The notes beneath the pieces were generated by a model. It was not told the origin of the DNA, ran no database searches, and was given only the letters and a program-made list of their open reading frames with translations. A stretch of 64,000 nt of DNA. It comes from Falseniella ignava CCUG 37419. Lineage in GTDB: Bacteria > Bacillota > Bacilli > Lactobacillales > Aerococcaceae. The stretch spans positions 114,451-178,450 of the forward strand of contig NZ_JH932301.1 in assembly GCF_000301055.1 (NCBI RefSeq), written 5' to 3'. Position numbers and translations under genes: made by a program. Positions 1 through 64,000 of this stretch are shown piece by piece; position 1 is the first letter of the stretch; every line of letters begins with the position of its first letter.

Positions 1-2
1 AC

Positions 3-34
3 CCTCACATTACAAAATGTGAGGTTTTATTTTT
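3..34 (+). terminator. Rho-independent terminator of a gene upstream of the window
   Basis: CCTCACAT (3-10) pairs perfectly with ATGTGAGG (17-24) and is followed by TTTTATTTTT. The U-tract lies on the + strand, so it would end a transcript entering from the left. It is also the boundary with the minus-strand cation exporter. Confidence 0.8.
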
Positions 35-41
35 AGCGAGG

Positions 42-920
42 TTATCGATGGTATGGTTCAACATGGACATCAACGTCACTGACACTGAATTTGTATTGCA
101 TCAATAATTCAATTTGTTGAGTAATTTGATGAGAATCTTTTACTGACATTTGAGGGTCCACTTCGATTGTCACGTCGAGATAGACTTTGTTGACTGAGAT
201 GCGTCCACGAATTTTCGGGACGTCTTTAACTTCAGGTAATTGTTTGATAAATGCTCGATATTGTTTGACAGCATCAGGGTCAAAGCCATCTGTTAAGGTA
301 TGGGTACTTTCTAAGAAAATATCGAATGCAGATTTAATAATTAAAATACCTACGAGCAAGGAAATAAGTGCATCCAACCATAAAATATTAACTTGGGATG
401 CGATAATTCCAATAATTGTTGTCGCTGTAATGAGTAAATCATTGCGCATATCGGTTAAGGTTGCTCTAAGTCCAATACTTTGAGTTTTTTGATTTAAATA
501 ATGAATATAGCGGTATGCAGTATATAAGAGAATTAAAGATAAAGCTGGAATCCATACCGCTTGGATGGGAACATATTGAAAATCTTGTTGGATGAGTTTT
601 TGACAAGATGAAATAATAATTTGTCCACCCAATAAAATCATAATCAGAGAAACCATAAAACTTGAAATAGATTCATATTTATCATGACCAAAGTAATGAT
701 CTTCGTCGATCGGTTGTTGCGAAATTTTTAACCCAATAAAGACTGCGAGTGACGCGATAATATCAGAAAAGTTATTCAATCCATCGGCCATTAAAGCTGT
801 AGAATTAAAGATTACAGCTGCTATGAGTTTACTAACGGCTAAGATTAAGTACACAATAATACCCACGAATGATCCGCGGGTAGCCGTTGTGTGGTTATTT
901 GGGGTATTATTTTGAAACAT
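42..920 (-). CDS. Cation diffusion facilitator (CDF) family divalent metal exporter
   Basis: Membrane antiporter of the CDF family (FieF/ZitB type), expected to export Zn, Fe, Mn or a similar divalent ion. About 292 residues, normal for the family. It has six hydrophobic segments; the paired acidic motifs ALMADGLNNFSD in segment 2 and a second D-x(3)-S/D site (LDALISLLVG) in segment 5 match the metal site; a soluble C-terminal dimerisation domain ends in DVDVHVEPYHR. The ATG at 920 is preferred because GGGAG lies 8 nt upstream, whereas the in-frame GTG at 929 overlaps that ribosome site. It lies 12 nt downstream of the C39-like gene and is probably co-transcribed with it. The metal cannot be read from sequence. 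Confidence 0.9.
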   Translation of the reverse strand: MFQNNTPNNHTTATRGSFVGIIVYLILAVSKLIAAVIFNSTALMADGLNNFSDIIASLAVFIGLKISQQPIDEDHYFGHDKYESISSFMVSLIMILLGGQIIISSCQKLIQQDFQYVPIQAVWIPALSLILLYTAYRYIHYLNQKTQSIGLRATLTDMRNDLLITATTIIGIIASQVNILWLDALISLLVGILIIKSAFDIFLESTHTLTDGFDPDAVKQYRAFIKQLPEVKDVPKIRGRISVNKVYLDVTIEVDPQMSVKDSHQITQQIELLMQYKFSVSDVDVHVEPYHR

Positions 921-932
921 GTTATTCACTCC

Positions 933-1868
933 CTATTTGCTTATCGACCAGTAATTGAGTGCATCTTGAATGATAGCTTGCTCATCATGTGGTTGAATAC
1001 TATGCATTACTTCAAGATTGTCGTTGGAGTCATTGAAGAAGACTTGATGATTTTTGTAGCCTCGAATAATGATAAAGTGGCCAATATCGGTATAAGCTCC
1101 TGGACCGAGTGATGCGATGACAACTTCCCCTTCATCTAAAGCTGTCATTGCAGAATAAAAATCATTCCCGTAATTGTATAACTGAAAATCAAAATCTTCA
1201 GCAAAACTATGCAAAATATTCCATGAAGTACCTTGGTTATGCAAATAGAATCGATTTTGACTCCAATCAATAATTTCTTGTGGGTTGACATCTTTTTGAT
1301 CAAAATATGCCTTCACCATGGCTAAGATAGTAATGGCACAGCCGTTTTCTCCTAATTCGCCAGTCCCATCCGTCCCATACTTAATATGACGAAATTCAGG
1401 AGATTTTTGAATATAAAGTGGAACATTGTGTTGTGTATCTGAAGCATAAGGTCCATACTTTGCTGGATATTTTGGTAGCGCAATATGCCCCATATATTCC
1501 ATATCTAGATGATTCGCTCGGATTGCTTCAACAATTTCAGGTTGATGCTCTAACAATTGATCGCCAAAATGTGTTTGAATATAGGACTCAATCGGCTGAA
1601 AAGTCCCGGCTTGATCCGCACGATATTGACTGAATAATTGTTCTAGGGTTTCAAGTTCAGAAGATATTTCTTCTACTGTAGAAATATCTTCAGCGAGAGA
1701 TTCTTCAATTTCTGGCTTTGATTGATTTTCTCCTTCTTCTTCAACCGTTTCATTTTGAGGGATAGTAGTTGCATCAGATGCCATCATCTGATTTACTAAC
1801 AACCATGTTAGCAAAAATGTAAAAATAATTGAAATAATGGCTATAACGTGATGTTTTCGAGTTAACAT
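933..1868 (-). CDS. Membrane-anchored or secreted C39-like peptidase family protein
   Basis: 311 residues. Residues about 8-29 form one hydrophobic segment (signal or anchor), followed by an acidic low-complexity linker (about 32-75). The C-terminal half is a papain-like C39_2 domain: Cys177 in ENGCAITIL, a histidine in GHFIIIRGY and an aspartate in the FNDSND motif form the expected Cys-His-Asp triad. Proteins of this kind are often cell-surface hydrolases in Lactobacillales; a bacteriocin-processing role is unlikely because no ABC transporter domain is attached. ATG at 1868 has AAGGGGG five bases upstream. First gene of a two-gene unit with the CDF exporter. Substrate unknown. Confidence 0.8.
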   Translation of the reverse strand: MLTRKHHVIAIISIIFTFLLTWLLVNQMMASDATTIPQNETVEEEGENQSKPEIEESLAEDISTVEEISSELETLEQLFSQYRADQAGTFQPIESYIQTHFGDQLLEHQPEIVEAIRANHLDMEYMGHIALPKYPAKYGPYASDTQHNVPLYIQKSPEFRHIKYGTDGTGELGENGCAITILAMVKAYFDQKDVNPQEIIDWSQNRFYLHNQGTSWNILHSFAEDFDFQLYNYGNDFYSAMTALDEGEVVIASLGPGAYTDIGHFIIIRGYKNHQVFFNDSNDNLEVMHSIQPHDEQAIIQDALNYWSISK

Positions 1869-1897
1869 GGCGGCCCCCTTTCATTAAATCTCTTTTC

Positions 1898-1926
1898 AAT
1901 ATACTAAAACCATGAAATGATGTCCA
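1898..1926 (-). promoter_or_regulatory. Promoter for the C39-like/CDF unit
   Basis: On the minus strand, TGGACA (1926-1921) and TATATT (1903-1898) are separated by exactly 17 bases and lie about 30 bases upstream of the start codon. Confidence 0.65.
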
Positions 1927-2021
1927 CTTCTGTTGCTTTACAATTGGATAAATTAATACAAACATTATATTTCAAAAAGTGTGACAATACTGTGAAGTCA
2001 GAAGGAAAATCGGTAAAACTG

Positions 2022-2030
2022 TGGTACAAT
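2022..2030 (+). promoter_or_regulatory. Extended -10 promoter for dut-radA
   Basis: TGGTACAAT is an extended -10 element. No good -35 hexamer is visible 16-18 bases upstream. It lies about 80 bases before the dut start codon. Confidence 0.5.
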
Positions 2031-2108
2031 ATTATTGCATTATCATAGGTATAAAACAATAAAAAATATTAATTATAATATAAAGATGTTTAAATTAGGA
2101 GGTACTGA

Positions 2109-2621
2109 ATGACAAAAAGAACACGTGGCTTTGAAGTAATTTCCAAGTATCAAGATGCAAATATTAATCTTCCTGTAAGATCTACTTATCATTCGGCAGG
2201 TTATGATATTGAAGCGGCAGAGACCATTACGATTCCGAGTTTGTTTAGACAATTTAAAGAGGGAAAATCTGATCGCGATGCATCAAGTTACTTCCCTTCT
2301 ACCCTGGTTCCAACCGGCCTAAAAGCCTATATGTTAGAAGATGAATATCTTCAAATTATCAATCGTTCGTCAAATCCTTTGAAGCGCAATCTCGTCCTAC
2401 CGAATAGTGTTGGAATTATTGATCAAGATTATTACAATAATCCAGATAATGAAGGTCATATTTACGTTCAACTGATTAATTACAGTATGGAAGATATTGT
2501 AATTCAAAAAGGCGAACGGATCGCACAAGGTATTTTTACAAAGTACTATGTTACCGATACGGACCATGAAGCTTCTAACAAGCAGCAGCGAACAGGTGGC
2601 TTCGGTTCTACTGGAGAATAA
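2109..2621 (+). CDS. dut: dUTP diphosphatase
   Basis: Hydrolyses dUTP to dUMP and pyrophosphate, keeping uracil out of DNA and supplying dTMP synthesis. 170 residues, within range for the trimeric family. The five trimeric-dUTPase motifs are recognisable: HSAGYDIEA (1), NRSSNPLKRN (2), PNSVGIIDQDY with the catalytic Asp (3), GERIAQGIF (4), and the glycine-rich RTGGFGSTG tail (5). A short insertion between motifs 1 and 2 is typical of the Firmicute form. AGGAGG lies 6 bases before the ATG. It sits 19 bp upstream of radA, an order common in Lactobacillales. Confidence 0.95.
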   Translation: MTKRTRGFEVISKYQDANINLPVRSTYHSAGYDIEAAETITIPSLFRQFKEGKSDRDASSYFPSTLVPTGLKAYMLEDEYLQIINRSSNPLKRNLVLPNSVGIIDQDYYNNPDNEGHIYVQLINYSMEDIVIQKGERIAQGIFTKYYVTDTDHEASNKQQRTGGFGSTGE

Positions 2622-2640
2622 TCAATCATAGGAGGTCTGT

Positions 2641-4038
2641 ATGGCCAAGAAGAAAGTAATCTATGAATGTTTAGCATGTGGTTATGAATCACCAAGGTGG
2701 TTAGGAAAATGCCCTAATTGTGGTGCTTGGAACCAGATGGAAGAGCAAATCGATATGGGTTCAGCAAAGAAATCACCGATGCATGTGCAGCTTGATGATG
2801 CAACGTCCCAAGGAGCGATGACTTTAGATCGGATTGAGTATCGCAAAGAAAGTCGCATGCTCAGTGAATTTGAAGAATTTAACCGAGTGTTAGGTGGCGG
2901 GATTGTTGCGGGATCGCTCGTCTTAATTGGTGGTGACCCGGGAATCGGTAAATCCACCCTACTTCTGCAGATTTCAATCCAGTTAGCACAAGACAAGCGT
3001 GTCTTGTATGTGTCTGGGGAAGAAAGTTTATCCCAAATTAAGATGCGTGCAGACCGAATTGCTCTCTCAAGTGATCAATTTTACGTGCTGGCTGAGACAG
3101 ATTTATCGCTAATTGCGGCAAACATTCAACAATTGGCACCGGATGTCGTCATTATCGATTCGATTCAAACGATGATGATTCCAGATTATCAAGGTAGCGC
3201 AGGCTCAGTAGGTCAAATTCGCCAAGCAACTTCGATTTTAATGACCATTGCTAAGACGAATCAGATTGCGACATTTATTGTCGGGCATGTTACTAAAGAA
3301 GGAAATATTGCGGGACCGCGTATGTTAGAGCATATGGTAGATACCGTCTTATATTTTGAAGGAGAGCAGCACAACCGTTTCCGGTTACTTCGTGCCGTAA
3401 AAAATCGTTTTGGACCGACCAATGAATTGGGTGTCTTTGAAATGGAAGAAGCGGGTCTGAAGGAAGTGGTGAATCCATCTCAAATATTTCTAGAAGAACG
3501 CGTGATTGGCGCAACAGGATCTGCGATCGTCCCTTCTCTAGAAGGAACACGGACCATTTTAGCTGAGATTCAAGTGCTATTAACCCCAACGGTCTATGGT
3601 AATGCCAGACGTACTGCAACTGGGATTGATACTGGTCGTATTTCATTATTACTCGCTGTGATGGAGAAACATTGTAATTTATTACTCCAAAATCAAGATG
3701 CATTCTTTAAAGTTACTGGAGGAGTACGATTAAATGAACCTGCCATTGACTTAGCTATTGCAATGGGGATTGCTTCAAGTTTTTGGAACATTCCTCTGGA
3801 GGTTAGTGATGTTTTTATCGGTGAGATTGGCTTGACGGGTGAGATTCGTCGGGTTAACCAAATTACGTCACGTATTAAGGAAGCGGCGAAGCTTGGTTTT
3901 AAGCGGGTATTCTTGCCCTTTACGAACACGCAAGACTTAAAGATCGATGAAAAAATTGAAATAATTCCTGTTAAGACCATTCAAGAAGCGGTTGAAAAAG
4001 TCTTTCCAAGTCGAGATCGCCCTTCTAAGCGATCGTAG
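2641..4038 (+). CDS. radA: DNA repair protein RadA
   Basis: Branch-migration ATPase acting with RecA in recombinational repair. 465 residues, full length. An N-terminal C4 zinc finger (CLACGY...CPNCGAW, about residues 10-28), Walker A GGDPGIGKSTLL near residue 97, the RadA-specific KNRFG motif near residue 255, and a C-terminal Lon-protease-like domain (from about 340) are all present. AGGAGG precedes the ATG. It is likely co-transcribed with dut upstream and the PIN/TRAM membrane protein downstream. Confidence 0.97.
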   Translation: MAKKKVIYECLACGYESPRWLGKCPNCGAWNQMEEQIDMGSAKKSPMHVQLDDATSQGAMTLDRIEYRKESRMLSEFEEFNRVLGGGIVAGSLVLIGGDPGIGKSTLLLQISIQLAQDKRVLYVSGEESLSQIKMRADRIALSSDQFYVLAETDLSLIAANIQQLAPDVVIIDSIQTMMIPDYQGSAGSVGQIRQATSILMTIAKTNQIATFIVGHVTKEGNIAGPRMLEHMVDTVLYFEGEQHNRFRLLRAVKNRFGPTNELGVFEMEEAGLKEVVNPSQIFLEERVIGATGSAIVPSLEGTRTILAEIQVLLTPTVYGNARRTATGIDTGRISLLLAVMEKHCNLLLQNQDAFFKVTGGVRLNEPAIDLAIAMGIASSFWNIPLEVSDVFIGEIGLTGEIRRVNQITSRIKEAAKLGFKRVFLPFTNTQDLKIDEKIEIIPVKTIQEAVEKVFPSRDRPSKRS

Positions 4039-4071
4039 TTAATTATTATAATTTATATAGGAGGTGTTTGA

Positions 4072-5172
4072 ATGTTTAAACGCGTGATTGTTTTTATTTC
4101 AGCAATCATTGGATTAAGTTTCGGGGTTACATTTGGTCCGGCTATCTGGGCGCAACTAAACTTGAAGTTATCGACATTATCGAATCCTTATCTTAATGCT
4201 TTTATTTTTGGATTATTATTTATTATTGTTGGAACGATCGTCGCGCCATTTATCGAGCGAGTTATTCGTCGGCTGATTGATTCACTCAATCGATTGAGTA
4301 TTCCAATGTTGTTACTAGGATTATTTGGCATGGGTATTGGACTGATATTAGGTTATTTGTTAGGCATGCCTTTTGTGAACTTAGAGATACCTTTTATTTC
4401 TTCCACGTTACCGTTTGTTTTATCATTTATTTTTGCGCTGGTAGGTTACCATACGGCAATGAGTCGACGTGAAGAGTTTATTAATTTCTTCCGTCAAAAT
4501 GCTTTTCGCACCGCAATCAATGATGAACGCCCTACTGCAACACTACCATCAAATCATCATGCTAATGAAGTTTATCATTCTTATAAAATATTAGATACAA
4601 GTGCCATTATTGATGGTAGAATTGTAGATGTCATTGAAACAGGATTTATGGAAGGAATTATTTTAATTCCGAATTTCGTTTTGCAGGAGTTGCAACATAT
4701 TGCGGATGCTTCGGATTCCTTGAAACGTTCGAAAGGTCGGCGAGGATTAGATATTCTCAATGAACTACAGAAAAATAATTACTTACCTGTTGAGTTTTAT
4801 GATAAAGATTTCGAAGATATCGATGAGGTTGATGCGAAGCTGATTCGCTTAGCAAAATTGGTCGATGGAGCGTTAGTAACGAACGATTATAATTTAAATA
4901 AAGTTGCAGAGTTCCAGTCGATTCCAATTTTCAATATTAATGAATTAGCGAATGCGATGAAGCCGGTATTAATTCCAGGCGAACAGTTAGAAGTCTTAGT
5001 GATCAAAGCAGGAACGGAGCGTAAGCAAGGTGTAGCTTACTTGAATGACGGAACCATGATTGTTGTTGAAGATGGTCAATATTACTTGAATCAACGTATT
5101 CAAGTTGTAGTGACCAGCACCATCCAGACGAATGCTGGGCGAATGATTTTTGCCAAGCCCGTCGAAGAATAA
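4072..5172 (+). CDS. PIN/TRAM domain membrane protein (YacL-like)
   Basis: 366 residues. Four hydrophobic segments occupy about residues 5-130. A PIN-domain nuclease fold follows (LDTSAIIDGRIVD, about 173-290, with acidic residues at DTS, ELQHIAD and NDYN), and a TRAM domain is at the C-terminus (about 295-360). This is the Bacillus YacL architecture; PIN domains are metal-dependent RNases and TRAM binds RNA, but the cellular substrate is not established. AGGAGG lies upstream of the ATG. Its place between radA and gltX is the standard Firmicute order and supports the assignment. Confidence 0.9.
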   Translation: MFKRVIVFISAIIGLSFGVTFGPAIWAQLNLKLSTLSNPYLNAFIFGLLFIIVGTIVAPFIERVIRRLIDSLNRLSIPMLLLGLFGMGIGLILGYLLGMPFVNLEIPFISSTLPFVLSFIFALVGYHTAMSRREEFINFFRQNAFRTAINDERPTATLPSNHHANEVYHSYKILDTSAIIDGRIVDVIETGFMEGIILIPNFVLQELQHIADASDSLKRSKGRRGLDILNELQKNNYLPVEFYDKDFEDIDEVDAKLIRLAKLVDGALVTNDYNLNKVAEFQSIPIFNINELANAMKPVLIPGEQLEVLVIKAGTERKQGVAYLNDGTMIVVEDGQYYLNQRIQVVVTSTIQTNAGRMIFAKPVEE

Positions 5173-5204
5173 GTAGAGTATTATGAATAAAGGAGTAGAG
5201 AATC

Positions 5205-6695
5205 GTGTCAGAAAAATTTAGAGTTAGATATGCGCCAAGTCCAACCGGTGAATTACATATTGGGAATGCTCGAACCGCCCTGTTCAATTATTTATTCGCC
5301 CGCCATATGGGAGGAGACTTTATCATTCGTATTGAAGATACGGATACGAAGCGTAACTTGGCTCATGGTGAGCAAAGTCAAATGGAAAACTTAACTTGGT
5401 TAGGGATTGATTGGGATGAATCTCCAGTTAACCCTGTTGAAAAGTATGCTCCATATCGCCAGTCTGAACGTTTAGATATTTATAACCGTTATATCGATCA
5501 ATTAATTGAAGAAGGCTATGCTTACAAGTGCTACATGAGTGAGGAAGAATTAGAAGCTGAACGCGAAGCCCAACGCGCTCGCGGCGAGATGCCGCACTAT
5601 ACTGGTCAGCATGCGAATTTAACTGAGGAGCAACAAGCAGCCTATGAAGCTGAGGGTCGCATTCCTTCCATTCGAATTCGCGTTCCTGAAGATAAAGTGT
5701 ATAGCTGGAACGATATTGTCAAAGGTCCAGTGACTTTTGAATCTAAAAATATTTCAGGAGACTGGGTGATCCGTAAAAAAGATGGAATGCCAACTTATAA
5801 CTTTGCGGTAGTAATCGATGACCACTTAATGGAAATCACGCATGTTCTACGAGGCGATGACCATATTGCGAATACACCTAAACAATTAATGGTATACGAA
5901 GCATTGGGCTGGAAAGCACCAGAATTTGGTCATATGACATTAATCTTTAACGCAGAAACAAATAAAAAGTTAAGTAAACGTGATGGTGGTATCTTACAAT
6001 TTATCGAACAGTATCGCAATTTAGGTTATTTACCTGAAGCTATCTTTAACTTTATTGCGTTGTTAGGCTGGTCTCCAGTGGGTGAGGAAGAAATCTATTC
6101 ACCAAGTGAATTAATAGAAATTTTCGATGTAGAACGTTTATCAACTTCTCCCGCATCCTTTGACCGTAAGAAATTGGAATGGATTAATAATACTTACATG
6201 AAAGCTGCGGATTTAGATAAGGTAGTAGAATTATCATTACCACACTTACAAGAAGCAGGTCGTGTGAGCGAAAACCCAAGTTCTGAAGAGATGGATTGGG
6301 CTAAAAAATTAGTCTCACTCTACCATAATGAAATGAGCTATGGCGCAGAGATTGTAGAGCTTTCAGAACTCTTCTTCAGAGATCAGTTACATCTTGATCA
6401 AGCATCACTCGATGAGTTGGCGGCTGAGACAGCACCAATTGTCATTCAAGCGATTGAAGACAAACTTAGTGCGCTCACTGAAGATGAATTTGTGGCTGAA
6501 AATATTAAGCCATTGACCAAAGAAATTCAAAAAGAAACTGGAATTAAAGGACGTGCCCTCTTTATGGCAATTCGAATTGCGGTGAGTGGACAAATGCATG
6601 GTCCAGAATTACCGAACTTAATCGAAGTATTAGGTAAAGAAAAAGCACTAGATCACATTAAACAAGTGAAATCAGCCATTGGTATGACTGCTTAG
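5205..6695 (+). CDS. gltX: Glutamate--tRNA ligase
   Basis: Class I aminoacyl-tRNA synthetase charging tRNA-Glu and, in most Gram-positives, tRNA-Gln for later amidation. 496 residues. The HIGH-like signature [17 protein letters not shown] is near residue 12 and KLSKRDGG near residue 255; the C-terminal anticodon-binding domain is complete. The start is GTG (GTGTCAGAA) with AAAGGAG upstream; no ATG offers a better context. Last long gene of the dut-radA-yacL-gltX run. The downstream hairpin at 6806-6842 would end the transcript. Confidence 0.97.
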
Positions 6696-6710
6696 ATTGG
6701 TTGTAATCGA

Positions 6711-6803
6711 ATGAAACTAAATCAATTAACACGCAATCAAAAACTATTGCTTTTCGCTGTTGGCCTACTCGTAGGTGTTATTCTAAGATTAATCTTTAAA
6801 TAA
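6711..6803 (+). CDS. Possible 30-residue single-pass membrane peptide
   Basis: A short open frame begins 15 bases after gltX: MKLNQLTRNQKLLLFAVG followed by LLVGVILRLIFK. It has a basic N-terminus, one 16-residue hydrophobic span and a basic C-terminus, the usual look of a small bacterial membrane protein. It ends three bases before the gltX terminator hairpin, so it would be on the gltX transcript. The upstream sequence has no strong Shine-Dalgarno, which lowers confidence; it could be chance. Confidence 0.4.
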   Translation: MKLNQLTRNQKLLLFAVGLLVGVILRLIFK

Positions 6804-6805
6804 AT

Positions 6806-6842
6806 AAATTTCCCTCACTGATCAAAGGTGAGGGAAATTTTT
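6806..6842. terminator. Bidirectional terminator between gltX and the GH20 gene
   Basis: AAATTTCCCTCAC (6806-6818) pairs perfectly with GTGAGGGAAATTT (6828-6840). T-runs occur on both strands, matching its place between convergent genes. Confidence 0.9.
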
Positions 6843-6843
6843 A

Positions 6844-8697
6844 TTACCAACTAATTTTGTTACGAGACATCATCGTATTTTGTCGGACATAGATTGCCGT
6901 TTGAACTCCTTTGGTTGCTTGGTCTGGCAGTGGTTCATAAGATTGCTCATGAAGCTCTTCAATCGAATCAATCTTACCCGCTAAGTAATCATTAATACGA
7001 AGCGCGACGCCTTCTCCACGTGTTTTCAACATTCCAATACGAAATTCAATCACTTCAAGCCCTTGCGGTTTCGCTTCTGTTAACCATAAATCGCGTCTTG
7101 CATCCAGCAACTCGTCGAGAGCGCGGTTTAGGAGTGGAATCGTTTCGTTTGCAATGGTTGAGAGCGTTTGATGGTCTTTTGCTTCATACGCTTCACGCAA
7201 TGTGAGTGGCAAGCGCCAACGTAATTTTAAAGCCCCTACTAATGCTTGATAGTAGTGATTGACTTGTGGGTCCCCTGCTTCTAAAGTTGCAAAGTAATGT
7301 TCAAGCTGTGTTAAGTGCTTCGTATAGTCTGTTAATTGATCGAGTTCTTCTGTGTATTGAATAAATAAAGGCATCAATAAATCTTGAAACAATAAATATT
7401 TTGAAGGATTCGCATTTAGTGAAGCAGGAATACTGAATTCAGGCAGCAAGTCCGCTTGTTCCTGTTTTAACCAATCTGCTAGGGAAAGCTCGGTATAAAG
7501 TCGTAAATGCGCATCGAATTCTTCTTCATTATAATGCGCATGATATTGCAAGTAAGTATATAACACCGCACCGAAACGAATGGCATCTTGTGGTGTTTCA
7601 GATCCTTCATCTCCCCAGCATGTAGCCAACAAATCTTTTACACCATATTTTTTAGCAGCTTCCAGTGCGGGTAAAGTGGTATAGAGTGTCTTACTGTGAT
7701 GTGGAATCACCCCAGTCCAGCGCCATGCTCCCCCAGCAAAAGCTAAATCGTCGGTAATCGCTTGACGTTCTTTGAAACGTTGATCGTATTCGTCATAATC
7801 TGTTCGATAGTAATCCCAGTACATCAGTTGAACCCCAGAAGGGATTTGATAATTTTCGGATTCAACTTTTGAGTATTTAGAGAAGAACATATCATCCCAC
7901 ATAATCGGATTAAATTGATATTTATGACAAATTTGAAGGACATTTTCTAAGTGTGAATGGAGAATTTCAACTTTTGGTTTGAGGCCTTGTTCATCAAGAT
8001 AAGTACCCCGTCCTAGATTATAGGCTTCATCCATCCCAATATGGATCTTATCAGTCTTAAAACATTGACGTAGGGATTGAATCATTTGCTCGATTAAGGT
8101 TAATGTTTCAGGACGGCCGACATTCAAGATATCATCAATATCACCATATTGACTTGTGATATGTTCCCACTCCATAAACTGATTTAAATGAGCGAGCGTT
8201 TGGATACAAGGAACGAGTTCAATGCCTAAATCCGCGGCATAAGCATCTAATTCACGAAGTTCATCATGCGAGTAACGGCCTCGATAAGCTCCAAAGTAAG
8301 GTTGTTCAGGGACATCATAGACATCTTCCATATAGAGCATTAACCATGTATGCCCCATCGTAGCAAATTGGCGGATGAGTGACTTCAAGTAAGAAACTCT
8401 CGGTACACTATTACGTGAGCAGTCTAACATCATCCCGACTTGTCTAAAGTTCTTTTGAACTGTCAGTGACTGGGTATCCGGCTCATTAGCTAACCGTTTC
8501 AATAAATACCAGGTAGTGGGTAAATCGGTAGCACTCAGTTCAATCGTATTATTGATGCGTTGAATGGACGATTGGCTGAGCGTCGGATCAATGGTACACT
8601 TGAGTGTCTCTCCCGTGGGATCCAATGTCACACCAAGTTCTGATTGAAGGCGCTTAACTTTATCATTAAGCGAGGTGTCCAAAACATTTAATTGCAT
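6844..8697 (-). CDS. Glycoside hydrolase family 20 beta-N-acetylhexosaminidase-like protein
   Basis: 617 residues, no signal peptide, so probably cytoplasmic. The GH20 catalytic Asp-Glu pair is in HIGMDEA (Asp223-Glu224); a (beta/alpha)8 barrel with conserved MWDDMFF and GAWRWTG motifs surrounds it, after a small N-terminal domain (about 1-85) and before a helical C-terminal region. The expected activity is hydrolysis of terminal GlcNAc/GalNAc, perhaps from imported glycan or cell-wall oligosaccharides. ATG at 8697 has AAGGAG ten bases upstream. Stands alone, convergent to gltX. Exact substrate is not readable. Confidence 0.85.
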   Translation of the reverse strand: MQLNVLDTSLNDKVKRLQSELGVTLDPTGETLKCTIDPTLSQSSIQRINNTIELSATDLPTTWYLLKRLANEPDTQSLTVQKNFRQVGMMLDCSRNSVPRVSYLKSLIRQFATMGHTWLMLYMEDVYDVPEQPYFGAYRGRYSHDELRELDAYAADLGIELVPCIQTLAHLNQFMEWEHITSQYGDIDDILNVGRPETLTLIEQMIQSLRQCFKTDKIHIGMDEAYNLGRGTYLDEQGLKPKVEILHSHLENVLQICHKYQFNPIMWDDMFFSKYSKVESENYQIPSGVQLMYWDYYRTDYDEYDQRFKERQAITDDLAFAGGAWRWTGVIPHHSKTLYTTLPALEAAKKYGVKDLLATCWGDEGSETPQDAIRFGAVLYTYLQYHAHYNEEEFDAHLRLYTELSLADWLKQEQADLLPEFSIPASLNANPSKYLLFQDLLMPLFIQYTEELDQLTDYTKHLTQLEHYFATLEAGDPQVNHYYQALVGALKLRWRLPLTLREAYEAKDHQTLSTIANETIPLLNRALDELLDARRDLWLTEAKPQGLEVIEFRIGMLKTRGEGVALRINDYLAGKIDSIEELHEQSYEPLPDQATKGVQTAIYVRQNTMMSRNKISW

Positions 8698-8867
8698 GGG
8701 TATCGTACTCCTTTAATATGTCCTGTTATTATTATAGAATCAATGTTAGATAATAATCAATTCAAAAGTTAAATGATTGGATTTTTATCTATGAAAACGA
8801 TTGATTAATCTCTTATGTAAGGTAAAATAAAAAGTAAGAATAGATATAAAAGAATGGAGAGTTCTTT

Positions 8868-10010
8868 GTGAAGTTAAATACAAAAATTTTACATGATTAT
8901 CCGGTAGTATGTCGATATACTGGGGCATCATCGATTCCAAAGTTTCAAACGTCAACGTTTAACCAAGAAAGTTTATTTGATACAGATCAAGAGTTTACCT
9001 ATACTCGTTTTGATAATCCAACCGTCCATGCGTTGGACGAAGGCTTTAAGTCGTTCTATGGAGCAGAATATGGGTTGTCTTTTGCTTCGGGGATGGCCGC
9101 CATCTCAACCGCACTTTTGCTATTTGAGGCGGGAGACCATCTGATTTTTCCAATCGAAGTTTACGGAGGGGCTTATCAATTTTCGTCGTCTATCTTGCCG
9201 AAGTATGGTATGGAAGTATCCTACGTGGATATGTCTGATATATCGAATATTGAGCGTGAAATTAAAGAAAACACCAAATTAATTTATATCGAGACACCAT
9301 CGAATCCGTTATTAAAAATTACAGATATTCAAGCGGTCGTAGCCCTAGCTAGAAAGCATGACTTAATGACCATTGCGGATAATACTTTTATGTCCTTTAT
9401 CTACCAAAATCCACTCAACTTAGGCGTAGATATTGTGATGGAAAGTGTGACGAAGTTTATTAACGGTCATAGTGATGTAACAGGAGGCTTGTTGGTTACA
9501 AATCAAGAAGCGCTCTATACCCAACTTAAGACATTACAAAAGAACCTCGGTGGTATTCTAGGGGTTGAAGATGCTTGGCTTGTTTTACGTGGTGTTAAGA
9601 CGATGGGTATTCGGATGGAACGTTCTGTCAGCAACGCACAGACGATTGCAGAATATCTTGAACAACATCCAAAAGTTGAAAAAGTCTACTATCCAGGTCT
9701 GAGATCACACACTCACCACGAGATTCAGATGCAACAAGCAACTTCAGGTGGCGCAGTATTATCTTTCAAGTTGAAAGACCAAGATGCAGTGAATCGTTTC
9801 ACGCAACATATTCAAATCCCAATTATCGCAGTGAGTTTAGGTGGAGTTGAGTCAATCATCTCTTATCCGACGACGATGTCTCACGCGTGTTTAAGTGAGG
9901 AAGAACGAATTGAACAAGGTGTTACGGATAATTTACTTCGTTTCTCAGTAGGAATCGAAGATATCGATGACTTACTCGCTGATTTAGAAGCTGCGTTAAA
10001 AGAAATATAG
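8868..10010 (+). CDS. Cys/Met-metabolism PLP-dependent enzyme (cystathionine gamma-synthase/lyase or methionine gamma-lyase family)
   Basis: 380 residues, typical of the trans-sulfuration family. The PLP lysine is about Lys196 in ESVTKFINGHSDVTGG; the phosphate-binding ASGMAAIS loop (about 74-81) and the ADNTFMS aspartate site are also present. Members make or cleave C-S bonds in cystathionine, cysteine or methionine, and this sequence alone does not separate synthase from lyase. The start is GTG with GGAGAG upstream; no ATG lies nearby. Its own terminator follows. Together with two rhodaneses and a C-S lyase elsewhere in the window it points to active sulfur amino-acid metabolism. Confidence 0.85.
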   Translation: MKLNTKILHDYPVVCRYTGASSIPKFQTSTFNQESLFDTDQEFTYTRFDNPTVHALDEGFKSFYGAEYGLSFASGMAAISTALLLFEAGDHLIFPIEVYGGAYQFSSSILPKYGMEVSYVDMSDISNIEREIKENTKLIYIETPSNPLLKITDIQAVVALARKHDLMTIADNTFMSFIYQNPLNLGVDIVMESVTKFINGHSDVTGGLLVTNQEALYTQLKTLQKNLGGILGVEDAWLVLRGVKTMGIRMERSVSNAQTIAEYLEQHPKVEKVYYPGLRSHTHHEIQMQQATSGGAVLSFKLKDQDAVNRFTQHIQIPIIAVSLGGVESIISYPTTMSHACLSEEERIEQGVTDNLLRFSVGIEDIDDLLADLEAALKEI

Positions 10011-10021
10011 TGAATGATGAA

Positions 10022-10044
10022 AGAGTCCAGTCGGGCTCTTTTTT
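10022..10044 (+). terminator. Terminator of the PLP-enzyme gene
   Basis: AGAGTCC and GGGCTCT form a short stem followed by TTTTTT, 12 bases after the stop codon. Confidence 0.75.
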
Positions 10045-10131
10045 CATATCGAATGACTCGAAAAATAATAGTTAATATATAAGAAATATTGTACGATATA
10101 AACATATAAAGATATTAATGGGGTGATCGCA

Positions 10132-10149
10132 ATGTTTTTAAATAATTGA
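10132..10149 (+). other. Possible leader mini-ORF (MFLNN) upstream of the rhodanese
   Basis: ATG TTT TTA AAT AAT TGA is preceded by GGGGTGA at 10120-10126. ATCGCAA (10126-10132), overlapping the start, is complementary to TTGCGAT (10183-10189), so the mini-ORF start could be masked in a hairpin. One of several short SD-plus-ORF leaders in this window. Could be chance. Confidence 0.3.
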
Positions 10150-10218
10150 TATCAAACTGACTTAGTTAAGTTTCGTTTAATGTTGCGATATAATTAATCC
10201 AAGTTAAGGAGATAAAAT

Positions 10219-10254
10219 ATGCGTAGAATATTGAAATGACTAGGAGTATTCATT
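10219..10254 (+). other. Interrupted signal-peptide segment of the rhodanese (in-frame TGA)
   Basis: AAGGAG followed by ATG (10219) opens a frame MRRILK, then TGA at 10237-10239, then LGVFI leading in the same frame into the annotated rhodanese start at 10255. Read through, the stretch is a textbook signal peptide: basic MRRILK, a hydrophobic core, and cleavage near IFA-ES. One G-to-A change of TGG would explain it. A second ribosome site (TAGGAG, 10241-10246) lies after the stop, so translation can restart at 10255. Confidence 0.6.
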
Positions 10255-11172
10255 ATGATGAGTAATTTATTATCGGGACAGCAGATTTTTGCAGAGTCTG
10301 TACCGAAGTTTGTTGATACAGAATGGTTAGCAGAAAATATTGAGAAAGAAAATATAAAAATTATTGATGCGACGATTATTTTTGCGAACCCAGAGGGTGA
10401 ATTTATCGAGAGTGGCTATGACTTATACTTGGAACGTCATATTCCTGGGGCAATTTTTGCCGATTTAATCGCAGCGAATGTGCAAGATGCGCCCATTCCA
10501 TTTACTTACCCTGGGGAAGAGCAAATGAAAACATTTATTGCCTCACTGGGAATTCAAGATTCTGATTACGTTGTCCTATATGATTCTGGGCCACAATATG
10601 ATGTTGACTTTAAGGCGGATAGTTGGGCATCAAGGTTAGCATGGCAGTTGGAAGCAGCAGGACTGAAACAGGTAAGTGTACTTCAAGGAGGCATTAATAA
10701 ATGGCTAGAAGAAGAGCGTCCTGTAGAGACGGGGGACAATCAACCTGAGTCCGCTCCGGAACTATCTTTACAAGAAGTAGCCGATAAATTTGTAGATCAA
10801 TCCCAAGTTATTGAGGCATTAGAAGATGATCGCTATCTCATTATTGATGTGCTTGATGAGGCACAATTTTCAGGCGAAGTTGCGCCTTTTGGTGAAGACC
10901 GTGCAGGGCATATTCCTGGAGCGAAGAATATCTTCTACGGTAGTTTAACGGATGAGTCTGGAGATTTATTAGATGAATCAATGCTTAAGGAAAGATTCGA
11001 TGAGATTGGTGCCTTAGATGAAGACAAACACGTCATTGTGTATTGTGGATTTGGTGTGGCAGCAAGTTATGTAGCCAGAGCTATCGAATCACTCGGACAA
11101 GATAACGTAAGCGTGTACGATGGTTCACTGCAAGAATGGACAGAAAATCATGATTTACCTTTGGAAAAGTAA
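10255..11172 (+). CDS. Two-domain rhodanese (thiosulfate/3-mercaptopyruvate sulfurtransferase family), signal peptide interrupted
   Basis: 305 residues from the downstream ATG. The first rhodanese domain (about 10-140) lacks a catalytic Cys, and the second ends in the active-site loop YCGFGVA with Cys264. Such enzymes transfer sulfane sulfur from thiosulfate or mercaptopyruvate to a thiophilic acceptor. As annotated, the N-terminus MMSNLLSGQQIFAES is only the end of a signal peptide whose start (10219) is separated by an in-frame TGA. An ancestral exported form is therefore likely, and the present product may be cytoplasmic or poorly made. TAGGAG eight bases upstream supports initiation at 10255. 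A second rhodanese at 44281 has no signal peptide. Confidence 0.8.
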   Translation: MMSNLLSGQQIFAESVPKFVDTEWLAENIEKENIKIIDATIIFANPEGEFIESGYDLYLERHIPGAIFADLIAANVQDAPIPFTYPGEEQMKTFIASLGIQDSDYVVLYDSGPQYDVDFKADSWASRLAWQLEAAGLKQVSVLQGGINKWLEEERPVETGDNQPESAPELSLQEVADKFVDQSQVIEALEDDRYLIIDVLDEAQFSGEVAPFGEDRAGHIPGAKNIFYGSLTDESGDLLDESMLKERFDEIGALDEDKHVIVYCGFGVAASYVARAIESLGQDNVSVYDGSLQEWTENHDLPLEK

Positions 11173-11207
11173 TTCAACAAAACATGTATATAGAGTTATG
11201 AAAATAG

Positions 11208-11240
11208 CACTTCAGTTTAAATCATGCTGAAGTGTTTTTA
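11208..11240 (+). terminator. Rhodanese gene terminator
   Basis: CACTTCAG (11208-11215) pairs with CTGAAGTG (11227-11234), followed by TTTTTATT. Confidence 0.8.
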
Positions 11241-11294
11241 TTAATCTTAAAATTTCTTTTGTGGGTGACGGTCTACGATGGCTTGATTATTTGA

Positions 11295-11704
11295 TCAGGT
11301 TTTTTCTCCTTTTTCTGTGAGACGATATCCCCGGACCGGGACGAGCTCATCCAATTGGTGATCTGTAAAGTGGGCATTAACCAATTGGTCGAGTTCAGCA
11401 CGTTTGATGGAACTCGAATATTTAGCGCCAACTTCAGTCGATAGCATCTTGAGTTGGGTCATATTGAGATGTTTTAAAGAATCCCGAGCACTATCAATAA
11501 TTACATACCCCGCTTCGATTAAGTTAGCGAGATGCAGGGGGCCATCGATGCCGTAGGTAGATTCAAAATATTTAGGGTAAACTGAATTGGTTAGAAACGT
11601 CCCAAAATGAATGCGCCATAGTAAGATAATATCAAACCTTCGGACGTCGCAATTTGATTACGCTTTGGAATGTTTTTTGTTGAATTTGATTGAGATAGAG
11701 ACAT
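11295..11704 (-). pseudogene. Frameshifted and truncated SAP-domain protein remnant
   Basis: On the minus strand a strong AGGAGGA site precedes ATG at 11704. The frame reads MSLSQSNSTKNIPKRNQI and about 18 more residues, then meets a stop just after GAFILGRF. Shifting frame at that point gives a continuous coding run (YPKYFESTYGIDGP, LIEAGYVI, LKHLNMTQLKML, RGYRLTEKGEK) to the TGA at 11295. The second part resembles the Firmicute SAP-domain proteins, with the LKxxxLKxxL helix pair and a following LTEKG motif where the parent protein would continue. Both a frameshift and loss of the C-terminal part are needed, so it looks like decay rather than a sequencing slip alone. Confidence 0.65.
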
Positions 11705-11734
11705 CGATTTCCTCCTGAAGTAATCTTCCAAGCT

Positions 11735-11775
11735 AAAAAGCTGCAGGTCCTTGACGGAGTTAGCCTGCAGCTTTT
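11735..11775 (-). terminator. Terminator of the coiled-coil protein gene
   Basis: AAAAGCTGCAGG (11736-11747) pairs perfectly with CCTGCAGCTTTT (11764-11775). On the minus strand it is followed by five T, just downstream of the 11785-12156 gene. Confidence 0.85.
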
Positions 11776-11784
11776 AACGTTAAA

Positions 11785-12156
11785 TTATTTAGTTAATTTG
11801 CGTAAATTTCGAACGAGCTTAAGACCTAATAAAGCAATCGCAATCGCATAAATATGTGAACCATGACGGTTCCAGTAATTTTGTACATTGTGGCCGACTT
11901 CGGAAGCTGTATCTTGGAAATCATAAGCATAGTCACGGCCTGTTTCAACCCAATCTTGCGCGTGGTTTCGACCTGTCTCGAACCATTGGCTCGCTTGTTC
12001 TTTGGCTTGTTGGGCTATATCCGCAGCTTCATCGCGATATTGATCGAATTTTTCTTGGGCTTCGTGCTTGGCAATGGTTTGTTTAACTTTATTTTGGCTT
12101 GTGCCGTCTTTAACAATGGATTGGATATCTTTGAATTCTTTACTTAAATCAACCAT
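11785..12156 (-). CDS. Small membrane-attached helical protein of unknown function
   Basis: 123 residues. A charged, Ala/Gln-rich helical stretch (about 15-90, with the near-repeat SQWFETGRNHAQDWVETGRD) is followed by one hydrophobic segment (GSHIYAIAIALLGLKLV) and a basic tail, so the C-terminus is probably membrane-inserted. It recalls YtxH/apolipoprotein-like stress proteins in composition, but I do not recognise a family. ATG at 12156 is preferred since AAAGGAG lies eight bases upstream; the in-frame GTG at 12165 and ATG at 12162 overlap or abut that site. Monocistronic, with its own promoter and terminator. Confidence 0.65.
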   Translation of the reverse strand: MVDLSKEFKDIQSIVKDGTSQNKVKQTIAKHEAQEKFDQYRDEAADIAQQAKEQASQWFETGRNHAQDWVETGRDYAYDFQDTASEVGHNVQNYWNRHGSHIYAIAIALLGLKLVRNLRKLTK

Positions 12157-12185
12157 CCTCATCACTCCTTTATTATAGTACTCCT

Positions 12186-12191
12186 ATTATA
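12186..12191 (-). promoter_or_regulatory. Extended -10 promoter for the small helical protein
   Basis: On the minus strand TGCTATAAT is a perfect extended -10, about 30 bases before the start codon. The -35 region is weak. Confidence 0.55.
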
Positions 12192-12412
12192 GCAGAGAAT
12201 TTATCTATCACATAATAGAATCTCTTTTGAGTCGTTGTACTTCAATTCTTAAGAATTTATTAAGATTGCGTTTTGAAGCAAGATTTTTGAGATTTTTGGG
12301 TATCTATTATTAGCAAAGGGCCAAAATAATTACCTCTGCCATCTCCCTTGCTGTGGCGCAGACAGCAACTTTTAAATTTCAGACATATATTCTTTCAAAA
12401 AATGGTCCTTGC

Positions 12413-12450
12413 AAAACGGACAATCAGGGAATGGGCTGATTGTCCGTTTT
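12413..12450 (-). terminator. mgtE terminator
   Basis: AAAACGGACAATCAG (12413-12427) pairs perfectly with CTGATTGTCCGTTTT (12436-12450), 12 bases past the mgtE stop. The remaining 12192-12412 stretch shows no gene I can support. Confidence 0.9.
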
Positions 12451-12461
12451 ATTAATGTGAA

Positions 12462-13865
12462 TTAGCTAAGAAGATGTAATAGGTTAGTAGCTAGGTTAAA
12501 GTACATAATTAACGCGAAACCGTCACAGATGGTCGTAATAAAAGGACCTGAAGCGACAGCTGGGTCAATACCAATCGCGTTGAACAAGGTTGGGACGACA
12601 CATCCAACCACTGTTGCAATGGATAATGTAATTAATAGTGAAACTCCCACAATAAAGGATAGGATGATATTTTGATACATAACAAAGGCGATAATACCAA
12701 TTGTAACGGCAGAAGCTAAGCCCATTAAAATTCCTGATAAAAATTCACGCAGGACGAGCTTGATGAAAGGTTCATCCGACTCTTCCGCTAAGGTAATACG
12801 ACGGACGGAAACAGCTAAGGATTGTGTCCCAACGTTACCAGCAGAGTCGAGGATAATTGGCATAAAGGAAGCCAGTGCTACCACTTGAGCCAAAGTCTCT
12901 TCATAAGCAGAAATTAAACTTGCAGAACCAAGTCCTAATAGAATCAGGATAATAATCCACGGAACGCGTTGCTTGGTCATGTTTAAGATGGACTTATCTG
13001 CTGAATCATCATCGTCACCGGAGATACCCGAGAATTTACGGAAGTCTTCTTCCATCTCATCTTGGATAATATCCATCACGTCGTCAACGGTGACAATCCC
13101 GACGAGTTGGCGGCTTTGATTTACAACTGGAATGGCAAGTAAGTCATAGTCTTGGATGACTTTAGCCACTTCTTCTTGGTCGACGCTGGTTTCAACGAAC
13201 TCAGGTTGCGTGTTCATAACGTTGCGGATGACTTCATTGCCAGGTGATAATAAGACATCACGAAGTGAGACAACGCCGGTTAATTGGTCGTGCTCATTGA
13301 CGACATAAATGTAGTAAATCGTCTCAGATTGACGGCCGATTTGACGCATCTGTTGGATGACTTCATCAGCTGTGTCACTTTCATGTACACGAATTAACTC
13401 GGTGGTCATAATCGAACCGGCGGTTTCCGGTGCATGCGATAGGATCGCTTCAATGTCAATTCGGTCTTCTAAGTGCATCCGGTCTAGAATATCTTCTTGT
13501 TCTTCGGGTTTAAATCCTTGAAGTAAGTCGACCACATCGTCGTCGGCTAATTCTGAGAAGACTTCTGCTAGATAAGAATCTGGTAAATATTCCAGTGCTT
13601 CTTTCTGATTGTCGACATTCATATACTCGAATAAGTCGGCGAACTCATCCGGAGTTAAGATTTGAGAGATTTTACGTTTATTCTCAGGATAGAGAATTTC
13701 GAACAACTGTGCCTGGTCGTAATCGTGAAGGCGGAGGAAAATATCACGGAATTCCTCACGGTTGCCATTCTTAACGTAACGAATCAATTGTTCGAATACT
13801 TCAGGTTCAACGTATTCTTGAACTTGAAGTTCATCATGGTGTGTATCATTGTTTGTTTGTGTCAT
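12462..13865 (-). CDS. mgtE: Magnesium transporter MgtE
   Basis: Mg2+-gated magnesium channel. 467 residues, full length. It has the N-terminal superhelical MgtE-N domain (about 20-145), two CBS domains (about 150-275, including IYYIYVVNE and LLAIPVVNQ), a connecting helix, and five transmembrane segments from about 300 to the C-terminus with the pore-region motif PIILDSAGNVGTQS. GAGGGTGA precedes the ATG. No M-box riboswitch was recognised in the short leader, so gating through the cytosolic Mg2+ sites is probably the main control. Confidence 0.95.
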   Translation of the reverse strand: MTQTNNDTHHDELQVQEYVEPEVFEQLIRYVKNGNREEFRDIFLRLHDYDQAQLFEILYPENKRKISQILTPDEFADLFEYMNVDNQKEALEYLPDSYLAEVFSELADDDVVDLLQGFKPEEQEDILDRMHLEDRIDIEAILSHAPETAGSIMTTELIRVHESDTADEVIQQMRQIGRQSETIYYIYVVNEHDQLTGVVSLRDVLLSPGNEVIRNVMNTQPEFVETSVDQEEVAKVIQDYDLLAIPVVNQSRQLVGIVTVDDVMDIIQDEMEEDFRKFSGISGDDDDSADKSILNMTKQRVPWIIILILLGLGSASLISAYEETLAQVVALASFMPIILDSAGNVGTQSLAVSVRRITLAEESDEPFIKLVLREFLSGILMGLASAVTIGIIAFVMYQNIILSFIVGVSLLITLSIATVVGCVVPTLFNAIGIDPAVASGPFITTICDGFALIMYFNLATNLLHLLS

Positions 13866-13904
13866 AGAATCACCCTCTTTTCATTTTATTTGAACATACT
13901 ATTC

Positions 13905-13933
13905 ATTATACGTTATTATCCTTTGACTTGAAA
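13905..13933 (-). promoter_or_regulatory. mgtE promoter
   Basis: Minus strand TTTCAA (13933-13928), 17-base spacer, TATAAT (13910-13905), about 40 bases before the mgtE start. Confidence 0.55.
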
Positions 13934-14025
13934 GTTGAAGCAGAATCTATTGAAAGAAAGTGATTGTACTTCAGCAGTAATTGACTTATCCTTATTAAGG
14001 AAGAGGATAATTTGGAGGAAATAAG

Positions 14026-14724
14026 ATGAAAACAATGATTCGTTATTTATTATTAATGGCTATTACGGTGCAAATCGGATTACTGAGCGTTTTCGCTCAA
14101 AATATTGAACTAAGTCAACGGGATAAAGTTGCTCAAATCGAGTTAACTCTTGAAACAAATGAAATCCAACAACAATTATTACCACCAGGCGAGTTAGAGT
14201 ATCATGAGGGCAAAGTAATTTCAGGAGAAGAAATGAAAGAATTCTATCAACACTTGTTCGAAGAAATTCGCCAACACGATCTAACAGAAGATCAATTGCT
14301 GGAATTTGCTCCCGAAGCAACTTTCGAAGAACAACAAGGGACAAAACAATCGCTCGGTTGGATAAGTATTGAAGAAGGGCAAGTAATTATCTTAAAAGCA
14401 ATGATTCAAGATGGAAAAGTGATTGGCTTTGAGCGTCAATATCGCAGTCCAAAAATGTTATTGCCACTGGGTATAACGGAAGATGAATTTAAAGAACTTT
14501 ATCAACAATTAGAGTTGAAACCGTTACTTGAGGTGTTAGGTGAACCTGAATTTATCGGCTATATGCGCGGAGAAGATTTATTGGTCTATCAATGGGGTTC
14601 TGTGAGAGAAGTTGAATCACAAGATGATGAGCTCGTTTCTATCTCTGCAATTATCGGTCATGATGACGTCGTGAAATCGGCTGAATATGTTACAGGCGCA
14701 CGACATCGTGGAATTAAAGAGTAA
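14026..14724 (+). CDS. Secreted protein of unknown function
   Basis: 232 residues. A clear signal peptide (MKTMIRYLLLMAITVQIG, then LLSVFA-QN) has no lipobox cysteine. The mature part is acidic and rich in Glu/Gln, with a repeated-looking pattern of short helices and strands and no motif I recognise. Two halves, about 25-110 and 115-215, each contain a predicted beta-rich stretch, and it could be a small SmpA/OmlA-like or DUF4947-like surface protein, but that is a guess. TTTGGAGG precedes the ATG. First of a run of three or four envelope genes (14.0-18.1 kb), each apparently with its own promoter. Confidence 0.7.
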   Translation: MKTMIRYLLLMAITVQIGLLSVFAQNIELSQRDKVAQIELTLETNEIQQQLLPPGELEYHEGKVISGEEMKEFYQHLFEEIRQHDLTEDQLLEFAPEATFEEQQGTKQSLGWISIEEGQVIILKAMIQDGKVIGFERQYRSPKMLLPLGITEDEFKELYQQLELKPLLEVLGEPEFIGYMRGEDLLVYQWGSVREVESQDDELVSISAIIGHDDVVKSAEYVTGARHRGIKE

Positions 14725-14741
14725 AATTCTAGAAAAATTCT

Positions 14742-14770
14742 TTGAAAGTTACTTGAAGCTTATGTATAAT
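14742..14770 (+). promoter_or_regulatory. Promoter for the LCP-family gene
   Basis: TTGAAA (14742-14747), 17 bases, TATAAT (14765-14770) with TG just upstream of the -10. Confidence 0.75.
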
Positions 14771-14807
14771 AGCTAAGCAATTATAGCAAGATTAGAGGAG
14801 TAACAAA

Positions 14808-15653
14808 ATGAAACAACGATTAAAGAAAATAATTTTAATGATGACACTATTAAGTTTAGGAATTGGATTGAATTTATTCGGTCCTTCAGTCTCAGCAAGT
14901 GGTGATGCATCGACTTTTTTAATTATGGGAGTCGATACGGCGGATAATATCGATACAGTTGGTAATGAGGGCGCTGGGCGTACAGATGTGATGTTGCTAG
15001 TAACTATTAGTGATACTTCGAATCGCGCGACGGTAACGAGTATTCCCCGTGATTCTTATGTGGAAGTACCAGGACATGGTACGCATAAAATTAATGCAGC
15101 CTATCCTTTAGGAGGCAGCAAGTTGTCTGTTCAGACGGTTGAGCAGTGGTTAGATATAAAGATTGATCATTATGTGACGGTGGATATGGCTGCGTTTCGT
15201 AAAGTCATTGATACGTTAGGAGGCGTGACAATCACCCCGCTAGCAACCTTTGAATTGGATGGCTATGCCTTTGAAGAAGGCGTTCCAGTCACGATGGATG
15301 GCGAGATGGCGTTAGCCTATGTCCGCGAACGAAATAATTCGGGTGGCGACTATGGACGTCAAGAACGTCAACGTCAGTTAATGTCGGCAGTTTTTGATTT
15401 AGCGCGTGATGAAATCACCGGTGTGACTCAGGCTATTGGTTTATTCCAATCACTGAGTGAGGATTTGGATACGAATCTAGGCTTAATCTCATTGACACGT
15501 CTTTTTGCGTCATATCATGATTTTAATGGGGAGATTGAGTTCCATCAATTACAAGGTGAAGGCCAATACATCGATGGGGTATACTTCGATGTGATTGATC
15601 CGACTTCGCTTGAAGAAATTAAGCAACTTATCAAAACAGAGACGGGCGAATAA
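14808..15653 (+). CDS. LytR-CpsA-Psr (LCP) family protein, apparently secreted
   Basis: 281 residues. The LCP domain starts at FLIMGVDT and carries GRTDVMLLVTI, SIPRDSYVEVPG with the pyrophosphate-binding Arg, KINAAYPLGG, the YVTVDMAAF segment and the conserved AYVRERN and GGDYGRQERQ motifs. LCP enzymes attach teichoic acids or capsule polymers to peptidoglycan from a lipid-pyrophosphate donor. Most have a fixed N-terminal membrane anchor; here the N-terminus looks like a cleavable signal peptide ending SVSASG, so this one may be released. RBS AGAGGAG. It lies in a group of secreted-protein genes. Confidence 0.88.
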   Translation: MKQRLKKIILMMTLLSLGIGLNLFGPSVSASGDASTFLIMGVDTADNIDTVGNEGAGRTDVMLLVTISDTSNRATVTSIPRDSYVEVPGHGTHKINAAYPLGGSKLSVQTVEQWLDIKIDHYVTVDMAAFRKVIDTLGGVTITPLATFELDGYAFEEGVPVTMDGEMALAYVRERNNSGGDYGRQERQRQLMSAVFDLARDEITGVTQAIGLFQSLSEDLDTNLGLISLTRLFASYHDFNGEIEFHQLQGEGQYIDGVYFDVIDPTSLEEIKQLIKTETGE

Positions 15654-15667
15654 TAAAATATTGATAT

Positions 15668-15716
15668 AAGTGGTATCTTCGTTAATTCCGTGATTTAATG
15701 AAAGTACCACTTTTTG
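15668..15716 (+). terminator. LCP gene terminator
   Basis: AAGTGGTA (15668-15675) pairs with TACCACTT (15705-15712) over a 29-base loop and is followed by a T-run. Confidence 0.6.
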
Positions 15717-15742
15717 TTATTTATCAAAGGGGAGAATCGAGA

Positions 15743-16408
15743 ATGAGAAAGAAACTATACAATTGCTTAAGAGTGGTGCTTGGGATTGGACTATTGGTAT
15801 CATTGATTCCGCAGGTTGATGCGCAAGCGCAGATAGCGAGTGGATTAGACTATGCGCCTTACACTTATTTTCTTCATTATGATTATCTTGGCGAAGGGAA
15901 TGAGTTTGCTGAGCAGCAAGTGACCTTGGAGTATGGGGTTGATTCTGAAGGTTATTATCAATTTGTAATTAATAATCCAGGAATTCGAATGGCTTATGTT
16001 TATCGAATTACTGATGATGGGGTCTATGAAGAGGCTTATTTTCCGGATGCGAAGCCCGGAGTAGATTATCGAGAAGAGGCAGATGCAAGAGATGATCAAC
16101 GTTCGTTAATTCTACCAACAGAGATTCAAATTGGCACTAAATATCAACATGGTTACCGTAAAGAACAGACCATCGAAGTGACCGATATATTGGAGCAATT
16201 TGAAGTAGGTGGCGCTCGCTACCTAAATGTGATTGAGCTCACCGTACATGACCCAGACCCAACCATCGAGCAGAAGTATTATTATGCACCAAAAGTGGGT
16301 CTCTTACTCGATCAATTTAAGACAAAGACTTCTGAGACGGATGAATATGTAGTGACCACAACTTTGAATTATTTTAGTGGTATGTCACAGCGTTTATTGG
16401 AAAAATAA
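15743..16408 (+). CDS. Secreted protein of unknown function
   Basis: 221 residues. Signal peptide MRKKLYNCLRVVLGIGLLVS ending near VDAQA; the Cys at position 8 is not in a lipobox. The mature domain is beta-rich, with GTKYQHGYRK, a central VGGARYLNVIELTV strand and YYYAPKVGLLLDQF, a pattern seen in extracellular beta-barrel-like proteins, but no named family is recognised. The ATG at 15743 has GGGGAG upstream; the longer frame from 15698 runs through the LCP terminator and has no ribosome site, so it was rejected. Confidence 0.7.
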   Translation: MRKKLYNCLRVVLGIGLLVSLIPQVDAQAQIASGLDYAPYTYFLHYDYLGEGNEFAEQQVTLEYGVDSEGYYQFVINNPGIRMAYVYRITDDGVYEEAYFPDAKPGVDYREEADARDDQRSLILPTEIQIGTKYQHGYRKEQTIEVTDILEQFEVGGARYLNVIELTVHDPDPTIEQKYYYAPKVGLLLDQFKTKTSETDEYVVTTTLNYFSGMSQRLLEK

Positions 16409-16425
16409 GGCACTTAGCTAGAAAG

Positions 16426-16454
16426 TTTAACTTTGACCTAAAATAAAGTATAAT
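16426..16454 (+). promoter_or_regulatory. Promoter for the 529-residue secreted protein
   Basis: TTTAAC (16426-16431), 17 bases, TATAAT (16449-16454), about 90 bases before the start codon. Confidence 0.6.
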
Positions 16455-16543
16455 GGGACACAGGAGTTTATGAATTTGCATGCTCCTCGTAAAAATTAAT
16501 TAAATTTATATATTATCCATGAGATTATTTAGGAGGAACACAT

Positions 16544-18133
16544 ATGTGTCATTTATTAAAACGTTGGCTGAAAGGAACGCTAGCTTGTGTCATTCTAGCT
16601 AGTGGGTTTGGCTCTTTGATACAGAATTATCCGATAATTTTAGCACAGGAAGAAGAATCAAGTAATGAACAAGGTGAGAGTGAAGCAGAAGGACAAACAA
16701 ATCTTTATACTCCCGAAGAAGCTCAAGCTTATATTCAATCGAATAATTTAGTAGAAGCGATGAAGCATGAGTTAGTGACGCAACAATACTTAAGTCAATC
16801 AAAAATAGATCGACTTCCAAGTGAGGCGATTTACCAAGCGCTTTATTATCAATTGACGATTGCGCCGGGGGAAGCGACTGTTCCAGGAACTTTCCACGTA
16901 ATCGCCAGTCAGTATCCTGAAATTGTGAATGGTCCGGATCAACAGATGACTGCAGAAGAAGCTCAAAAATTTATTCAAGAAAACAACTTAGTTGAAACGA
17001 CCAAACAATTGATGCTCGAAGCCCAATTATTAACGCAAGAACAGTTGGATCAATTGCCAGAGGATGCGGTAATGAATGCGTTAATTCAACAATTTACTGA
17101 GCACGATCCAGCCGGAGATTTTGGTAATACATTCCAAATATTAAAAGCAATGTACCCTGAAATCTTTGAGCCTGAAGTGGTTGAGACCGTTGTCGTACCG
17201 AACCATACACAACAACTTGATCGCAATCAAATCATTCAACTAGGAGAGCGCCAATATACTCTTGAACAAGTATACTTGTTAGCTCCCGGTGAAGCGGGTA
17301 ACACGTCGAACGACTATTGGGTAGGTATCGAAGTAGAATATACGAATGAGACCGACCAGGTTGATAAAGATTATTACAAAGAGTGGATTACGCAAGTATT
17401 GCTTGTCCAAGACAGTGAGCGAGGCTACAACGCACTTACAATGCAACAATATAAACTGCCAAAGATTGATCGTTCTGTACGTCTTGAAAATAATGAATCA
17501 GCCGAGAGAACGACTTCCATTACGAAAAAAGAAGTCAAGCCGAAAGAGACCGTTCGCGAGATTATTTATTATCGATTGAATAATATCGAAGATGATATTG
17601 CTATCTATGTGGCTCCACAAGATACACAGTATGAGCTTGAAATGGAAGGTTTACGCCAACTGCCACCACGTAGTGCGGTATATTACAGTTCATCGAATAA
17701 CCAGATTGCTTATTTGTTTGATTTTGATCAACTATACTTAGTCTATTCAGATCAGACACGTTTATCCGATATTAATCAAATTCCAGGCCGCAGTACTTCG
17801 GTACAGGAGCAAGCTTTATCAGATGAGGCTTGGGTTCAATATCAAAAGTTAGTTCAAGAACTCGATATTCAAAACAGTCAAATAATGTTACTGGATGAGG
17901 TTGTCTATGAACTCAGTGGTGATATGGTTGGGGTCCGTCAGCGTCCTAACGATGACGAAGCAGCTTCACCAGAAGGTGAATCCACTGAAGGAGAATCTGA
18001 AGAAGAACTTGATGGCTTATCAAATATCTTGCTTACGTTCCGATTAAATAAAGAACGCCAAGAATTAGTTAATGAATATCGCGAGATGTATAAACTACTC
18101 CCTGTCGATTGGAAGCATTTAGATATTGAATAA
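16544..18133 (+). CDS. Large secreted protein with two tandem N-terminal repeats
   Basis: 529 residues with a signal peptide (hydrophobic about 10-30, cleavage near ILAQEE; the Cys at about 15 is not a lipobox). Two copies of a ~75-residue module follow: EEAQAYIQSNNLVEAMKHEL ... SQYPEIV and EEAQKFIQENNLVETTKQL ... AMYPEIF. A central beta-rich domain (about 225-330), a charged linker and a domain ending at the C-terminus come next, with an acidic stretch ASPEGESTEGESEEE near 490. No catalytic motif was recognised. The module is probably a small helical surface domain. RBS AGGAGG; its own promoter and strong terminator. Confidence 0.75.
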   Translation: MCHLLKRWLKGTLACVILASGFGSLIQNYPIILAQEEESSNEQGESEAEGQTNLYTPEEAQAYIQSNNLVEAMKHELVTQQYLSQSKIDRLPSEAIYQALYYQLTIAPGEATVPGTFHVIASQYPEIVNGPDQQMTAEEAQKFIQENNLVETTKQLMLEAQLLTQEQLDQLPEDAVMNALIQQFTEHDPAGDFGNTFQILKAMYPEIFEPEVVETVVVPNHTQQLDRNQIIQLGERQYTLEQVYLLAPGEAGNTSNDYWVGIEVEYTNETDQVDKDYYKEWITQVLLVQDSERGYNALTMQQYKLPKIDRSVRLENNESAERTTSITKKEVKPKETVREIIYYRLNNIEDDIAIYVAPQDTQYELEMEGLRQLPPRSAVYYSSSNNQIAYLFDFDQLYLVYSDQTRLSDINQIPGRSTSVQEQALSDEAWVQYQKLVQELDIQNSQIMLLDEVVYELSGDMVGVRQRPNDDEAASPEGESTEGESEEELDGLSNILLTFRLNKERQELVNEYREMYKLLPVDWKHLDIE

Positions 18134-18139
18134 TAAAGT

Positions 18140-18184
18140 AAAAGCTAGGATTTGAGGTGACCCTCATAATCCTAGCTTTTTTAT
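18140..18184. terminator. Bidirectional terminator
   Basis: AAAAGCTAGGATT (18140-18152) and AATCCTAGCTTTT (18168-18180) with inner TGAGG/CCCTCA pairing and a following T-run. It separates the secreted-protein gene from the convergent ECF gene. Confidence 0.9.
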
Positions 18185-18205
18185 AAACGATCAATGGTGA
18201 TATAT

Positions 18206-18700
18206 TTAGAGTTTTGCACGACTTGAAGCAAGCGCACGTTGCACTAGAGGATAGAGTAAGAAAGCAACGCCTGCACCGATTAATCCTTGGAGAAGGTTAC
18301 CACCGATACTTGCGGTAGCTGCAGCAACATCATATAAGATGCTGTCAACGATAAAATAACCTAGCGCCATCACGAGACCCGCTGGAATCACTGCTGCCAG
18401 ACGATTGTGGAAGCGATGGAATAAGTAGCCAGCTAGGAACCCTTCCAACCCTTTCACGAAAAATGTGAAGAGCGCATAATTCGCCCATCCAGCAAAGATA
18501 TCGGCTAAAGCACTACCAATTCCGCCAATTAAGAACCCCCATTGAGGACCTAAGAGCAGTCCGCCAATCATTAAGACCGCATCGCCTAAATTAAAGTATC
18601 CTGCACCAAGTGGGACTTGAACGATCATTGTCATAATGACAGTCAGAGCAGCCAATACGGCACTAATAATTAAATAATAAGTCATATTTTTTTCTTTCAT
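18206..18700 (-). CDS. ECF transporter S component
   Basis: 164 residues, six hydrophobic segments, no nucleotide-binding domain. NLGDAVLMIGGLLLGP, the small-residue-rich GGIGSALADIFAG stretch and FFVKGLEGFLAGYLF are typical of energy-coupling-factor substrate-binding subunits of the COG4720 type. It would bind a vitamin or precursor in the membrane and use shared EcfA/A'/T proteins encoded elsewhere. The substrate (hydroxymethylpyrimidine, pyridoxine, riboflavin and others are possible) cannot be read, and I saw no recognisable riboswitch upstream. AGGAGG precedes the ATG. Confidence 0.8.
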   Translation of the reverse strand: MKEKNMTYYLIISAVLAALTVIMTMIVQVPLGAGYFNLGDAVLMIGGLLLGPQWGFLIGGIGSALADIFAGWANYALFTFFVKGLEGFLAGYLFHRFHNRLAAVIPAGLVMALGYFIVDSILYDVAAATASIGGNLLQGLIGAGVAFLLYPLVQRALASSRAKL

Positions 18701-18840
18701 TTTTCCGAACCTCCTATGGTTTATTGCTATGATTAGTATGCCATAGACATGTCAAAATTGCTATACCCAAAATAGAGTGATGAGTGAATGTCTGAAATAT
18801 TGTATCAATAAATGTTATTAAAATAAAATGATAAAAAGGC

Positions 18841-18869
18841 TTACATTTTTAGACAAGATGTGTCATAAT
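18841..18869 (+). promoter_or_regulatory. Promoter for the GNAT acetyltransferase gene
   Basis: TTACAT (18841-18846), 17 bases, CATAAT (18864-18869), 36 bases before the TTG start. Confidence 0.55.
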
Positions 18870-18905
18870 GGTAGCAATCTATTTTCAGGATAAGGGGGAC
18901 TACAA

Positions 18906-19475
18906 TTGCAATACTCAGGTGTAAATATCATCTCAACCGAACGATTAATTTTGCGTCCATTTCGAATGGAAGATGCAGAAGTGATGTTTGAGCGTTGGGC
19001 AAGTGATGAAGAGACGGTCCATTATTTAAGTTGGATGGCGCATCAAAGTTTAAAAGACACCAAACGTATTTTGAAAGTTTGGATGAACGGTTATTTGACA
19101 AAGACGAGTTACGTCTGGGCCATTTGCCCGAAATCAACCCCTGATCAGCCGATTGGATCAGTTAGTTTGCACAGCTTTGATGAAAAATTACCTTCCGCTG
19201 AAGCGGGGTATGTTATTGCACGGGATTACTGGAATCAAGGCTATGCGAGCGAAGCGCTGCGTGCCGTGTTGGAATACGGATTAGATTTAATGAATCTCCA
19301 TCGTATCTCAGCTTATCACCATGTTGATAATGAAGCCAGTGGGCGTGTTATGGAGAAAGCCGGTATGACCTACGAGGGTCGTATTCGTGAAGCTTATAAA
19401 GATAAGCATGGCAATTACATGGATGTGAAGCAATACAGCGTTTTACATTCGGACTTATCTTTAGGCTATCTTTAA
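18906..19475 (+). CDS. GNAT family N-acetyltransferase (RimJ/RimL type)
   Basis: 189 residues. It opens with the RimJ/L signature TERLILRPFRMEDAE, contains AEAGYVIARDYWNQGYASEA (the acetyl-CoA pyrophosphate-binding Q/R-x-x-G-x-G/A region) and the C-terminal NEASGRVMEKAGM motif. The family acetylates N-terminal or side-chain amines of ribosomal proteins, peptides, amino acids or antibiotics; the target here is unknown. The start is TTG (TTGCAATAC) with AAGGGGGA six bases upstream. Monocistronic. Confidence 0.88.
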   Translation: MQYSGVNIISTERLILRPFRMEDAEVMFERWASDEETVHYLSWMAHQSLKDTKRILKVWMNGYLTKTSYVWAICPKSTPDQPIGSVSLHSFDEKLPSAEAGYVIARDYWNQGYASEALRAVLEYGLDLMNLHRISAYHHVDNEASGRVMEKAGMTYEGRIREAYKDKHGNYMDVKQYSVLHSDLSLGYL

Positions 19476-19527
19476 TTGATGTAGATTAGTGTAATCATTC
19501 CATTATTATCATTTCATTTTAACGATA

Positions 19528-19560
19528 AAACCGACTTCCTCAAAAGAAGTCGGTTTATTG
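19528..19560. terminator. Bidirectional terminator
   Basis: AAACCGACTTC (19528-19538) pairs perfectly with GAAGTCGGTTT (19546-19556) between convergent genes. Confidence 0.88.
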
Positions 19561-19573
19561 TTATTAGTAATAA

Positions 19574-21190
19574 TTAATATTCAGCTTGCCAGATGGCTTC
19601 GTCAATCGCAGCATCAATATCTTGAATCTCTACTTGAGCCATCCCTTCTTCAATCGCAGCTTCGATAACAGCTTTAGCAACGAGCTTAGAAGCCTGACGA
19701 AGCTTAGAAACATGCGGTAAGATTGGTGCACCGAGATAACTTAAGTCTTGTAGCGAAGCAATACCATGCGCAGCTGCGTTAAGCATTTTGTCTGTTACAT
19801 GTTTAGCTTGGGCAATCACAATACCTAAGCCTAGACCTGGATAAAGTAAGGCATTATTAGCTTGACCAATCGTGAATGTTGTTCCTTCATATTCTACAGG
19901 GTCTGATGGACTTCCTGTTACACAGAGGGCTTTTCCTTTCGACCATTCAATCACTTCGTATGCTTGCGCTTCATTTAGCAATGTTGGATTCGAAATCGGT
20001 AAAATCGCCGGGCGCTCATTGTATTGACACATTTTCTCAATCACTTCTTGCGTGAACATGCCCGGTTGTCCTGAACACCCAACTAAGATTGAAGGTTGGA
20101 TGATATCGATGGCTTCAGACAAGTCCATTAACGGTTCTGGGAATTCCTCCAGCGAGCGCGCGTAGCGAACTTTCCCGGATGTCATATTTCCTTCTTCATT
20201 TTGCCGCACTAATCCAAGACGGTCGAAGCAGTAAATATTTTGTTTCGCTTCATCAAATGACATTCCTTTGAGTTGCAGTTCGTTGGTAATTTGATCAGCA
20301 ATACCGATTCCTGCAGATCCGGCTCCGAAGATTAAGACGCGTTGATTTTCAAGTGATTCCCCCATTACTTGACAAGCTGCAGCAATCGCCGCATTCATCA
20401 TCACCCCTGTTCCTTGGATATCGTCATTGAAGGTACAGATTTCATAGCGATAGCGATCAAGTATTTGCGTTGCGTGGTCACGTCCGAAATCCTCCCAGTG
20501 AAAAAGTACGTTCGGGAACGCTTCCTTAGCTACTTCAACAAATTGATCGATATACGCTAAATAGTCGTCACCTCTTAGGCGGGGTTGCTTCAATCCAAGA
20601 TAGTAAGGACTATCGATCAATTCTTGACGATCGGTTCCTGCATCAATCGAGACCGGTAAGATTGATTTTGGATTAATACCGGAGGCTGCGGTATAGACCG
20701 CTAATTTACCGGTGGTAATCCAAGCTCTTTGAACTCCCCAATCCCCAATTCCTAAGATACCTTCGCCATCGGTGATGACCATCATTTTAATGTCATCAAG
20801 CCCCTCGCTAGCTGCAAGAAGTGCTTCTTTGATGCGTTCAGGTTCATTCACATTCAAATAAGCCGCGCCGCGTGGTGTTTTAAAATCTCTCGAGAAATTC
20901 ATAATGCCATCCGCCACGGTCGGAGTATATAAGATTGGAAGCAACTCGGTAATATTATGGATAACTGTGTAGAAAAATAGAGTGCGGTTCTCCTCATAAA
21001 GATCCATTAATGATAAGTGTTTAAGATAATTCGTTGGTAATTCGTGTAAAGCAGCGAGAACGCGTGTACTCTGTTCTGCGATTGTTTCTACTTTGGCAGG
21101 GAGTCGTCCCACTAAGCCATATTGTTGACGCTCTTCTTCCGTAAAGGCAGTTCCTTTATTTGTAAAAGGGTTCGCTAGGATATCATTCAC
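19574..21190 (-). CDS. NAD-dependent malic enzyme or malolactic enzyme
   Basis: 538 residues, full length for the long malic-enzyme family. NPFTNKGTAFTEEERQQYGL, the catalytic-Tyr region ILYTPTVADGI, VTDGEGILGIGDWG, HWEDFGRDHA, FNDDIQGTG and the NAD-binding LIFGAGSAGIGIA are all present, and the N-terminus and HWEDFGR motif resemble lactococcal MleS. It converts L-malate to pyruvate (malic) or directly to L-lactate (malolactic); sequence alone does not decide. Start GTG at 21190 (MNDILANPF) is chosen since GGAGG lies eight bases before it; the TTG at 21205 overlaps that site. No malate permease or mleR neighbour. Confidence 0.88.
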   Translation of the reverse strand: MNDILANPFTNKGTAFTEEERQQYGLVGRLPAKVETIAEQSTRVLAALHELPTNYLKHLSLMDLYEENRTLFFYTVIHNITELLPILYTPTVADGIMNFSRDFKTPRGAAYLNVNEPERIKEALLAASEGLDDIKMMVITDGEGILGIGDWGVQRAWITTGKLAVYTAASGINPKSILPVSIDAGTDRQELIDSPYYLGLKQPRLRGDDYLAYIDQFVEVAKEAFPNVLFHWEDFGRDHATQILDRYRYEICTFNDDIQGTGVMMNAAIAAACQVMGESLENQRVLIFGAGSAGIGIADQITNELQLKGMSFDEAKQNIYCFDRLGLVRQNEEGNMTSGKVRYARSLEEFPEPLMDLSEAIDIIQPSILVGCSGQPGMFTQEVIEKMCQYNERPAILPISNPTLLNEAQAYEVIEWSKGKALCVTGSPSDPVEYEGTTFTIGQANNALLYPGLGLGIVIAQAKHVTDKMLNAAAHGIASLQDLSYLGAPILPHVSKLRQASKLVAKAVIEAAIEEGMAQVEIQDIDAAIDEAIWQAEY

Positions 21191-21289
21191 ATTAACAACC
21201 TCCAATTAATTGTATTCGCTATCATCATTCTAACATATTATCAATCAAAGGGGCATTAACAGTTTATGAGAATATGATGGTAAGTTTTA

Positions 21290-21316
21290 TAAAAGCCCCT
21301 ACAATTGTAGGAGCTT
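21290..21316 (-). terminator. Terminator of the orphan peptide-binding protein gene
   Basis: Minus strand AAGCTCCTACAATTGTAGGG then GCTTTTAT: a stem with a 4-base loop and T-run, 18 bases past the stop at 21334. Confidence 0.75.
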
Positions 21317-21333
21317 GAAATCGGGGTCTTATT

Positions 21334-23109
21334 TTACTGTTTAATCGGTGTATCAGCTAACAATTGAACGTGCGTCCAGTCAATGTCTTGGATATTGTTG
21401 ATATCCCAATGTGAGACGCGGTTGTTAACAGCGGTTAAGTTGTAACGGAAAAGGGTTGGAATGGCAGGAAGCTCTTCCATCATATAAGCTTGCCAATCGT
21501 AGTAAGCTTGTTTACGGAAATCAAAGTCGTAAGCTTCTTTTGAATTAATGCGTTCAATCAACTCATCGTTCTTTTCGTCCGTCCAACGGGTGTAATTCCA
21601 AAATTCTTGGCGACCGAAGAATTCACCCGGGTTCGGGTCACCGCCCAGACCGAAAGCAGCTTGATAGACGTTAAATTCAGGGTCGTCGCCTCGAAGTCGC
21701 TCATAGAACGAATTCATTTCAAGTAACTTGCCGTCAACTAATTCAATATCAATGCCAATATCACGCCAACATTGGATATAATAAGTGGCAATCGGTTCTG
21801 CAACCTCACCGCCAGCTTGGAAACCAAAGTTTAATTTTAAAGGTTGACCTTCAGGGTCTTCGACAAAGCCGTCGCCATCGACATCGACAAAACCAGCTTC
21901 TTCAAGAATGGATTTGGCGAGTTCTGGATCATATTCAGGGTAAGATTGATCAGGATTGTAATAGTCGGCAAAGTTCGGAGTAATAAATGAATTGGCTTGA
22001 TGTCTCAGTCCTGAATAGAACTGTGAACCAATGGCATTGTTATCGACTGCATGTGCCATCGCGCGACGTAATTCACGATTACTTACTGGGAGTGTTTCAT
22101 CATAAATATTTTCTTCTAACTCATCATCCCAATGTCCCATTTTAAAGCCAATATAGGTATAGACGTTCGCTAAATTACCTGCGACTTGGAAGTTCGATGC
22201 GTCTTTGAATAGATCGTATTGGTCAGTAGGTAGATCGGCAATATCATAATTCCCATTTTTTAGTTCTTGAACGACTGTCGCACTGCTAACAGTGTCGAGT
22301 TGTAAGTAATCAATTTTTGGGCGTCCTTTGTAGTAATCATCGAAAGCAGTGAGTGTTACCGATTCACCCGGTGTAAAGGATTCGACTTTAAAGGGTCCGA
22401 AACCAACGGGGTTACCGTGGACATACTCGCTATCTTCTAACTCTGCAATCGGAATATCTTTGAAAATATGATTAGGTTGGATAAAGCTGCTAACCATCCC
22501 ATTCGCTTGTAGCGCAGAATTACTAAATTCTTTGTAGTGAATCACTAAGGTGTGATCATCGACACGCTCGAGCCCTTCAATCGTATCAGTCTTACCTTCA
22601 TGGTATTCATCCATGCCGACCACATTTTGGAATTCGTAGCCATAACGAATACCAGAGTAGTCTGGGTGACCAATCATATAATAAGGAATGATGACATCAT
22701 CAATTGTAATCGGCTCTCCGTCGTGCCATGTATGGCCTTCAGGAATGGTGATTGTCGCGGTAAGTTTATCCGCATCAAGGCGGACTTTAGCGAAGCCAGA
22801 ATCATCGATCACGAAGTTTTCATCATAGCCATATAAGTCCGGACTAATAAACGACATAATCAAAGAATCGGATTCAGAAGTATCGAACATATCGTTGAAA
22901 GCTCCGGTAAAAGGTTCATCGCTAACAACAGCGTAACGAAGGGTTCCACCTTCAATGGCTTCACCTTCATTTTGAATGACACTTGAAAAATCTAAAATAT
23001 GATTTGCGGGTGTTTCGCCTTCTTCGGTAGCGAAAGCAGCTTGAATAGAACCTAAGATTTGAGTTGTAATACAAGTTGAGACTAAAATAGTTTGTGTTAA
23101 TTTTTTCAA
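21334..23109 (-). CDS. Orphan peptide ABC transporter substrate-binding protein (OppA/DppA family)
   Basis: 591 residues, family SBP_bac_5. Signal peptide MKKLTQTILVST..., cleavage near AAFA-TEE; the Cys at position 13 lies in the middle of the hydrophobic stretch after Ser-Thr, not a lipobox. The mature protein has the family motifs TITIPEGHTWHDGEPITIDD, NPVGFGPFKVESF and REFRRAMAHA-like RELRRAMAHAVDNNAIG. The start is TTG at 23109 because TTGGAGGT lies six bases before it; the GTG at 23139 has no ribosome site. No permease or ATPase is adjacent, so it must share those of another Opp system. A short leader ORF precedes it. Confidence 0.88.
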   Translation of the reverse strand: MKKLTQTILVSTCITTQILGSIQAAFATEEGETPANHILDFSSVIQNEGEAIEGGTLRYAVVSDEPFTGAFNDMFDTSESDSLIMSFISPDLYGYDENFVIDDSGFAKVRLDADKLTATITIPEGHTWHDGEPITIDDVIIPYYMIGHPDYSGIRYGYEFQNVVGMDEYHEGKTDTIEGLERVDDHTLVIHYKEFSNSALQANGMVSSFIQPNHIFKDIPIAELEDSEYVHGNPVGFGPFKVESFTPGESVTLTAFDDYYKGRPKIDYLQLDTVSSATVVQELKNGNYDIADLPTDQYDLFKDASNFQVAGNLANVYTYIGFKMGHWDDELEENIYDETLPVSNRELRRAMAHAVDNNAIGSQFYSGLRHQANSFITPNFADYYNPDQSYPEYDPELAKSILEEAGFVDVDGDGFVEDPEGQPLKLNFGFQAGGEVAEPIATYYIQCWRDIGIDIELVDGKLLEMNSFYERLRGDDPEFNVYQAAFGLGGDPNPGEFFGRQEFWNYTRWTDEKNDELIERINSKEAYDFDFRKQAYYDWQAYMMEELPAIPTLFRYNLTAVNNRVSHWDINNIQDIDWTHVQLLADTPIKQ

Positions 23110-23210
23110 AAGATTACCTCCAATAAGAGTTGACAGCACTCAGTTTATCACTCGGAGTGCAGCGACGATAATAGATAGCTGGAACAGCTAGAATTATGGA
23201 ATATCAATAT

Positions 23211-23225
23211 CTAGACAAAGTTCAT
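23211..23225 (-). other. Possible leader mini-ORF (MNFV) upstream of the orphan OppA
   Basis: AAAAAGGAG, six bases, ATG AAC TTT GTC TAG on the minus strand, about 100 bases upstream of the OppA start. The stretch between includes two small hairpins (TAGCTGTTCCAGCTA; GCACTC...GAGTGC near the OppA ribosome site). Part of the recurring leader pattern; may be chance. Confidence 0.3.
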
Positions 23226-23354
23226 AACACTCCTTTTTAAGAAATTATTTGTTTTTATTTTATCGCAGATGAAGTATTTCACAAGAGGAAAAGTATTGTT
23301 TTGAACACTCACCCATCTTCAAATGATAAATTAACATAAATTTAACTGATATTT

Positions 23355-23384
23355 TTGTTAAAACATAGGAATATCAGGTAGAAT
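23355..23384 (+). promoter_or_regulatory. Possible manA promoter
   Basis: TTGTTA (23355-23360), 18 bases, TAGAAT (23379-23384), 37 bases before the manA ATG. Confidence 0.45.
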
Positions 23385-23421
23385 AAGGTAAATGAAAAAT
23401 AACGGTAAGGTCAGGTGAAAA

Positions 23422-24393
23422 ATGTTTAATATCATAAAGCTATTACCATCTTTACATGATAAAGTATGGGGGGGTACCCTTTTAAGGGAAGAATTTGGAA
23501 TGGAAATCCCTTCGGATACAACAGGAGAAGCTTGGGTTATTAGTGCTCATCCTAATGGCCAGTCTATTGTTGATTTTCCAAATGAATATAAGGGATGGAC
23601 ACTGGATGAATTGTATCAAAAACATCGAGAGTATTTTGAGTCCTCTTCAAAAATCAATACTTCAACCAAAAAATTTCCTTTATTAGTAAAGTTTCTTGAT
23701 GCAAAAGGGCGATTATCGGTTCAAGTTCATCCAGATGATGACTATGCCTTAGAGCATGCAAGTGAGTTAGGAAAAACAGAGTGTTGGTATGTTATCTCTG
23801 CAAAGCCTGGATCCGAAATTGTTTTGGGACACAATGCGAGAAATCAGGAGGAGTTTGAACAATGGGTTTCGACAGGAAAGTGGGATAAGCTTTTACGTAG
23901 AATCCCTGTGAAAGCGGGAGATTTTTATTATGTTGCAGCGGGGACAATACATGGCATTGGAGAAGGAGTTTGTATTCTTGAAATTCAGCAAAATTCTGAT
24001 ACAACCTATCGTGTTTATGATTATGAGAGATTGGATTCTGAAGGTAATTTACGAGAACTACATCTTGCAGATGCTTTTGCAGTAACAACGATACCTGATC
24101 AAAATATTCAAAGTCAAAAACATGCTGTTAGTATACTGGGTGGAGAGGTGACTCAACTCATTGAATCAGAATACTTTACTGTTTGGAAGCTGCAGTGTTG
24201 TCAAACAGCGAGATTTTCTCTTAATCCAATAGAATTTTACTTACTGACTGTAATCGAAGGTGAGGGAGAAATTCAAGTTAAGGAAACGACTTTAAGCCTA
24301 AAGAAAGGTGAAGCGTTTATTATTCCTGTGGGTCATAGGGAGTTTGATGTTACAGGTCAACTTGAAATGATTATTTCAAAATCAAATGATTAA
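23422..24393 (+). CDS. manA: Mannose-6-phosphate isomerase, class I
   Basis: Interconverts mannose 6-phosphate and fructose 6-phosphate in the cytoplasm. 323 residues, the short Firmicute form. Zinc-ligand motif SVQVHPDDDYALEH and the later AAGTIHGIGEG with the metal His, plus the entry motif DKVWGGTLLREEFG, are present; the C-terminal cupin half is complete. AGGTGA precedes the ATG. The gene overlaps the long frame of the next coding region, but the preferred start of that gene (24404) lies 10 bases after the manA stop, so the two are probably co-transcribed. Confidence 0.93.
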   Translation: MFNIIKLLPSLHDKVWGGTLLREEFGMEIPSDTTGEAWVISAHPNGQSIVDFPNEYKGWTLDELYQKHREYFESSSKINTSTKKFPLLVKFLDAKGRLSVQVHPDDDYALEHASELGKTECWYVISAKPGSEIVLGHNARNQEEFEQWVSTGKWDKLLRRIPVKAGDFYYVAAGTIHGIGEGVCILEIQQNSDTTYRVYDYERLDSEGNLRELHLADAFAVTTIPDQNIQSQKHAVSILGGEVTQLIESEYFTVWKLQCCQTARFSLNPIEFYLLTVIEGEGEIQVKETTLSLKKGEAFIIPVGHREFDVTGQLEMIISKSND

Positions 24394-24403
24394 AGGAGTT
24401 ATT

Positions 24404-25906
24404 ATGAAAAAGACAATTGCTTTTATGATGGTAGCTTTATTATGCTTAAGCCAAATGGTTCTAAGTCCAGCACAAGTTCAGTCGGCTTCAGAGTTTGATG
24501 CTAATCGTCTACGAGTTGCCTATTCTGTGGATCCGGATGGGTTAGATCCACAACGGACAGTGGCAGCGAGTACCTTCCAAGTCACTAGCAATATTTATGA
24601 TACGCTCGTTAAGGTGACCCCAGCAGGTGAATTGCAGCCTGGTTTAGCAGAAAGTTGGGAAGTGTCAGAAGACGGGCTCCAAATTACCTTTAAGTTAGTT
24701 GAAGGGAAGCAATTCCATAATGGAGAGCCGTTCAATGCTCAAGCAGTCGTAAATTCTTTTGAACGATTAAAAGAAGAGGACTCTCCTCGTGCAAAAGATT
24801 ATCAAAATATTATCGAGATGGAAGCAGTCAGTGAATACGAAGTGCGCTTTACCACTGAGGAGCTCGATGTCGATCTTCCTTCAAAATTCGCTTACGCTTG
24901 GACAGCCATTGTTGAAACAGGTGTGGCAGATAGTTTACGGACTCAACCGGTCGGGACAGGATCATACCGACTCGTTGAGTGGACACCTCAAGAGCGGATT
25001 CTATTAGAGGCTTACGAAGGTGCCTTAACGCAAGCAAAGATTCGGACGGTAGAAATGCGTAATATTCCAGATCCGCAAGCACGTGTATTGGCAATGCAAA
25101 GTGGCGAAGTGGACTTTATGAGTATTTCAGGCGAACAACGTCCGCTGGTCGAAACAATTTCGGGTTATCAAGTGATTGCCAATCCGATGAATGGTATCCA
25201 GTTAATGCCGATGAATCAGGAAAATGAGTATCTAAAAGACCCTCAAGTCCGTCGGGCGATTGCAATGGCGGTCAACAAAGAAAGTTTAATTGAGCATATC
25301 TTTGCGGATGATGGCCAAAAAATTGGCTCGCACTATCCACCGATTTTAGCAAACTATGTTGATTTATCAGAATATATTCCATACGATGTCGAAGGTGCGA
25401 AGCAATTGATGGAAGAAGCTGGCTACGGCGATGGTTTTAAATTGAAGATGTACTTGCCGAAAGATTACCAAATGTATGTGGATGCCGGGCAAGTAATTGC
25501 GGAAGAATTAAAACAATTAAAGATTCAAGTCGAGATTGAAGTCGTAGAATGGGCTTACTGGTTAGAGAATGTTTATCAAGGACGTCAATACGACTTAACG
25601 GTTGTAGGACATACTGGACGTCTCGATTCGTATCAGTGGCTGGCGCGTTATCATAGCGAAAGTCCAGAAAACTACTTCAACTATTCAAACGAACGCGTCG
25701 ATGAAATCTTAGAGACAGTGTCACAAATTCAAGATGCGACAGAACGCGATGTGCTCTATCAAGAGTTACAGACAATCTTGGCGGAAGAAGTACCAGCGGT
25801 TTATATTCAATCGCCAGCGCAATTAATGGCGATGCGTGAAGAAATTCAAGGATATGAGACCTACCCAATTGATATTATGCCGTATAGTGATTTATCATAT
25901 CGTTAG
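24404..25906 (+). CDS. Opp/Dpp/Nik-type ABC transporter substrate-binding protein
   Basis: 500 residues, SBP_bac_5 family. Signal peptide MKKTIAFMMVALLCLSQMVL ends near VQSAS-EF. Its Cys14 has Leu at -1 and hydrophobic residues after it, so it is not a lipobox. Motifs include DPDGLDPQRT, AESWEVSEDGLQ, PVGTGSYRLVEW and VRRAIAMAVNKESL. The ATG at 24404 has AAAGGAG five bases upstream; the ATG at 24386 lies inside manA without a site. First gene of a six-gene operon (to 30127). Ligand could be peptides, nickel or a related solute. Confidence 0.87.
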   Translation: MKKTIAFMMVALLCLSQMVLSPAQVQSASEFDANRLRVAYSVDPDGLDPQRTVAASTFQVTSNIYDTLVKVTPAGELQPGLAESWEVSEDGLQITFKLVEGKQFHNGEPFNAQAVVNSFERLKEEDSPRAKDYQNIIEMEAVSEYEVRFTTEELDVDLPSKFAYAWTAIVETGVADSLRTQPVGTGSYRLVEWTPQERILLEAYEGALTQAKIRTVEMRNIPDPQARVLAMQSGEVDFMSISGEQRPLVETISGYQVIANPMNGIQLMPMNQENEYLKDPQVRRAIAMAVNKESLIEHIFADDGQKIGSHYPPILANYVDLSEYIPYDVEGAKQLMEEAGYGDGFKLKMYLPKDYQMYVDAGQVIAEELKQLKIQVEIEVVEWAYWLENVYQGRQYDLTVVGHTGRLDSYQWLARYHSESPENYFNYSNERVDEILETVSQIQDATERDVLYQELQTILAEEVPAVYIQSPAQLMAMREEIQGYETYPIDIMPYSDLSYR

Positions 25907-25941
25907 AGAAAACTTAAAAAGTAATATAAAGGAGGATTCCG

Positions 25942-26889
25942 ATGCTGAAATATATCATTCGTAGATTATTACAGGGGGTTGGAGTCCTCTTTGCTGTTAC
26001 TTTACTTACTTTTCTAGCATTAAAAGTCATCCCAGCAGACCCAGCCACCTTAATCTTAGGTATTGATGCGACCCCAGAGAGTGTCGCTCAACTACGGGAA
26101 GCGATGGGGTTAAATCGCCCACTGTTGGTGCAATACTGGGAGTGGATTACCGCTGTTTTACAAGGAGATTTAGGGACCAGTTATTACTACGGTAGTGCGG
26201 TAAGTGATTTGATTCGTTCACGTTTGCCGTTAACGTTGACAATCGCACTCCTTACTACTTTCTTTAGTTTGATTTTCGGAACGTTTCTTGGAACATTCGC
26301 CGCTTTATATCGACGTCGCGGCTTAGATTACTTAATTCGTTTGTTTACACAATTAAGCGGGGCGGTTCCTAGTTTTTGGTTGGGAATGATTGCGTTAACT
26401 TATCTAGCAGCGCGACGCCAATGGTTCTCAGTACACCCGGACATCGATTTGACGAACCGATTTTGGGGGAGTTTATATCAATTACTCTTACCGACAATGG
26501 TGTTAACTCTGACGCAAATGGGACCGACAATTCGTCAGACCCGTTCGGCAATGTACGATGCACTCGAGGCAGATTATATGATGAGTGCCCGGATGAAAGG
26601 GTTAAGTGAGCGGCGTCGGATTATTCGCTACGCACTCAGATCAGCGATGATGGCGCCTTTAACGCTATCTTCATTGCAATTTGCGCACTTGATTGGAGGA
26701 ACGACCGTGGTTGAAACGGTCTTTTCACTTCCTGGGTTAGGTCGATTATTGTTAGTGAGCGTGGAGCAGCGTGATTTAATGTTGTTGCAAGGATTGATTT
26801 TATTTATCACCACGATGGTGATTGTCATCTCCGTTGTGACGGATATATTATACCAATACATCAATGGCAATACAGAAGAAGGGGTGTAG
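25942..26889 (+). CDS. Opp/Dpp-type ABC transporter permease 1
   Basis: 315 residues, DppB/NikB family. N-terminal RRLLQGVGVLFAVTLLTFL, the DPATLILG loop, then the binding-protein-dependent permease domain with the EAA loop near DYMMSARMKGLSERRRIIRYALR, and the terminal motif VVETVFSLPGLGRLLL. Six transmembrane segments. AGGAGG precedes the ATG; three bases separate its stop from the next gene. Forms the channel with the following permease. Confidence 0.92.
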   Translation: MLKYIIRRLLQGVGVLFAVTLLTFLALKVIPADPATLILGIDATPESVAQLREAMGLNRPLLVQYWEWITAVLQGDLGTSYYYGSAVSDLIRSRLPLTLTIALLTTFFSLIFGTFLGTFAALYRRRGLDYLIRLFTQLSGAVPSFWLGMIALTYLAARRQWFSVHPDIDLTNRFWGSLYQLLLPTMVLTLTQMGPTIRQTRSAMYDALEADYMMSARMKGLSERRRIIRYALRSAMMAPLTLSSLQFAHLIGGTTVVETVFSLPGLGRLLLVSVEQRDLMLLQGLILFITTMVIVISVVTDILYQYINGNTEEGV

Positions 26890-26891
26890 TC

Positions 26892-27743
26892 ATGACACAA
26901 GTTATTCAGCGACGCCGAGAACGTCGTTACTTGGAACGATTCGCATTCTACCTTTCGTGCAGTATGATTGTTTTGATGTTTATTTTATGTTTGGCTTCTT
27001 ACTTTACCTCGCAGGATCCTACAGCGGTTGATTTAACGCAACGATTCCAACCGCCGAGTGCAGCCCATTGGGCAGGGACCGATCAATTCGGACGCGATAT
27101 ATTAACGCGAATTATGTATTCGATGCGTTCATTTATTATGATTAGTATGGGTGCGGTTTTGGTAGGAGCGACGCTAGGCTCCTTAATTGGCTTAGTGGCC
27201 GGTGTGGCCCGTCCAGGATGGCGCCGTCTTATGATGAGTGTGGTGGATGGATTTATTGCTTTTCCAGGTATTTTATTAGCGCTATTAATTATTTTTATTT
27301 TAGGGAAAGGCCAATGGAACACAGTGGTGGCAATCAGCTTGATGTTGATGCCCACTTTTGCCAAATTGGCCTATAGTACGACCATAGAAGTTATAGACAA
27401 AGACTTTGTAAAAGCAGCCTATAGTTATGGCTTAAGCCGCTGGGAAATACTTTTCCGACACGTCTTACCTTTCTATGTTCCGAAGTTAATTACCCAAGCG
27501 TCGGGCAGTGTTGCTAGCAGTATGATGATTGAATCGAGCTTATCTTTCTTAGGACTCGGTGTCCAACCACCGAATGCCAGTCTCGGCTTAATGATGAACG
27601 AAGCGCAGCAGTATGCGTTACTTTACCCGTATATGATTTTACCTACAGGAATTGTACTGGTCAGTGTGGTATTAGCATTTATTATGTTAGGTGACAGTCT
27701 CAATGACCGTTGGCAATTACGGATGGAGGTGTGGGATGACTAA
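26892..27743 (+). CDS. Opp/Dpp-type ABC transporter permease 2
   Basis: 283 residues, DppC/NikC family. The N-terminal FQPPSAAHWAGTDQFGRDI signature (an N-terminal extracytoplasmic motif of DppC proteins), the EAA loop DKDFVKAAYSYGLSRWEILF and the terminal SSLSFLGLGVQPPNASLGL motif are present. Its stop overlaps the start of the next gene (ATGACTAA), indicating translational coupling. Confidence 0.92.
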   Translation: MTQVIQRRRERRYLERFAFYLSCSMIVLMFILCLASYFTSQDPTAVDLTQRFQPPSAAHWAGTDQFGRDILTRIMYSMRSFIMISMGAVLVGATLGSLIGLVAGVARPGWRRLMMSVVDGFIAFPGILLALLIIFILGKGQWNTVVAISLMLMPTFAKLAYSTTIEVIDKDFVKAAYSYGLSRWEILFRHVLPFYVPKLITQASGSVASSMMIESSLSFLGLGVQPPNASLGLMMNEAQQYALLYPYMILPTGIVLVSVVLAFIMLGDSLNDRWQLRMEVWDD

Positions 27744-28608
27744 CTTATTAGACGTTCAAAACTTATCCGTTTTTGATGAGCACGACCTTCCCCTACTAAA
27801 TCAAATTAACCTATCGATTCCAAGTTGTCAGGCACTGGGAATCGTTGGTGAGTCAGGTTCGGGTAAAAGCTTACTAATCAAAACCTTATTAGGTTTGCTT
27901 CCAGATAATTTAAGTGCTTGTTATGATCATTTAGCTCTTGAGACGGTTAATTTTTATCAAATGGCTCCCGATAAATTACGAACATTTCGTGCGCTCGAGA
28001 TAGGTTATATTCCCCAAAATACAATGGAATACTTACACCCTTTGTTGACGATTGAGGAACAATTAACCGATGGTTATCGGACGCATTTGAAGGCGAGTGG
28101 AGCCGAGGCACGTCAACGTGCCTTAGAGTTGTTAGAACAAGTAGAAATTAAGCACCCTGAAAGGATATTGAAAGCTTTACCGCGTGACTTAAGTGGTGGG
28201 ATGCGTCAACGTGTGCTGATTGCGATGGCTTTAATCAATCAACCCCACTTAATGATTGCGGATGAACCGACGACAGCTCTTGATGCTAAAGTTCAATATC
28301 AAGTCATGGAATTATTAGCCAAAGCTCAACAACAAGGCTGTCGTAATTTAGTCATTATTTCGCATGATTTGCACTTAATTCAAAAATATTGCGATTATGT
28401 CATTGTGATGCAACAAGGAGAAATTCGGGAAGTCGGGCCGACCGAGACAGTGTTTGGACAACCTCAATCCCCTTATACGCAAGCTCTATTAAACGTGCGG
28501 CTCGATCTGTCACAAGACCCGGATCAACCACTTCTCGATGTCCGTCATTATTTATCGCCGGACGCAAAGCCAGTCTCTCAGGAGGTTGAAAATGTTACAA
28601 GGAATTGA
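27736..28608 (+). CDS. Opp/Dpp-type ABC transporter ATP-binding protein (DppD/NikD-like)
   Basis: 290 residues. Walker [11 protein letters not shown], signature LSGGMRQRV, Walker B LMIADEPTTALD and H-loop ISHDLH are intact. The C-terminus carries the oligopeptide-ATPase extension. The start at 27736 (MTNLLDVQNL) overlaps the upstream stop by 8 bases; the longer frame from 27691 begins inside the permease without a ribosome site. It pairs with the next ATPase. Confidence 0.9.
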   Translation: MTNLLDVQNLSVFDEHDLPLLNQINLSIPSCQALGIVGESGSGKSLLIKTLLGLLPDNLSACYDHLALETVNFYQMAPDKLRTFRALEIGYIPQNTMEYLHPLLTIEEQLTDGYRTHLKASGAEARQRALELLEQVEIKHPERILKALPRDLSGGMRQRVLIAMALINQPHLMIADEPTTALDAKVQYQVMELLAKAQQQGCRNLVIISHDLHLIQKYCDYVIVMQQGEIREVGPTETVFGQPQSPYTQALLNVRLDLSQDPDQPLLDVRHYLSPDAKPVSQEVENVTRN

Positions 28609-29371
28609 ACTTAATAAAACATTTCAAGGGCGAGGAGGTTGGCTATCCTCCGCCTCTCAGCCGATTGTAGCAGTCGATCAAGTCTCGTTGGAATTGAATC
28701 CTAAAGAAACGGTTGGTTTAGTCGGTGAGAGTGGCAGTGGCAAGTCCACTTTAGGCGAACTATTAGGAGATTTGCAGCGTCCGACGTCGGGACAAGTTTG
28801 TTATCGTGGTCAAGATATCCAATCGATGGACCGAGAAGCGTATGCGAATTATCGGCGCAATGTGCAATTTGTTTTCCAAAGTCCACACACGTCGATGAAT
28901 CCGACCTATACGATTCAACACGTGCTTGAAGAGCCATTACGTAAATTAACTAATTTTACTGAACATGAACGTATCGAAAAGATGGAAGCGATGATGGAAC
29001 AAGTCGGGCTTCCCGTGCGTTACTTGAGTCGATACCCTCGCCAACTGTCCGGCGGACAATGCCAGCGCGTGGCAATCGGGCGAGCACTACTTTTGAATCC
29101 AGAAATATTGATCTGTGACGAATGCGTCTCAGCCTTAGATGTCTCTGTTCAAGCGCAAATCTTAAATTTATTAAATCAACTTCAAGAAATTTACGGAACA
29201 ACGTATTTATTTATTTCGCATGATTTAGCGGCGGTTAAATACATCTCGGATCGAGTCTTAGTAATGCAACACGGTCAAGTCGTTGAGTCTGGGCCGACGG
29301 AACAAGTTTTAACCCAACCAGAGCATGCGTATACTAAGCAACTTTTACACTATCATCAACTCATTCATTAA
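28592..29371 (+). CDS. Opp/Dpp-type ABC transporter ATP-binding protein (DppF/NikE-like)
   Basis: 259 residues, closer in length to NikE (about 268) than to OppF (over 300). Walker [41 protein letters not shown] and FISHDLAAV are present. CDE instead of the usual DEP in Walker B (ICDECVSALD) is a variant seen in this subfamily. Start 28592 has CAGGAGG upstream and overlaps the previous gene by 17 bases. The short length leaves nickel as a possible ligand alongside peptides. Confidence 0.88.
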   Translation: MLQGIELNKTFQGRGGWLSSASQPIVAVDQVSLELNPKETVGLVGESGSGKSTLGELLGDLQRPTSGQVCYRGQDIQSMDREAYANYRRNVQFVFQSPHTSMNPTYTIQHVLEEPLRKLTNFTEHERIEKMEAMMEQVGLPVRYLSRYPRQLSGGQCQRVAIGRALLLNPEILICDECVSALDVSVQAQILNLLNQLQEIYGTTYLFISHDLAAVKYISDRVLVMQHGQVVESGPTEQVLTQPEHAYTKQLLHYHQLIH

Positions 29372-29395
29372 TGGGTCAAAGGCAGGAGGAATATT

Positions 29396-30127
29396 ATGAA
29401 ATGGACGGTTGTAGGCTATTACGGAGGTTCATTAAAAGCAGGTAAAGCAGCTTCTGGGTACTTACTCGAAGCGAAGGAACCGATTTTGATTGATTGTGGC
29501 TCTGGGATTGTCTCGACGCTTCAACAGCGAATTGATTTAAATCAAATTAATCATGTCGTCTTATCGCATTACCATTGGGATCATTTTAGTGATCTAGGAG
29601 CGCTCATCTATCATCGGGTGATTCAACAAGAACTAGGGATGACTCAACAACCCTTGCATCTATATGGGCAAGTTATCGAGCCGTATTATGAGTTATTGAG
29701 TCAGTATGACTGTGTGGAATTTCATCCGATTGAATCGGGGCAACCCTTCGAAGTAGTGGGAGTCCAGTTTACCCCAGCATTCACCCACCACCCCGTACCT
29801 TGTCTCGCTTTTAGCATCCAAGATTCAGATCATAAGATATTTTATGGGGCGGATGGAGAATATGCCCCGGAGCTCATTCCGTTAGCGCAAGACAGTGATT
29901 TATTGGTTATCGAAGCGAGTCTGTACTCAGAAATTTCTGGAGAAGCGTCAGGGCATATGAATGCGCTGGATGCGGCACAGTTTATTGTCGAGACCGAACC
30001 GAAGCAAGCGATACTCACCCACTTGCCAATATATGGTGATCCCGAAGAAATTTTAGAAGTCGTGCTTGAACGAACTGCGATTCCGGTACATTTAGCTGAG
30101 AGTTGGTTTACTGTTGATTTAAAATAA
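29396..30127 (+). CDS. Metallo-beta-lactamase-fold hydrolase
   Basis: 243 residues. The HxHxDH metal site is SHYHWDHFSD (His58, His60, Asp62, His63), with later histidines in FTHHPVPC and an Asp at FYGADGEY; HLPIYGDPEEIL supplies the last His. It resembles the RNase Z/YhfI-type branch, small cytoplasmic phosphodiesterase-like enzymes of mostly unknown substrate. AGGAGG lies before the ATG. It ends the transport operon 24 bases after the second ATPase, suggesting it acts on an imported compound or on regulation of the system (inference). Confidence 0.83.
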   Translation: MKWTVVGYYGGSLKAGKAASGYLLEAKEPILIDCGSGIVSTLQQRIDLNQINHVVLSHYHWDHFSDLGALIYHRVIQQELGMTQQPLHLYGQVIEPYYELLSQYDCVEFHPIESGQPFEVVGVQFTPAFTHHPVPCLAFSIQDSDHKIFYGADGEYAPELIPLAQDSDLLVIEASLYSEISGEASGHMNALDAAQFIVETEPKQAILTHLPIYGDPEEILEVVLERTAIPVHLAESWFTVDLK

Positions 30128-30146
30128 CATGCGGCAAGATTATAAA

Positions 30147-30175
30147 TTGACTTCTTCATTGATTTTAGGTAAATT
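30147..30175 (+). promoter_or_regulatory. ptsI promoter
   Basis: TTGACT (30147-30152), 17 bases, TAAATT (30170-30175), 40 bases before the ptsI ATG, so ptsI need not depend on the upstream operon. Confidence 0.65.
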
Positions 30176-30214
30176 AAGCTTGTAGTTAACATGCTTTACA
30201 GAAAAGGAGATACT

Positions 30215-31939
30215 ATGAATAAGGGAATTGTGAAAGGGATTGCAGCCAGTGATGGGTATGCTATTGCCCCTGTTTATGTACTAAAAGATCCGGATTTAAG
30301 CTTTGAAACTGAACAAGTTTCAGATTCAGCTGCAGAAATTGAACGCTTCAAAGCGGCGGTAGCGCAGTCACGTGAAGAAGTTCAACGAATTCAAGAACAA
30401 GCCAAAGCAAATCTGTCAGCAGAAGAGCTTCAAGTTTTTGATGCGCATTTAATGTTTTTAGCCGATCCAGAATATGTCGGACAGATTGAATTAGTGATTG
30501 AAAGCGAAAAAATTAACGCAGAAGCAGCGTTACAACAAGTAAGTACGATGTTTATTACAATGTTCGAGTCCATGACAGACAATGCTTATATGCAAGAGCG
30601 AGCGGCCGACATTCGTGACGTCTCACAACGAATTTTAGCGAGTCTATTAGGTGTGGAACTTGCTTCTCCGGCAGCAATTGCACATGAAGCGATCTTGGTC
30701 GCAGAAGATTTAACGCCAAGTGATACGTCACAATTGAATAAGCAATTTGTTAAAGCCTTTGTGACAAATATCGGAGGACGTACATCACACTCTGCGATTA
30801 TGGCACGCTCACTTGAGATTCCAGCGATTGTAGGGACAAAGACAATTACTGAAGAAGTACAACACGGTGACTTAGTTATTGTTGATGCGCATGAAGGAAT
30901 GGTAATTCTCAATCCAACCGAGCAACAAGTTGAAGAATATCAACAAAAGATGGCTAAAGAAGCTGAATTCCGTGCGGAATTAGAGACATTACTCGACGCT
31001 GAATCTACCACCAAAGACGGTCATCAAGTCGAAGTAGCGGCAAATATTGGGACACCGAAAGATATGGCCGGTGTCTTGAAGAACGGCGCTGAAGGGGTCG
31101 GACTTTACCGTACTGAATTCTTATATATGGACTCGGCTGATTTCCCAACTGAAGAAGAGCAATATGACGCGTATAAGACCGTGCTAGAACAAATGGACGG
31201 CAAACCAGTTGTAGTTCGAACGATGGATATTGGTGGGGACAAAGAGCTCGATTATCTTGACTTACCAGACGAGATGAACCCATTCTTAGGCTACCGAGCC
31301 ATTCGTATCTCATTAGACCAGACAGAGATGTTCAAGACACAGTTACGCGCTTTACTTCGCGCTTCGGTTCATGGATTACTTCGCATTATGTTCCCAATGA
31401 TTGCGACGGTAGACGAGTTCCGACAAGCCAAAGCAATCTATGAAGAAGTGAAAGCCGAGCTTGACCAAGAAGGCATCGCCTATGCTGATACCATTCAACT
31501 CGGAATTATGATTGAGATTCCAGCGGCAGCGTTGATGGCCGATCACTTTGCTAAAGAAGTCGATTTCTTCAGTATTGGAACGAATGACTTAATCCAATAT
31601 AGTATGGCAGCCGACCGGATGAACGAACGTGTCTCTAACTTGTATCAACCGTATAACCCAGCTATCTTGCGCTTAATCAAGTTCGTCATTGATAATGCGC
31701 ATGCTGAAGGCAAATGGGTTGGTATGTGTGGTGAGATGGGTGGCGATCCTGTCGCAACACCGCTACTACTCGGTATGGGACTTGACGAATTCTCAATGAG
31801 TGCAGGTAGTGTCTTACGCATTCGTCACTTAATCCGCAACGCAAACTATGCGGATTGCCAAGCGCTTGTTGAACGCGCACTGACTGAGTGTGCTTCTTCT
31901 GAAGACGTGGTAAAATTATTAAATGAATTTCATCAATAA
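30215..31939 (+). CDS. ptsI: Phosphoenolpyruvate--protein phosphotransferase (PTS enzyme I)
   Basis: Takes phosphate from PEP and passes it to HPr, starting all PTS sugar uptake. 574 residues, full length. The phosphorylated histidine is His192 in [13 protein letters not shown]; the PEP-binding barrel has [43 protein letters not shown] and the active Cys in [10 protein letters not shown]. Start 30215 has AAAGGAG; the ATG at 30191 lacks a site. Unusually, no ptsH gene precedes it. Confidence 0.96.
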
Positions 31940-31955
31940 TCGATTGACTAAGTTG

Positions 31956-31985
31956 CTCCGCCAAATGCATTGGCGGGGTTTTTCT
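31956..31985 (+). terminator. ptsI terminator
   Basis: CTCCGCCAA (31956-31964) pairs with TTGGCGGGG (31970-31978), followed by TTTTT. Confidence 0.85.
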
Positions 31986-32089
31986 ATGAATTCGTAACCC
32001 ATTCGCTAAAATCATCAATTAATAGATGAAAAAAATGAAGATATTTGAGATAATAAGAAAGAACATTAGGAAAGGGGATTAATATCTAC

Positions 32090-34087
32090 ATGTACAATGA
32101 AAAAGATACCGTCGCCGTTAACGCGCTGCGTGCGTTAAGTGTTGAACAAATAGAACAAGCCAATTCTGGGCATCCTGGGCTACCACTGGGTGCTGCACCG
32201 ATGGCCTATGCAGTTTGGGCAGGTCATTTGAATGTTAATCCAGCTGTAACGGATTGGGTGAACCGTGACCGCTTTATTTTATCTGCAGGACATGGTTCAG
32301 CTTTGTTATACAGTTTATTACATTTAAGTGGGTTTGATGTGACTTTAGATGATTTGAAGTCATTCCGCCAATTAGGAAGTAGAACACCAGGGCATCCGGA
32401 AGTGAATCATACACCGGGTGTTGAAGTGACCACTGGACCTCTTGGACAAGGGATTGCGCAAGCGGTTGGTTTTGCATTAGCGGAGACCCACGCTGCAGCA
32501 TTATACAACACCGATGAATATCCAGTGATTGACCACTATACGTATGCATTAATCTCAGATGGAGATTTAATGGAAGGTATTTCTTACGAGGCGTGTTCTT
32601 TTGCAGGACATAATAAGTTAGATAAGTTGATTGCAGTCTATGATAGTAATGATATTTCATTAGACGGTGACTTGGACATGGCCTTCAATGAAGATATTAA
32701 GCAGCGTTTTGAAGCTCAAAATTGGCATTACCAACTCGTTGAAGATGGTAATGACCTAGACGCGATCCATCAAGCGATTGAAGCAGCTAAACAACATAAA
32801 GGTCAACCATCGTTAATCGAGATTAAAACGGTGATTGGTTATGGTTCACCAGATCAAGGAACTTCGAAAACCCACGGTGCGCCACTGGGAGAAGAGAACT
32901 GGGGCGTGACGCGTGAATTCTTAAAATGGACCCAAAACACGTTCGAAATTACACCAGAGATTCATGCAACGTACAAAGAACGCGTGATTGACCGCGGTCA
33001 AGCGAAGTACAATGAATGGATGGAAATGTACCAAGCATACAAGGTAGCCCATCCTGAATTAGCAGAGACGTTAGAAATTGCATTCCGTCGTGAGTTACCA
33101 GCTGATTACGATGCTGCCTTAACATTCGCAATGCCGGATACGAAAGCTGACGCAACTCGCTCTAGCTCAGGCAAGGTTCTAAATCAATTAGCGGAATCTA
33201 TTCCATTCTTATGGGGTGGATCTGCCGACTTAGCTGGATCAAATAAGACAACGATTAGCTCTTCTGGAGATTATTCACCAGCAGCACCTGGCGAGCGCAA
33301 CTTGTGGTATGGGGTACGCGAATTTGCGATGGCAGCCATTATGAACGGAGCAATGTTACACGGTGGTACGCGTATTTTCGGTGGAACATTCTTTGTCTTC
33401 TCGGATTATCTGAAGCCAGCAGTTCGTCTATCAGCCTTATCTCAAATTCCAGCAATTTATGTGCTGACACACGATTCGATTGCGGTAGGTGAAGATGGAC
33501 CAACACACGAACCAATCGAACAATTGGCAGCTTTCCGTGCGATGCCGAACTTGAATGTCATCCGTCCAGCAGACTACAACGAGACATTAGTAGGTTGGAA
33601 AATTGCGGTTGAATCGAAAGACCGTCCAACTTTACTAGTATTAACACGTCAAAACGTTCCAGTCTTAGAACACAGTGCGGAATATGCTGAAGAAGGTGTT
33701 CGTCGCGGAGCATATATTGCTTCACCGGCTCAATCGGGTCACGGAGAAGGAATTCTAATCGCAGCGGGATCGGAAGTAGCTTTAGCGATTGAAGCTCAAT
33801 CGAAGTTACGCGAAGAAGGCATCGATGTTTCGGTTGTTTCAATGCCTGCTGAAAACCGTTTTGCAGAACAAGACGCTGCTTATCAAGAAAGTATCTTACC
33901 GTCAGACGTGACGCGCCGTGTAGCGATTGAGATGGGAGCTACTTATGGTTGGCATAAATACACCGGTTTAAACGGTGCGGTGATTGGAATCGACCGCTTC
34001 GGTGCATCTGGTAAAGGTGAAGAAGTTGTTGAACACTTTGGTTTTACAGCAGACAATATTGTTTCAACTTACAAGAAATTGAAATAA
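32090..34087 (+). CDS. tkt: Transketolase
   Basis: Thiamine-diphosphate enzyme of the non-oxidative pentose phosphate pathway. 665 residues, full length. NSGHPGLPLGAAPMAY, the TPP-binding GDGDLMEG-like SDGDLMEGISYEACSFAGH, STKTHG-like GTSKTHGAPLG, LWGGSADLAGSN, HDSIAVGEDGPTHEPIEQ and FGASGKGEEV are all present. AAAGGGGA lies 11 bases before the ATG, a slightly long spacing. Monocistronic, with its own terminator. Confidence 0.96.
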   Translation: MYNEKDTVAVNALRALSVEQIEQANSGHPGLPLGAAPMAYAVWAGHLNVNPAVTDWVNRDRFILSAGHGSALLYSLLHLSGFDVTLDDLKSFRQLGSRTPGHPEVNHTPGVEVTTGPLGQGIAQAVGFALAETHAAALYNTDEYPVIDHYTYALISDGDLMEGISYEACSFAGHNKLDKLIAVYDSNDISLDGDLDMAFNEDIKQRFEAQNWHYQLVEDGNDLDAIHQAIEAAKQHKGQPSLIEIKTVIGYGSPDQGTSKTHGAPLGEENWGVTREFLKWTQNTFEITPEIHATYKERVIDRGQAKYNEWMEMYQAYKVAHPELAETLEIAFRRELPADYDAALTFAMPDTKADATRSSSGKVLNQLAESIPFLWGGSADLAGSNKTTISSSGDYSPAAPGERNLWYGVREFAMAAIMNGAMLHGGTRIFGGTFFVFSDYLKPAVRLSALSQIPAIYVLTHDSIAVGEDGPTHEPIEQLAAFRAMPNLNVIRPADYNETLVGWKIAVESKDRPTLLVLTRQNVPVLEHSAEYAEEGVRRGAYIASPAQSGHGEGILIAAGSEVALAIEAQSKLREEGIDVSVVSMPAENRFAEQDAAYQESILPSDVTRRVAIEMGATYGWHKYTGLNGAVIGIDRFGASGKGEEVVEHFGFTADNIVSTYKKLK

Positions 34088-34123
34088 GCTAACTGCACAT
34101 TGATGAAAATATAATTGAAAAAA

Positions 34124-34180
34124 ACACCCCCCTTTTCAAGCTCTGCTAATTGTTGAGAATTTGAAGGGGGTGTCTTTGCT
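34124..34180 (+). terminator. Transketolase terminator
   Basis: ACACCCCCCTTTTCAA (34124-34139) pairs with TTGAAGGGGGTGT (34161-34173) and runs into TCTTTGCTTG. G/C-rich outer stem. Confidence 0.8.
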
Positions 34181-34212
34181 TGTTAAATAAGGGGATAAAG
34201 TTATAAAAGGGT

Positions 34213-34241
34213 TTGCAAAAGTGCATTCAATATGGTAAGAT
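34213..34241 (+). promoter_or_regulatory. Promoter for the MsmX-like ATPase gene
   Basis: TTGCAA (34213-34218), 17 bases, TAAGAT (34236-34241) with TG one base upstream (extended -10). It implies an untranslated leader of about 170 bases. Confidence 0.7.
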
Positions 34242-34289
34242 TTACTCACTTAATGCGTATAAAGTTTGATATAAAATAATCAGTGGTCA

Positions 34290-34390
34290 TTCGAAATAGT
34301 AAGTGATGTAAGCGGTGCAAGTAGCATACGCTTTTTGCGTGTATAATGACCAATGATATCGCTGGGGCGACTCAGGCTAGGCAGTATTTA
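34290..34390 (+). ncRNA. Possible structured 5' leader RNA upstream of the MsmX-like gene
   Basis: TGGTCATT near 34291 pairs with AATGACCA near 34350, enclosing the hairpin ATACGC-TTTT-GCGTGT; a second compact hairpin (TCGC TGGG GCGA) follows. The leader is long for this genome and unusually G-rich just before the ribosome site. It does not match a riboswitch class I can name. Confidence 0.35.
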
Positions 34391-34416
34391 AAAAAGATGG
34401 ATCTGGAGGAATAGTG

Positions 34417-35520
34417 ATGGTTGAACTTAAGTTAAATCATATTTATAAAAAGTACGATGGCGCAGAAAAATATTCGGTAACGGACTTTAATTTGGATATT
34501 GAAGACCGTGAATTTATTGTATTTGTTGGGCCTTCAGGTTGTGGAAAATCAACAACAATACGGATGATTGCAGGACTTGAAGATATTACTGAAGGCGAAC
34601 TGATTATCGACGGACAAGTCGTCAATGATGTTCCACCGAAAGACCGTGATATCGCCATGGTATTCCAAAACTATGCACTCTACCCACATATGACGGTATA
34701 CGATAATATGGCTTTTGGTCTAAAGTTACGTAAAGTTCCAAAAGAGGAAATTGACCGTCGCGTTCGTGAAGCCGCAGAAATTCTAAGCTTAACTGAATAC
34801 TTGAACCGTCGACCTTCAGAATTATCCGGTGGACAAGCTCAGCGGGTTGCACTGGGACGTGCGATTGTTCGTGAAGCGAAAGTCTTCTTAATGGACGAGC
34901 CGCTGTCAAACTTAGATGCGAAGTTAAGAGTTCAAATGCGTGCTGAAATTGCGAAGCTACATAAACGGATTAAAACCATTACGATTTACGTAACCCATGA
35001 CCAGACTGAAGCAATGACGATGGCAGACCGAATTGTCATTATGAAAGATGGCTTTATCCAACAAATTGGTTCACCAAGTGAAGTTTATAATTATCCAGAT
35101 AATGTTTTTGTGGCTTCATTTATCGGTTCACCAGCGTCCAATATTTTCGAAGTAATTTATAATGATGGTCGAGTTACGACGGAATCAGGCATTGATGTTG
35201 CCGTTACTGAACCACAGAAAAAATTACTCGAAGAGCATGTTGGTAATGGCCAGAGAGTGATTATGTCGATTCGACCTGAAGATATTCAAGCCGAACAAAT
35301 CTTCCTGGATGCAAATCCTGATTCAATTATTGAAGCCGAAGTGGTTGTTTCAGAGATGTTAGGAGCAGAATCCATCTTATATTCTCAAGTTGGCGATGTT
35401 GAGATTATCGCTAAAGTTGATGCGCGTGACTTCCATGAACCTGGTTCTCACGTTCAACTAGGACTGAATATGAATAAAGCGCACTTCTATGATGTAGAGA
35501 CCGAAGAAGTTATTCGTTAA
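34417..35520 (+). CDS. Carbohydrate ABC transporter ATP-binding protein (MsmX/MsmK/UgpC type)
   Basis: 367 residues. Walker A GPSGCGKSTT, Q-loop FQNYALYPHMTV, signature LSGGQAQRVALGRA, Walker B LMDEPLSNLDA, H-loop YVTHDQTEAM, then the C-terminal TOBE/OB domains of sugar-importer ATPases (about 240-367). In Firmicutes one MsmX-type ATPase energises several sugar permeases, and that fits the absence of neighbouring permease genes. GGAGGA lies six bases before the ATG at 34417, better than the GTG at 34414. Monocistronic with a long leader. Confidence 0.93.
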   Translation: MVELKLNHIYKKYDGAEKYSVTDFNLDIEDREFIVFVGPSGCGKSTTIRMIAGLEDITEGELIIDGQVVNDVPPKDRDIAMVFQNYALYPHMTVYDNMAFGLKLRKVPKEEIDRRVREAAEILSLTEYLNRRPSELSGGQAQRVALGRAIVREAKVFLMDEPLSNLDAKLRVQMRAEIAKLHKRIKTITIYVTHDQTEAMTMADRIVIMKDGFIQQIGSPSEVYNYPDNVFVASFIGSPASNIFEVIYNDGRVTTESGIDVAVTEPQKKLLEEHVGNGQRVIMSIRPEDIQAEQIFLDANPDSIIEAEVVVSEMLGAESILYSQVGDVEIIAKVDARDFHEPGSHVQLGLNMNKAHFYDVETEEVIR

Positions 35521-35537
35521 TTAAACTGAAACGATTC

Positions 35538-35576
35538 AAACGTTCACTCAATTCGAGTGGACGTTTTATATTTTAC
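35538..35576. terminator. Terminator after the MsmX-like gene
   Basis: AAACGTTCACTC (35538-35549) pairs with GAGTGGACGTTT (35555-35566) with a TTTTATATTTT tail on the + strand. Confidence 0.85.
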
Positions 35577-35914
35577 TTGACCCATTTATCTAATTGGCGG
35601 TCGCTCGCTAATACAAAATGATTAAGTCGAACCTCGTGATATTTTAAAGGTTCACTGAATTCTTCGTGTTGATAGATTAATCGCTTGCGATGCGCTTCTG
35701 ATCTCGGGTTCGGTTGCGGAATAGCTGAAAGTAGTGATTTCGTATAAGGAGGCACAGGGTGGTGATAGATATCGTCAGCAGAAGCGAGTTCTAATATTTT
35801 CTCATGATACATTACCGCAATTCGGTCGCTAATATATTTGACCATGGATAGGTCATATGCAATGAAAAGATAGGTTAAATTCTTTTCTTTCTTAAAATCT
35901 AAGAGCATCAACGT
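35573..35914 (-). pseudogene. C-terminal remnant of an OppF-type ABC ATPase
   Basis: The frame matches only the last third of OppF/AppF ATPases: LDFKKEKNLTYLFIAYDLS, SDRIAVMYHEKILELA, HHPVPPYTKSLLSAIPQP and VRLNHFVLA. It aligns with residues about 192-292 of the intact gene at 40623. Walker A, the signature motif and Walker B are missing, and the H-loop His is replaced (IAYD instead of ISHD). No ribosome site or complete domain remains, so it is the debris of a former Opp operon, perhaps left by duplication or rearrangement next to the present one. Confidence 0.8.
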
Positions 35915-35982
35915 TAGCAATGGATGGAGTCCCACTATAATTTGGTTAATGAGTTTCTATTTAAAATTCAAACCAACTTATT

Positions 35983-36011
35983 GCGCCCTAAAATAGATTG
36001 TGTTACGATGA
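35983..36011 (+). promoter_or_regulatory. Possible promoter of the second Opp operon
   Basis: TTGCGC (35983-35988), 17 bases, TACGAT (36006-36011) with TGT before it (extended -10). A second extended -10, TGGTATAAA, lies at 36052-36060. The leader to the first gene is 220-270 bases. Confidence 0.45.
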
Positions 36012-36082
36012 CATTGCTAACGCATTGTGTTTTATTTCACATATGTAATTGGTATAAAAAATAGAAGGGAGGATTTGTTAAG

Positions 36083-36109
36083 ATGATGCTATTGGGATAC
36101 TGCTATTGA
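36083..36109 (+). other. Possible leader mini-ORF (MMLLGYCY) in the Opp leader
   Basis: GGGAGGA (36067-36073) and nine bases later ATG ATG CTA TTG GGA TAC TGC TAT TGA. Well-placed ribosome site; the peptide contains Tyr-Cys-Tyr near its end. It lies upstream of the conserved hairpin at 36143. Confidence 0.4.
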
Positions 36110-36142
36110 GCGATGTCATCTGTCAGTTGGATGAATAAATTA

Positions 36143-36205
36143 GGACAGAAGCTTAAGCTATAATGAGTTTTGACAGGCGACTGATTAAAGCTTAAGCCTC
36201 CGTCC
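36143..36205 (+). promoter_or_regulatory. Conserved leader hairpin, copy A
   Basis: Outer GGAC/GTCC and GCTTAAGC (36151-36158)/GCTTAAGC (36190-36197) stems, then an interior TATAAT-GAGT ... ACTG-ATTAAA that continues the hairpin with the same G-G mismatch as copy B at 41694. The interior TAATGAGTT and TGATTAAAGC are shared with B while the basal stem differs by compensating changes. No U-tract follows, so it is not a simple terminator. Confidence 0.6.
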
Positions 36206-36285
36206 GAAAAATATTGTTGCTCTGAGCAATTAAGCAGACTTTAAATTAGTTATGATTTATACTAAGCAATCGAGGGGGAATGAAA

Positions 36286-37821
36286 ATGAAAAAAATCTTT
36301 AAATTATTGATGTTATCGATACTCTTAGTCACGAGTGGCGTGAGTGGTGTAACAGCTTGGGCACAAGCAGATGATACCTTTATATATGCCATCTCAGGTG
36401 ATCCATTGTCGATTAACCCGATCACAACGTCAGACCGTTGGGGATTAACGACTACCAATATGATTTTCTCACCATTAATTCGTGTTGAAGGTGACGGTAG
36501 CCATAAGTTCGAATTAGCAGAGGATATTCAAGTTGCTGAAGATGGATTGACCATTACAGTGAAGTTAAAAGAAGGCGTTACTTGGTCAGATGGTGAACCA
36601 TTTACAGCTGAGGATGTTGTTTTCACTTATGAGACGAAAGCTGACAAAGCAAATGGTAATGCTGACAAATTATGGGTAGGCGACCAACCGATTGAATTCG
36701 TAGCGGTAGACGATCATACGGTAGAATTCAAATTACCAGAAGTCAATGCAGCGGCAGTCAATAATATTGCAACAGAAACTTACATTATTCCAAAGCATAT
36801 TTACGAAGGTGAGCCTGATTTCTCAGTCAATGAATTACGCGCCTCTCCTGTAGGAACGGGTCCGTATAGACTAAAGGAATACCGTCAGGGTGAATACTTA
36901 GCATTCGAAGCGAATGAATCCTACTATGGTGGTAAACCGAAGATCAAAAATATTGTTTTCCGAATTATTGCGAATGCGGACACAGCAAAAGTAGCTTTAC
37001 AAAAAGGGGAAGTCGACGCGTCCATTATTATGCCAGCAGATATTGCGGATTATGAAAATCAACCGGTGAATATTCACACGTATAGTGAGAACCGTGTGGG
37101 TTACATTGGGGTGAATACTAATACGCTAGATGATGTAAAAGTACGTCAAGCTATTTTCGCCGCATTAAACCGTGACGAAATGAACTTAGCAGCTTATTTA
37201 GATTCAGAGTATTACCATAACGCATACTCATTCTTACCGCCACAAAACCCATACTACACAGAAGATGTGAACAAGCATGAAGGTGGCGCAGAAAAAGCTA
37301 AAGAACTATTGCAAGAAGCCGGTGTTGAAGGATTAAAAATCACTCTAGGTTATACTGCAAATGACCCTGTTCAAACAATGGTGGCTACTTTAGCACAACA
37401 ACAACTACTTCAAGCAGGTATTGATTTAGAGCTGAAAGGAATGGACGGCGCAGCGCTTTATGCTGAGACAAGCAAGCCAGACCAAACCTCTTTAGACCTC
37501 TTTATCGGAGGCTATATTATGGGAACAGACCCTGATTTCTATACACCACTCTTCACATCGGATGGTGCGTATAACACCTTCAAATATGCGAATGAGCAAG
37601 TTGATGAGCTATTTGAAGCTGGGGCAAAAGAAATTGATGATTCAAAACGAAAAGAAATCTACCATGAGTTACAACAAGTCTTAATGGACGATGCTGTGAT
37701 CTATCCATTAGTAGATAATTTGAAAGTTTTTGCAGTCAATGAGCGTATCGATGGCATTGAAGATGCTCGCTTTGTGCCAATTTATACTATGGAAGATATG
37801 TCAAAATTATTTATTAAATAA
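36286..37821 (+). CDS. Oligopeptide ABC transporter substrate-binding protein (second Opp operon)
   Basis: 511 residues, SBP_bac_5 family. Signal peptide MKKIFKLLMLSILLVTSG ends near AWAQA-DD with no cysteine at all, so it is not a lipoprotein. Motifs ISGDPLSINPITTSDRWG, VKLKEGVTWSDGEPFTAEDV, SPVGTGPYRLKEY and VRQAIFAALNRDEM are typical. The second ATG (36286) is preferred: GGGGGA lies six bases before it and abuts the first ATG. First gene of a complete five-gene Opp operon; a hairpin separates it from the permeases. Confidence 0.9.
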   Translation: MKKIFKLLMLSILLVTSGVSGVTAWAQADDTFIYAISGDPLSINPITTSDRWGLTTTNMIFSPLIRVEGDGSHKFELAEDIQVAEDGLTITVKLKEGVTWSDGEPFTAEDVVFTYETKADKANGNADKLWVGDQPIEFVAVDDHTVEFKLPEVNAAAVNNIATETYIIPKHIYEGEPDFSVNELRASPVGTGPYRLKEYRQGEYLAFEANESYYGGKPKIKNIVFRIIANADTAKVALQKGEVDASIIMPADIADYENQPVNIHTYSENRVGYIGVNTNTLDDVKVRQAIFAALNRDEMNLAAYLDSEYYHNAYSFLPPQNPYYTEDVNKHEGGAEKAKELLQEAGVEGLKITLGYTANDPVQTMVATLAQQQLLQAGIDLELKGMDGAALYAETSKPDQTSLDLFIGGYIMGTDPDFYTPLFTSDGAYNTFKYANEQVDELFEAGAKEIDDSKRKEIYHELQQVLMDDAVIYPLVDNLKVFAVNERIDGIEDARFVPIYTMEDMSKLFIK

Positions 37822-37849
37822 TATAGCATCAAATTGATGCGAATCGGTG

Positions 37850-37890
37850 GGTGCATGGGAACAAATCTATATTTGTTAACGTGCACCTTC
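37850..37890 (+). terminator. Hairpin between the binding-protein and permease genes (second Opp operon)
   Basis: GGTGCA (37850-37855) pairs with TGCACC (37882-37887) and inner GAACAAAT with ATTTGTTA, followed by TTCTATTATT. A small GCATC/GATGC hairpin lies just before it. Probably a partial terminator or 3' stabiliser giving excess binding protein. Confidence 0.6.
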
Positions 37891-37911
37891 TATTATTCGA
37901 AGGAGAAGATT

Positions 37912-38871
37912 ATGCTTAAATTTATTGGCAAGAGAATATTGCAAATGATTCCGCTATTGCTAATTATCTCTTTTATTGTATTTAGTCTAATCTATGTAGC
38001 GCCATATGATGCAATCGATGCGATTGCAACGCCGAACATGTCGCCGGATCAGATTGAATTATTGAGACAAAAGCATGGGCTCGACCAGCCTTTTTTATTG
38101 CAATATTTTTTCTGGATTAAAAATATTTTAACGGGAGACTTAGGGTCTTCAATTATTACACAAAAACCGATTGCGGCCGAATTAGCTAAGCGAATTCCGA
38201 ATACGATTAAGTTGGTTTTACCTGCTTATGTGACGTCATTTATTTTAGCAATTATTTTAGGCTTGGTAGCGGCTGCTAACAAAGGTCGTTGGTTAGATCG
38301 ATTGTTAGATAATATCAACACGATTGGGATTTCAATTCCGCCATTTTGGTTTGCGATGTTGATGATTTATTTACTGGGTTATCGATTGAATGTCTTCCCG
38401 ATTGTTGGAATGCATTCGGTAGGGCAAGAAGATTCATTTAGTGACTTTATGGCTCACTTCTTTATGCCATATATCGTCTTAGTCGTAGCGATGTTCCCAG
38501 ATTTAACACGTTATATTCGCGCTTCGGCGATGACACAGCTGAATCTCGATTATGTTCAAGTTCAGCGTTCTCTTGGCGCGAGTCGAGTAGAAATTTTTAG
38601 TAAGCATATTAGCCGGAATGTTTTACTGCCATTAGTCACACAGATTGGGTTTGCGTTACCGATGTTAGTAACCGGAGCCATTATTAGTGAGACCATTTTC
38701 CAATGGCCAGGTGTTGGACCGTACTTTATGACAGCAACGAAACAGTTGGATTATCCCGTGATTATGGCTGTAATGCTATTATCTGCGACCCTCGTGATTA
38801 TTGGTAATCTGTTAGCGGATATTTTGTATACGATCGTGGATCCACGAATTCGACAAGGAGGCGAGCGTTAA
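37912..38871 (+). CDS. Oligopeptide ABC transporter permease (OppB-like)
   Basis: 319 residues. N-terminal KRILQMIPLLLIISFIVFSL, EAA loop YVQVQRSLGASRVEIFSKHI and the terminal SETIFQWPGVGPYF match OppB/DppB permeases. The ATG at 37912 has AAGGAGA five bases upstream; the long frame from 37834 begins inside the hairpin region and lacks a site. The stop overlaps the next start (TAATG). Confidence 0.92.
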   Translation: MLKFIGKRILQMIPLLLIISFIVFSLIYVAPYDAIDAIATPNMSPDQIELLRQKHGLDQPFLLQYFFWIKNILTGDLGSSIITQKPIAAELAKRIPNTIKLVLPAYVTSFILAIILGLVAAANKGRWLDRLLDNINTIGISIPPFWFAMLMIYLLGYRLNVFPIVGMHSVGQEDSFSDFMAHFFMPYIVLVVAMFPDLTRYIRASAMTQLNLDYVQVQRSLGASRVEIFSKHISRNVLLPLVTQIGFALPMLVTGAIISETIFQWPGVGPYFMTATKQLDYPVIMAVMLLSATLVIIGNLLADILYTIVDPRIRQGGER

Positions 38872-39707
38872 TGTTTATGCGAAAATTAAAACGAGCGCTC
38901 TACTTGCGCCCGGCATATTGGATAGCCATCGTTATACTGGCAGCACTGATTGTCTTATCTGTAAGTGCGCCTTTATTCTCGATAGATCCTAATGCAACCG
39001 ACGTAACGAACATGATGCAACCTCCTTCCGGTGCTCATTGGTTTGGGACGGATGAATTGGGACGTGATTATTTTATTCGTGTCTTATACGGTGGTCGTGT
39101 CTCGCTATATGTAGGGGTTATATCGATGTTAGCAACGACATTAATTGGTCTAATCATCGGTTTAATTTCAGGTTATTTTGGGGGATGGGTTGACACATTG
39201 TTAATGCGTTTAGTGGATATTTTATCTTCAATCCCGTGGCTCGTCCTTGTGATTGTGTTAAGTGTCTTTATGAAGCCCGGGCTGACAACGATTATTATTG
39301 TGATCGGCGGATTTTCTTGGATGTCATTAGCGAGACTGGTTCGTGCTGAGACGTTAGCGTTGAAGGAGCGAGATTATGTGGTTTATGCACAATTTATTGG
39401 GATTAATCCTGTCAAGATCATGATTCAGCATATCCTACCTGGCGTTGTTCCTACGATGCTAGTTGCGTCTACAGCAAGTATTGCGGGTGCTATTATGACG
39501 GAGTCTTCTCTATCATTCTTAGGAGTCGGGCTACAACCACCGCATGCATCATGGGGAAGCTTACTTCAAAATGCGCAGTCGAGCTTGCAACGAGCTCCGC
39601 ATATGGCGTTGATCCCCGGGTTACTTATTATGTTAACAGTTTATGGATTTAACCAACTGGGACATTTACTAAGAGATACGTATGAAATGGAGGATTTACA
39701 TGAATAA
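38871..39707 (+). CDS. Oligopeptide ABC transporter permease (OppC-like)
   Basis: 278 residues. MMQPPSGAHWFGTDELGRDYFIR is the OppC/DppC N-terminal signature in part; the EAA loop is at ERDYVVYAQFIGINPVKIM and the terminal motif TESSLSFLGVGLQPPHASWG is present. GGAGG lies nine bases before the first ATG. Translationally coupled on both sides. Confidence 0.92.
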   Translation: MFMRKLKRALYLRPAYWIAIVILAALIVLSVSAPLFSIDPNATDVTNMMQPPSGAHWFGTDELGRDYFIRVLYGGRVSLYVGVISMLATTLIGLIIGLISGYFGGWVDTLLMRLVDILSSIPWLVLVIVLSVFMKPGLTTIIIVIGGFSWMSLARLVRAETLALKERDYVVYAQFIGINPVKIMIQHILPGVVPTMLVASTASIAGAIMTESSLSFLGVGLQPPHASWGSLLQNAQSSLQRAPHMALIPGLLIMLTVYGFNQLGHLLRDTYEMEDLHE

Positions 39708-40626
39708 GCAAACAACTTATCGAGATCCCATTGTCGCCTTTGACAATTTAACGATTCATACGAATAAAAAAGGGCTTCCTAATCGCGAATTAGTACATTC
39801 AATCAGTACGAGTTTCGCTAAAAATAAGATTACCGGTGTTGTCGGCGAGTCCGGTTCTGGTAAAAGTATCTCGATGAAATCAATTATGGGGATGCTACCG
39901 GAGGGATTGGAAAGTCACTTTGACCAATATCGATTTGACGGCGATGCAGTTCAGAGTAAGAATCTACTTGATTTACCGATTTCGATGATTTTTCAAGACT
40001 CGAATGTGTCACTCAATCCTCTGCGTAAAGTGAACTATCATTTACTTGAAGTGATTGAGCGGTTCCATCATTTAACGGGAGACAAGGCGGAGCAACGTAT
40101 GCTTGAAGAGTTACGCTCTGTCGGAATCAAAGATGCCGAACGTGTTGCGAAGCAATATCCTTTTGAACTATCCGGAGGAATGCGTCAACGCGTGATGATT
40201 TGTATGGCTTTATTAAAGCGACCGAAGTTATTAATTGCGGACGAACCAACCACGGCGTTAGATGTGACGATTCAAAAGCAAATTTTAGATTTAATTGTTC
40301 GAAAGAAACAATCCGAAGATTTGAGTGTGATTTTTGTGACGCATGACTTAGGCGTGGTTGCAGAAATCTGCGATGAAGTGAAAGTGATGTACGACGGAGT
40401 CATTGTTGAAGAGGGAAGCTTAGAGGATGTTTTCTATCGTCCAGCGCACCGTTATACTCGTGAATTGATTAAGGCCATCCCACGTGGAGTGAATGGTGAG
40501 AGACTATATACGATGGAACGACAAATTTTATCGGAATCTGAAAAACAAGGAATTCTTGTCAATGTGTCCGATGATAATTTAGAGACACCCCACCGCGTAT
40601 TGAAAGGAGTGGACGAAACCGCATGA
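39700..40626 (+). CDS. Oligopeptide ABC transporter ATP-binding protein (OppD-like)
   Basis: 308 residues. Walker [42 protein letters not shown] and FVTHDLGVV are intact, with the C-terminal oligopeptide ATPase extension. The start (39700) has GGAGG six bases upstream and overlaps the previous stop by 8 bases (ATGAATAA). Confidence 0.93.
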   Translation: MNKQTTYRDPIVAFDNLTIHTNKKGLPNRELVHSISTSFAKNKITGVVGESGSGKSISMKSIMGMLPEGLESHFDQYRFDGDAVQSKNLLDLPISMIFQDSNVSLNPLRKVNYHLLEVIERFHHLTGDKAEQRMLEELRSVGIKDAERVAKQYPFELSGGMRQRVMICMALLKRPKLLIADEPTTALDVTIQKQILDLIVRKKQSEDLSVIFVTHDLGVVAEICDEVKVMYDGVIVEEGSLEDVFYRPAHRYTRELIKAIPRGVNGERLYTMERQILSESEKQGILVNVSDDNLETPHRVLKGVDETA

Positions 40627-41501
40627 TTACCATAGAAAATCTTAGCAAGGTGTATGAGAAAAAAGATATCTTCGGCCAAACGTTGTCTAAAGTTACCGCC
40701 TTAAACGACGTCAACTTGGAAATTCGTCAGGGTGAGACACTCGGCTTAGTAGGTGAATCTGGCTCAGGTAAGTCCACATTAGGAAATATTATTTTAGGTC
40801 TGGAATCACCCACTTCAGGGCAAGTGCTTTATGAGGGGCAGGAGATTGATGCGGCCTTACGACGTGAGATTCAAAAAGAATTAAAGTTTCAGCCTATTTT
40901 CCAAGATCCCTATTCAGCGATGAATCCGAATCGTTCAGCGTTAGAGATTGTGGCTGAACCACTCACGCTGACTTATTCAATGGCTGAGGCGAAACAGCTG
41001 GCAGGTAAGATGTTAGAGGAGGTGGGAATTCTTCCCGCTGATTTTAATAAGCGACCGCATGAATTTAGTGGCGGCCAACGTCAACGGATCGTTATTGCGC
41101 GGTCAATTGTGACCGACCCGCAATTTGTTGTTTGCGACGAGCCTGTGTCTGCGTTAGATGTGTCGATTCAAGCACAAATTATTAATTTGTTAATGGATTT
41201 ACAGAAAGAGAAGGAGTTAACCTATCTATTTATTTCGCATGACTTGGCAATGGTTCGCAGTATTAGTCAACGGATTGCGGTCATGTATCTAGGAAATATT
41301 GTGGAATTGGCGGATACCGAGGATATCTTCAATCATCCGCAACACCCATATACTCGAAAATTATTGGAAGCCATCCCGCTGCCGGATCCGCGTGAAGCCC
41401 GATTGCGACAAGCCAATAAGGAACATCGCATTCCAGCCGAAATTACGATTGGAACCCGTTGGGAAGAAGTCCGACCGAATCATTGGGTGTTGTTGGATTA
41501 G
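40623..41501 (+). CDS. Oligopeptide ABC transporter ATP-binding protein (OppF-like)
   Basis: 292 residues. Walker [41 protein letters not shown] and FISHDLAMV are intact. The C-terminal part, TYLFISHDL to RPNHWVLL, is the closest match in the window to the remnant at 35573. ATG overlaps the OppD stop (ATGA). Last gene of the operon; a terminator follows. Confidence 0.93.
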
Positions 41502-41512
41502 AAGTTGAGAGT

Positions 41513-41543
41513 AAAGAAACGGACTGATTCCGTTTCTTTTTTT
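41513..41543 (+). terminator. Terminator of the second Opp operon
   Basis: AAAGAAACGG (41513-41522) pairs with CCGTTTCTTT (41530-41539), followed by TTTT. Confidence 0.88.
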
Positions 41544-41554
41544 GTTCAATGAAA

Positions 41555-41583
41555 TTGAAATCAAAAAAGGTATGTGATAACAT
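41555..41583 (+). promoter_or_regulatory. Promoter of the first polar ABC/rhodanese operon
   Basis: TTGAAA (41555-41560), 17 bases, TAACAT (41578-41583) with TG one base upstream. The block GTGATAACATTAACTTG (41574-41590) recurs with one mismatch at 61518-61534, at the promoter of the second polar ABC operon. A 7-bp stem CTTGCAA/TTGCGAG at the probable 5' end follows. Confidence 0.75.
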
Positions 41584-41627
41584 TAACTTGCAATAAAGTT
41601 GCGAGCAAATATATAGGAGGTGGTAAA

Positions 41628-41654
41628 TTGATTAGCATTATTGAGAACAGGTGA
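41628..41654 (+). other. Possible leader mini-ORF (TTG start, 8 codons) in the ABC/rhodanese leader
   Basis: AGGAGGTGG (41615-41623) and a well-spaced TTG ATT AGC ATT ATT GAG AAC AGG TGA. The ribosome site is among the strongest in the window, yet no long frame follows. The hairpin at 41694 lies just downstream. Confidence 0.4.
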
Positions 41655-41693
41655 GTCATAGTAAATTGTGGCAGATGTGCCCTATTATCAAAG

Positions 41694-41747
41694 TTACTCT
41701 TAGGTTTTAATGAGTTAGAATGATAATTGATTAAAGCCTAAGAGTAA
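41694..41747 (+). promoter_or_regulatory. Conserved leader hairpin, copy B
   Basis: TTACTCTTAGG (41694-41704) pairs perfectly with CCTAAGAGTAA (41737-41747); the interior continues pairing (TTTTAAT/ATTAAAG, then GAGTT/AATTG with one G-G mismatch). The interior TAATGAGTT and TGATTAAAGC match copy A at 36143 while at least five basal pairs differ in a compensating way. It ends 32 bases before the ABC binding-protein start. Confidence 0.65.
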
Positions 41748-41779
41748 TATAAGTTGGAAAGAAAAAAGGAGGAGTTAAA

Positions 41780-42658
41780 ATGAAAAAAACCTTGAAAATA
41801 TTTATGAGTTTTATATTATCTGCATTAATGATTAATCCTTTAGGAATTTTTGCTGTAACTAATGTCAATATTGCAACTACCGGTGATAATAAACCATATA
41901 CTTATGTAGATGAAGATGATCAATTAACAGGATATGACATTGAGCTTGCGCGATTAATTTTCGAAAAATTAGAAGATTATGATATTAATTTTGAAATTAC
42001 AACATTTGATAGCTTGTTCACGGGATTATCGTCCGGAGTATATCAAATGGGTGCAAGTATGTTGAGTTATAATGATGAAAGAAGTGAAAATTACTACTAT
42101 TCGCGTCCTATCAATGAGTCGCCTTACTATTTTGTTTACAGAAAAGGTGATGAAAAACTCGACAATTTAACGCAATTTGCTGAAAAAGGTATGGTATTTT
42201 ATGGACTGCCAGGTATATCGGCATCTATTATGATGGAAAATTGGAATGCATCTCAAGATGATGATAAAAAAATTGAAATTTATTATATCGATGGATCTGG
42301 AGGTCAAACCTTCTTGGGCGCTTTAGATAATGGGATTATTGATTTTACAGTATTTGAAGCACAATTATTAAATAACTTTAGGGCTTCTAATGAGAAGGTT
42401 GATGAAAAAGTAGATTATACTCTAATTGACGATAAAGTTTTAGAGGGATTACCTCAAGAAAAGATTGATGAGTTCGTAGGAAATGCGCAGACTTATTTTG
42501 TATTTCCTAAAACAGAAGAAGGTAAAAAATTGCGTGATGCAGTGGATGAAATTTTATTAGAGTTTTATAAAGATGGGACGCTTGAAAAGCTCCAAGAAGA
42601 TATTTTAAAAGAAAATCAGCTTCCAAAACCAGAAAATATGGAAAAACAAACGAATTAA
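41780..42658 (+). CDS. Polar amino-acid ABC transporter substrate-binding protein (family 3)
   Basis: 292 residues, SBP_bac_3 fold. Signal peptide MKKTLKIFMSFILSALMI to about IFAVT, without any cysteine. The mature part starts NVNIATTGDNKPYTYVDED, with LTGYDIELARLIFEKL, FDSLFTGLSSG and a C-terminal GKKLRDAVDEIL helix. The family binds Glu/Gln, His, Arg, cystine and others; the ligand cannot be read here, but the rhodanese gene in the same operon suggests a sulfur compound (inference). AT-rich codon use compared with the Opp operon just upstream. RBS AAAGGAGG. Confidence 0.88.
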   Translation: MKKTLKIFMSFILSALMINPLGIFAVTNVNIATTGDNKPYTYVDEDDQLTGYDIELARLIFEKLEDYDINFEITTFDSLFTGLSSGVYQMGASMLSYNDERSENYYYSRPINESPYYFVYRKGDEKLDNLTQFAEKGMVFYGLPGISASIMMENWNASQDDDKKIEIYYIDGSGGQTFLGALDNGIIDFTVFEAQLLNNFRASNEKVDEKVDYTLIDDKVLEGLPQEKIDEFVGNAQTYFVFPKTEEGKKLRDAVDEILLEFYKDGTLEKLQEDILKENQLPKPENMEKQTN

Positions 42659-42676
42659 TTATGTTAAAAATAAATG

Positions 42677-42708
42677 AGGTGCCATTCTAAACTATGGCAC
42701 CTTTATTT
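42677..42708 (+). terminator. Terminator-like hairpin after the binding-protein gene
   Basis: AGGTGCCAT (42677-42685) pairs perfectly with ATGGCACCT (42694-42702), followed by TTATTTA. The permease ribosome site starts right after it. Probably a leaky terminator. Confidence 0.75.
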
Positions 42709-42719
42709 AGGAGGAAATA

Positions 42720-43439
42720 ATGAGTAGTTTTTTTGATATAGGATCTGTATTTTCACAAATGCCACTATTATTGGAGTATCTTGGTACCACTATAGTGTTA
42801 GCGGTTTTGTCTATGATACTAGGTATAGTATTAGGTTTTATTATAGCTATAGTTCGACAGAAAAAAATTCCGATTTTAAATACCTTATCAATAGTATATG
42901 TATCTTTTGTAAGAGGAACCCCAATTATTATTCAATTATACATTGCCTATTTTGGGATACCTATTTTTTTAAGATATATTAACTATAAACTGGGCTTGGA
43001 GCTTCAACTTGGAGGCATACCGCATATGTTTTATGCCATTACGGCATTAGGAATTAATCAATCGGCTTATTTATCCGAGAGTTTTAGATCAGCACTATTA
43101 TCGGTGGACCAGGGCTCAATTGAAGCAGGTTTGACAATTGGTATGAGTAATGTACAAGTTGCTAGAAGGATTATTATACCAGAAGCGCTCTCAGTTGCTT
43201 TGCCGAATATAGGTAATTCATTCATCAGTCTTTTAAAAGGAACATCGTTAGCTTTTTCGAGTGGAGTAATTGAAATGACTGCAGCGGCAAAGATAATTGG
43301 TGGAAGAACGTATCGATTCATTGAAGCTTACGTTGCATTAGCAATCATTTATTGGATTTTAACAATAATTTTAGAGCTAATATTTTCATTTATAGAAAAG
43401 AAAATATCGATACCGGAAGAGTCTCCTGATATTCTTTAA
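42720..43439 (+). CDS. Polar amino-acid ABC transporter permease
   Basis: 239 residues, HisM/GlnP family with five or so transmembrane segments. FVRGTPIIIQLYIAYFG, the ALGINQSAYLSESFRSALLSV segment (in part) and the EAA loop SIEAGLTIGMSNVQVARRIIIPEAL are typical. RBS AGGAGG directly after the hairpin. 18 bases before the ATPase gene. Confidence 0.92.
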   Translation: MSSFFDIGSVFSQMPLLLEYLGTTIVLAVLSMILGIVLGFIIAIVRQKKIPILNTLSIVYVSFVRGTPIIIQLYIAYFGIPIFLRYINYKLGLELQLGGIPHMFYAITALGINQSAYLSESFRSALLSVDQGSIEAGLTIGMSNVQVARRIIIPEALSVALPNIGNSFISLLKGTSLAFSSGVIEMTAAAKIIGGRTYRFIEAYVALAIIYWILTIILELIFSFIEKKISIPEESPDIL

Positions 43440-43457
43440 GAAGAGAGGTAATTTCAG

Positions 43458-44198
43458 ATGATAAAGGTTGAGCATTTAACAAAAAAATTTGGTAATACTG
43501 TTATTTTAGATGATTTATCATTTGAAGTAAAAGAAGGAGAAATCATCGGAATTATTGGATCTTCAGGTTCTGGTAAATCAACATTATTAAGGTGCTTAAA
43601 TCTGTTAGAAAAACCACAAAATGGATATTTGACTATTGATAATGAAAAATTTAATTTAGCAAATCTTCAAGAAAAAGATACTTTGAGGTTACGGAAGAAA
43701 ATGTCAATGGTTTTCCAAAGTTTTAATTTATTCAACAAAAAAACAGCTTTGGAAAATGTGACTGAGGGTCTAATCATTGTGCAGCGGATGGAGAAAAAAG
43801 CAGCAACAGAGAAAGCAATAAAATACTTAAGCCAAGTAGGGATGAAAGATTACGCACAGTTTTATCCAGCGCATCTATCTGGCGGGCAAAAGCAAAGGGT
43901 AGCAATTGCAAGAGCGCTTGCTTTAGAACCAGAAATAATCCTATTTGATGAGCCAACTTCTGCGCTGGATCCCGAGTTGGTAAATGAGGTGCTTAAGGTT
44001 ATTCGCGAAATAAGTCAAACGCATGATTTTACAATGTTTTTAGTTTCTCATGAGATGGAATTTATTAAGTCTATATCAGATCGAGTAATGTTTTTGCACA
44101 ATGGTTCAATATTAGAGTTTGCTAATCCTGAAAATATCTTTACTAACTCAAGGCATGATCGTATCCGCTCGTTTTTATCACAAATGGAACGAGAGTAG
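43458..44198 (+). CDS. Polar amino-acid ABC transporter ATP-binding protein
   Basis: 246 residues, GlnQ/TcyC-like. Walker [14 protein letters not shown]-loop VFQSFNLFNKKTALENV, LSGGQKQRVAIARAL, ILFDEPTSALDPEL and FLVSHEMEFI are intact. RBS AGAGAGG. AT-rich like its neighbours. Confidence 0.93.
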   Translation: MIKVEHLTKKFGNTVILDDLSFEVKEGEIIGIIGSSGSGKSTLLRCLNLLEKPQNGYLTIDNEKFNLANLQEKDTLRLRKKMSMVFQSFNLFNKKTALENVTEGLIIVQRMEKKAATEKAIKYLSQVGMKDYAQFYPAHLSGGQKQRVAIARALALEPEIILFDEPTSALDPELVNEVLKVIREISQTHDFTMFLVSHEMEFIKSISDRVMFLHNGSILEFANPENIFTNSRHDRIRSFLSQMERE

Positions 44199-44280
44199 AA
44201 AAATTAAATTCATGCGATCCTGTTTGAATAAATCAAGGATGGATTTACTAATAATTTTATATCTATAGAAGGAGAAAAAT

Positions 44281-45285
44281 ATGATTAACTATGGGATATC
44301 ATTGGGAAAAAGTAATAATGTTAATTCAAATGATTTCTTTGTTACAGCCGATTGGCTCCACAAAAAAATTGAAGAAGGCGGACAAGATATAGTTATCTTA
44401 GACTTCTCTTACAATAATTCAATTCAAAATGAAGATGCAAGAAAAAAACTATCTCAGATGGATGCCTCGCATCCTTTCCATCGAAAGTATGAAGAAAAGC
44501 ATATACCAACAGCAATACCCATTTTTATTGGAGAGATAGAAGATAAGGAAACTTTTAATATTAAGGATGCAAATATTATAAAAGAAGTTTTGCAAAATAA
44601 AGGTATTTCAACTGACAAAACAGTCGTAGTATATTCGGATGACCAATGCATAGCAGCATATGTTGTTTTCATTATTTATTGGTTAGGAATTGATAATGTT
44701 AAATTTTTAGACGGTGGTCTCATAGGTTGGGAGGAAAAGGGCTACAATTTTGAAGAAGGAATAAATGTTGCAGCTGAACCTGGGAAGATTGATATTCAAG
44801 TACCTAAAAGACCTAATATTTTATTAAAAACACCGGATGATCTTTTAAAAGCAAAACAACAGAATCCTGATATAATCATTGCATCTGTAAGAAATTGGCA
44901 AGAATATTTGAATGAAATAAGTGGATATTCTTATGTGACAACTAGCGATAACATGGAGGTGGCAGGCGCGGTATATGCGAAGTCAAGTTATCATAATGAC
45001 TGTGCATATTTCGTAAACAAAGAATTTGTTTATGACTCTCCTGAAGCAATGAAATCATGGCGTGAATGGGGAATCAATCCTAGTGAAGAAATTGTATTTT
45101 ATTGTGGAGGAGGATATCGAGCAGCTCTTGTGTTTTTCATTGCTAAAACATTAGGATTCGATAAAGTTCGAATGTTTCAAGGCGGATCATTTCAATGGAA
45201 TAAATATCATCGAATTAATCCTAAAAAATATCCTGTTCAAGTGGGGGATCCGCGAACCAATAAATTTAAAATAATTGATGGTTAG
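44281..45285 (+). CDS. Two-domain rhodanese (3-mercaptopyruvate/thiosulfate sulfurtransferase family), cytoplasmic
   Basis: 334 residues, no signal peptide. The first, inactive rhodanese domain spans about 18-155 (WLHKKIEEGGQDIVILDFSY, KHIPTAIPI); the second has the catalytic loop FYCGGGYRA with Cys275, and GSFQWNKYHRI near the end. It transfers sulfur from mercaptopyruvate or thiosulfate; the CG-G-YRA loop does not clearly choose. It is the fourth gene of the ABC operon (83 bases after the ATPase), the position occupied by a C-S lyase in the sister operon at 61.7 kb. RBS AGAAGGAG. Only a distant paralogue of the rhodanese at 10255. Confidence 0.86.
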   Translation: MINYGISLGKSNNVNSNDFFVTADWLHKKIEEGGQDIVILDFSYNNSIQNEDARKKLSQMDASHPFHRKYEEKHIPTAIPIFIGEIEDKETFNIKDANIIKEVLQNKGISTDKTVVVYSDDQCIAAYVVFIIYWLGIDNVKFLDGGLIGWEEKGYNFEEGINVAAEPGKIDIQVPKRPNILLKTPDDLLKAKQQNPDIIIASVRNWQEYLNEISGYSYVTTSDNMEVAGAVYAKSSYHNDCAYFVNKEFVYDSPEAMKSWREWGINPSEEIVFYCGGGYRAALVFFIAKTLGFDKVRMFQGGSFQWNKYHRINPKKYPVQVGDPRTNKFKIIDG

Positions 45286-45514
45286 TTGTTATTATTTATA
45301 AGTATTTGAATAAAAAAACATATATGCTTATGACTCAAGAGAGAAATTAAAAACTTGGGGTTCTATAATGTGATGAAAGTTCTAAAAGACAGGGAAGAGA
45401 TTTTATAAATCATTTGCTGTTATGATGTGTAAAAATACGTTATAGAAGATGTTGAGGAAAGAACAGCTATTTTGGATGATACTTAGGCTAATAATACTCA
45501 TTATCATAATAGAT

Positions 45515-45547
45515 ACTCGGTGATATTTTTATATCATCGAGCTTTTT
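45515..45547 (+). terminator. Terminator of the ABC/rhodanese operon
   Basis: CTCGGTGATAT (45516-45526) pairs with ATATCATCGAG (45531-45541) with one G-T pair and is followed by six T. The preceding 45286-45514 has only short decayed-looking frames, for example one ending VEERTAILDDT at 45483, and no gene I can support. Confidence 0.8.
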
Positions 45548-45645
45548 TGTATATTCCATAACTTGAGAGCTAGACTCAACTATTTTTTTATAACCACAAT
45601 TCATGTACAATACAATTAACAGTCAAAATGAAGGAGGTTGCATGC

Positions 45646-47262
45646 ATGGTTTTACTTAGAGAAATTTTTAGTCATCCTTTTTTTGATAAAATTGATATTG
45701 CGACAGATCGCAATGTTACATTGAATAAAGAAGTAACATCGGTTGTTTTGTCAGAAGTTCCCGACATTGAGAAATTTATTAAGCCGGGCGTCGTAGTAGT
45801 AACTACAGGAATTATTTATAAAGATATGCCTGATGAAATGATGAAGCTGATTGATTCGCTTAAGCGAGTGCATGCGGTGGCGCTAGGCTTTAAGGTTGGG
45901 CGTTTCTTTGATGAGATCCCACAAAATATTGTCGACTATGCCGATGAACAAGGATTGTTAGTCTTTCGCGTGCCCGAAGGGATCTTCTTAATTGATGTAG
46001 TAAATCAAATTCAAAATATGATTCAAGGTACCGATGATTTGAGCTTTGCTTTGAATATTCAGAAGCAGTTGACTGATTTGATTTTCCGAGAAGCGTCGCA
46101 GCAATTTATTATTGATCGTTTTGCAGAAATTGTTGGTACACCGGTTCTATTAATTTCGCCTTATTATTCGTTGGAATATGCTTCAAAAGATATTAATAAG
46201 GGGAAAAACAAATCGATCATCGATCGCGTTTTATCATTTCTTCGTGATCAAAAAATTGAAAAAGAAATGTCGATTCGTCTCCCCCTTGAAGACTCAGATC
46301 AACAAGTCATCCGCATTCGGGTTATTTCACTGAAGACCTACCAACATCATCCACATTACTTGGTAATCTTACATCCTGAGCAGTTACCTTATCCAATATC
46401 CGCCTTTACTTTCGAACAGGTTGCAGTATCCATGTCTTTCGCGCTTTATAAAGATCGCAAAGAAGCAGCCACCGAGCACGCCATTCAGTCAGAGTATTAT
46501 CGACGCTTGATGGGCCTATCTAAAGTGGGACGAGTTCCGGATGAATCGCTCTTAACCGATTTAAATTATGGAATTTTGCCGACAAACTACTATCAAGTGA
46601 TTCGAATTGGCGATGCCGCATCGCTGGGGTTACCATACAATAGTAGCTATGAAGAAGAGAAGATGGAGATTCTTGCCCAATGGCTACGTACCTATGCCGG
46701 TGATTATTTGAAGGGTACTGTCGTTTTTGAAGATTCGCGCAGTGATAGTCTGTACCTTATTTTACAGCAATATACTAAGAAGCTGAACGCGACACTTCAC
46801 CAAATTCAGGAGCGCATTGAGGCAGATTTGAAGATGGATATCTATTTCTGTCTGGGCAATACATATTTAGATTTAAGTAAGTTAGGGTTATCCTGTAATG
46901 AAGCTAATATTGTGTATGATGAAGTTCAAAAACGAGCCGCCCACGATATTGTGAACTATCTGGATAACAACGTGTTCTATCATCTATTTGGTGAGGTAAA
47001 TAGTGATGTCGTGAAATATTATTGTCAGTCTGTCTTAAAAGAGTTGGCTTATCCGAAAGACAAGCAAATGATTGAATTGCGCAATACATTGAAGACGTAT
47101 TTAGGCAATCAATGTGAAATTTCTACTACCGCTAAAGAGTTATTTGTTCATCGCAACACAGTGATTTACCGGATTCAGAAATGTGAAGAAATGCTAGAGT
47201 ACTCCGTTTCGGCGCCTCGGAACTCCTTAAATATCCGATTGGCTTTAGAGCTAAGTGAATAG
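45646..47262 (+). CDS. PucR-family transcriptional regulator
   Basis: 538 residues. An N-terminal PucR purine-catabolism regulator domain (about 1-125, with VVVTTGIIYKDM and a following GFKVGRFFDEIP) is joined through a long GGDEF-like/CdaR middle region (about 290-420) to a C-terminal PucR helix-turn-helix (about 480-535, LGNQCEISTTAKELFVHRNT). PucR proteins usually activate purine or ureide catabolism genes in response to a ureide ligand. The catabolic genes lie just downstream on the same strand. ATG at 45646 has AAGGAGGT seven bases upstream; the ATG at 45628 overlaps that site. Confidence 0.88.
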   Translation: MVLLREIFSHPFFDKIDIATDRNVTLNKEVTSVVLSEVPDIEKFIKPGVVVVTTGIIYKDMPDEMMKLIDSLKRVHAVALGFKVGRFFDEIPQNIVDYADEQGLLVFRVPEGIFLIDVVNQIQNMIQGTDDLSFALNIQKQLTDLIFREASQQFIIDRFAEIVGTPVLLISPYYSLEYASKDINKGKNKSIIDRVLSFLRDQKIEKEMSIRLPLEDSDQQVIRIRVISLKTYQHHPHYLVILHPEQLPYPISAFTFEQVAVSMSFALYKDRKEAATEHAIQSEYYRRLMGLSKVGRVPDESLLTDLNYGILPTNYYQVIRIGDAASLGLPYNSSYEEEKMEILAQWLRTYAGDYLKGTVVFEDSRSDSLYLILQQYTKKLNATLHQIQERIEADLKMDIYFCLGNTYLDLSKLGLSCNEANIVYDEVQKRAAHDIVNYLDNNVFYHLFGEVNSDVVKYYCQSVLKELAYPKDKQMIELRNTLKTYLGNQCEISTTAKELFVHRNTVIYRIQKCEEMLEYSVSAPRNSLNIRLALELSE

Positions 47263-47293
47263 AACTAAATAATGCTGGAACAATCCAATTTTT

Positions 47294-47321
47294 CCCGAAG
47301 ATGATGCATCTTCGGGTTTTT
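47294..47321 (+). terminator. pucR-type gene terminator
   Basis: CCCGAAGAT (47294-47302) pairs perfectly with ATCTTCGGG (47308-47316), followed by TTTTT. Confidence 0.9.
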
Positions 47322-47337
47322 GTGTGGCGTCGAACTT

Positions 47338-47747
47338 CATCTGGATTGCTGGAGGTGCAGTTCTGGTTTGGATAACTTCATCTCGTTCGCTTGAGATGTA
47401 GTTTTGGTTCGGTTAACTTCATCTGGGTTGCTTGAGATGTAGTTCTGTCTCAGTTAACTTCATCTCCGTTCATTGAGTTGAACAAACTCCGTGCGAAAGT
47501 TCATCTCATCCCATTGAGTTGAACAACCTCAGTGTGAAAGTTCGTCTCCGTTCATTGAGTTGAACAAACTCCGCCACAAAGTCCATCTCCACCCCCTGAG
47601 TTGAACAATCTCCGCCACAAAGTTCATCTCCGCTCATTGAGCTGAACAAACTCCGCACGAAAGTTCATCTTCACTCATTGAGTTGAACAACCTCAGCGCG
47701 AAAGTTCATCTCCGCCCCTTGAGCTGAACAAATTCAGCGCGAATAGA
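47338..47747 (+). repeat. Tandem array of ten 41-bp hairpin-forming repeats
   Basis: The anchor CATCT (variants CGTCT, CATCTT) occurs at 47338, 47379, 47420, 47461, 47502, 47543, 47584, 47625, 47666 and 47707, exactly 41 bases apart each time with no indel. Units share a core such as GTTCATCTC, 8 bases, GAGTTGAAC, able to pair with one T-T mismatch; units 2-3 instead read CATCTC...GAGATG, which also pairs. Units differ by substitutions. Because 41 is not a multiple of 3, and stops occur, it is not coding. It is more G/C-rich than the intergenic DNA around it. It lies between the regulator gene and the catabolic operon. Confidence 0.9.
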
Positions 47748-47795
47748 CTTTAATCATATCAAGAGCTAACTCTAACAATATATGCTGTTAAACCA

Positions 47796-47825
47796 TTTTA
47801 GTTAAAACAACTAAAAACGTTTTCG
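47796..47825 (+). promoter_or_regulatory. Operator-like inverted repeat and cre-like site upstream of the catabolic operon
   Basis: TTTTAGTT (47796-47803), 5 bases, AACTAAAA (47809-47816) is a perfect inverted repeat. It overlaps TAAAAACGTTTTCG (47812-47825), which matches the catabolite-responsive element TGAAAACGTTTTCA except at two positions and has a perfect 10-base palindromic core. Suggests a regulator site plus CcpA control about 140-165 bases before the first gene. Confidence 0.5.
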
Positions 47826-47960
47826 TTTTTTGTGCGCGGGTTGCCTAGGATAAGTTCATGATAACGATTACAGTATGAGGTGTAGATTAAGTAGGCGAGT
47901 AGGCCGAGTCATCGGATTTGGCTAAAAGCGGGGTTTAACAATAAAAGGAGGAAGATGTAA

Positions 47961-48713
47961 ATGTTGAAGGATAAGGTCATTATCGTTACAGGTACAGCAG
48001 GTGGGTTAGGTCGATCGATGGCGATTGAATTTGCAAGTCAAGGTGCTAAAGTTGTTATTAACGACGTGCAAGAAGAAGGAATGAAAGAAACCGAACAAAT
48101 GATTCTCGACAACGGCAGGACAGTTAAGTCGATTCTTGCTGACGTTTCAAGCAAAGCAGAAGGTGAAAAAATCATTGATACAGCGGTTAAAGAATTCGGT
48201 ACGGTAGATGTCATCGTGAATAACGCTGCGTTATTAGCGGACTTCAAGCCGTCATTAGGCATTTCAGAAGAAGAATGGGATCGCATTATGGCCGTAAACT
48301 TGAAGGGTGTTTACTTAATGACCAACACCGCTTTACCATTAATGTTAGAAAAAGGAGCAGGAACCTTTATTAACATTTGTTCAATTGGTGGATCTATTGC
48401 GGGTGTAGGTGACGCAGCTTATATTACTGCAAAGCACGGAGTGATTGGTTATACGAAACAATTAGCCTTTAACTATGCGAACAAGGGTATCCGTGCAGTA
48501 ACCCTAAGTCCTGGTTTAACGGATACACCAATGGTACGCTACGCAATTGATGCGGGACGTGAAGAAGTAATGCGTCAAATCGAAGCAACTCCAGCAGGAA
48601 ATATCGGTAAAGCAGAAGATGTTGCATATTTAGCAGCATTCTTAGCAAGTGACCGTGCACGCCATATTAACGGTGTGGACTACAAGATTGACGGAGCACA
48701 ATCTGTCCTTTAA
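47961..48713 (+). CDS. Short-chain dehydrogenase/reductase (SDR)
   Basis: 250 residues, classical SDR. Cofactor loop TGTAGGLG (10-17), VNNAA motif, catalytic Ser141, Tyr154 and Lys158 (YITAK), and the LSPGLTDTPM segment after the active site. An Asp/Asn after strand 2 (INDVQ) suggests NAD(H). It would oxidise or reduce a hydroxy or keto group of a pathway intermediate. RBS AAAGGAGG. First gene of the predicted seven-gene catabolic operon (47961-55409). Confidence 0.9.
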   Translation: MLKDKVIIVTGTAGGLGRSMAIEFASQGAKVVINDVQEEGMKETEQMILDNGRTVKSILADVSSKAEGEKIIDTAVKEFGTVDVIVNNAALLADFKPSLGISEEEWDRIMAVNLKGVYLMTNTALPLMLEKGAGTFINICSIGGSIAGVGDAAYITAKHGVIGYTKQLAFNYANKGIRAVTLSPGLTDTPMVRYAIDAGREEVMRQIEATPAGNIGKAEDVAYLAAFLASDRARHINGVDYKIDGAQSVL

Positions 48714-48747
48714 TTCATCGCATGACATTATAGAAAGAGAGAGAAAC

Positions 48748-50010
48748 ATGAGTAATTTATTAATTAGAAACGCACATATTAAAGACAACGAATCCGATAA
48801 AGATATTAAAGTCATTGACGGCATTATTGCTGAAATCGGAGAAAACTTAACGAACGAAGAAAAATTCGAAGAAATTGACTTGCAAGGTCAATCAATTCTA
48901 CCGACACTGATTGAAAGTCATATCCATCCCGATAAAGCTTTCTTAGAAGAGCGTAAACCAAACGTCTCAGGGACACTTGACGAGGCGATGCGTAACACCG
49001 CTGAATTGAAATCAAAATACACTTATGAAGATGTATATAGCCGTGCAGAGCGTGTTATCCGCTGGTGTATTATGAATGGTTCAACGATTATGCGCGCGAT
49101 TCCAGACGTGGACCCATTTGAGAAAACACTCGGCGTTCAAGTATTAGCAGATTTACGTGAAAAATATAAAGATGTGCTAGATATGCAAATTTGCTGCTTC
49201 CCACAAGAAGGAATCGTTCGTCACCCAGGTGTTTACGAAATGATGGAAGAATCGATTAAAATGGGTGCGGACGTTGTGGGGGGATGCCCTTATGCAGAAG
49301 ATAACTTCGAAGGAACGAAGAAACATTTAGAAATGGTCTTTGACTTAGCACAAAAATATGACTTACCAATCGATATGCACGCAGACTTCGGTACGGATCC
49401 GAATGACCCAATGAACAACGTAGTAGAACTGATTGCCGATATGACCATCGAACGTGGTTGGGAAGGCCGTGTTTCATTAGGTCACGTAACCACTTTAGGT
49501 TCAGTTGATGTAGACCGTGCAGCGCATATTTTCGATAAGTTAGCGAAAGCTCAAATTACAATTGTGCCACTTCCTGCAACCGATATGTTTATGAACGGTC
49601 AAGCAGAGCCAGTGAATACACCAAGAGCAATGGCTCCTGTTAAACGTATGCTAGCGAAAGGTGTCAACGTTGCATACTCTACGAACAATATTCGTAATGC
49701 CTTTACACCTTTCAACAACGCAGACTTAATGGCGATTGGGTACTTACTTCAAGTTACACAACAAATGGGTTCAGCAACTGAACGTACAGCAGTCCTTGAT
49801 ATGGCAACGTACAACCCAGCGAAGACCTTAGGCCTTCAAGATACTTACGGTATTGAAGTTGGTAAGAATGCGGACTTTGTTGTTTATGATAACAAAGACC
49901 TAAGTAACTTAATTAACGATCAGCCGTTATTGAAATACGTTATTAAAAAAGGTGAAATTTTAGTTCAAAACGACCTAACAAGTAAGTTAGCACCAATTTT
50001 AGTAGACTAA
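48748..50010 (+). CDS. Cytosine-deaminase-like metal-dependent amidohydrolase with altered active site
   Basis: 420 residues, amidohydrolase superfamily, CodA-like. By alignment from memory to E. coli CodA, the metal and catalytic ligands H61, H63, H214 and H246 correspond to His58, His60 (SHIHPDKA), His211 (MHADFG) and His246 (LGHVTTL), and the FPQEG motif is kept. But CodA's catalytic Glu217 aligns with Phe214, and Asp313/Asp314 align with Asn313/Asn314 (YSTNNIRN). It is therefore unlikely to be a cytosine deaminase; a ring-opening amidohydrolase of another substrate is possible. Start 48748 (MSNLLIRN) is chosen over the longer frame that runs through the SDR gene. The ribosome site AGAGAGAG is modest. 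Confidence 0.87.
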   Translation: MSNLLIRNAHIKDNESDKDIKVIDGIIAEIGENLTNEEKFEEIDLQGQSILPTLIESHIHPDKAFLEERKPNVSGTLDEAMRNTAELKSKYTYEDVYSRAERVIRWCIMNGSTIMRAIPDVDPFEKTLGVQVLADLREKYKDVLDMQICCFPQEGIVRHPGVYEMMEESIKMGADVVGGCPYAEDNFEGTKKHLEMVFDLAQKYDLPIDMHADFGTDPNDPMNNVVELIADMTIERGWEGRVSLGHVTTLGSVDVDRAAHIFDKLAKAQITIVPLPATDMFMNGQAEPVNTPRAMAPVKRMLAKGVNVAYSTNNIRNAFTPFNNADLMAIGYLLQVTQQMGSATERTAVLDMATYNPAKTLGLQDTYGIEVGKNADFVVYDNKDLSNLINDQPLLKYVIKKGEILVQNDLTSKLAPILVD

Positions 50011-50037
50011 GAAATTTAACAGAAAGTAGGAAAAAAT

Positions 50038-51273
50038 TTGGTTGAAACGTTACTTAATAACAAAAAATTGACCGTTTCACCACATCCGCCTTATGATGCG
50101 CTTCAAGCATTTGTTCGCGAGAACCATATTGCGCTAGAAGGTGCCGCTGAAGGGCCATTGAAAGGAATGGCCTTCGCGGTGAAGGATGTATTCGATATTG
50201 TTGGAAGTACTTATTCGAATGGACATCCGATGTGGCTTCAAACGCATGAACCAGCTACTGAAACATCTAGTTTTATTGTGAACATGTTAGAAGCTGGAGC
50301 GGATTTAGTGGGGAAAACAATTTGTGATGAATTGTGCTACAGCATTAGTGGCGAGAATTGGAACTATGGGTCGCCATTAAACCCGCACGACCCACGCCGT
50401 TATTGCGGTGGATCATCAAGTGGGACAGGAGCTGCAGTAGCTGGCGGTTATGTGGACGTTGCTTTTGGTAGTGACTGCCTTGGATCCGTACGTGTTCCCG
50501 CAGCTTACAACGGCGTCTTAGGCATCCGCCCGACACTTTATCGAGTAGATAATAGTGGTGAAGCTCCTTACTGCAAGTCGATGGATGTGTTAGGTTATGT
50601 CGCGCAAGATCCAGACGTGTTCGAACAAGTATCTGAATTTATCTTAGGTGAAGACCAACATCAACAATCATTGAAGCGTCTCTTTATCCCGGTTGATTTA
50701 TTAGATGTAGTAGATGACAATGTCCGCGAACATCTGAAATCGAGTATCGGGCGCATTAAAGGTTACTTCGATGAAGTGGTTGAAGGTAAGATTTGTCCAG
50801 GCGACTTGCAAGATTGGGTTAAAGTATTCCAGCATATTCAAGGCTATGAAGTGTGGGAGAGTTATGGAGGGTGGTACCGTAAGTATCGTCCGCAACTTTC
50901 TGAAGGACCGGGAAGCCGTTTAGAATGGGCTTCAACTATTACTTACGCGCAGTATCAAGCGGCTCTTGAAGCGCGCGAAGAAATTATTAAGCAAGTGGAT
51001 CAAGTGATTACCGAGGATACAGTGGTTGTATTACCAACGGCAGCATCGATTGCACCGCTAAGAACAGATAGTGAAGAATCCATTAATCATACACGACTGC
51101 AATCAAGTCAGTTGCTCTGTATTTCACCACTATCAGGCGTTCCGCAAGTGACGCTACCGATTGCGACAATGGAAGAAGTTCCACTCGGAGTCTCATTATT
51201 GAGTCCAAGACACAGTGATTTACAACTAGTGAAGCTAGCTTGCCAAATCACACAAGATTACTTAAAAACTTAA
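50038..51273 (+). CDS. Amidase signature family hydrolase
   Basis: 411 residues, shorter than most of the family. The Ser-cisSer-Lys triad is visible: Lys49 (AFAVKDVFD), the Ser pair in CGGSSSGTG (126-128) and Ser150 in GSDCLGSVRVPA. Amidases of this family cleave linear amides such as indoleacetamide, allophanate or biuret-type compounds. Here it would act on an open-chain amide made by the preceding amidohydrolase (inference). Start is TTG (TTGGTTGAA); the ribosome site AAGTAGGA is weak. Confidence 0.88.
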   Translation: MVETLLNNKKLTVSPHPPYDALQAFVRENHIALEGAAEGPLKGMAFAVKDVFDIVGSTYSNGHPMWLQTHEPATETSSFIVNMLEAGADLVGKTICDELCYSISGENWNYGSPLNPHDPRRYCGGSSSGTGAAVAGGYVDVAFGSDCLGSVRVPAAYNGVLGIRPTLYRVDNSGEAPYCKSMDVLGYVAQDPDVFEQVSEFILGEDQHQQSLKRLFIPVDLLDVVDDNVREHLKSSIGRIKGYFDEVVEGKICPGDLQDWVKVFQHIQGYEVWESYGGWYRKYRPQLSEGPGSRLEWASTITYAQYQAALEAREEIIKQVDQVITEDTVVVLPTAASIAPLRTDSEESINHTRLQSSQLLCISPLSGVPQVTLPIATMEEVPLGVSLLSPRHSDLQLVKLACQITQDYLKT

Positions 51274-51319
51274 AAATAAAGTGCCTTTGTGGCATCGATG
51301 AGAGAAGTGAGGAATTTAT

Positions 51320-52777
51320 ATGACATCACGTGAAACCATCATCACCCAAGAGATGATTCAAGAATATCAACGTCGTGGTTACACGACGGAGGAGTTACTT
51401 CCGAAGACGTCCGAAAAACGTAACATGGACAAGAAGAACTTCTTTACATTATGGATGGGGAATCTCCACAATATTCCAAACTATGCTTCAGCTGGAGGCT
51501 TCCTAGTATTAGGGATTGCGCCATTTAATATTATGTTAGCTCTTGTACTTGGAGCTATTTTAGCGGGGCTAGTGTTAGCGCTGAATGGTCGCGCCAGTGC
51601 CAAATATGGGATTCCATTTTCAATGCGGCTGCGTGCAACCTATGGGGATAAAGGAGCGAAGTTACCGGGAGCGCTCCGGGGAATCGTTGTTGCGATTGCT
51701 TGGTTTGCACTGCAGACATTTACCGGATCACAAGCACTCCTAATTCTAGTGGCTAAATTATGGCCAGGTGTGATGAATATCGGGGGTGGAGCATCCTTCT
51801 TGGGATTATCTGTCCCAGGTTGGATTATGTTTATCTTATTCTGGCTAGCGAACTTATGGATTGGTCTGAGCGGAGGCGAATTTTTAAATAAATTCAACAC
51901 CATCTTAACCATCCTAATTTACGTTCTATTTATCGGAATGGGAATTTGGGGATTTGTCGTTGGCGGAGGCTTCGGTCCAATAATGAGCTATGCGGTTGAA
52001 AACGCAGCGGCAGCACCGAAAACAACCTTCGGTTATCTACTCATTATGAATGCGGTACTGGCATTCTGGGCGGCACCGACGGTAAGTGTAGGGGACTTTG
52101 CCCAACATGCAACGTCTGACGAAGCACAATTTAAAGGGCAAATCTTAGGTTTGGTAGTTGGCTACATTGTCTTTGCCTTTACAAGTATGTTTATCTTTAT
52201 TGGAAGTGCCATCCATTATGGTGTAGCACAATGGGATGTTTTAGGCGTAATTAACTCATGGGATAGTTTACCAGCCGCAGTATTGGCTTCACTAATCTTA
52301 CTACTGATTACTGTGAACTCGAACGCGGTTGCGAATATTATTCCAGCGGCTTATCAATTAGTAGCCTTATTCCCACAAAAAATTAATTACCGTTCAGGTG
52401 TAATCATTGCAAGTATTCTAGCGGTTGTGATTATGCCATGGAAACTCATGGAAAATCCAGACAGTATTTATACATTTTTAAATGCAATTGGAGCCATCTT
52501 AGGTCCAGTAACAGGGGTCATGTTATACCAATACTATGGTATTGATAAGCAAGAGATCGACTTAGATCAATTATACTTTGAAACAGGTCAACCATCGAAG
52601 TATCGCGGAACCAATGTCAAAGCGTATATTGCAACACTCGTAGGACTGATTGTCTCGCTAAGTGGAATGTTTATCCCAGCATTGAGCCTCTTCACCGAAC
52701 TATCATGGTTCTCAGGCTTTATTGTAGCAGGGTTCGTGTATGCTATCCTTTCAATGAATCAAAAAGAAACAATCTAA
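51320..52777 (+). CDS. NCS1-family nucleobase/cytosine-type permease
   Basis: 485 residues, about 12 hydrophobic segments. WMGNLHNIPNYASAGGFLVLG, ARATYGDKGAK-like LRATYGDKGAK, WFALQTFTGSQAL and TVSVGDFAQHATSD are NCS1 (CodB/PurP/Mhp1-like) landmarks. The family imports cytosine, purines, allantoin, hydantoins or thiamine with H+ or Na+. With amidohydrolase and amidase neighbours it probably brings in the substrate of the pathway. RBS GTGAGGA. Confidence 0.9.
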   Translation: MTSRETIITQEMIQEYQRRGYTTEELLPKTSEKRNMDKKNFFTLWMGNLHNIPNYASAGGFLVLGIAPFNIMLALVLGAILAGLVLALNGRASAKYGIPFSMRLRATYGDKGAKLPGALRGIVVAIAWFALQTFTGSQALLILVAKLWPGVMNIGGGASFLGLSVPGWIMFILFWLANLWIGLSGGEFLNKFNTILTILIYVLFIGMGIWGFVVGGGFGPIMSYAVENAAAAPKTTFGYLLIMNAVLAFWAAPTVSVGDFAQHATSDEAQFKGQILGLVVGYIVFAFTSMFIFIGSAIHYGVAQWDVLGVINSWDSLPAAVLASLILLLITVNSNAVANIIPAAYQLVALFPQKINYRSGVIIASILAVVIMPWKLMENPDSIYTFLNAIGAILGPVTGVMLYQYYGIDKQEIDLDQLYFETGQPSKYRGTNVKAYIATLVGLIVSLSGMFIPALSLFTELSWFSGFIVAGFVYAILSMNQKETI

Positions 52778-52802
52778 AAATAATATTATGGAGGAATTAA
52801 CT

Positions 52803-53741
52803 ATGAAAATCGCAATTGTCGGCGCAGGTGCTATGGGTGCACTATATGGTGTTGTCTTACAAGATAAAGGGCACGACGTATACTTAATCGATACCGATCA
52901 AGCGCATGTTGATGCAATGAATAAAAATGGCGTTGTCTTCAACCACGTTATTGATCATGAAGTTAAGACTTATCCGGTTAAAGCTTTCTCAGATTCAAAA
53001 GACATCCAAGAAAAAATTGACTTGCTTATCATCTTAGTTAAAGGCTATGTTACAGATGTCGCGATGGAAGCGAACAAGCACTTAATCGATGAAAATACGA
53101 TTGTGTTAACTTTACAAAATGGGGCAGGAAACATCGAGAAAATCGAAAAATACGTTCCAAGAGAGCAAATCTTGGCAGGAACGACTTCAACAGCTGGATT
53201 TATTACTGAACCAGGCCATATTGACCATACAGGTAATGGTGGAACGCATATTGGAGAAATTAACGGTGGACGTACAGAGCGAATCGAAAAAATCCAAGAA
53301 TTATTTGTAGATCCACGCTTAGGTGAATCCATTGTTGATGAGAACGTTATGAGCTTAATTTGGGAAAAACTTATTGCGAACAGTGGTATTAACTCAGTCG
53401 GTTCATTAACTTACTTGAAGAACGGTGAAGCGTTAGATTCTGACGAGAAGAACTGGTTATTCGATCGCATTACTGAAGAAGCATTAGCAGTAGCAGATAA
53501 AGAAGGTATTAAGTTAAGCTTCAATGACTCTGAAGGAATTAAGAAAGTATGTCGCGCGACCGCAGAAAACCGTACATCCATGATGATTGACGTGTTGAAC
53601 AAGCGTAAGACAGAAATTGATTCCATTAACGGTGAAATTGTACGTCAAGGACGCAAGCATAATATTCCAACACCAATTAACGAAGCATTAGTGAACTTAG
53701 TACACTTAAAAGAGAAAAGTTATTTAGAGTTTGGTGAGTAA
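52803..53741 (+). CDS. 2-dehydropantoate 2-reductase (PanE/ApbA) family protein
   Basis: 312 residues. NAD(P)-binding GAGAMGALYG (7-16), the LLIILVKGYVTD segment, ALQNGAGNIE-like TLQNGAGNIE and the C-terminal catalytic KLIANSGINSVGSLT (Lys and Asn of the ketopantoate reductase fold) are present. In pantothenate synthesis PanE reduces ketopantoate, but its position inside a catabolic operon suggests a different 2-keto or 2-hydroxy acid here. GGAGG lies eight bases before the ATG at 52803; the frame start at 52788 includes that site. Confidence 0.85.
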   Translation: MKIAIVGAGAMGALYGVVLQDKGHDVYLIDTDQAHVDAMNKNGVVFNHVIDHEVKTYPVKAFSDSKDIQEKIDLLIILVKGYVTDVAMEANKHLIDENTIVLTLQNGAGNIEKIEKYVPREQILAGTTSTAGFITEPGHIDHTGNGGTHIGEINGGRTERIEKIQELFVDPRLGESIVDENVMSLIWEKLIANSGINSVGSLTYLKNGEALDSDEKNWLFDRITEEALAVADKEGIKLSFNDSEGIKKVCRATAENRTSMMIDVLNKRKTEIDSINGEIVRQGRKHNIPTPINEALVNLVHLKEKSYLEFGE

Positions 53742-53783
53742 TCACTAGATTATTAAAAACATCCATAGAAAGGAGTCTGCACA

Positions 53784-54788
53784 GTGAATCCAATTCCTGT
53801 TACGTTATTAAGTGGATTTTTAGGTTCGGGTAAGACCACACTACTCAATCAAATTATTAAAACCAATCAATCCGACCAGATTTTTGTGATTATGAATGAA
53901 TTTGGTGAGATTAGTATTGATTCTCAATTATTGTATGAGATTGACGAGACACAAGTATTTCAGCTCAACAATGGCTGTATGTGCTGTGTTGCCAATAATG
54001 AGATGAAAAGTACTTTTGCCAAAATTATGACCTTAATCGATCAACAACAAGTTCAGATTGATCAAATTGTGATTGAACTGAGTGGATTAGCGGATCCTGA
54101 ACCGGTGATTCAGACGATTACGGAGACACCTTTCTTATGTGATTATTTCTATTTGGATTCAGTCTATACCTTAATTGATTCGCAAAATGGCGCTCATCAA
54201 TTGGATGAGTATGAAGAATTAACTTCTCAAATTCTCTATGCGGACAAGTTACTTTTTACGAAAAATCATCCGAATGATTTGGAAAAATTAGTCGAACGAA
54301 TTCGTCAAATTAATCCCTTTGTTCCAATGGAGACAGTGGAGTTAAATAGTCAAACGGCGAAGCATTACTTACACCGAAATTTATTTGGACAAAAACCAGT
54401 GGAGTTTGATGCGCATTTGAATCAATGGCTAGAAAATTATCACCAACATGCTGACGATCATGGCCATCATCACCATCACAGTGATTTGACTAGCTTTGCA
54501 ATTGAAGTTGAGGAAGGCTTGACAGCCACCCAAGTGGAACAATGGTTGGAGTACTTAATCAATCGATATGGTAAGGACTTAGTTCGTTATAAAGGGTTTA
54601 TAGCTGTAGAGTCTTTTGAGCATCAGTTGATTGTTCAAGGGGTCCATCAATGGTTCCAACTTGATCGAGGAAGATTATGGGAGCCAGAGGAGCCACGCGT
54701 GAGTCGGATGGTCTTTATTGGACGGCAACTCGATCCAGACCATATCAAGCAAACGCTGTTAGATCCAACGTTAATCGAAGTCAAATAG
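53784..54788 (+). CDS. CobW/COG0523 family GTPase (putative metallochaperone)
   Basis: 334 residues. Walker A GFLGSGKTTLL (11-21), the metal-binding CMCC motif (Cys65, Cys67, Cys68 in NGCMCCVAN), and a metal-binding HADDHGHHHHHSD stretch before the C-terminal CobW domain. COG0523 proteins use GTP to deliver or safeguard metals, usually zinc or cobalt. An operon with a metal-dependent amidohydrolase suggests a dedicated client (inference). GTG start with AAAGGAG upstream. Confidence 0.9.
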   Translation: MNPIPVTLLSGFLGSGKTTLLNQIIKTNQSDQIFVIMNEFGEISIDSQLLYEIDETQVFQLNNGCMCCVANNEMKSTFAKIMTLIDQQQVQIDQIVIELSGLADPEPVIQTITETPFLCDYFYLDSVYTLIDSQNGAHQLDEYEELTSQILYADKLLFTKNHPNDLEKLVERIRQINPFVPMETVELNSQTAKHYLHRNLFGQKPVEFDAHLNQWLENYHQHADDHGHHHHHSDLTSFAIEVEEGLTATQVEQWLEYLINRYGKDLVRYKGFIAVESFEHQLIVQGVHQWFQLDRGRLWEPEEPRVSRMVFIGRQLDPDHIKQTLLDPTLIEVK

Positions 54789-54800
54789 AAGGGAATCCAG

Positions 54801-55409
54801 ATGAAAAAGACAAAGATTCCAACCACTTGTTGGTCGGACGCAACAAAAGGTCAAGGGAATTTACCGAGTGCAATCCAGGCGCTAGATCCAACAACTTATC
54901 TGGAAGGACCGGCTTATCCAGTCCAACTAGTCAAAGGTGATAATTTAGATTTAATCGAAGCGATTTTACAAGCACCTACGGGTAGTGTATTGGTGGTGAA
55001 TGCTGCCGAGAATACTTCCACGGCGATCATTGGAGACAACTATGCCGCCGCAGCGAAAGCGCTAGGGATCGCAGGGATCGTTACTGATGGCCTTGTTAGA
55101 GATTATCAAGAGATTATCGATTTGAATCTCCCTATTTTTTGTATAGGGCACTGCGCTCGTTCACCGAAGAAACAAGGTGGTGGTCAGCAAAATAGGGCGA
55201 TTGTGATCGGAGATGTTGACATTCATCCTGGAGATTATATTGTCGGAGACTGCAATGGGGTGATAGTTATTCCGCCAGATCAAGTTGAGACGGTTAGAGA
55301 ACAAGCCCAACTGAAGGATCAGCGTGATGAAGCAACGAGTCAACGAATCCAAGATAATCCGCAAGCAGCACAAGCTTATTTAGAAGAGCTCGTTGCAAAA
55401 TTCCGCTAA
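54801..55409 (+). CDS. RraA-like (HMG aldolase/oxaloacetate decarboxylase family) protein
   Basis: 202 residues. The family core GDNYAAAAKALGIAGIVTDG with VRD (Gly78 to Asp101) carries the substrate Arg100 and metal-binding Asp101, and the C-terminal GDVDIHPGDYIVGD motif follows. The family splits 4-hydroxy-4-methyl-2-oxoglutarate or decarboxylates oxaloacetate; relatives bind RNase E but that enzyme is absent from most Lactobacillales. As the last gene of the operon it may process a C3-C5 acid product. RBS AAGGGAA. Confidence 0.85.
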   Translation: MKKTKIPTTCWSDATKGQGNLPSAIQALDPTTYLEGPAYPVQLVKGDNLDLIEAILQAPTGSVLVVNAAENTSTAIIGDNYAAAAKALGIAGIVTDGLVRDYQEIIDLNLPIFCIGHCARSPKKQGGGQQNRAIVIGDVDIHPGDYIVGDCNGVIVIPPDQVETVREQAQLKDQRDEATSQRIQDNPQAAQAYLEELVAKFR

Positions 55410-55436
55410 TAAGATTCCATAAAAATTAAAATTAAA

Positions 55437-55473
55437 AACGTTCTGAATGGAAATCCGTTCAGAACGCTTTTTT
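55437..55473. terminator. Bidirectional terminator between convergent catabolic operons
   Basis: CGTTCTGAATGG (55439-55450) pairs with CCGTTCAGAACG (55455-55466) with one G-T pair; T-runs on both sides. Confidence 0.85.
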
Positions 55474-55485
55474 ATTTAGTCTGAT

Positions 55486-56343
55486 TCAACTTGCGATCAG
55501 TTCGGTCAAATAGAAAGCAGCTCCCGCTAACATATCGTAACCGGACGTATGACCGTAGTGTTGAATGTGTTGAATGGCTTGTTGTAGTTGATTGGTGTCA
55601 TTCTTTTGAATGGCTAGCATTAGCTGAATCCAAGGTCGACTCGCTTGCCCTGCTAGGACTGCTCGATAATAGGCCGAACTAACAGAGGTCGTCTGTCGTT
55701 CTTTCGAAGCTACTCGAACGGCAGATTGAAAGACGGGCGGTTGGTTCAGAGCTTGTTCAAAAATCAGTATCCCTTGTAAAAAGTCATCCCCGGAAGGGGT
55801 TAACCCTATCCCAGCTCCGATAAAAGGTAAGACCGCTGCTTGCCTCTGCTCTTGTGTTTCGGCACTCTTTAATGCATCCAACATTCCATCAAGTTGTTCC
55901 AAGGGTAGTCCTGTTGATTCGAGCGCTATTTGCGCGTTTAAGCGACTACTCACTTCAGTTTGAGCCAATTGTTTAAAAGTTAAGGTAGGAATGGACAGTG
56001 ATTCAACCATTGTTTCGCGAATAATCAGTTGAATCGGTTGAGGACGTCGATACAACGTCCACTGATGTGGCTCGCACTTAATGAGCATCCCTGGCTTGAT
56101 ATAATCGATCAGCGAACGCGAATGTGTGAGTGCAACTTGACAGCCAATCGGTGATAATTGATCTGGCTGCATGGCTGAGACATAGATGAGCTGTTGTTGG
56201 ATGTTCAGATTAAAGCCATTTTGGAAGATGGATCCCACCTTGCCAACCCAACCGGACTGAGTCAATGGATGAATCCACTGACTCAGTAGGATTTGGGCTT
56301 CAATCTTAGAGTGCGTCAACATCGATGCCGAGGTGTTCAGCAT
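55486..56343 (-). CDS. DUF2877 protein, AllH-like subunit of oxamic transcarbamylase
   Basis: 285 residues (E. coli AllH/YlbF has 271). The DUF2877 motif GAGIGLTPSGDDFLQGIL (about residues 176-193) and the C-terminal GYDMLAGAAFYL are clear. In E. coli AllF, AllG and AllH (formerly FdrA, YlbE, YlbF) are reported to form the oxamic transcarbamylase that turns oxalurate plus phosphate into oxamate and carbamoyl phosphate. The start is uncertain: ATG 56343 overlaps the upstream gene by 38 bases with only a weak GAGAAAG site, and ATG 56322 has none. Translational coupling to the fusion gene is likely. Symbol withheld since the substrate here is unproven. Confidence 0.83.
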   Translation of the reverse strand: MLNTSASMLTHSKIEAQILLSQWIHPLTQSGWVGKVGSIFQNGFNLNIQQQLIYVSAMQPDQLSPIGCQVALTHSRSLIDYIKPGMLIKCEPHQWTLYRRPQPIQLIIRETMVESLSIPTLTFKQLAQTEVSSRLNAQIALESTGLPLEQLDGMLDALKSAETQEQRQAAVLPFIGAGIGLTPSGDDFLQGILIFEQALNQPPVFQSAVRVASKERQTTSVSSAYYRAVLAGQASRPWIQLMLAIQKNDTNQLQQAIQHIQHYGHTSGYDMLAGAAFYLTELIAS

Positions 56344-59317
56344 AAGCGATCAACGCTTTCTCAAAAGCAGCCACTGGCGCTGTTACGGTACCTGCACCGA
56401 CTTGACCGACACCCGCTTTCTTATGAGCAATCCCCGTATTAATAATCGGCTCGATGCCGGTTTCTATGACTTTACGAATATCAATTCCTAAGTTAGCCCC
56501 TCGGAAGTCCCAAGTTGGAATCGACCAGTTCGGGTTTTGACCAACGACAATTTTAGCTTGTTCGTTCGAGATACGTACCGCATCCTCGAAACCACCCGCT
56601 CCGATAAAGCGTGTAACACCCGGTGCGGCAATCATCGCAGAACCACCTAGACCGATGGTCTCAGTAATCGCAGAGTCTCCAATATCCGCGTTAGCATCTT
56701 CTTCGCTGTATCCCGTAAAGAAGAGACCGTTCGGCGTATTAACTGGGGCAGTAAACCATTGATCCCCTAGCGCCGCAATGCGGATTCCAAAGTTCTCGCC
56801 GTTACGTGCCATCGTCGTAACTACCGTTCCTTTTTGAACTTTACGGGCATAATCAACCACAACTTTACCAGTGGCCATTGCAATGTTCAAGAAGAATTGA
56901 TCCGTATCCGCTAAGAATTGTAACGTATCTTGCTTGTCTTTTTCATCAATATCAAGTTGGGTAATGATGGGTGCCACTTCTTTCAAGAAGACAAGTGAAG
57001 CCGCGATATTACGTTGGTGGAACTCATCTCCCATACCAATCGCACGGGCAATCATAATACTTGTATTCAAGCCGCCATCAATCGCACGTAGCGCTTGTCC
57101 TAATACTGGACCTAAGACATCGCGCATCCACTCGAGCCGCGTAATAACTTCTTCGTTATTAGCACCGAAGCGTAATACGTTTCCGATACCTTCGTTCATA
57201 ATACAGTAGCCTTCCGTGTCGTCCAAGGCATTTTGTACGACAAAGACAGGGAAGTTTTGGGTCGTAATTCCCCCCATTGGACCGACAGCATTCACATGGT
57301 GACATGGCATAAATTCTACTTCGCCAGACTCAAGTTGTCTTAATGCATCCGCTTGATCCGTTGCCCAACCTTCGAAGAGCATCGCACCAATACATGAACC
57401 TTGCATTGGTCCCGTCATATTTTCGAATTTAATCGGTGGACCGGCATGTAAGATAATTTTCTTACCATGACTTAGTTCTGGAATGACTTCCTTAGCGTAT
57501 TTCACGTCAACTAAGTTAGGTTGAGCTTCACGCATCCGTTGAACAATCTCTTCGTTCGCTTCATCGATTGCTTCAGCATGTGCATCGAGCGCATCGAGAA
57601 CTTTAATTAATTTTACATTGCCGCCGGCACGTGGACGCCAGTCGTATTGAACGACTTTACCACCAAATTCTTGAATGGATTCTGAGAAACCTTCTAAACC
57701 AATATTAATCACGCGCGGTTGCGTTGTAATTAAGTCCATCACTTGCTCACTTGGTGTAGGTAAGCTTACTTTCTCACCTTGGTAGTCCACAAATGAACGA
57801 TCAGGAAGTTTGTAATCAATTCCCATTAATTCAAGTGCGAGTCTAACCGCACGGGCATTGGTTGTTTCGACTAAGACTCCAGCCGCTTTCAAATCTTGAA
57901 TCGCTTGCGAGTAGCTTTGTGGGTCAGAATCTGTACCAACCACTGTTGCAATTAGGTGCAATTCACGGTTGTTTGCTTTCGCATGGTCTAGTGCTTCGGT
58001 AATTTGTGGAATTAACGCATTCACCATATCTGGGTGAGATCCATAACCTAAGACCACATCGAATAAGACAATACCTGTTGTTTCGTCTTGTAGGACTTCT
58101 TTTAACTTGTTAATTCGAACAGATGGATCAATCATTGGGTGTGGCTTCCCTTGTGTATAGAAGTCATCGCCTAAGTCCATCACTTCGAATCCATTCGCAT
58201 TTAAAATATAGCCTTGTTCATTTTGGATGTCGCCTAAGTCTAATGCGTCAGCAATCAACATCGCCGCTTCGTTAGCTAGCGTACCCCCAGAGTAGAGTCC
58301 TTTCACCGTCTTGCCATCGAGTGCTTTTTCTACGTGATTATCTAAAGCTTCGTTATAGTTTACTTTTAATGTCTCACCATTGGCTAGGTCGACCGACATA
58401 CGCGCAGCTTCTTCCAATGTATAAGCAAAGGCAACGTTCCCTGCATGTTCCATTGGTTTTTCACCAAGGAAAATCGCTACAACCGGTTTGGTAATCGATT
58501 GTAAGATTTCAACCACGTTATCACGGATTGTTTTGGCAGGTGGTTTCGAAATCACACAGATAACATCGGTGGTCGGATGGGCTTCGAGTGCTAAAATCGC
58601 ATCGATCATGGTCCGTGCGCCCACCTCTTCATTCAGGTCGCGTCCCCCGGTACCAATCTCATTGACAACCCCGCCACCTAGACGGTCAATAATCGTTGTT
58701 ACTTCTTGGATTCCGGTTCCTGAAGCCCCAACAATACCGATATTACCGGGTCTAACCACGTTGGTAAAGGCTAATGGAATACCGGAAATAATCCCCGTTC
58801 CGCAGTCTGGTCCCATTAAGAGTAAGCCAGCTTCATGCGCTTTATTTTTAAGACGGACTTCATCTTCTAAAGCTACGTTATCTGAGAAAGAGAAGACGTG
58901 TAAACCTTGATTGAGTGCATGCTCAATCTCACGTGCTGCATATTGACCTGGAATTGAGATTAATGCTAAGTTCGCTTCAGGAAGTGCCTCAAGCGCCTCT
59001 TGCCAATGAGAAACATTTTGTTGGGTTGTCTGTGATTTTTTCGAGCTGAGATCATTTAAGAAACTCTCAACTCGCTCTAAGACGACCTCCATTACGGATT
59101 CATCATCGGATTCAACGACAATCGCCATATCATTCGCGCCTGCGGCCATCAATTCATCGGTGGATAAGCCTGCACCAGCGAAGATATCTTTATTAGCATC
59201 CGTCGCCATCATCACTTGCGCTTGTTTCACACCGGGCATATTATTTAATTCGGCCGATAGTAACATTAAGTTAATGGAGTCTTGATAATTGCCTTTTTGA
59301 ATATTGGTAAATAACAT
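56306..59317 (-). CDS. Fused AllF (FdrA)-AllG (YlbE) carbamoyltransferase-type protein
   Basis: 1003 residues. Residues 1 to about 578 match FdrA/AllF end to end: NLALISIPGQYAAREI, GLLLMGPDCGTG, GIVGASGTGIQE with succinyl-CoA-synthetase-like fold, HPMIDPS, and the FdrA C-terminus RVINIGLEGFS ... YDWRPRAGGNVKL. From about 580 the protein continues as YlbE/AllG (DUF1116, about 424 residues; GPPIKFENMTGPMQGSCIGA, HHVNAVGPMGGIT, ARAIGMGDEFHQRNIAAS, IAALGDQWFTAPVN). In E. coli these are separate genes (555 and 419 residues). One uninterrupted frame, strong AAAGGAAG site at 59317. With the following AllH gene it provides all three oxamic-transcarbamylase parts in two chains. No carbamate kinase gene lies in the window. 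Confidence 0.88.
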   Translation of the reverse strand: MLFTNIQKGNYQDSINLMLLSAELNNMPGVKQAQVMMATDANKDIFAGAGLSTDELMAAGANDMAIVVESDDESVMEVVLERVESFLNDLSSKKSQTTQQNVSHWQEALEALPEANLALISIPGQYAAREIEHALNQGLHVFSFSDNVALEDEVRLKNKAHEAGLLLMGPDCGTGIISGIPLAFTNVVRPGNIGIVGASGTGIQEVTTIIDRLGGGVVNEIGTGGRDLNEEVGARTMIDAILALEAHPTTDVICVISKPPAKTIRDNVVEILQSITKPVVAIFLGEKPMEHAGNVAFAYTLEEAARMSVDLANGETLKVNYNEALDNHVEKALDGKTVKGLYSGGTLANEAAMLIADALDLGDIQNEQGYILNANGFEVMDLGDDFYTQGKPHPMIDPSVRINKLKEVLQDETTGIVLFDVVLGYGSHPDMVNALIPQITEALDHAKANNRELHLIATVVGTDSDPQSYSQAIQDLKAAGVLVETTNARAVRLALELMGIDYKLPDRSFVDYQGEKVSLPTPSEQVMDLITTQPRVINIGLEGFSESIQEFGGKVVQYDWRPRAGGNVKLIKVLDALDAHAEAIDEANEEIVQRMREAQPNLVDVKYAKEVIPELSHGKKIILHAGPPIKFENMTGPMQGSCIGAMLFEGWATDQADALRQLESGEVEFMPCHHVNAVGPMGGITTQNFPVFVVQNALDDTEGYCIMNEGIGNVLRFGANNEEVITRLEWMRDVLGPVLGQALRAIDGGLNTSIMIARAIGMGDEFHQRNIAASLVFLKEVAPIITQLDIDEKDKQDTLQFLADTDQFFLNIAMATGKVVVDYARKVQKGTVVTTMARNGENFGIRIAALGDQWFTAPVNTPNGLFFTGYSEEDANADIGDSAITETIGLGGSAMIAAPGVTRFIGAGGFEDAVRISNEQAKIVVGQNPNWSIPTWDFRGANLGIDIRKVIETGIEPIINTGIAHKKAGVGQVGAGTVTAPVAAFEKALIAYAEHLGIDVDAL

Positions 59318-59505
59318 TCTATACTTCCTTTCTAAATTTATTCAGCGGTTTTCTGGGTCTACACACCCTAATTTGGTGTTTTTGAAAGAGACAAAGATTC
59401 ACCATAAGCCTATTGTACTGCAATATGAAAGCACTTTTAAGGATAAAACAAACAAACAAATTCACTCCCTTTGGTTATTGTGGCCAATTCAATTTTGAAG
59501 GTAAG

Positions 59506-59514
59506 TGCTATACT
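59506..59514 (+). promoter_or_regulatory. Extended -10 promoter for the hydrolase/carrier pair
   Basis: TGCTATACT is an extended -10, 30 bases before the start at 59544; the -35 is poor. The 226-base gap 59318-59543 also holds the divergent start region of the fusion gene. Confidence 0.5.
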
Positions 59515-59543
59515 GAAGAAGCTAGGATGAATAGGGTGAAATC

Positions 59544-60398
59544 ATGAAAGAAAAACAATTAACAATCCCACTTCAGGGGTTACCGTATGTCAAGGACGTG
59601 GGAGCCACCTACTATTACGGAACAACGCATCGTGGAACGATTCTTTACTTACACGGTGGTGGGTTCTTGTTCGGACAACGCGAAGATTTACCTCAACCAT
59701 ATTTGGAGCGCTTGATCGGTCAAGGCTATCATATATTGGCGCTGGATTATCCACTTGCTCCTCAGGTGAGCTTGTCACAGATTATGACCGCCATTAGACA
59801 ATCGGTTGATTGGTTTGAGACAACAGGGTACCGTGAACTCGGCTTATCAGATAATAAATATTTCTTGTTCGGACGATCAGCCGGTGCTTATGCGGCGTTA
59901 CTTTTAGCGAGTCATCAGTCGTCCGACCATCTACGTGGTGTAGCTAGCTTTTATGGTTATACAACGTTACAAGATGCTGCATTCAGTTATCCAAGTCGTG
60001 ACTATTTGAAGTTACCTGCCGTACCGCAGACCGTCGCACAACAACTACAGCAATCGCCCGTCGTTACCCAAGATGCGACCCAACAGCGCTACTTGCTGTA
60101 TGTGTATGCTCGACAAACCGGTCAGTGGCTATCATTATTAGGTATTTCAACAGAAGATTTGGCGCATTCATTCACTGTGCAAAGTGACCAAATTACTTGC
60201 CCATTATTTATCACCCATGCGCGCCGTGACCCGGATGTTCCGTTTCGACAATCAAGTCGTTTAGCGCAAGCGGTCGAGGACGCAACCTTTATTCCCGTTG
60301 AAAGTGATAGGCATGATTTCGACCGAGTAGATATCGAAGGACTCGGTATGTCCATTTATGAACAATTCATTCAATGGTTAGATCAATATTCAAGATAA
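59544..60398 (+). CDS. Alpha/beta hydrolase (acetyl-esterase/HSL-like)
   Basis: 284 residues, cytoplasmic. Oxyanion motif HGGG (37-40), nucleophile elbow GRSAG with Ser112, Asp in THARRDPDVPF and His in DRHDFDRV complete a typical triad. It hydrolyses an ester or activated amide, substrate unknown. RBS AGGGTGA. Paired with the carrier gene 14 bases downstream and divergent from the AllFG/AllH genes, so it is probably part of the catabolic island. Confidence 0.85.
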   Translation: MKEKQLTIPLQGLPYVKDVGATYYYGTTHRGTILYLHGGGFLFGQREDLPQPYLERLIGQGYHILALDYPLAPQVSLSQIMTAIRQSVDWFETTGYRELGLSDNKYFLFGRSAGAYAALLLASHQSSDHLRGVASFYGYTTLQDAAFSYPSRDYLKLPAVPQTVAQQLQQSPVVTQDATQQRYLLYVYARQTGQWLSLLGISTEDLAHSFTVQSDQITCPLFITHARRDPDVPFRQSSRLAQAVEDATFIPVESDRHDFDRVDIEGLGMSIYEQFIQWLDQYSR

Positions 60399-60411
60399 GA
60401 GAGGTGTACGT

Positions 60412-61350
60412 ATGCAATTAGATTTCTTTATGACGTTGCAGCGTGTTTTAGTTTTATTTCTATTAATTGTTATTGGCTTTATCTCGGGGAAAGTCGGCTT
60501 AATCTCGAAAAAAGGACAAAAAGATATTACGAACTTAGTTCTATATGTTACGATGCCGGCAACCATCTTTACTGCCATGCAGATGGAGTTGAATACCGAA
60601 CGGATGCAGACTGCTGGAACGATTGCCCTGATTGTTGCCGCTGGATATGTTTTAATGTTTATCATTGGTTTAGTTAGCTCGAAGTTTTCATTTTTAGGCT
60701 TTGATGATGCGCAACAAGGTGTTTACCGAACATCACTCCTATTATCTAATACGTCATTTATGGGCTATCCGATTGTAGCGAGTCTTTTAGGGGAAGAAGC
60801 CTTATTCTATGCCGTTCTGGGAGCTGGCTTTATTTTCGAAGTCGTCTCTTGGTCGGTTGGAATCTACCTGATGGGACGTCGTGGGCAAGGCGTAGTCAAC
60901 TTCAACTGGAAGAAGATTGTCTTCAGTCCAGGTATTCTATCGATTGTCGTCGGGTTGATTTTCTTCTTTGGGCAATGGACGGTCATGGCACCATTCTCGA
61001 ATGTAATCGATACGTTAGCACCAGCTACCTCGCCATTAGCGATGATTGTCGTTGGACTGATCTTATCGCAATCAGATATTCAAGCGACATTCCAAAATAA
61101 AGTACTCTATTTTCAAGCGGCTATTAAGTTATTGGTGGTTCCGTTAATCCTATTGATGATTCTGAAGATGTTAAATATGACGGGTGCACAATTATTAATT
61201 CCAGTTATTATGTTAAGTATGCCAACCGCTTCTTATGTCGCAATGTTCGCATCCAACTATCAAAATAATGCGGAGTTAGCAAGTCAAATTGTCTTTATGA
61301 CGTCGTTACTTTCAATTATCACGATTCCAATTATTACCTTATTCTTCTAA
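60412..61350 (+). CDS. AEC (auxin efflux carrier)-family transporter
   Basis: 312 residues, about ten hydrophobic segments in two halves. IGFISGKVGLISKKGQKDI, NLVLYVTMPATIFTAM, RTSLLLSNTSFMGYPIV and LSMPTASYVAMFASNYQN are AEC landmarks. Bacterial members include malate (MleP) and malonate (MdcF) carriers, so export or import of a dicarboxylate-like product of the island is plausible (inference). RBS GAGAGGTG. Ends at a strong terminator, which closes the island. Confidence 0.88.
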   Translation: MQLDFFMTLQRVLVLFLLIVIGFISGKVGLISKKGQKDITNLVLYVTMPATIFTAMQMELNTERMQTAGTIALIVAAGYVLMFIIGLVSSKFSFLGFDDAQQGVYRTSLLLSNTSFMGYPIVASLLGEEALFYAVLGAGFIFEVVSWSVGIYLMGRRGQGVVNFNWKKIVFSPGILSIVVGLIFFFGQWTVMAPFSNVIDTLAPATSPLAMIVVGLILSQSDIQATFQNKVLYFQAAIKLLVVPLILLMILKMLNMTGAQLLIPVIMLSMPTASYVAMFASNYQNNAELASQIVFMTSLLSIITIPIITLFF

Positions 61351-61361
61351 TGGATCTATTC

Positions 61362-61394
61362 AACCAACCTGTAATCAAACAGGTTGGTTTTTTG
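61362..61394 (+). terminator. Terminator after the AEC carrier gene
   Basis: AACCAACCTG (61362-61371) pairs perfectly with CAGGTTGGTT (61380-61389), followed by TTTTT. Confidence 0.9.
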
Positions 61395-61499
61395 TTGGAA
61401 TAGAAAAGACTTACTTAAAATTACTAAAGGAAGTTTGAAGTAAAAAATACTAATTTATAATTATAACTATCAAAATATTGATTAATTTTACATTTGTTG

Positions 61500-61527
61500 T
61501 TGTAATAGCAAAAGTTTGTGATAAAAT
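61500..61527 (+). promoter_or_regulatory. Promoter of the second polar ABC operon
   Basis: TTGTAA (61500-61505), 16 bases, TAAAAT (61522-61527) with TG one base upstream. The block GTGATAAAATTAACTTG (61518-61534) differs by one base from that at 41574-41590. Confidence 0.7.
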
Positions 61528-61533
61528 TAACTT

Positions 61534-61621
61534 GAAGTGTATATTTGGTTACATTAGACGAGAAGGAGGAATAATTTCAATCAAAATAATCAAAGAACAC
61601 AAAAAATTACACTTCTTTTTT
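61534..61621 (+). promoter_or_regulatory. Possible attenuator-type stem in the second ABC leader
   Basis: GAAGTGTA (61534-61541) pairs perfectly with TACACTTC (61608-61615), which is followed by six T. The 66-base loop contains a strong AAGGAGGA site (61563-61570) with only ATT or ATA as nearby start candidates. Formation of the stem would give a terminator before the binding-protein gene. Confidence 0.35.
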
Positions 61622-61674
61622 AAGAAAATGAAGTCTGAAAAGAATAGTTTGTTTTATTTAATTGGAGGTTAATA

Positions 61675-62478
61675 ATGAAAACATGTAAAAAACTTGTTAG
61701 AATTGTGATGTTCTTGTCTCTTATATTTGGTTTTGTTTTTTCACCGGGTATTTATGTCCAAGCAGAAGAACAAAAAGTAGTAACTTTAGGAGCCTTAGGC
61801 AATCATCCACCTTTCAACTTCACAGATGAAGAAGGAAAGTTAGTTGGCTATGAGGTAGATGTATGGGAAGAAATAGCAAAAAGAAATAATTTCAAATTAG
61901 AATATCAAACCGCAACCTTTGACGGGTTGTTCCAAATGTTAGATCAAGGTAAGATAGATACTATTCTTTCACAAATTTCTATTACTCCTGATCGAGAAGA
62001 AAAATACGACTTTACTGAAACTTATATGTATAGTCCAGGTGGATGGTTTATCAGAGAAGATGCTGAAGAAGTTAAAAGCTTTGAAGACTTACACGGGAAA
62101 AAAGTAGCCATTGTACCTGGCGGTGCTGATGAAAAAATGTATGAAAAAAATGACCCTGATAAAAAAATCGAAGTAGTCCCTTTTAAAGATAATCAAGTAG
62201 GTATTCAAGCCGTGGCGGAAGGAAAAATTGATGCAACAGGTACCTCTATTCCTGGCGGAGCTTATTTATTAAAAGAAAATCCTGATTTAAAACTAAAAAT
62301 TTCTGGATACAATGGTATAACTGAACATAACGCATTTCCTATGAATAAAGATAGAGATGATGATTTGGTGGAAGTTGTTTCTAATACTCTTAAAGAGATG
62401 AAAGAAGATGGAACATTAAAAAAATTGGCAGAGAAATGGTTTGGAATTGATGTAACTGTTGAAGACCAGACTGAATAA
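61675..62478 (+). CDS. Polar amino-acid ABC transporter substrate-binding protein (cystine-type, family 3)
   Basis: 267 residues. Signal peptide MKTCKKLVRIVMFLSLIFG ends near VQAEE; Cys4 lies before the hydrophobic core, so there is no lipobox. The mature domain VVTLGALGNHPPFNFTDE, LVGYEVDVWEEIAKR, ATFDGLFQMLDQGKID, ITPDREEKYDFTETYMYSPG is typical of TcyA/FliY-like cystine binders, and the downstream C-S lyase start supports a sulfur amino acid. TTGGAGG precedes the ATG. AT-rich. Confidence 0.88.
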   Translation: MKTCKKLVRIVMFLSLIFGFVFSPGIYVQAEEQKVVTLGALGNHPPFNFTDEEGKLVGYEVDVWEEIAKRNNFKLEYQTATFDGLFQMLDQGKIDTILSQISITPDREEKYDFTETYMYSPGGWFIREDAEEVKSFEDLHGKKVAIVPGGADEKMYEKNDPDKKIEVVPFKDNQVGIQAVAEGKIDATGTSIPGGAYLLKENPDLKLKISGYNGITEHNAFPMNKDRDDDLVEVVSNTLKEMKEDGTLKKLAEKWFGIDVTVEDQTE

Positions 62479-62484
62479 TTTTTT

Positions 62485-62516
62485 AACCAAAATCCTTTAT
62501 AGGATTTTGGTTTTTT
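62485..62516 (+). terminator. Terminator-like hairpin after the binding-protein gene
   Basis: AACCAAAATCC (62485-62495) pairs perfectly with GGATTTTGGTT (62502-62512) and is followed by TTTT, directly before the permease start. Same layout as at 42677. Confidence 0.8.
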
Positions 62517-62530
62517 GAAAGGTTAATTTT

Positions 62531-63205
62531 ATGGATATCGAATTAATAAAAGTATATTTTTTTAATATTTTAAAAGGTACTCAGATCACTATATTCTTAG
62601 CAATAATTTCGTTGGTTATATCCCTAGTATTAGGGATATTGTTTGGATTTATAAAATTTTATAGGATTCCAATATTAAATCCATTTCTTAAAATATATAC
62701 ATCGTTTTTTAGAGGAACACCTGCCATGGCTCAAATTCTTTTGGTATACTTTGTTATATTTGGAATGAATGACTTCACCTCAAAGCTTAGACCAGAATAT
62801 GCAGCAGTCACGACTTTGTCACTAAATGCTGCGGCATATTTAAGTGAGACTTTTCTGGGTGCTTTTAATTCTGTTAGTAAAGGGCAGATTGATGCGGGGT
62901 TATCTGTAGGAATGACTAACATAAAAATTATGGAAAAGATTATTTTCCCTCAGGCAATGGAAGCAGCATTGCCATCTCTCTTAAATACATTAATAGACTT
63001 AATAAAAGGAACTTCTATAGCATTTATGATAGGAGTGCCTGAAATGATGGCTGTTGCGAGTTTTGAAGGAAGTCGGCGTTTTGATTATGGAATCATTTAT
63101 ATTATTGTATCTGCGATATATTGGGCTCTCTCACTAATTCTTACAAATTTTCAAAGACATGTTTCTAAGAAAAGAAAACTAATACATGTTAGGAGAGTTA
63201 AGTAA
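62531..63205 (+). CDS. Polar amino-acid ABC transporter permease
   Basis: 224 residues, TcyB/GlnP family. FFRGTPAMAQILLVYF, LNAAAYLSETFLGAFNSV and the EAA loop QIDAGLSVGMTNIKIMEKI are typical. AAAGGTTA upstream is a modest ribosome site. One base separates its stop from the ATPase start. Confidence 0.92.
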   Translation: MDIELIKVYFFNILKGTQITIFLAIISLVISLVLGILFGFIKFYRIPILNPFLKIYTSFFRGTPAMAQILLVYFVIFGMNDFTSKLRPEYAAVTTLSLNAAAYLSETFLGAFNSVSKGQIDAGLSVGMTNIKIMEKIIFPQAMEAALPSLLNTLIDLIKGTSIAFMIGVPEMMAVASFEGSRRFDYGIIYIIVSAIYWALSLILTNFQRHVSKKRKLIHVRRVK

Positions 63206-63206
63206 T

Positions 63207-63950
63207 ATGATAACGATTCAAAATTTATCGCTAAGTTATGATGATGAAAAATTCATATTAAACAATATTAATATGGAAATTGGGGAAAAAGAAATTGTTG
63301 CAATCTTGGGACCATCAGGTGCTGGGAAATCGTCACTATTAAGAAGCATTAACTTTTTAAATAAGCCAAATAGTGGGAATGTAATTATTGATGGAGTGAA
63401 AGTAGATGCTTCGAACTCTTCTAAAAAATCGATTCTTGAATTAAGAAAAAAAACTGCGATGGTTTTTCAAAATTATAACTTGTTTAAGAACATGACAGTT
63501 TTAGATAATTTAATTGTTTCACTTACAGAAGGACGTGGAATAGGTAAGAAAAAAGCCAATGAGATTGCGTTAGAACATTTAAAAAAAGTATCTATGTCGC
63601 CTTACGTCGATTATTATCCGGATGAACTTTCTGGAGGACAACAACAAAGGGTGGGAATCGCAAGAGCTATTTCTCTGAGCCCTAAGGTATTACTATTGGA
63701 CGAGCCTACTTCTGCACTAGACCCGCAACTTGTAAATGAAATAAAAAATGTAATACAAACTTTAATCCAAAGCAATAAAAGCATGACGATACTCCTAGTT
63801 ACCCATGATATAGATTTTGCGATGAAGTTAGCAGACAGAATATTATTTATAGATGAAGGGCACATTCTCTTCGATGGATCTAAAGATGAGTTTTTAAATG
63901 TAAATGATGTGAATATAAGTAAGTTTATGAATCGCTTGAAAAGCAGTTAA
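63207..63950 (+). CDS. Polar amino-acid ABC transporter ATP-binding protein
   Basis: 247 residues. Walker A GPSGAGKSSLLR, FQNYNLFKNMTVLDNLIV, LSGGQQQRVGIARAI, LLLDEPTSALDPQL and LLVTHDIDFA are intact. The ATG at 63207 has AGGAGAG upstream; the frame start at 63186 lies inside the permease. Confidence 0.93.
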   Translation: MITIQNLSLSYDDEKFILNNINMEIGEKEIVAILGPSGAGKSSLLRSINFLNKPNSGNVIIDGVKVDASNSSKKSILELRKKTAMVFQNYNLFKNMTVLDNLIVSLTEGRGIGKKKANEIALEHLKKVSMSPYVDYYPDELSGGQQQRVGIARAISLSPKVLLLDEPTSALDPQLVNEIKNVIQTLIQSNKSMTILLVTHDIDFAMKLADRILFIDEGHILFDGSKDEFLNVNDVNISKFMNRLKSS

Positions 63951-63960
63951 AGGAGGAACC

Positions 63961-64000
63961 ATGAAATATAATTTTACAGAAGTTGTTGATAGAACGGATA
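63961..64000 (+). CDS. Start of a MalY/PatB-type aminotransferase-fold C-S lyase (partial)
   Basis: AAAGGAGG and ATG at 63961 open MKYNFTEVVDRTD, cut by the window end. This N-terminus (F-x-E/K-V-V/I-D-R) matches MalY/PatB cystathionine beta-lyase-like proteins. Ten bases after the ATPase stop, so in the same operon. Only 13 residues are visible. Confidence 0.55.
   Translation, partial: MKYNFTEVVDRTD

Follow-up and report, generated by a model that had tools for sequence, protein, structure and literature searches.

The ten 41-bp tandem repeats behind a PucR-family gene of Falseniella ignava CCUG 37419 are one of many intergenic arrays in several related genera. The array lies in a stretch of 64,000 nucleotides (assembly GCF_000301055.1, contig NZ_JH932301.1, positions 114,451 to 178,450; hereafter the window), and positions are those of the window unless a contig or locus is named. 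The phenomenon is real, non-random and more general than was seen in an earlier, sequence-only reading of the window, and the link to PucR proposed there is rejected. The pattern of periods, as far as sequence comparison goes, is suggestive of a role in DNA geometry, and not of control over the neighboring PucR gene. We give a probability of about 0.4 to the reading that the arrays are phased candidate dyad sites for a protein along one DNA face, and would serve as architectural or insulating platforms and not as the operator of the next gene.

The window array

The unit print-out showed ten head-to-tail 41-bp units at 47333-47742, with unit starts at 47333 + 41k (47333 to 47702) and zero indels. 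Print-out and TRF both upheld the sequence-only reading's exact 41-bp period, while its coordinates, 47338-47747, were 5 bases late. The fixed period and the absence of indels hold, and the constraint on unit spacing proposed there is likely. The array is also non-coding, as had been stated, with 6-8 stops per frame in every frame, and it has no spacers, the units being contiguous with all 41 bases repeating. With no unique spacers between near-identical repeats, a CRISPR was rejected. The array and its surroundings are as follows.

45628..47262, + strand: PucR-family regulator gene (PucR domain and HTH_30, by domain matches), the upstream neighbor; not judged part of the array system
47263..47332, no strand: left flank, GC skew +0.10, a weak value next to the clearly positive skew of many other arrays
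47294..47316, + strand: terminator-like stem-loop behind PucR with a T tail after it (2 such sites in 800 bases, 0.9 expected by shuffles)
47333..47742, + strand: whole array, ten 41-bp units (TRF, unit print-out)
47333..47455, + strand: sub-array 1, three units (1-3), palindrome AACT.CATCT..AGATG.AGTT (TRF, unit print-out)
47456..47742, + strand: sub-array 2, seven units (4-10), palindrome GTTCATCTC..GAGYTGAAC (TRF, unit print-out)
47744..47813, no strand: right flank, C-rich and G-poor, GC skew -0.33
47961..48713, + strand: short-chain dehydrogenase (SDR) gene, first downstream gene (by domain matches); not judged part of the array system

The array begins 17 positions past the last stem base of the terminator-like hairpin. 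TRF splits it into two overlapping sub-arrays, 47333-47471 (3.4 copies, score 164) and 47459-47743 (7.0 copies, score 332), and gives a further two rows at period 82; the remaining repeats of the window score 41 to 57. The palindromes of the two sub-arrays are related. The TRF consensus of sub-array 1 contains an inverted repeat that none of 200 shuffles equalled (p 0.00), and that of sub-array 2 contains one at a shuffle p of 0.04, with one fixed mismatch in the arms and linkers that lean to C and A. GC skew within the array is +0.07 in the left half and -0.32 in the right half. The earlier statement that each unit can form a hairpin held for part of the array. When the units are folded singly as DNA, the shared palindrome forms in units 2 and 5, where no more than 6 of 200 shuffles do as well; with 12 and 15 of 200, units 3 and 8 lie at the border. 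Unit 10 has a good fold (5 of 200) of a different structure, and the other five units do not exceed shuffles.

The array and the PucR gene

Downstream of the SDR gene lie genes for an amidohydrolase, an amidase, a purine/allantoin-type permease, an ApbA-type reductase and a CobW protein. The segment 47961-54788 is a putative N-heterocycle or purine-type degradation operon behind PucR, its permease belonging to the cytosine/purine family. No partition (parA/parB-type) gene was found among the tested neighbors of the array, which were PucR, SDR, amidohydrolase, amidase, permease, ApbA and CobW.

The sequence-only reading placed the array between a PucR gene and its target operon, and its position before a purine/heterocycle-type operon would suit an array of PucR operators controlling that operon. 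We find this scarcely credible. A genome search for the unit, which had been named beforehand as a test of the PucR view, found the family at seven other places, so the sites are not confined to PucR-controlled genes. A PucR search matched 17 of 60 family genomes, the F. ignava genome and 16 relatives, and 11 PucR-like loci from these 16 relatives (proteins 31-36% identical) had no tandem repeat with a score of at least 50 within 1.5 kb flanks. Further, a B. subtilis PucR-box pattern had no match with up to two mismatches at 47263-47960. Over the whole window the same pattern gave 89 matches at up to two mismatches against 61 expected, with the excess spread out and absent from the array gap.

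Other arrays in the F. ignava genome

The F. ignava genome assembly (G000) has 1.77 Mb in 6 contigs and is 98% complete. BLAST of the array against it returned weak relatives elsewhere in the genome, and a pattern for the palindrome core gave 61 forward and 2 reverse matches, compared to 0 and 1 for a control pattern. The core-pattern arrays lie at 162k (the window array), 340k, 527.7k, 529k, 538-539k, 607k and 614k of contig C2 and at 599k of contig C1, along with a few single matches. In 0.79 Mb of this genome, the non-coding arrays fell into at least four palindrome families, all of 41-42 bp, that look unrelated in sequence by eye. Higher-order periods of 82, 84, 123 and 126 bp occur among the arrays. 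Runs of 100 Ns that mark scaffold joins interrupt arrays at L010 (1730-1829), L009 (4242-4341) and L126 (2537-2636), and copy numbers are therefore minimum values. One 42-bp array of this genome (L141, about 13878-13952) contains a single 74-bp step, with some 32 extra bases between two units.

The sequence of the window array had no match among 40 relatives or in plasmid and phage collections. A search for known RNA families in seven array-bearing loci returned only a tRNA at gathering scores.

A survey of the family

The census covered 2.41 Mb from 26 family genomes, of which 1.62 Mb came from 25 relatives, and part of it was sampled after a first match. To begin with, 20 kb from each of 17 relatives were taken, and array-bearing genomes and others were then sampled further. 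Arrays of 41 or 51/52 bp were seen in four relatives (G002, G005, G019, G022) at this first look. In all, arrays of this kind were found in G002, G005, G010, G015, G018, G019 and G022, which with F. ignava make up 7 of the 19 sampled genera; many genomes were sampled at 20-80 kb, and array-free genomes were judged on that much. G001 was left out, since 1,010 bases without any G or C were counted in it, probably masked sequence.

Among non-coding arrays with at least 3 copies, 36 of 40 had periods of 40-42 or 51-52 bp, namely 41 (16 arrays), 42 (14), 51 (3), 40 (2) and 52 bp (1), with one array each at 92, 175, 61 and 35 bp; the 40 are not independent, as 17 come from F. ignava, some are parts of one array and the window array is counted twice. 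At a threshold of at least 2.2 copies the figure was 46 of 52, the added exceptions being 45 and 119 bp. Two F. ignava arrays (L141 6819 and 14780) were coding by the ORF rule and so stand outside the count, while arrays of 42 or 51 bp in L024, L031 and L130 were manually assigned to the non-coding set, as stops or steps that break the frame (41 or 43 bp) also occur in their unit families. The 92-bp period is an alternation of 41 and 51 bp, and the 175-bp array has dyads at 10557.0, 10577.5 and 10598.0, i.e., palindromes 41 bp apart. The 61-bp array looks CRISPR-like. The 35-bp array, in G018, is a genuine exception to the period rule, and shorter repeats, one of 45 bp (2.3 copies) and one of 47 bp (2.1 copies), are also present in this genome. 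A small control of 12 genomes from other families of the order (240 kb) contained two arrays, of 99 and 121 bp.

A CRISPR-like array of G018, L152 15132-15403, has a 28-bp repeat and 33-bp spacers, of which two adjacent ones are identical. A title-level survey of the open-licence PMC literature on tandem repeats turned up no description of such an array class.

Step length and helical phasing

That 41 bp is close to four helical turns was part of the sequence-only reading, and this point was strengthened by the relatives, which use 41/42 or 51/52 bp. In 37 clusters, the steps between consecutive units were 40 (2 steps), 41 (90), 42 (139), 43 (1), 51 (29), 52 (2), 61 (1) and 74 bp (1), with none at 44-50 or 53-60 bp. 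As these clusters were picked for such periods, the counts are informative for variation within arrays only; units of one array are not mutually independent. The clusters used for steps and for flank skew have periods of 40-42, 51-52 and 92 bp; those of 11, 35 and 175 bp were left out, as were the ones of 99 and 121 bp from outside the family and the G010 and later G018 arrays. Further spacing values were 15 (4 times) and 27 (3 times), from two k-mer matches per unit in L010, 21 (once, L115), 81-84 (7 times, skipped units), and 139, 159 and 172 (flank matches); steps across Ns were dropped. The observed steps correspond to 4, 5, 6 and 7 helical turns at 10.0-10.75 bp per turn, in most cases 10.2-10.5, and steps near 6 and 7 turns are rare. 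At L112 (G022), steps of 41 and 51 bp alternate with the same palindrome arms, and the difference consists of ten linker bases. A single 51-bp step among 41s was seen at L068.

A period could also be inherited from one ancestral array or be set by a 41-bp ruler of another kind. Because the same period recurs in different sequences, however, shared ancestry would not suffice unless some constraint also purged other indels. Phased A-tracts were rejected as a source of intrinsic curvature, since the 10-bp harmonic was not in excess in the arrays analysed (37 with units of 41-42 bp, just 4 with units of 51-52 bp). In the 41-42 bp arrays, a purine/pyrimidine signal inside units peaked at harmonics 8 and 9 (about 5 bp), which may reflect one dominant family.

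Palindromes

An inverted repeat at a shuffle p of at most 0.05 was present in 32 of 51 consensus units, 22 of 29 from F. ignava and 10 of 22 from relatives, several units coming from one family. Arm positions are slower to change than the other positions of the unit: 118 of 1848 arm positions vary in F. ignava and 52 of 1194 in the relatives, compared to 360 of 2283 and 219 of 1629 non-arm positions. The sequence-only reading had pointed to stem changes in the window array that keep pairing, and this is not general. Over 17 arrays, 100 of 176 single changes in stems break a pair, 65 give G-T and 11 give a Watson-Crick pair, and of 13 double changes 5 keep the pair and 8 fail. Changes to G-T and to A-C, at 65 to 47, show no clear strand preference. 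Conservation of the arms without compensatory changes favors DNA half-sites of a dimeric protein over selected RNA or DNA hairpins.

Placement, orientation and flanks

Where both neighboring genes were called (31 clusters), 20 clusters occupied gaps between co-directional genes, 8 between convergent and 3 between divergent ones. The divergent share, 3 of 31, compares with 37 of 130 for array-free gaps of 250-1500 bp (p 0.036, with rough gene calls). In the cases inspected, by eye only, the arrays sit behind terminators. Two unit families could be oriented. In one, 61 units are on the strand of positive GC skew, as judged from neighboring samples, and 2 on the other; in the second, the counts are 28 and 0. 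This orientation holds at L009 and L126, where the neighboring genes run the other way. Along the sampled F. ignava stretches, GC skew flips from minus to plus between 100 kb and 114 kb of C2 and from plus to minus between 610 kb and 720 kb of C1, suggesting the origin and the terminus, and joining C1 to reversed C2 would make the replichores more equal.

The flanks differ in composition. The left flank is G-richer than the right in 35 of 38 clusters (32 of 34 without four rows whose flank is empty or nearly so). Mean skew runs from +0.40 to +0.20 in the left 80 bp and from -0.35 to -0.26 in the right 80 bp, and has faded at a distance of 80-110 bp. The tendency from G-rich to C-rich was seen in five genera, while of three later clusters from two other genera (G010 and G018) one showed it, weakly; the signature is a property of some genera only. 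Array-free gaps of F. ignava and relatives have the left-G-rich direction in 61 of 130 cases. Array-free convergent gaps lean the same way as array flanks (5 of 7 in F. ignava and 4 of 4 outside the family, both small numbers), as do 11 of 16 array-free gaps of all kinds outside the family. Pairing of the two flanks into one large stem was rejected, since true pairs bind no better than mismatched ones (35 pairs, permutation p 0.85).

Arrays come and go among species within one genus. In G002, six 51-bp units lie between the terminators of a convergent gene pair, and G022 and G048 are array-free at the orthologous gap, where the aligned ends are 87 bp (G022) and 112 bp (G048) apart versus 533 and 546 bp in G002. 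Arrays are present in both G002 and G022 at another orthologous gap, with no visible sequence relation. Near arrays in G002 and G022 (L112, L070, L074, genus g3), a separate hairpin with GGGAGTCGC..GCGACTCC or AGAGTCGC..GCGACTCT is found repeatedly and is perhaps a MITE.

What the arrays may be

In the reading that we prefer, each palindrome would be a DNA-level dyad site for a dimeric protein, which would assemble along one face of the DNA, and changes that rotate the next site out of phase would be removed. The arrays may then be architectural or insulating platforms between transcription units, similar in build to a plasmid centromere. Several observations count against dyad platforms. No significant palindrome was found in 19 of the 51 units, and no 10-bp sub-period was found inside units. 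Also, with several apparently unrelated palindromes in one genome, one sequence-specific protein could not read them all. The limits of the flank signature, the similar lean of array-free convergent gaps, the 35-, 45- and 47-bp repeats of G018 and the non-independence of the arrays counted weigh on the same side. A variant would be a satellite-DNA system in which sequence is free to change and palindromes are held at whole turns (4, 5, rarely 6 or 7), with a putative architectural reader of geometry or of fast-changing half-sites, and with flank strand composition that flips at the array in some genera; we regard it as rather unlikely. Tentative as well, and ranked second after the phased platforms, is a serious rival in which the arrays are functionless or selfish satellites. 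Hairpins on the lagging-strand template would promote slippage, unequal exchange would homogenize the units, and arrays would survive only in harmless gaps. The higher-order periods, the one-strand orientation, the scarcity in divergent gaps (subject to the rough gene calls), and the presence or absence of an array at one orthologous gap and the different array sequences at the other all speak for such satellites. Slippage, however, does not account for periods close to a whole number of turns, and the within-array absence of steps 2-9 bp off, the conserved arms and the flank skew are left unexplained.

An RNA-level element, with rows of read-through hairpins and an exit side of about 80 nt, C-rich and G-poor, acting as a Rho loading site in a bidirectional transcription stop, is improbable. 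The fading of the flank skew at about 80-110 bp on both sides would fit, and 20 of 25 family genomes, F. ignava included, have a Rho match above the family cut-off. But most window units fold little better than shuffles, compensatory changes are few, G-T against A-C changes show no clear strand preference, the skew does not extend to the three later clusters, and helical phasing is unexplained. The requirement for Rho is weakened by G018, which has a 41-bp array and no Rho match over the cut-off; the match is absent in 5 of 25 genomes (G006, G008, G014, G018 and G024), including one of the two species of genus g6 searched. Still more improbable is an origin as REP/BIME-like or insertion-element-derived repeats that a tyrosine transposase has spread. 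REPs are described as short intergenic palindromes mostly in unidirectional and convergent gaps (PMC3733652), and the arrays are likewise small extragenic palindromes found mainly in such gaps. Against this, no Y1_Tnp (PF01797) match at E <= 0.001 was found in the 98%-complete genome, with controls ringing in 5 of 14, two unit families run head-to-tail on one strand, and the window array is unmatched in the 40 relatives.

In sum, 7 of the 19 genera sampled have arrays that differ in sequence but mostly keep to periods of 40-42 or 51-52 bp, which points to a DNA-geometry constraint and hence to a putative protein or process not yet described.

Comparison with known systems

Tandem repeats of bacteria are commonly regarded as products of slippage, with unit lengths that are arbitrary. 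Bacterial VNTRs or minisatellites, of which the MLVA loci of Streptococcus pneumoniae are reportedly an example, share the head-to-tail build and the higher-order repeats with the present arrays; we know of no ordinary VNTRs that share one quantised unit length across unrelated sequences. REP/BIME elements have extragenic short palindromes in common with the arrays. REPs, though, carry GTAG/CGTC tags, often stand in opposite orientations and are linked to a RAYT transposase, whereas the arrays have uniform orientation and a fixed step, with no Y1 transposase match in the genome.

Plasmid iterons and the parS repeats of pSM19035 are repeated sites, in helical register, on which a protein assembles, and the present arrays resemble them in that register. 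These systems are single loci with one cognate protein and a conserved sequence, unlike the arrays. A helical complex is described for pSM19035 parS (PMC9499535).

Nearest in build is the F plasmid centromere sopC (parSF), described as twelve tandem 43-bp repeats, each with a 16-bp inverted repeat bound by a ParB dimer (PMC6238139, PMC9178275). It is like the window array in unit length, about 43 versus 41 bp, and in having one dyad per unit. It differs in that sopC adjoins sopA and sopB, while the window array has no partition genes beside it, and in that sopC-type systems have one array or shared site per replicon, as opposed to many chromosomal loci and at least four families of different sequence here. 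In eukaryotes, nucleosome-scale packaging is thought to set satellite unit length, and a phased satellite system, if true, would be its prokaryotic counterpart.
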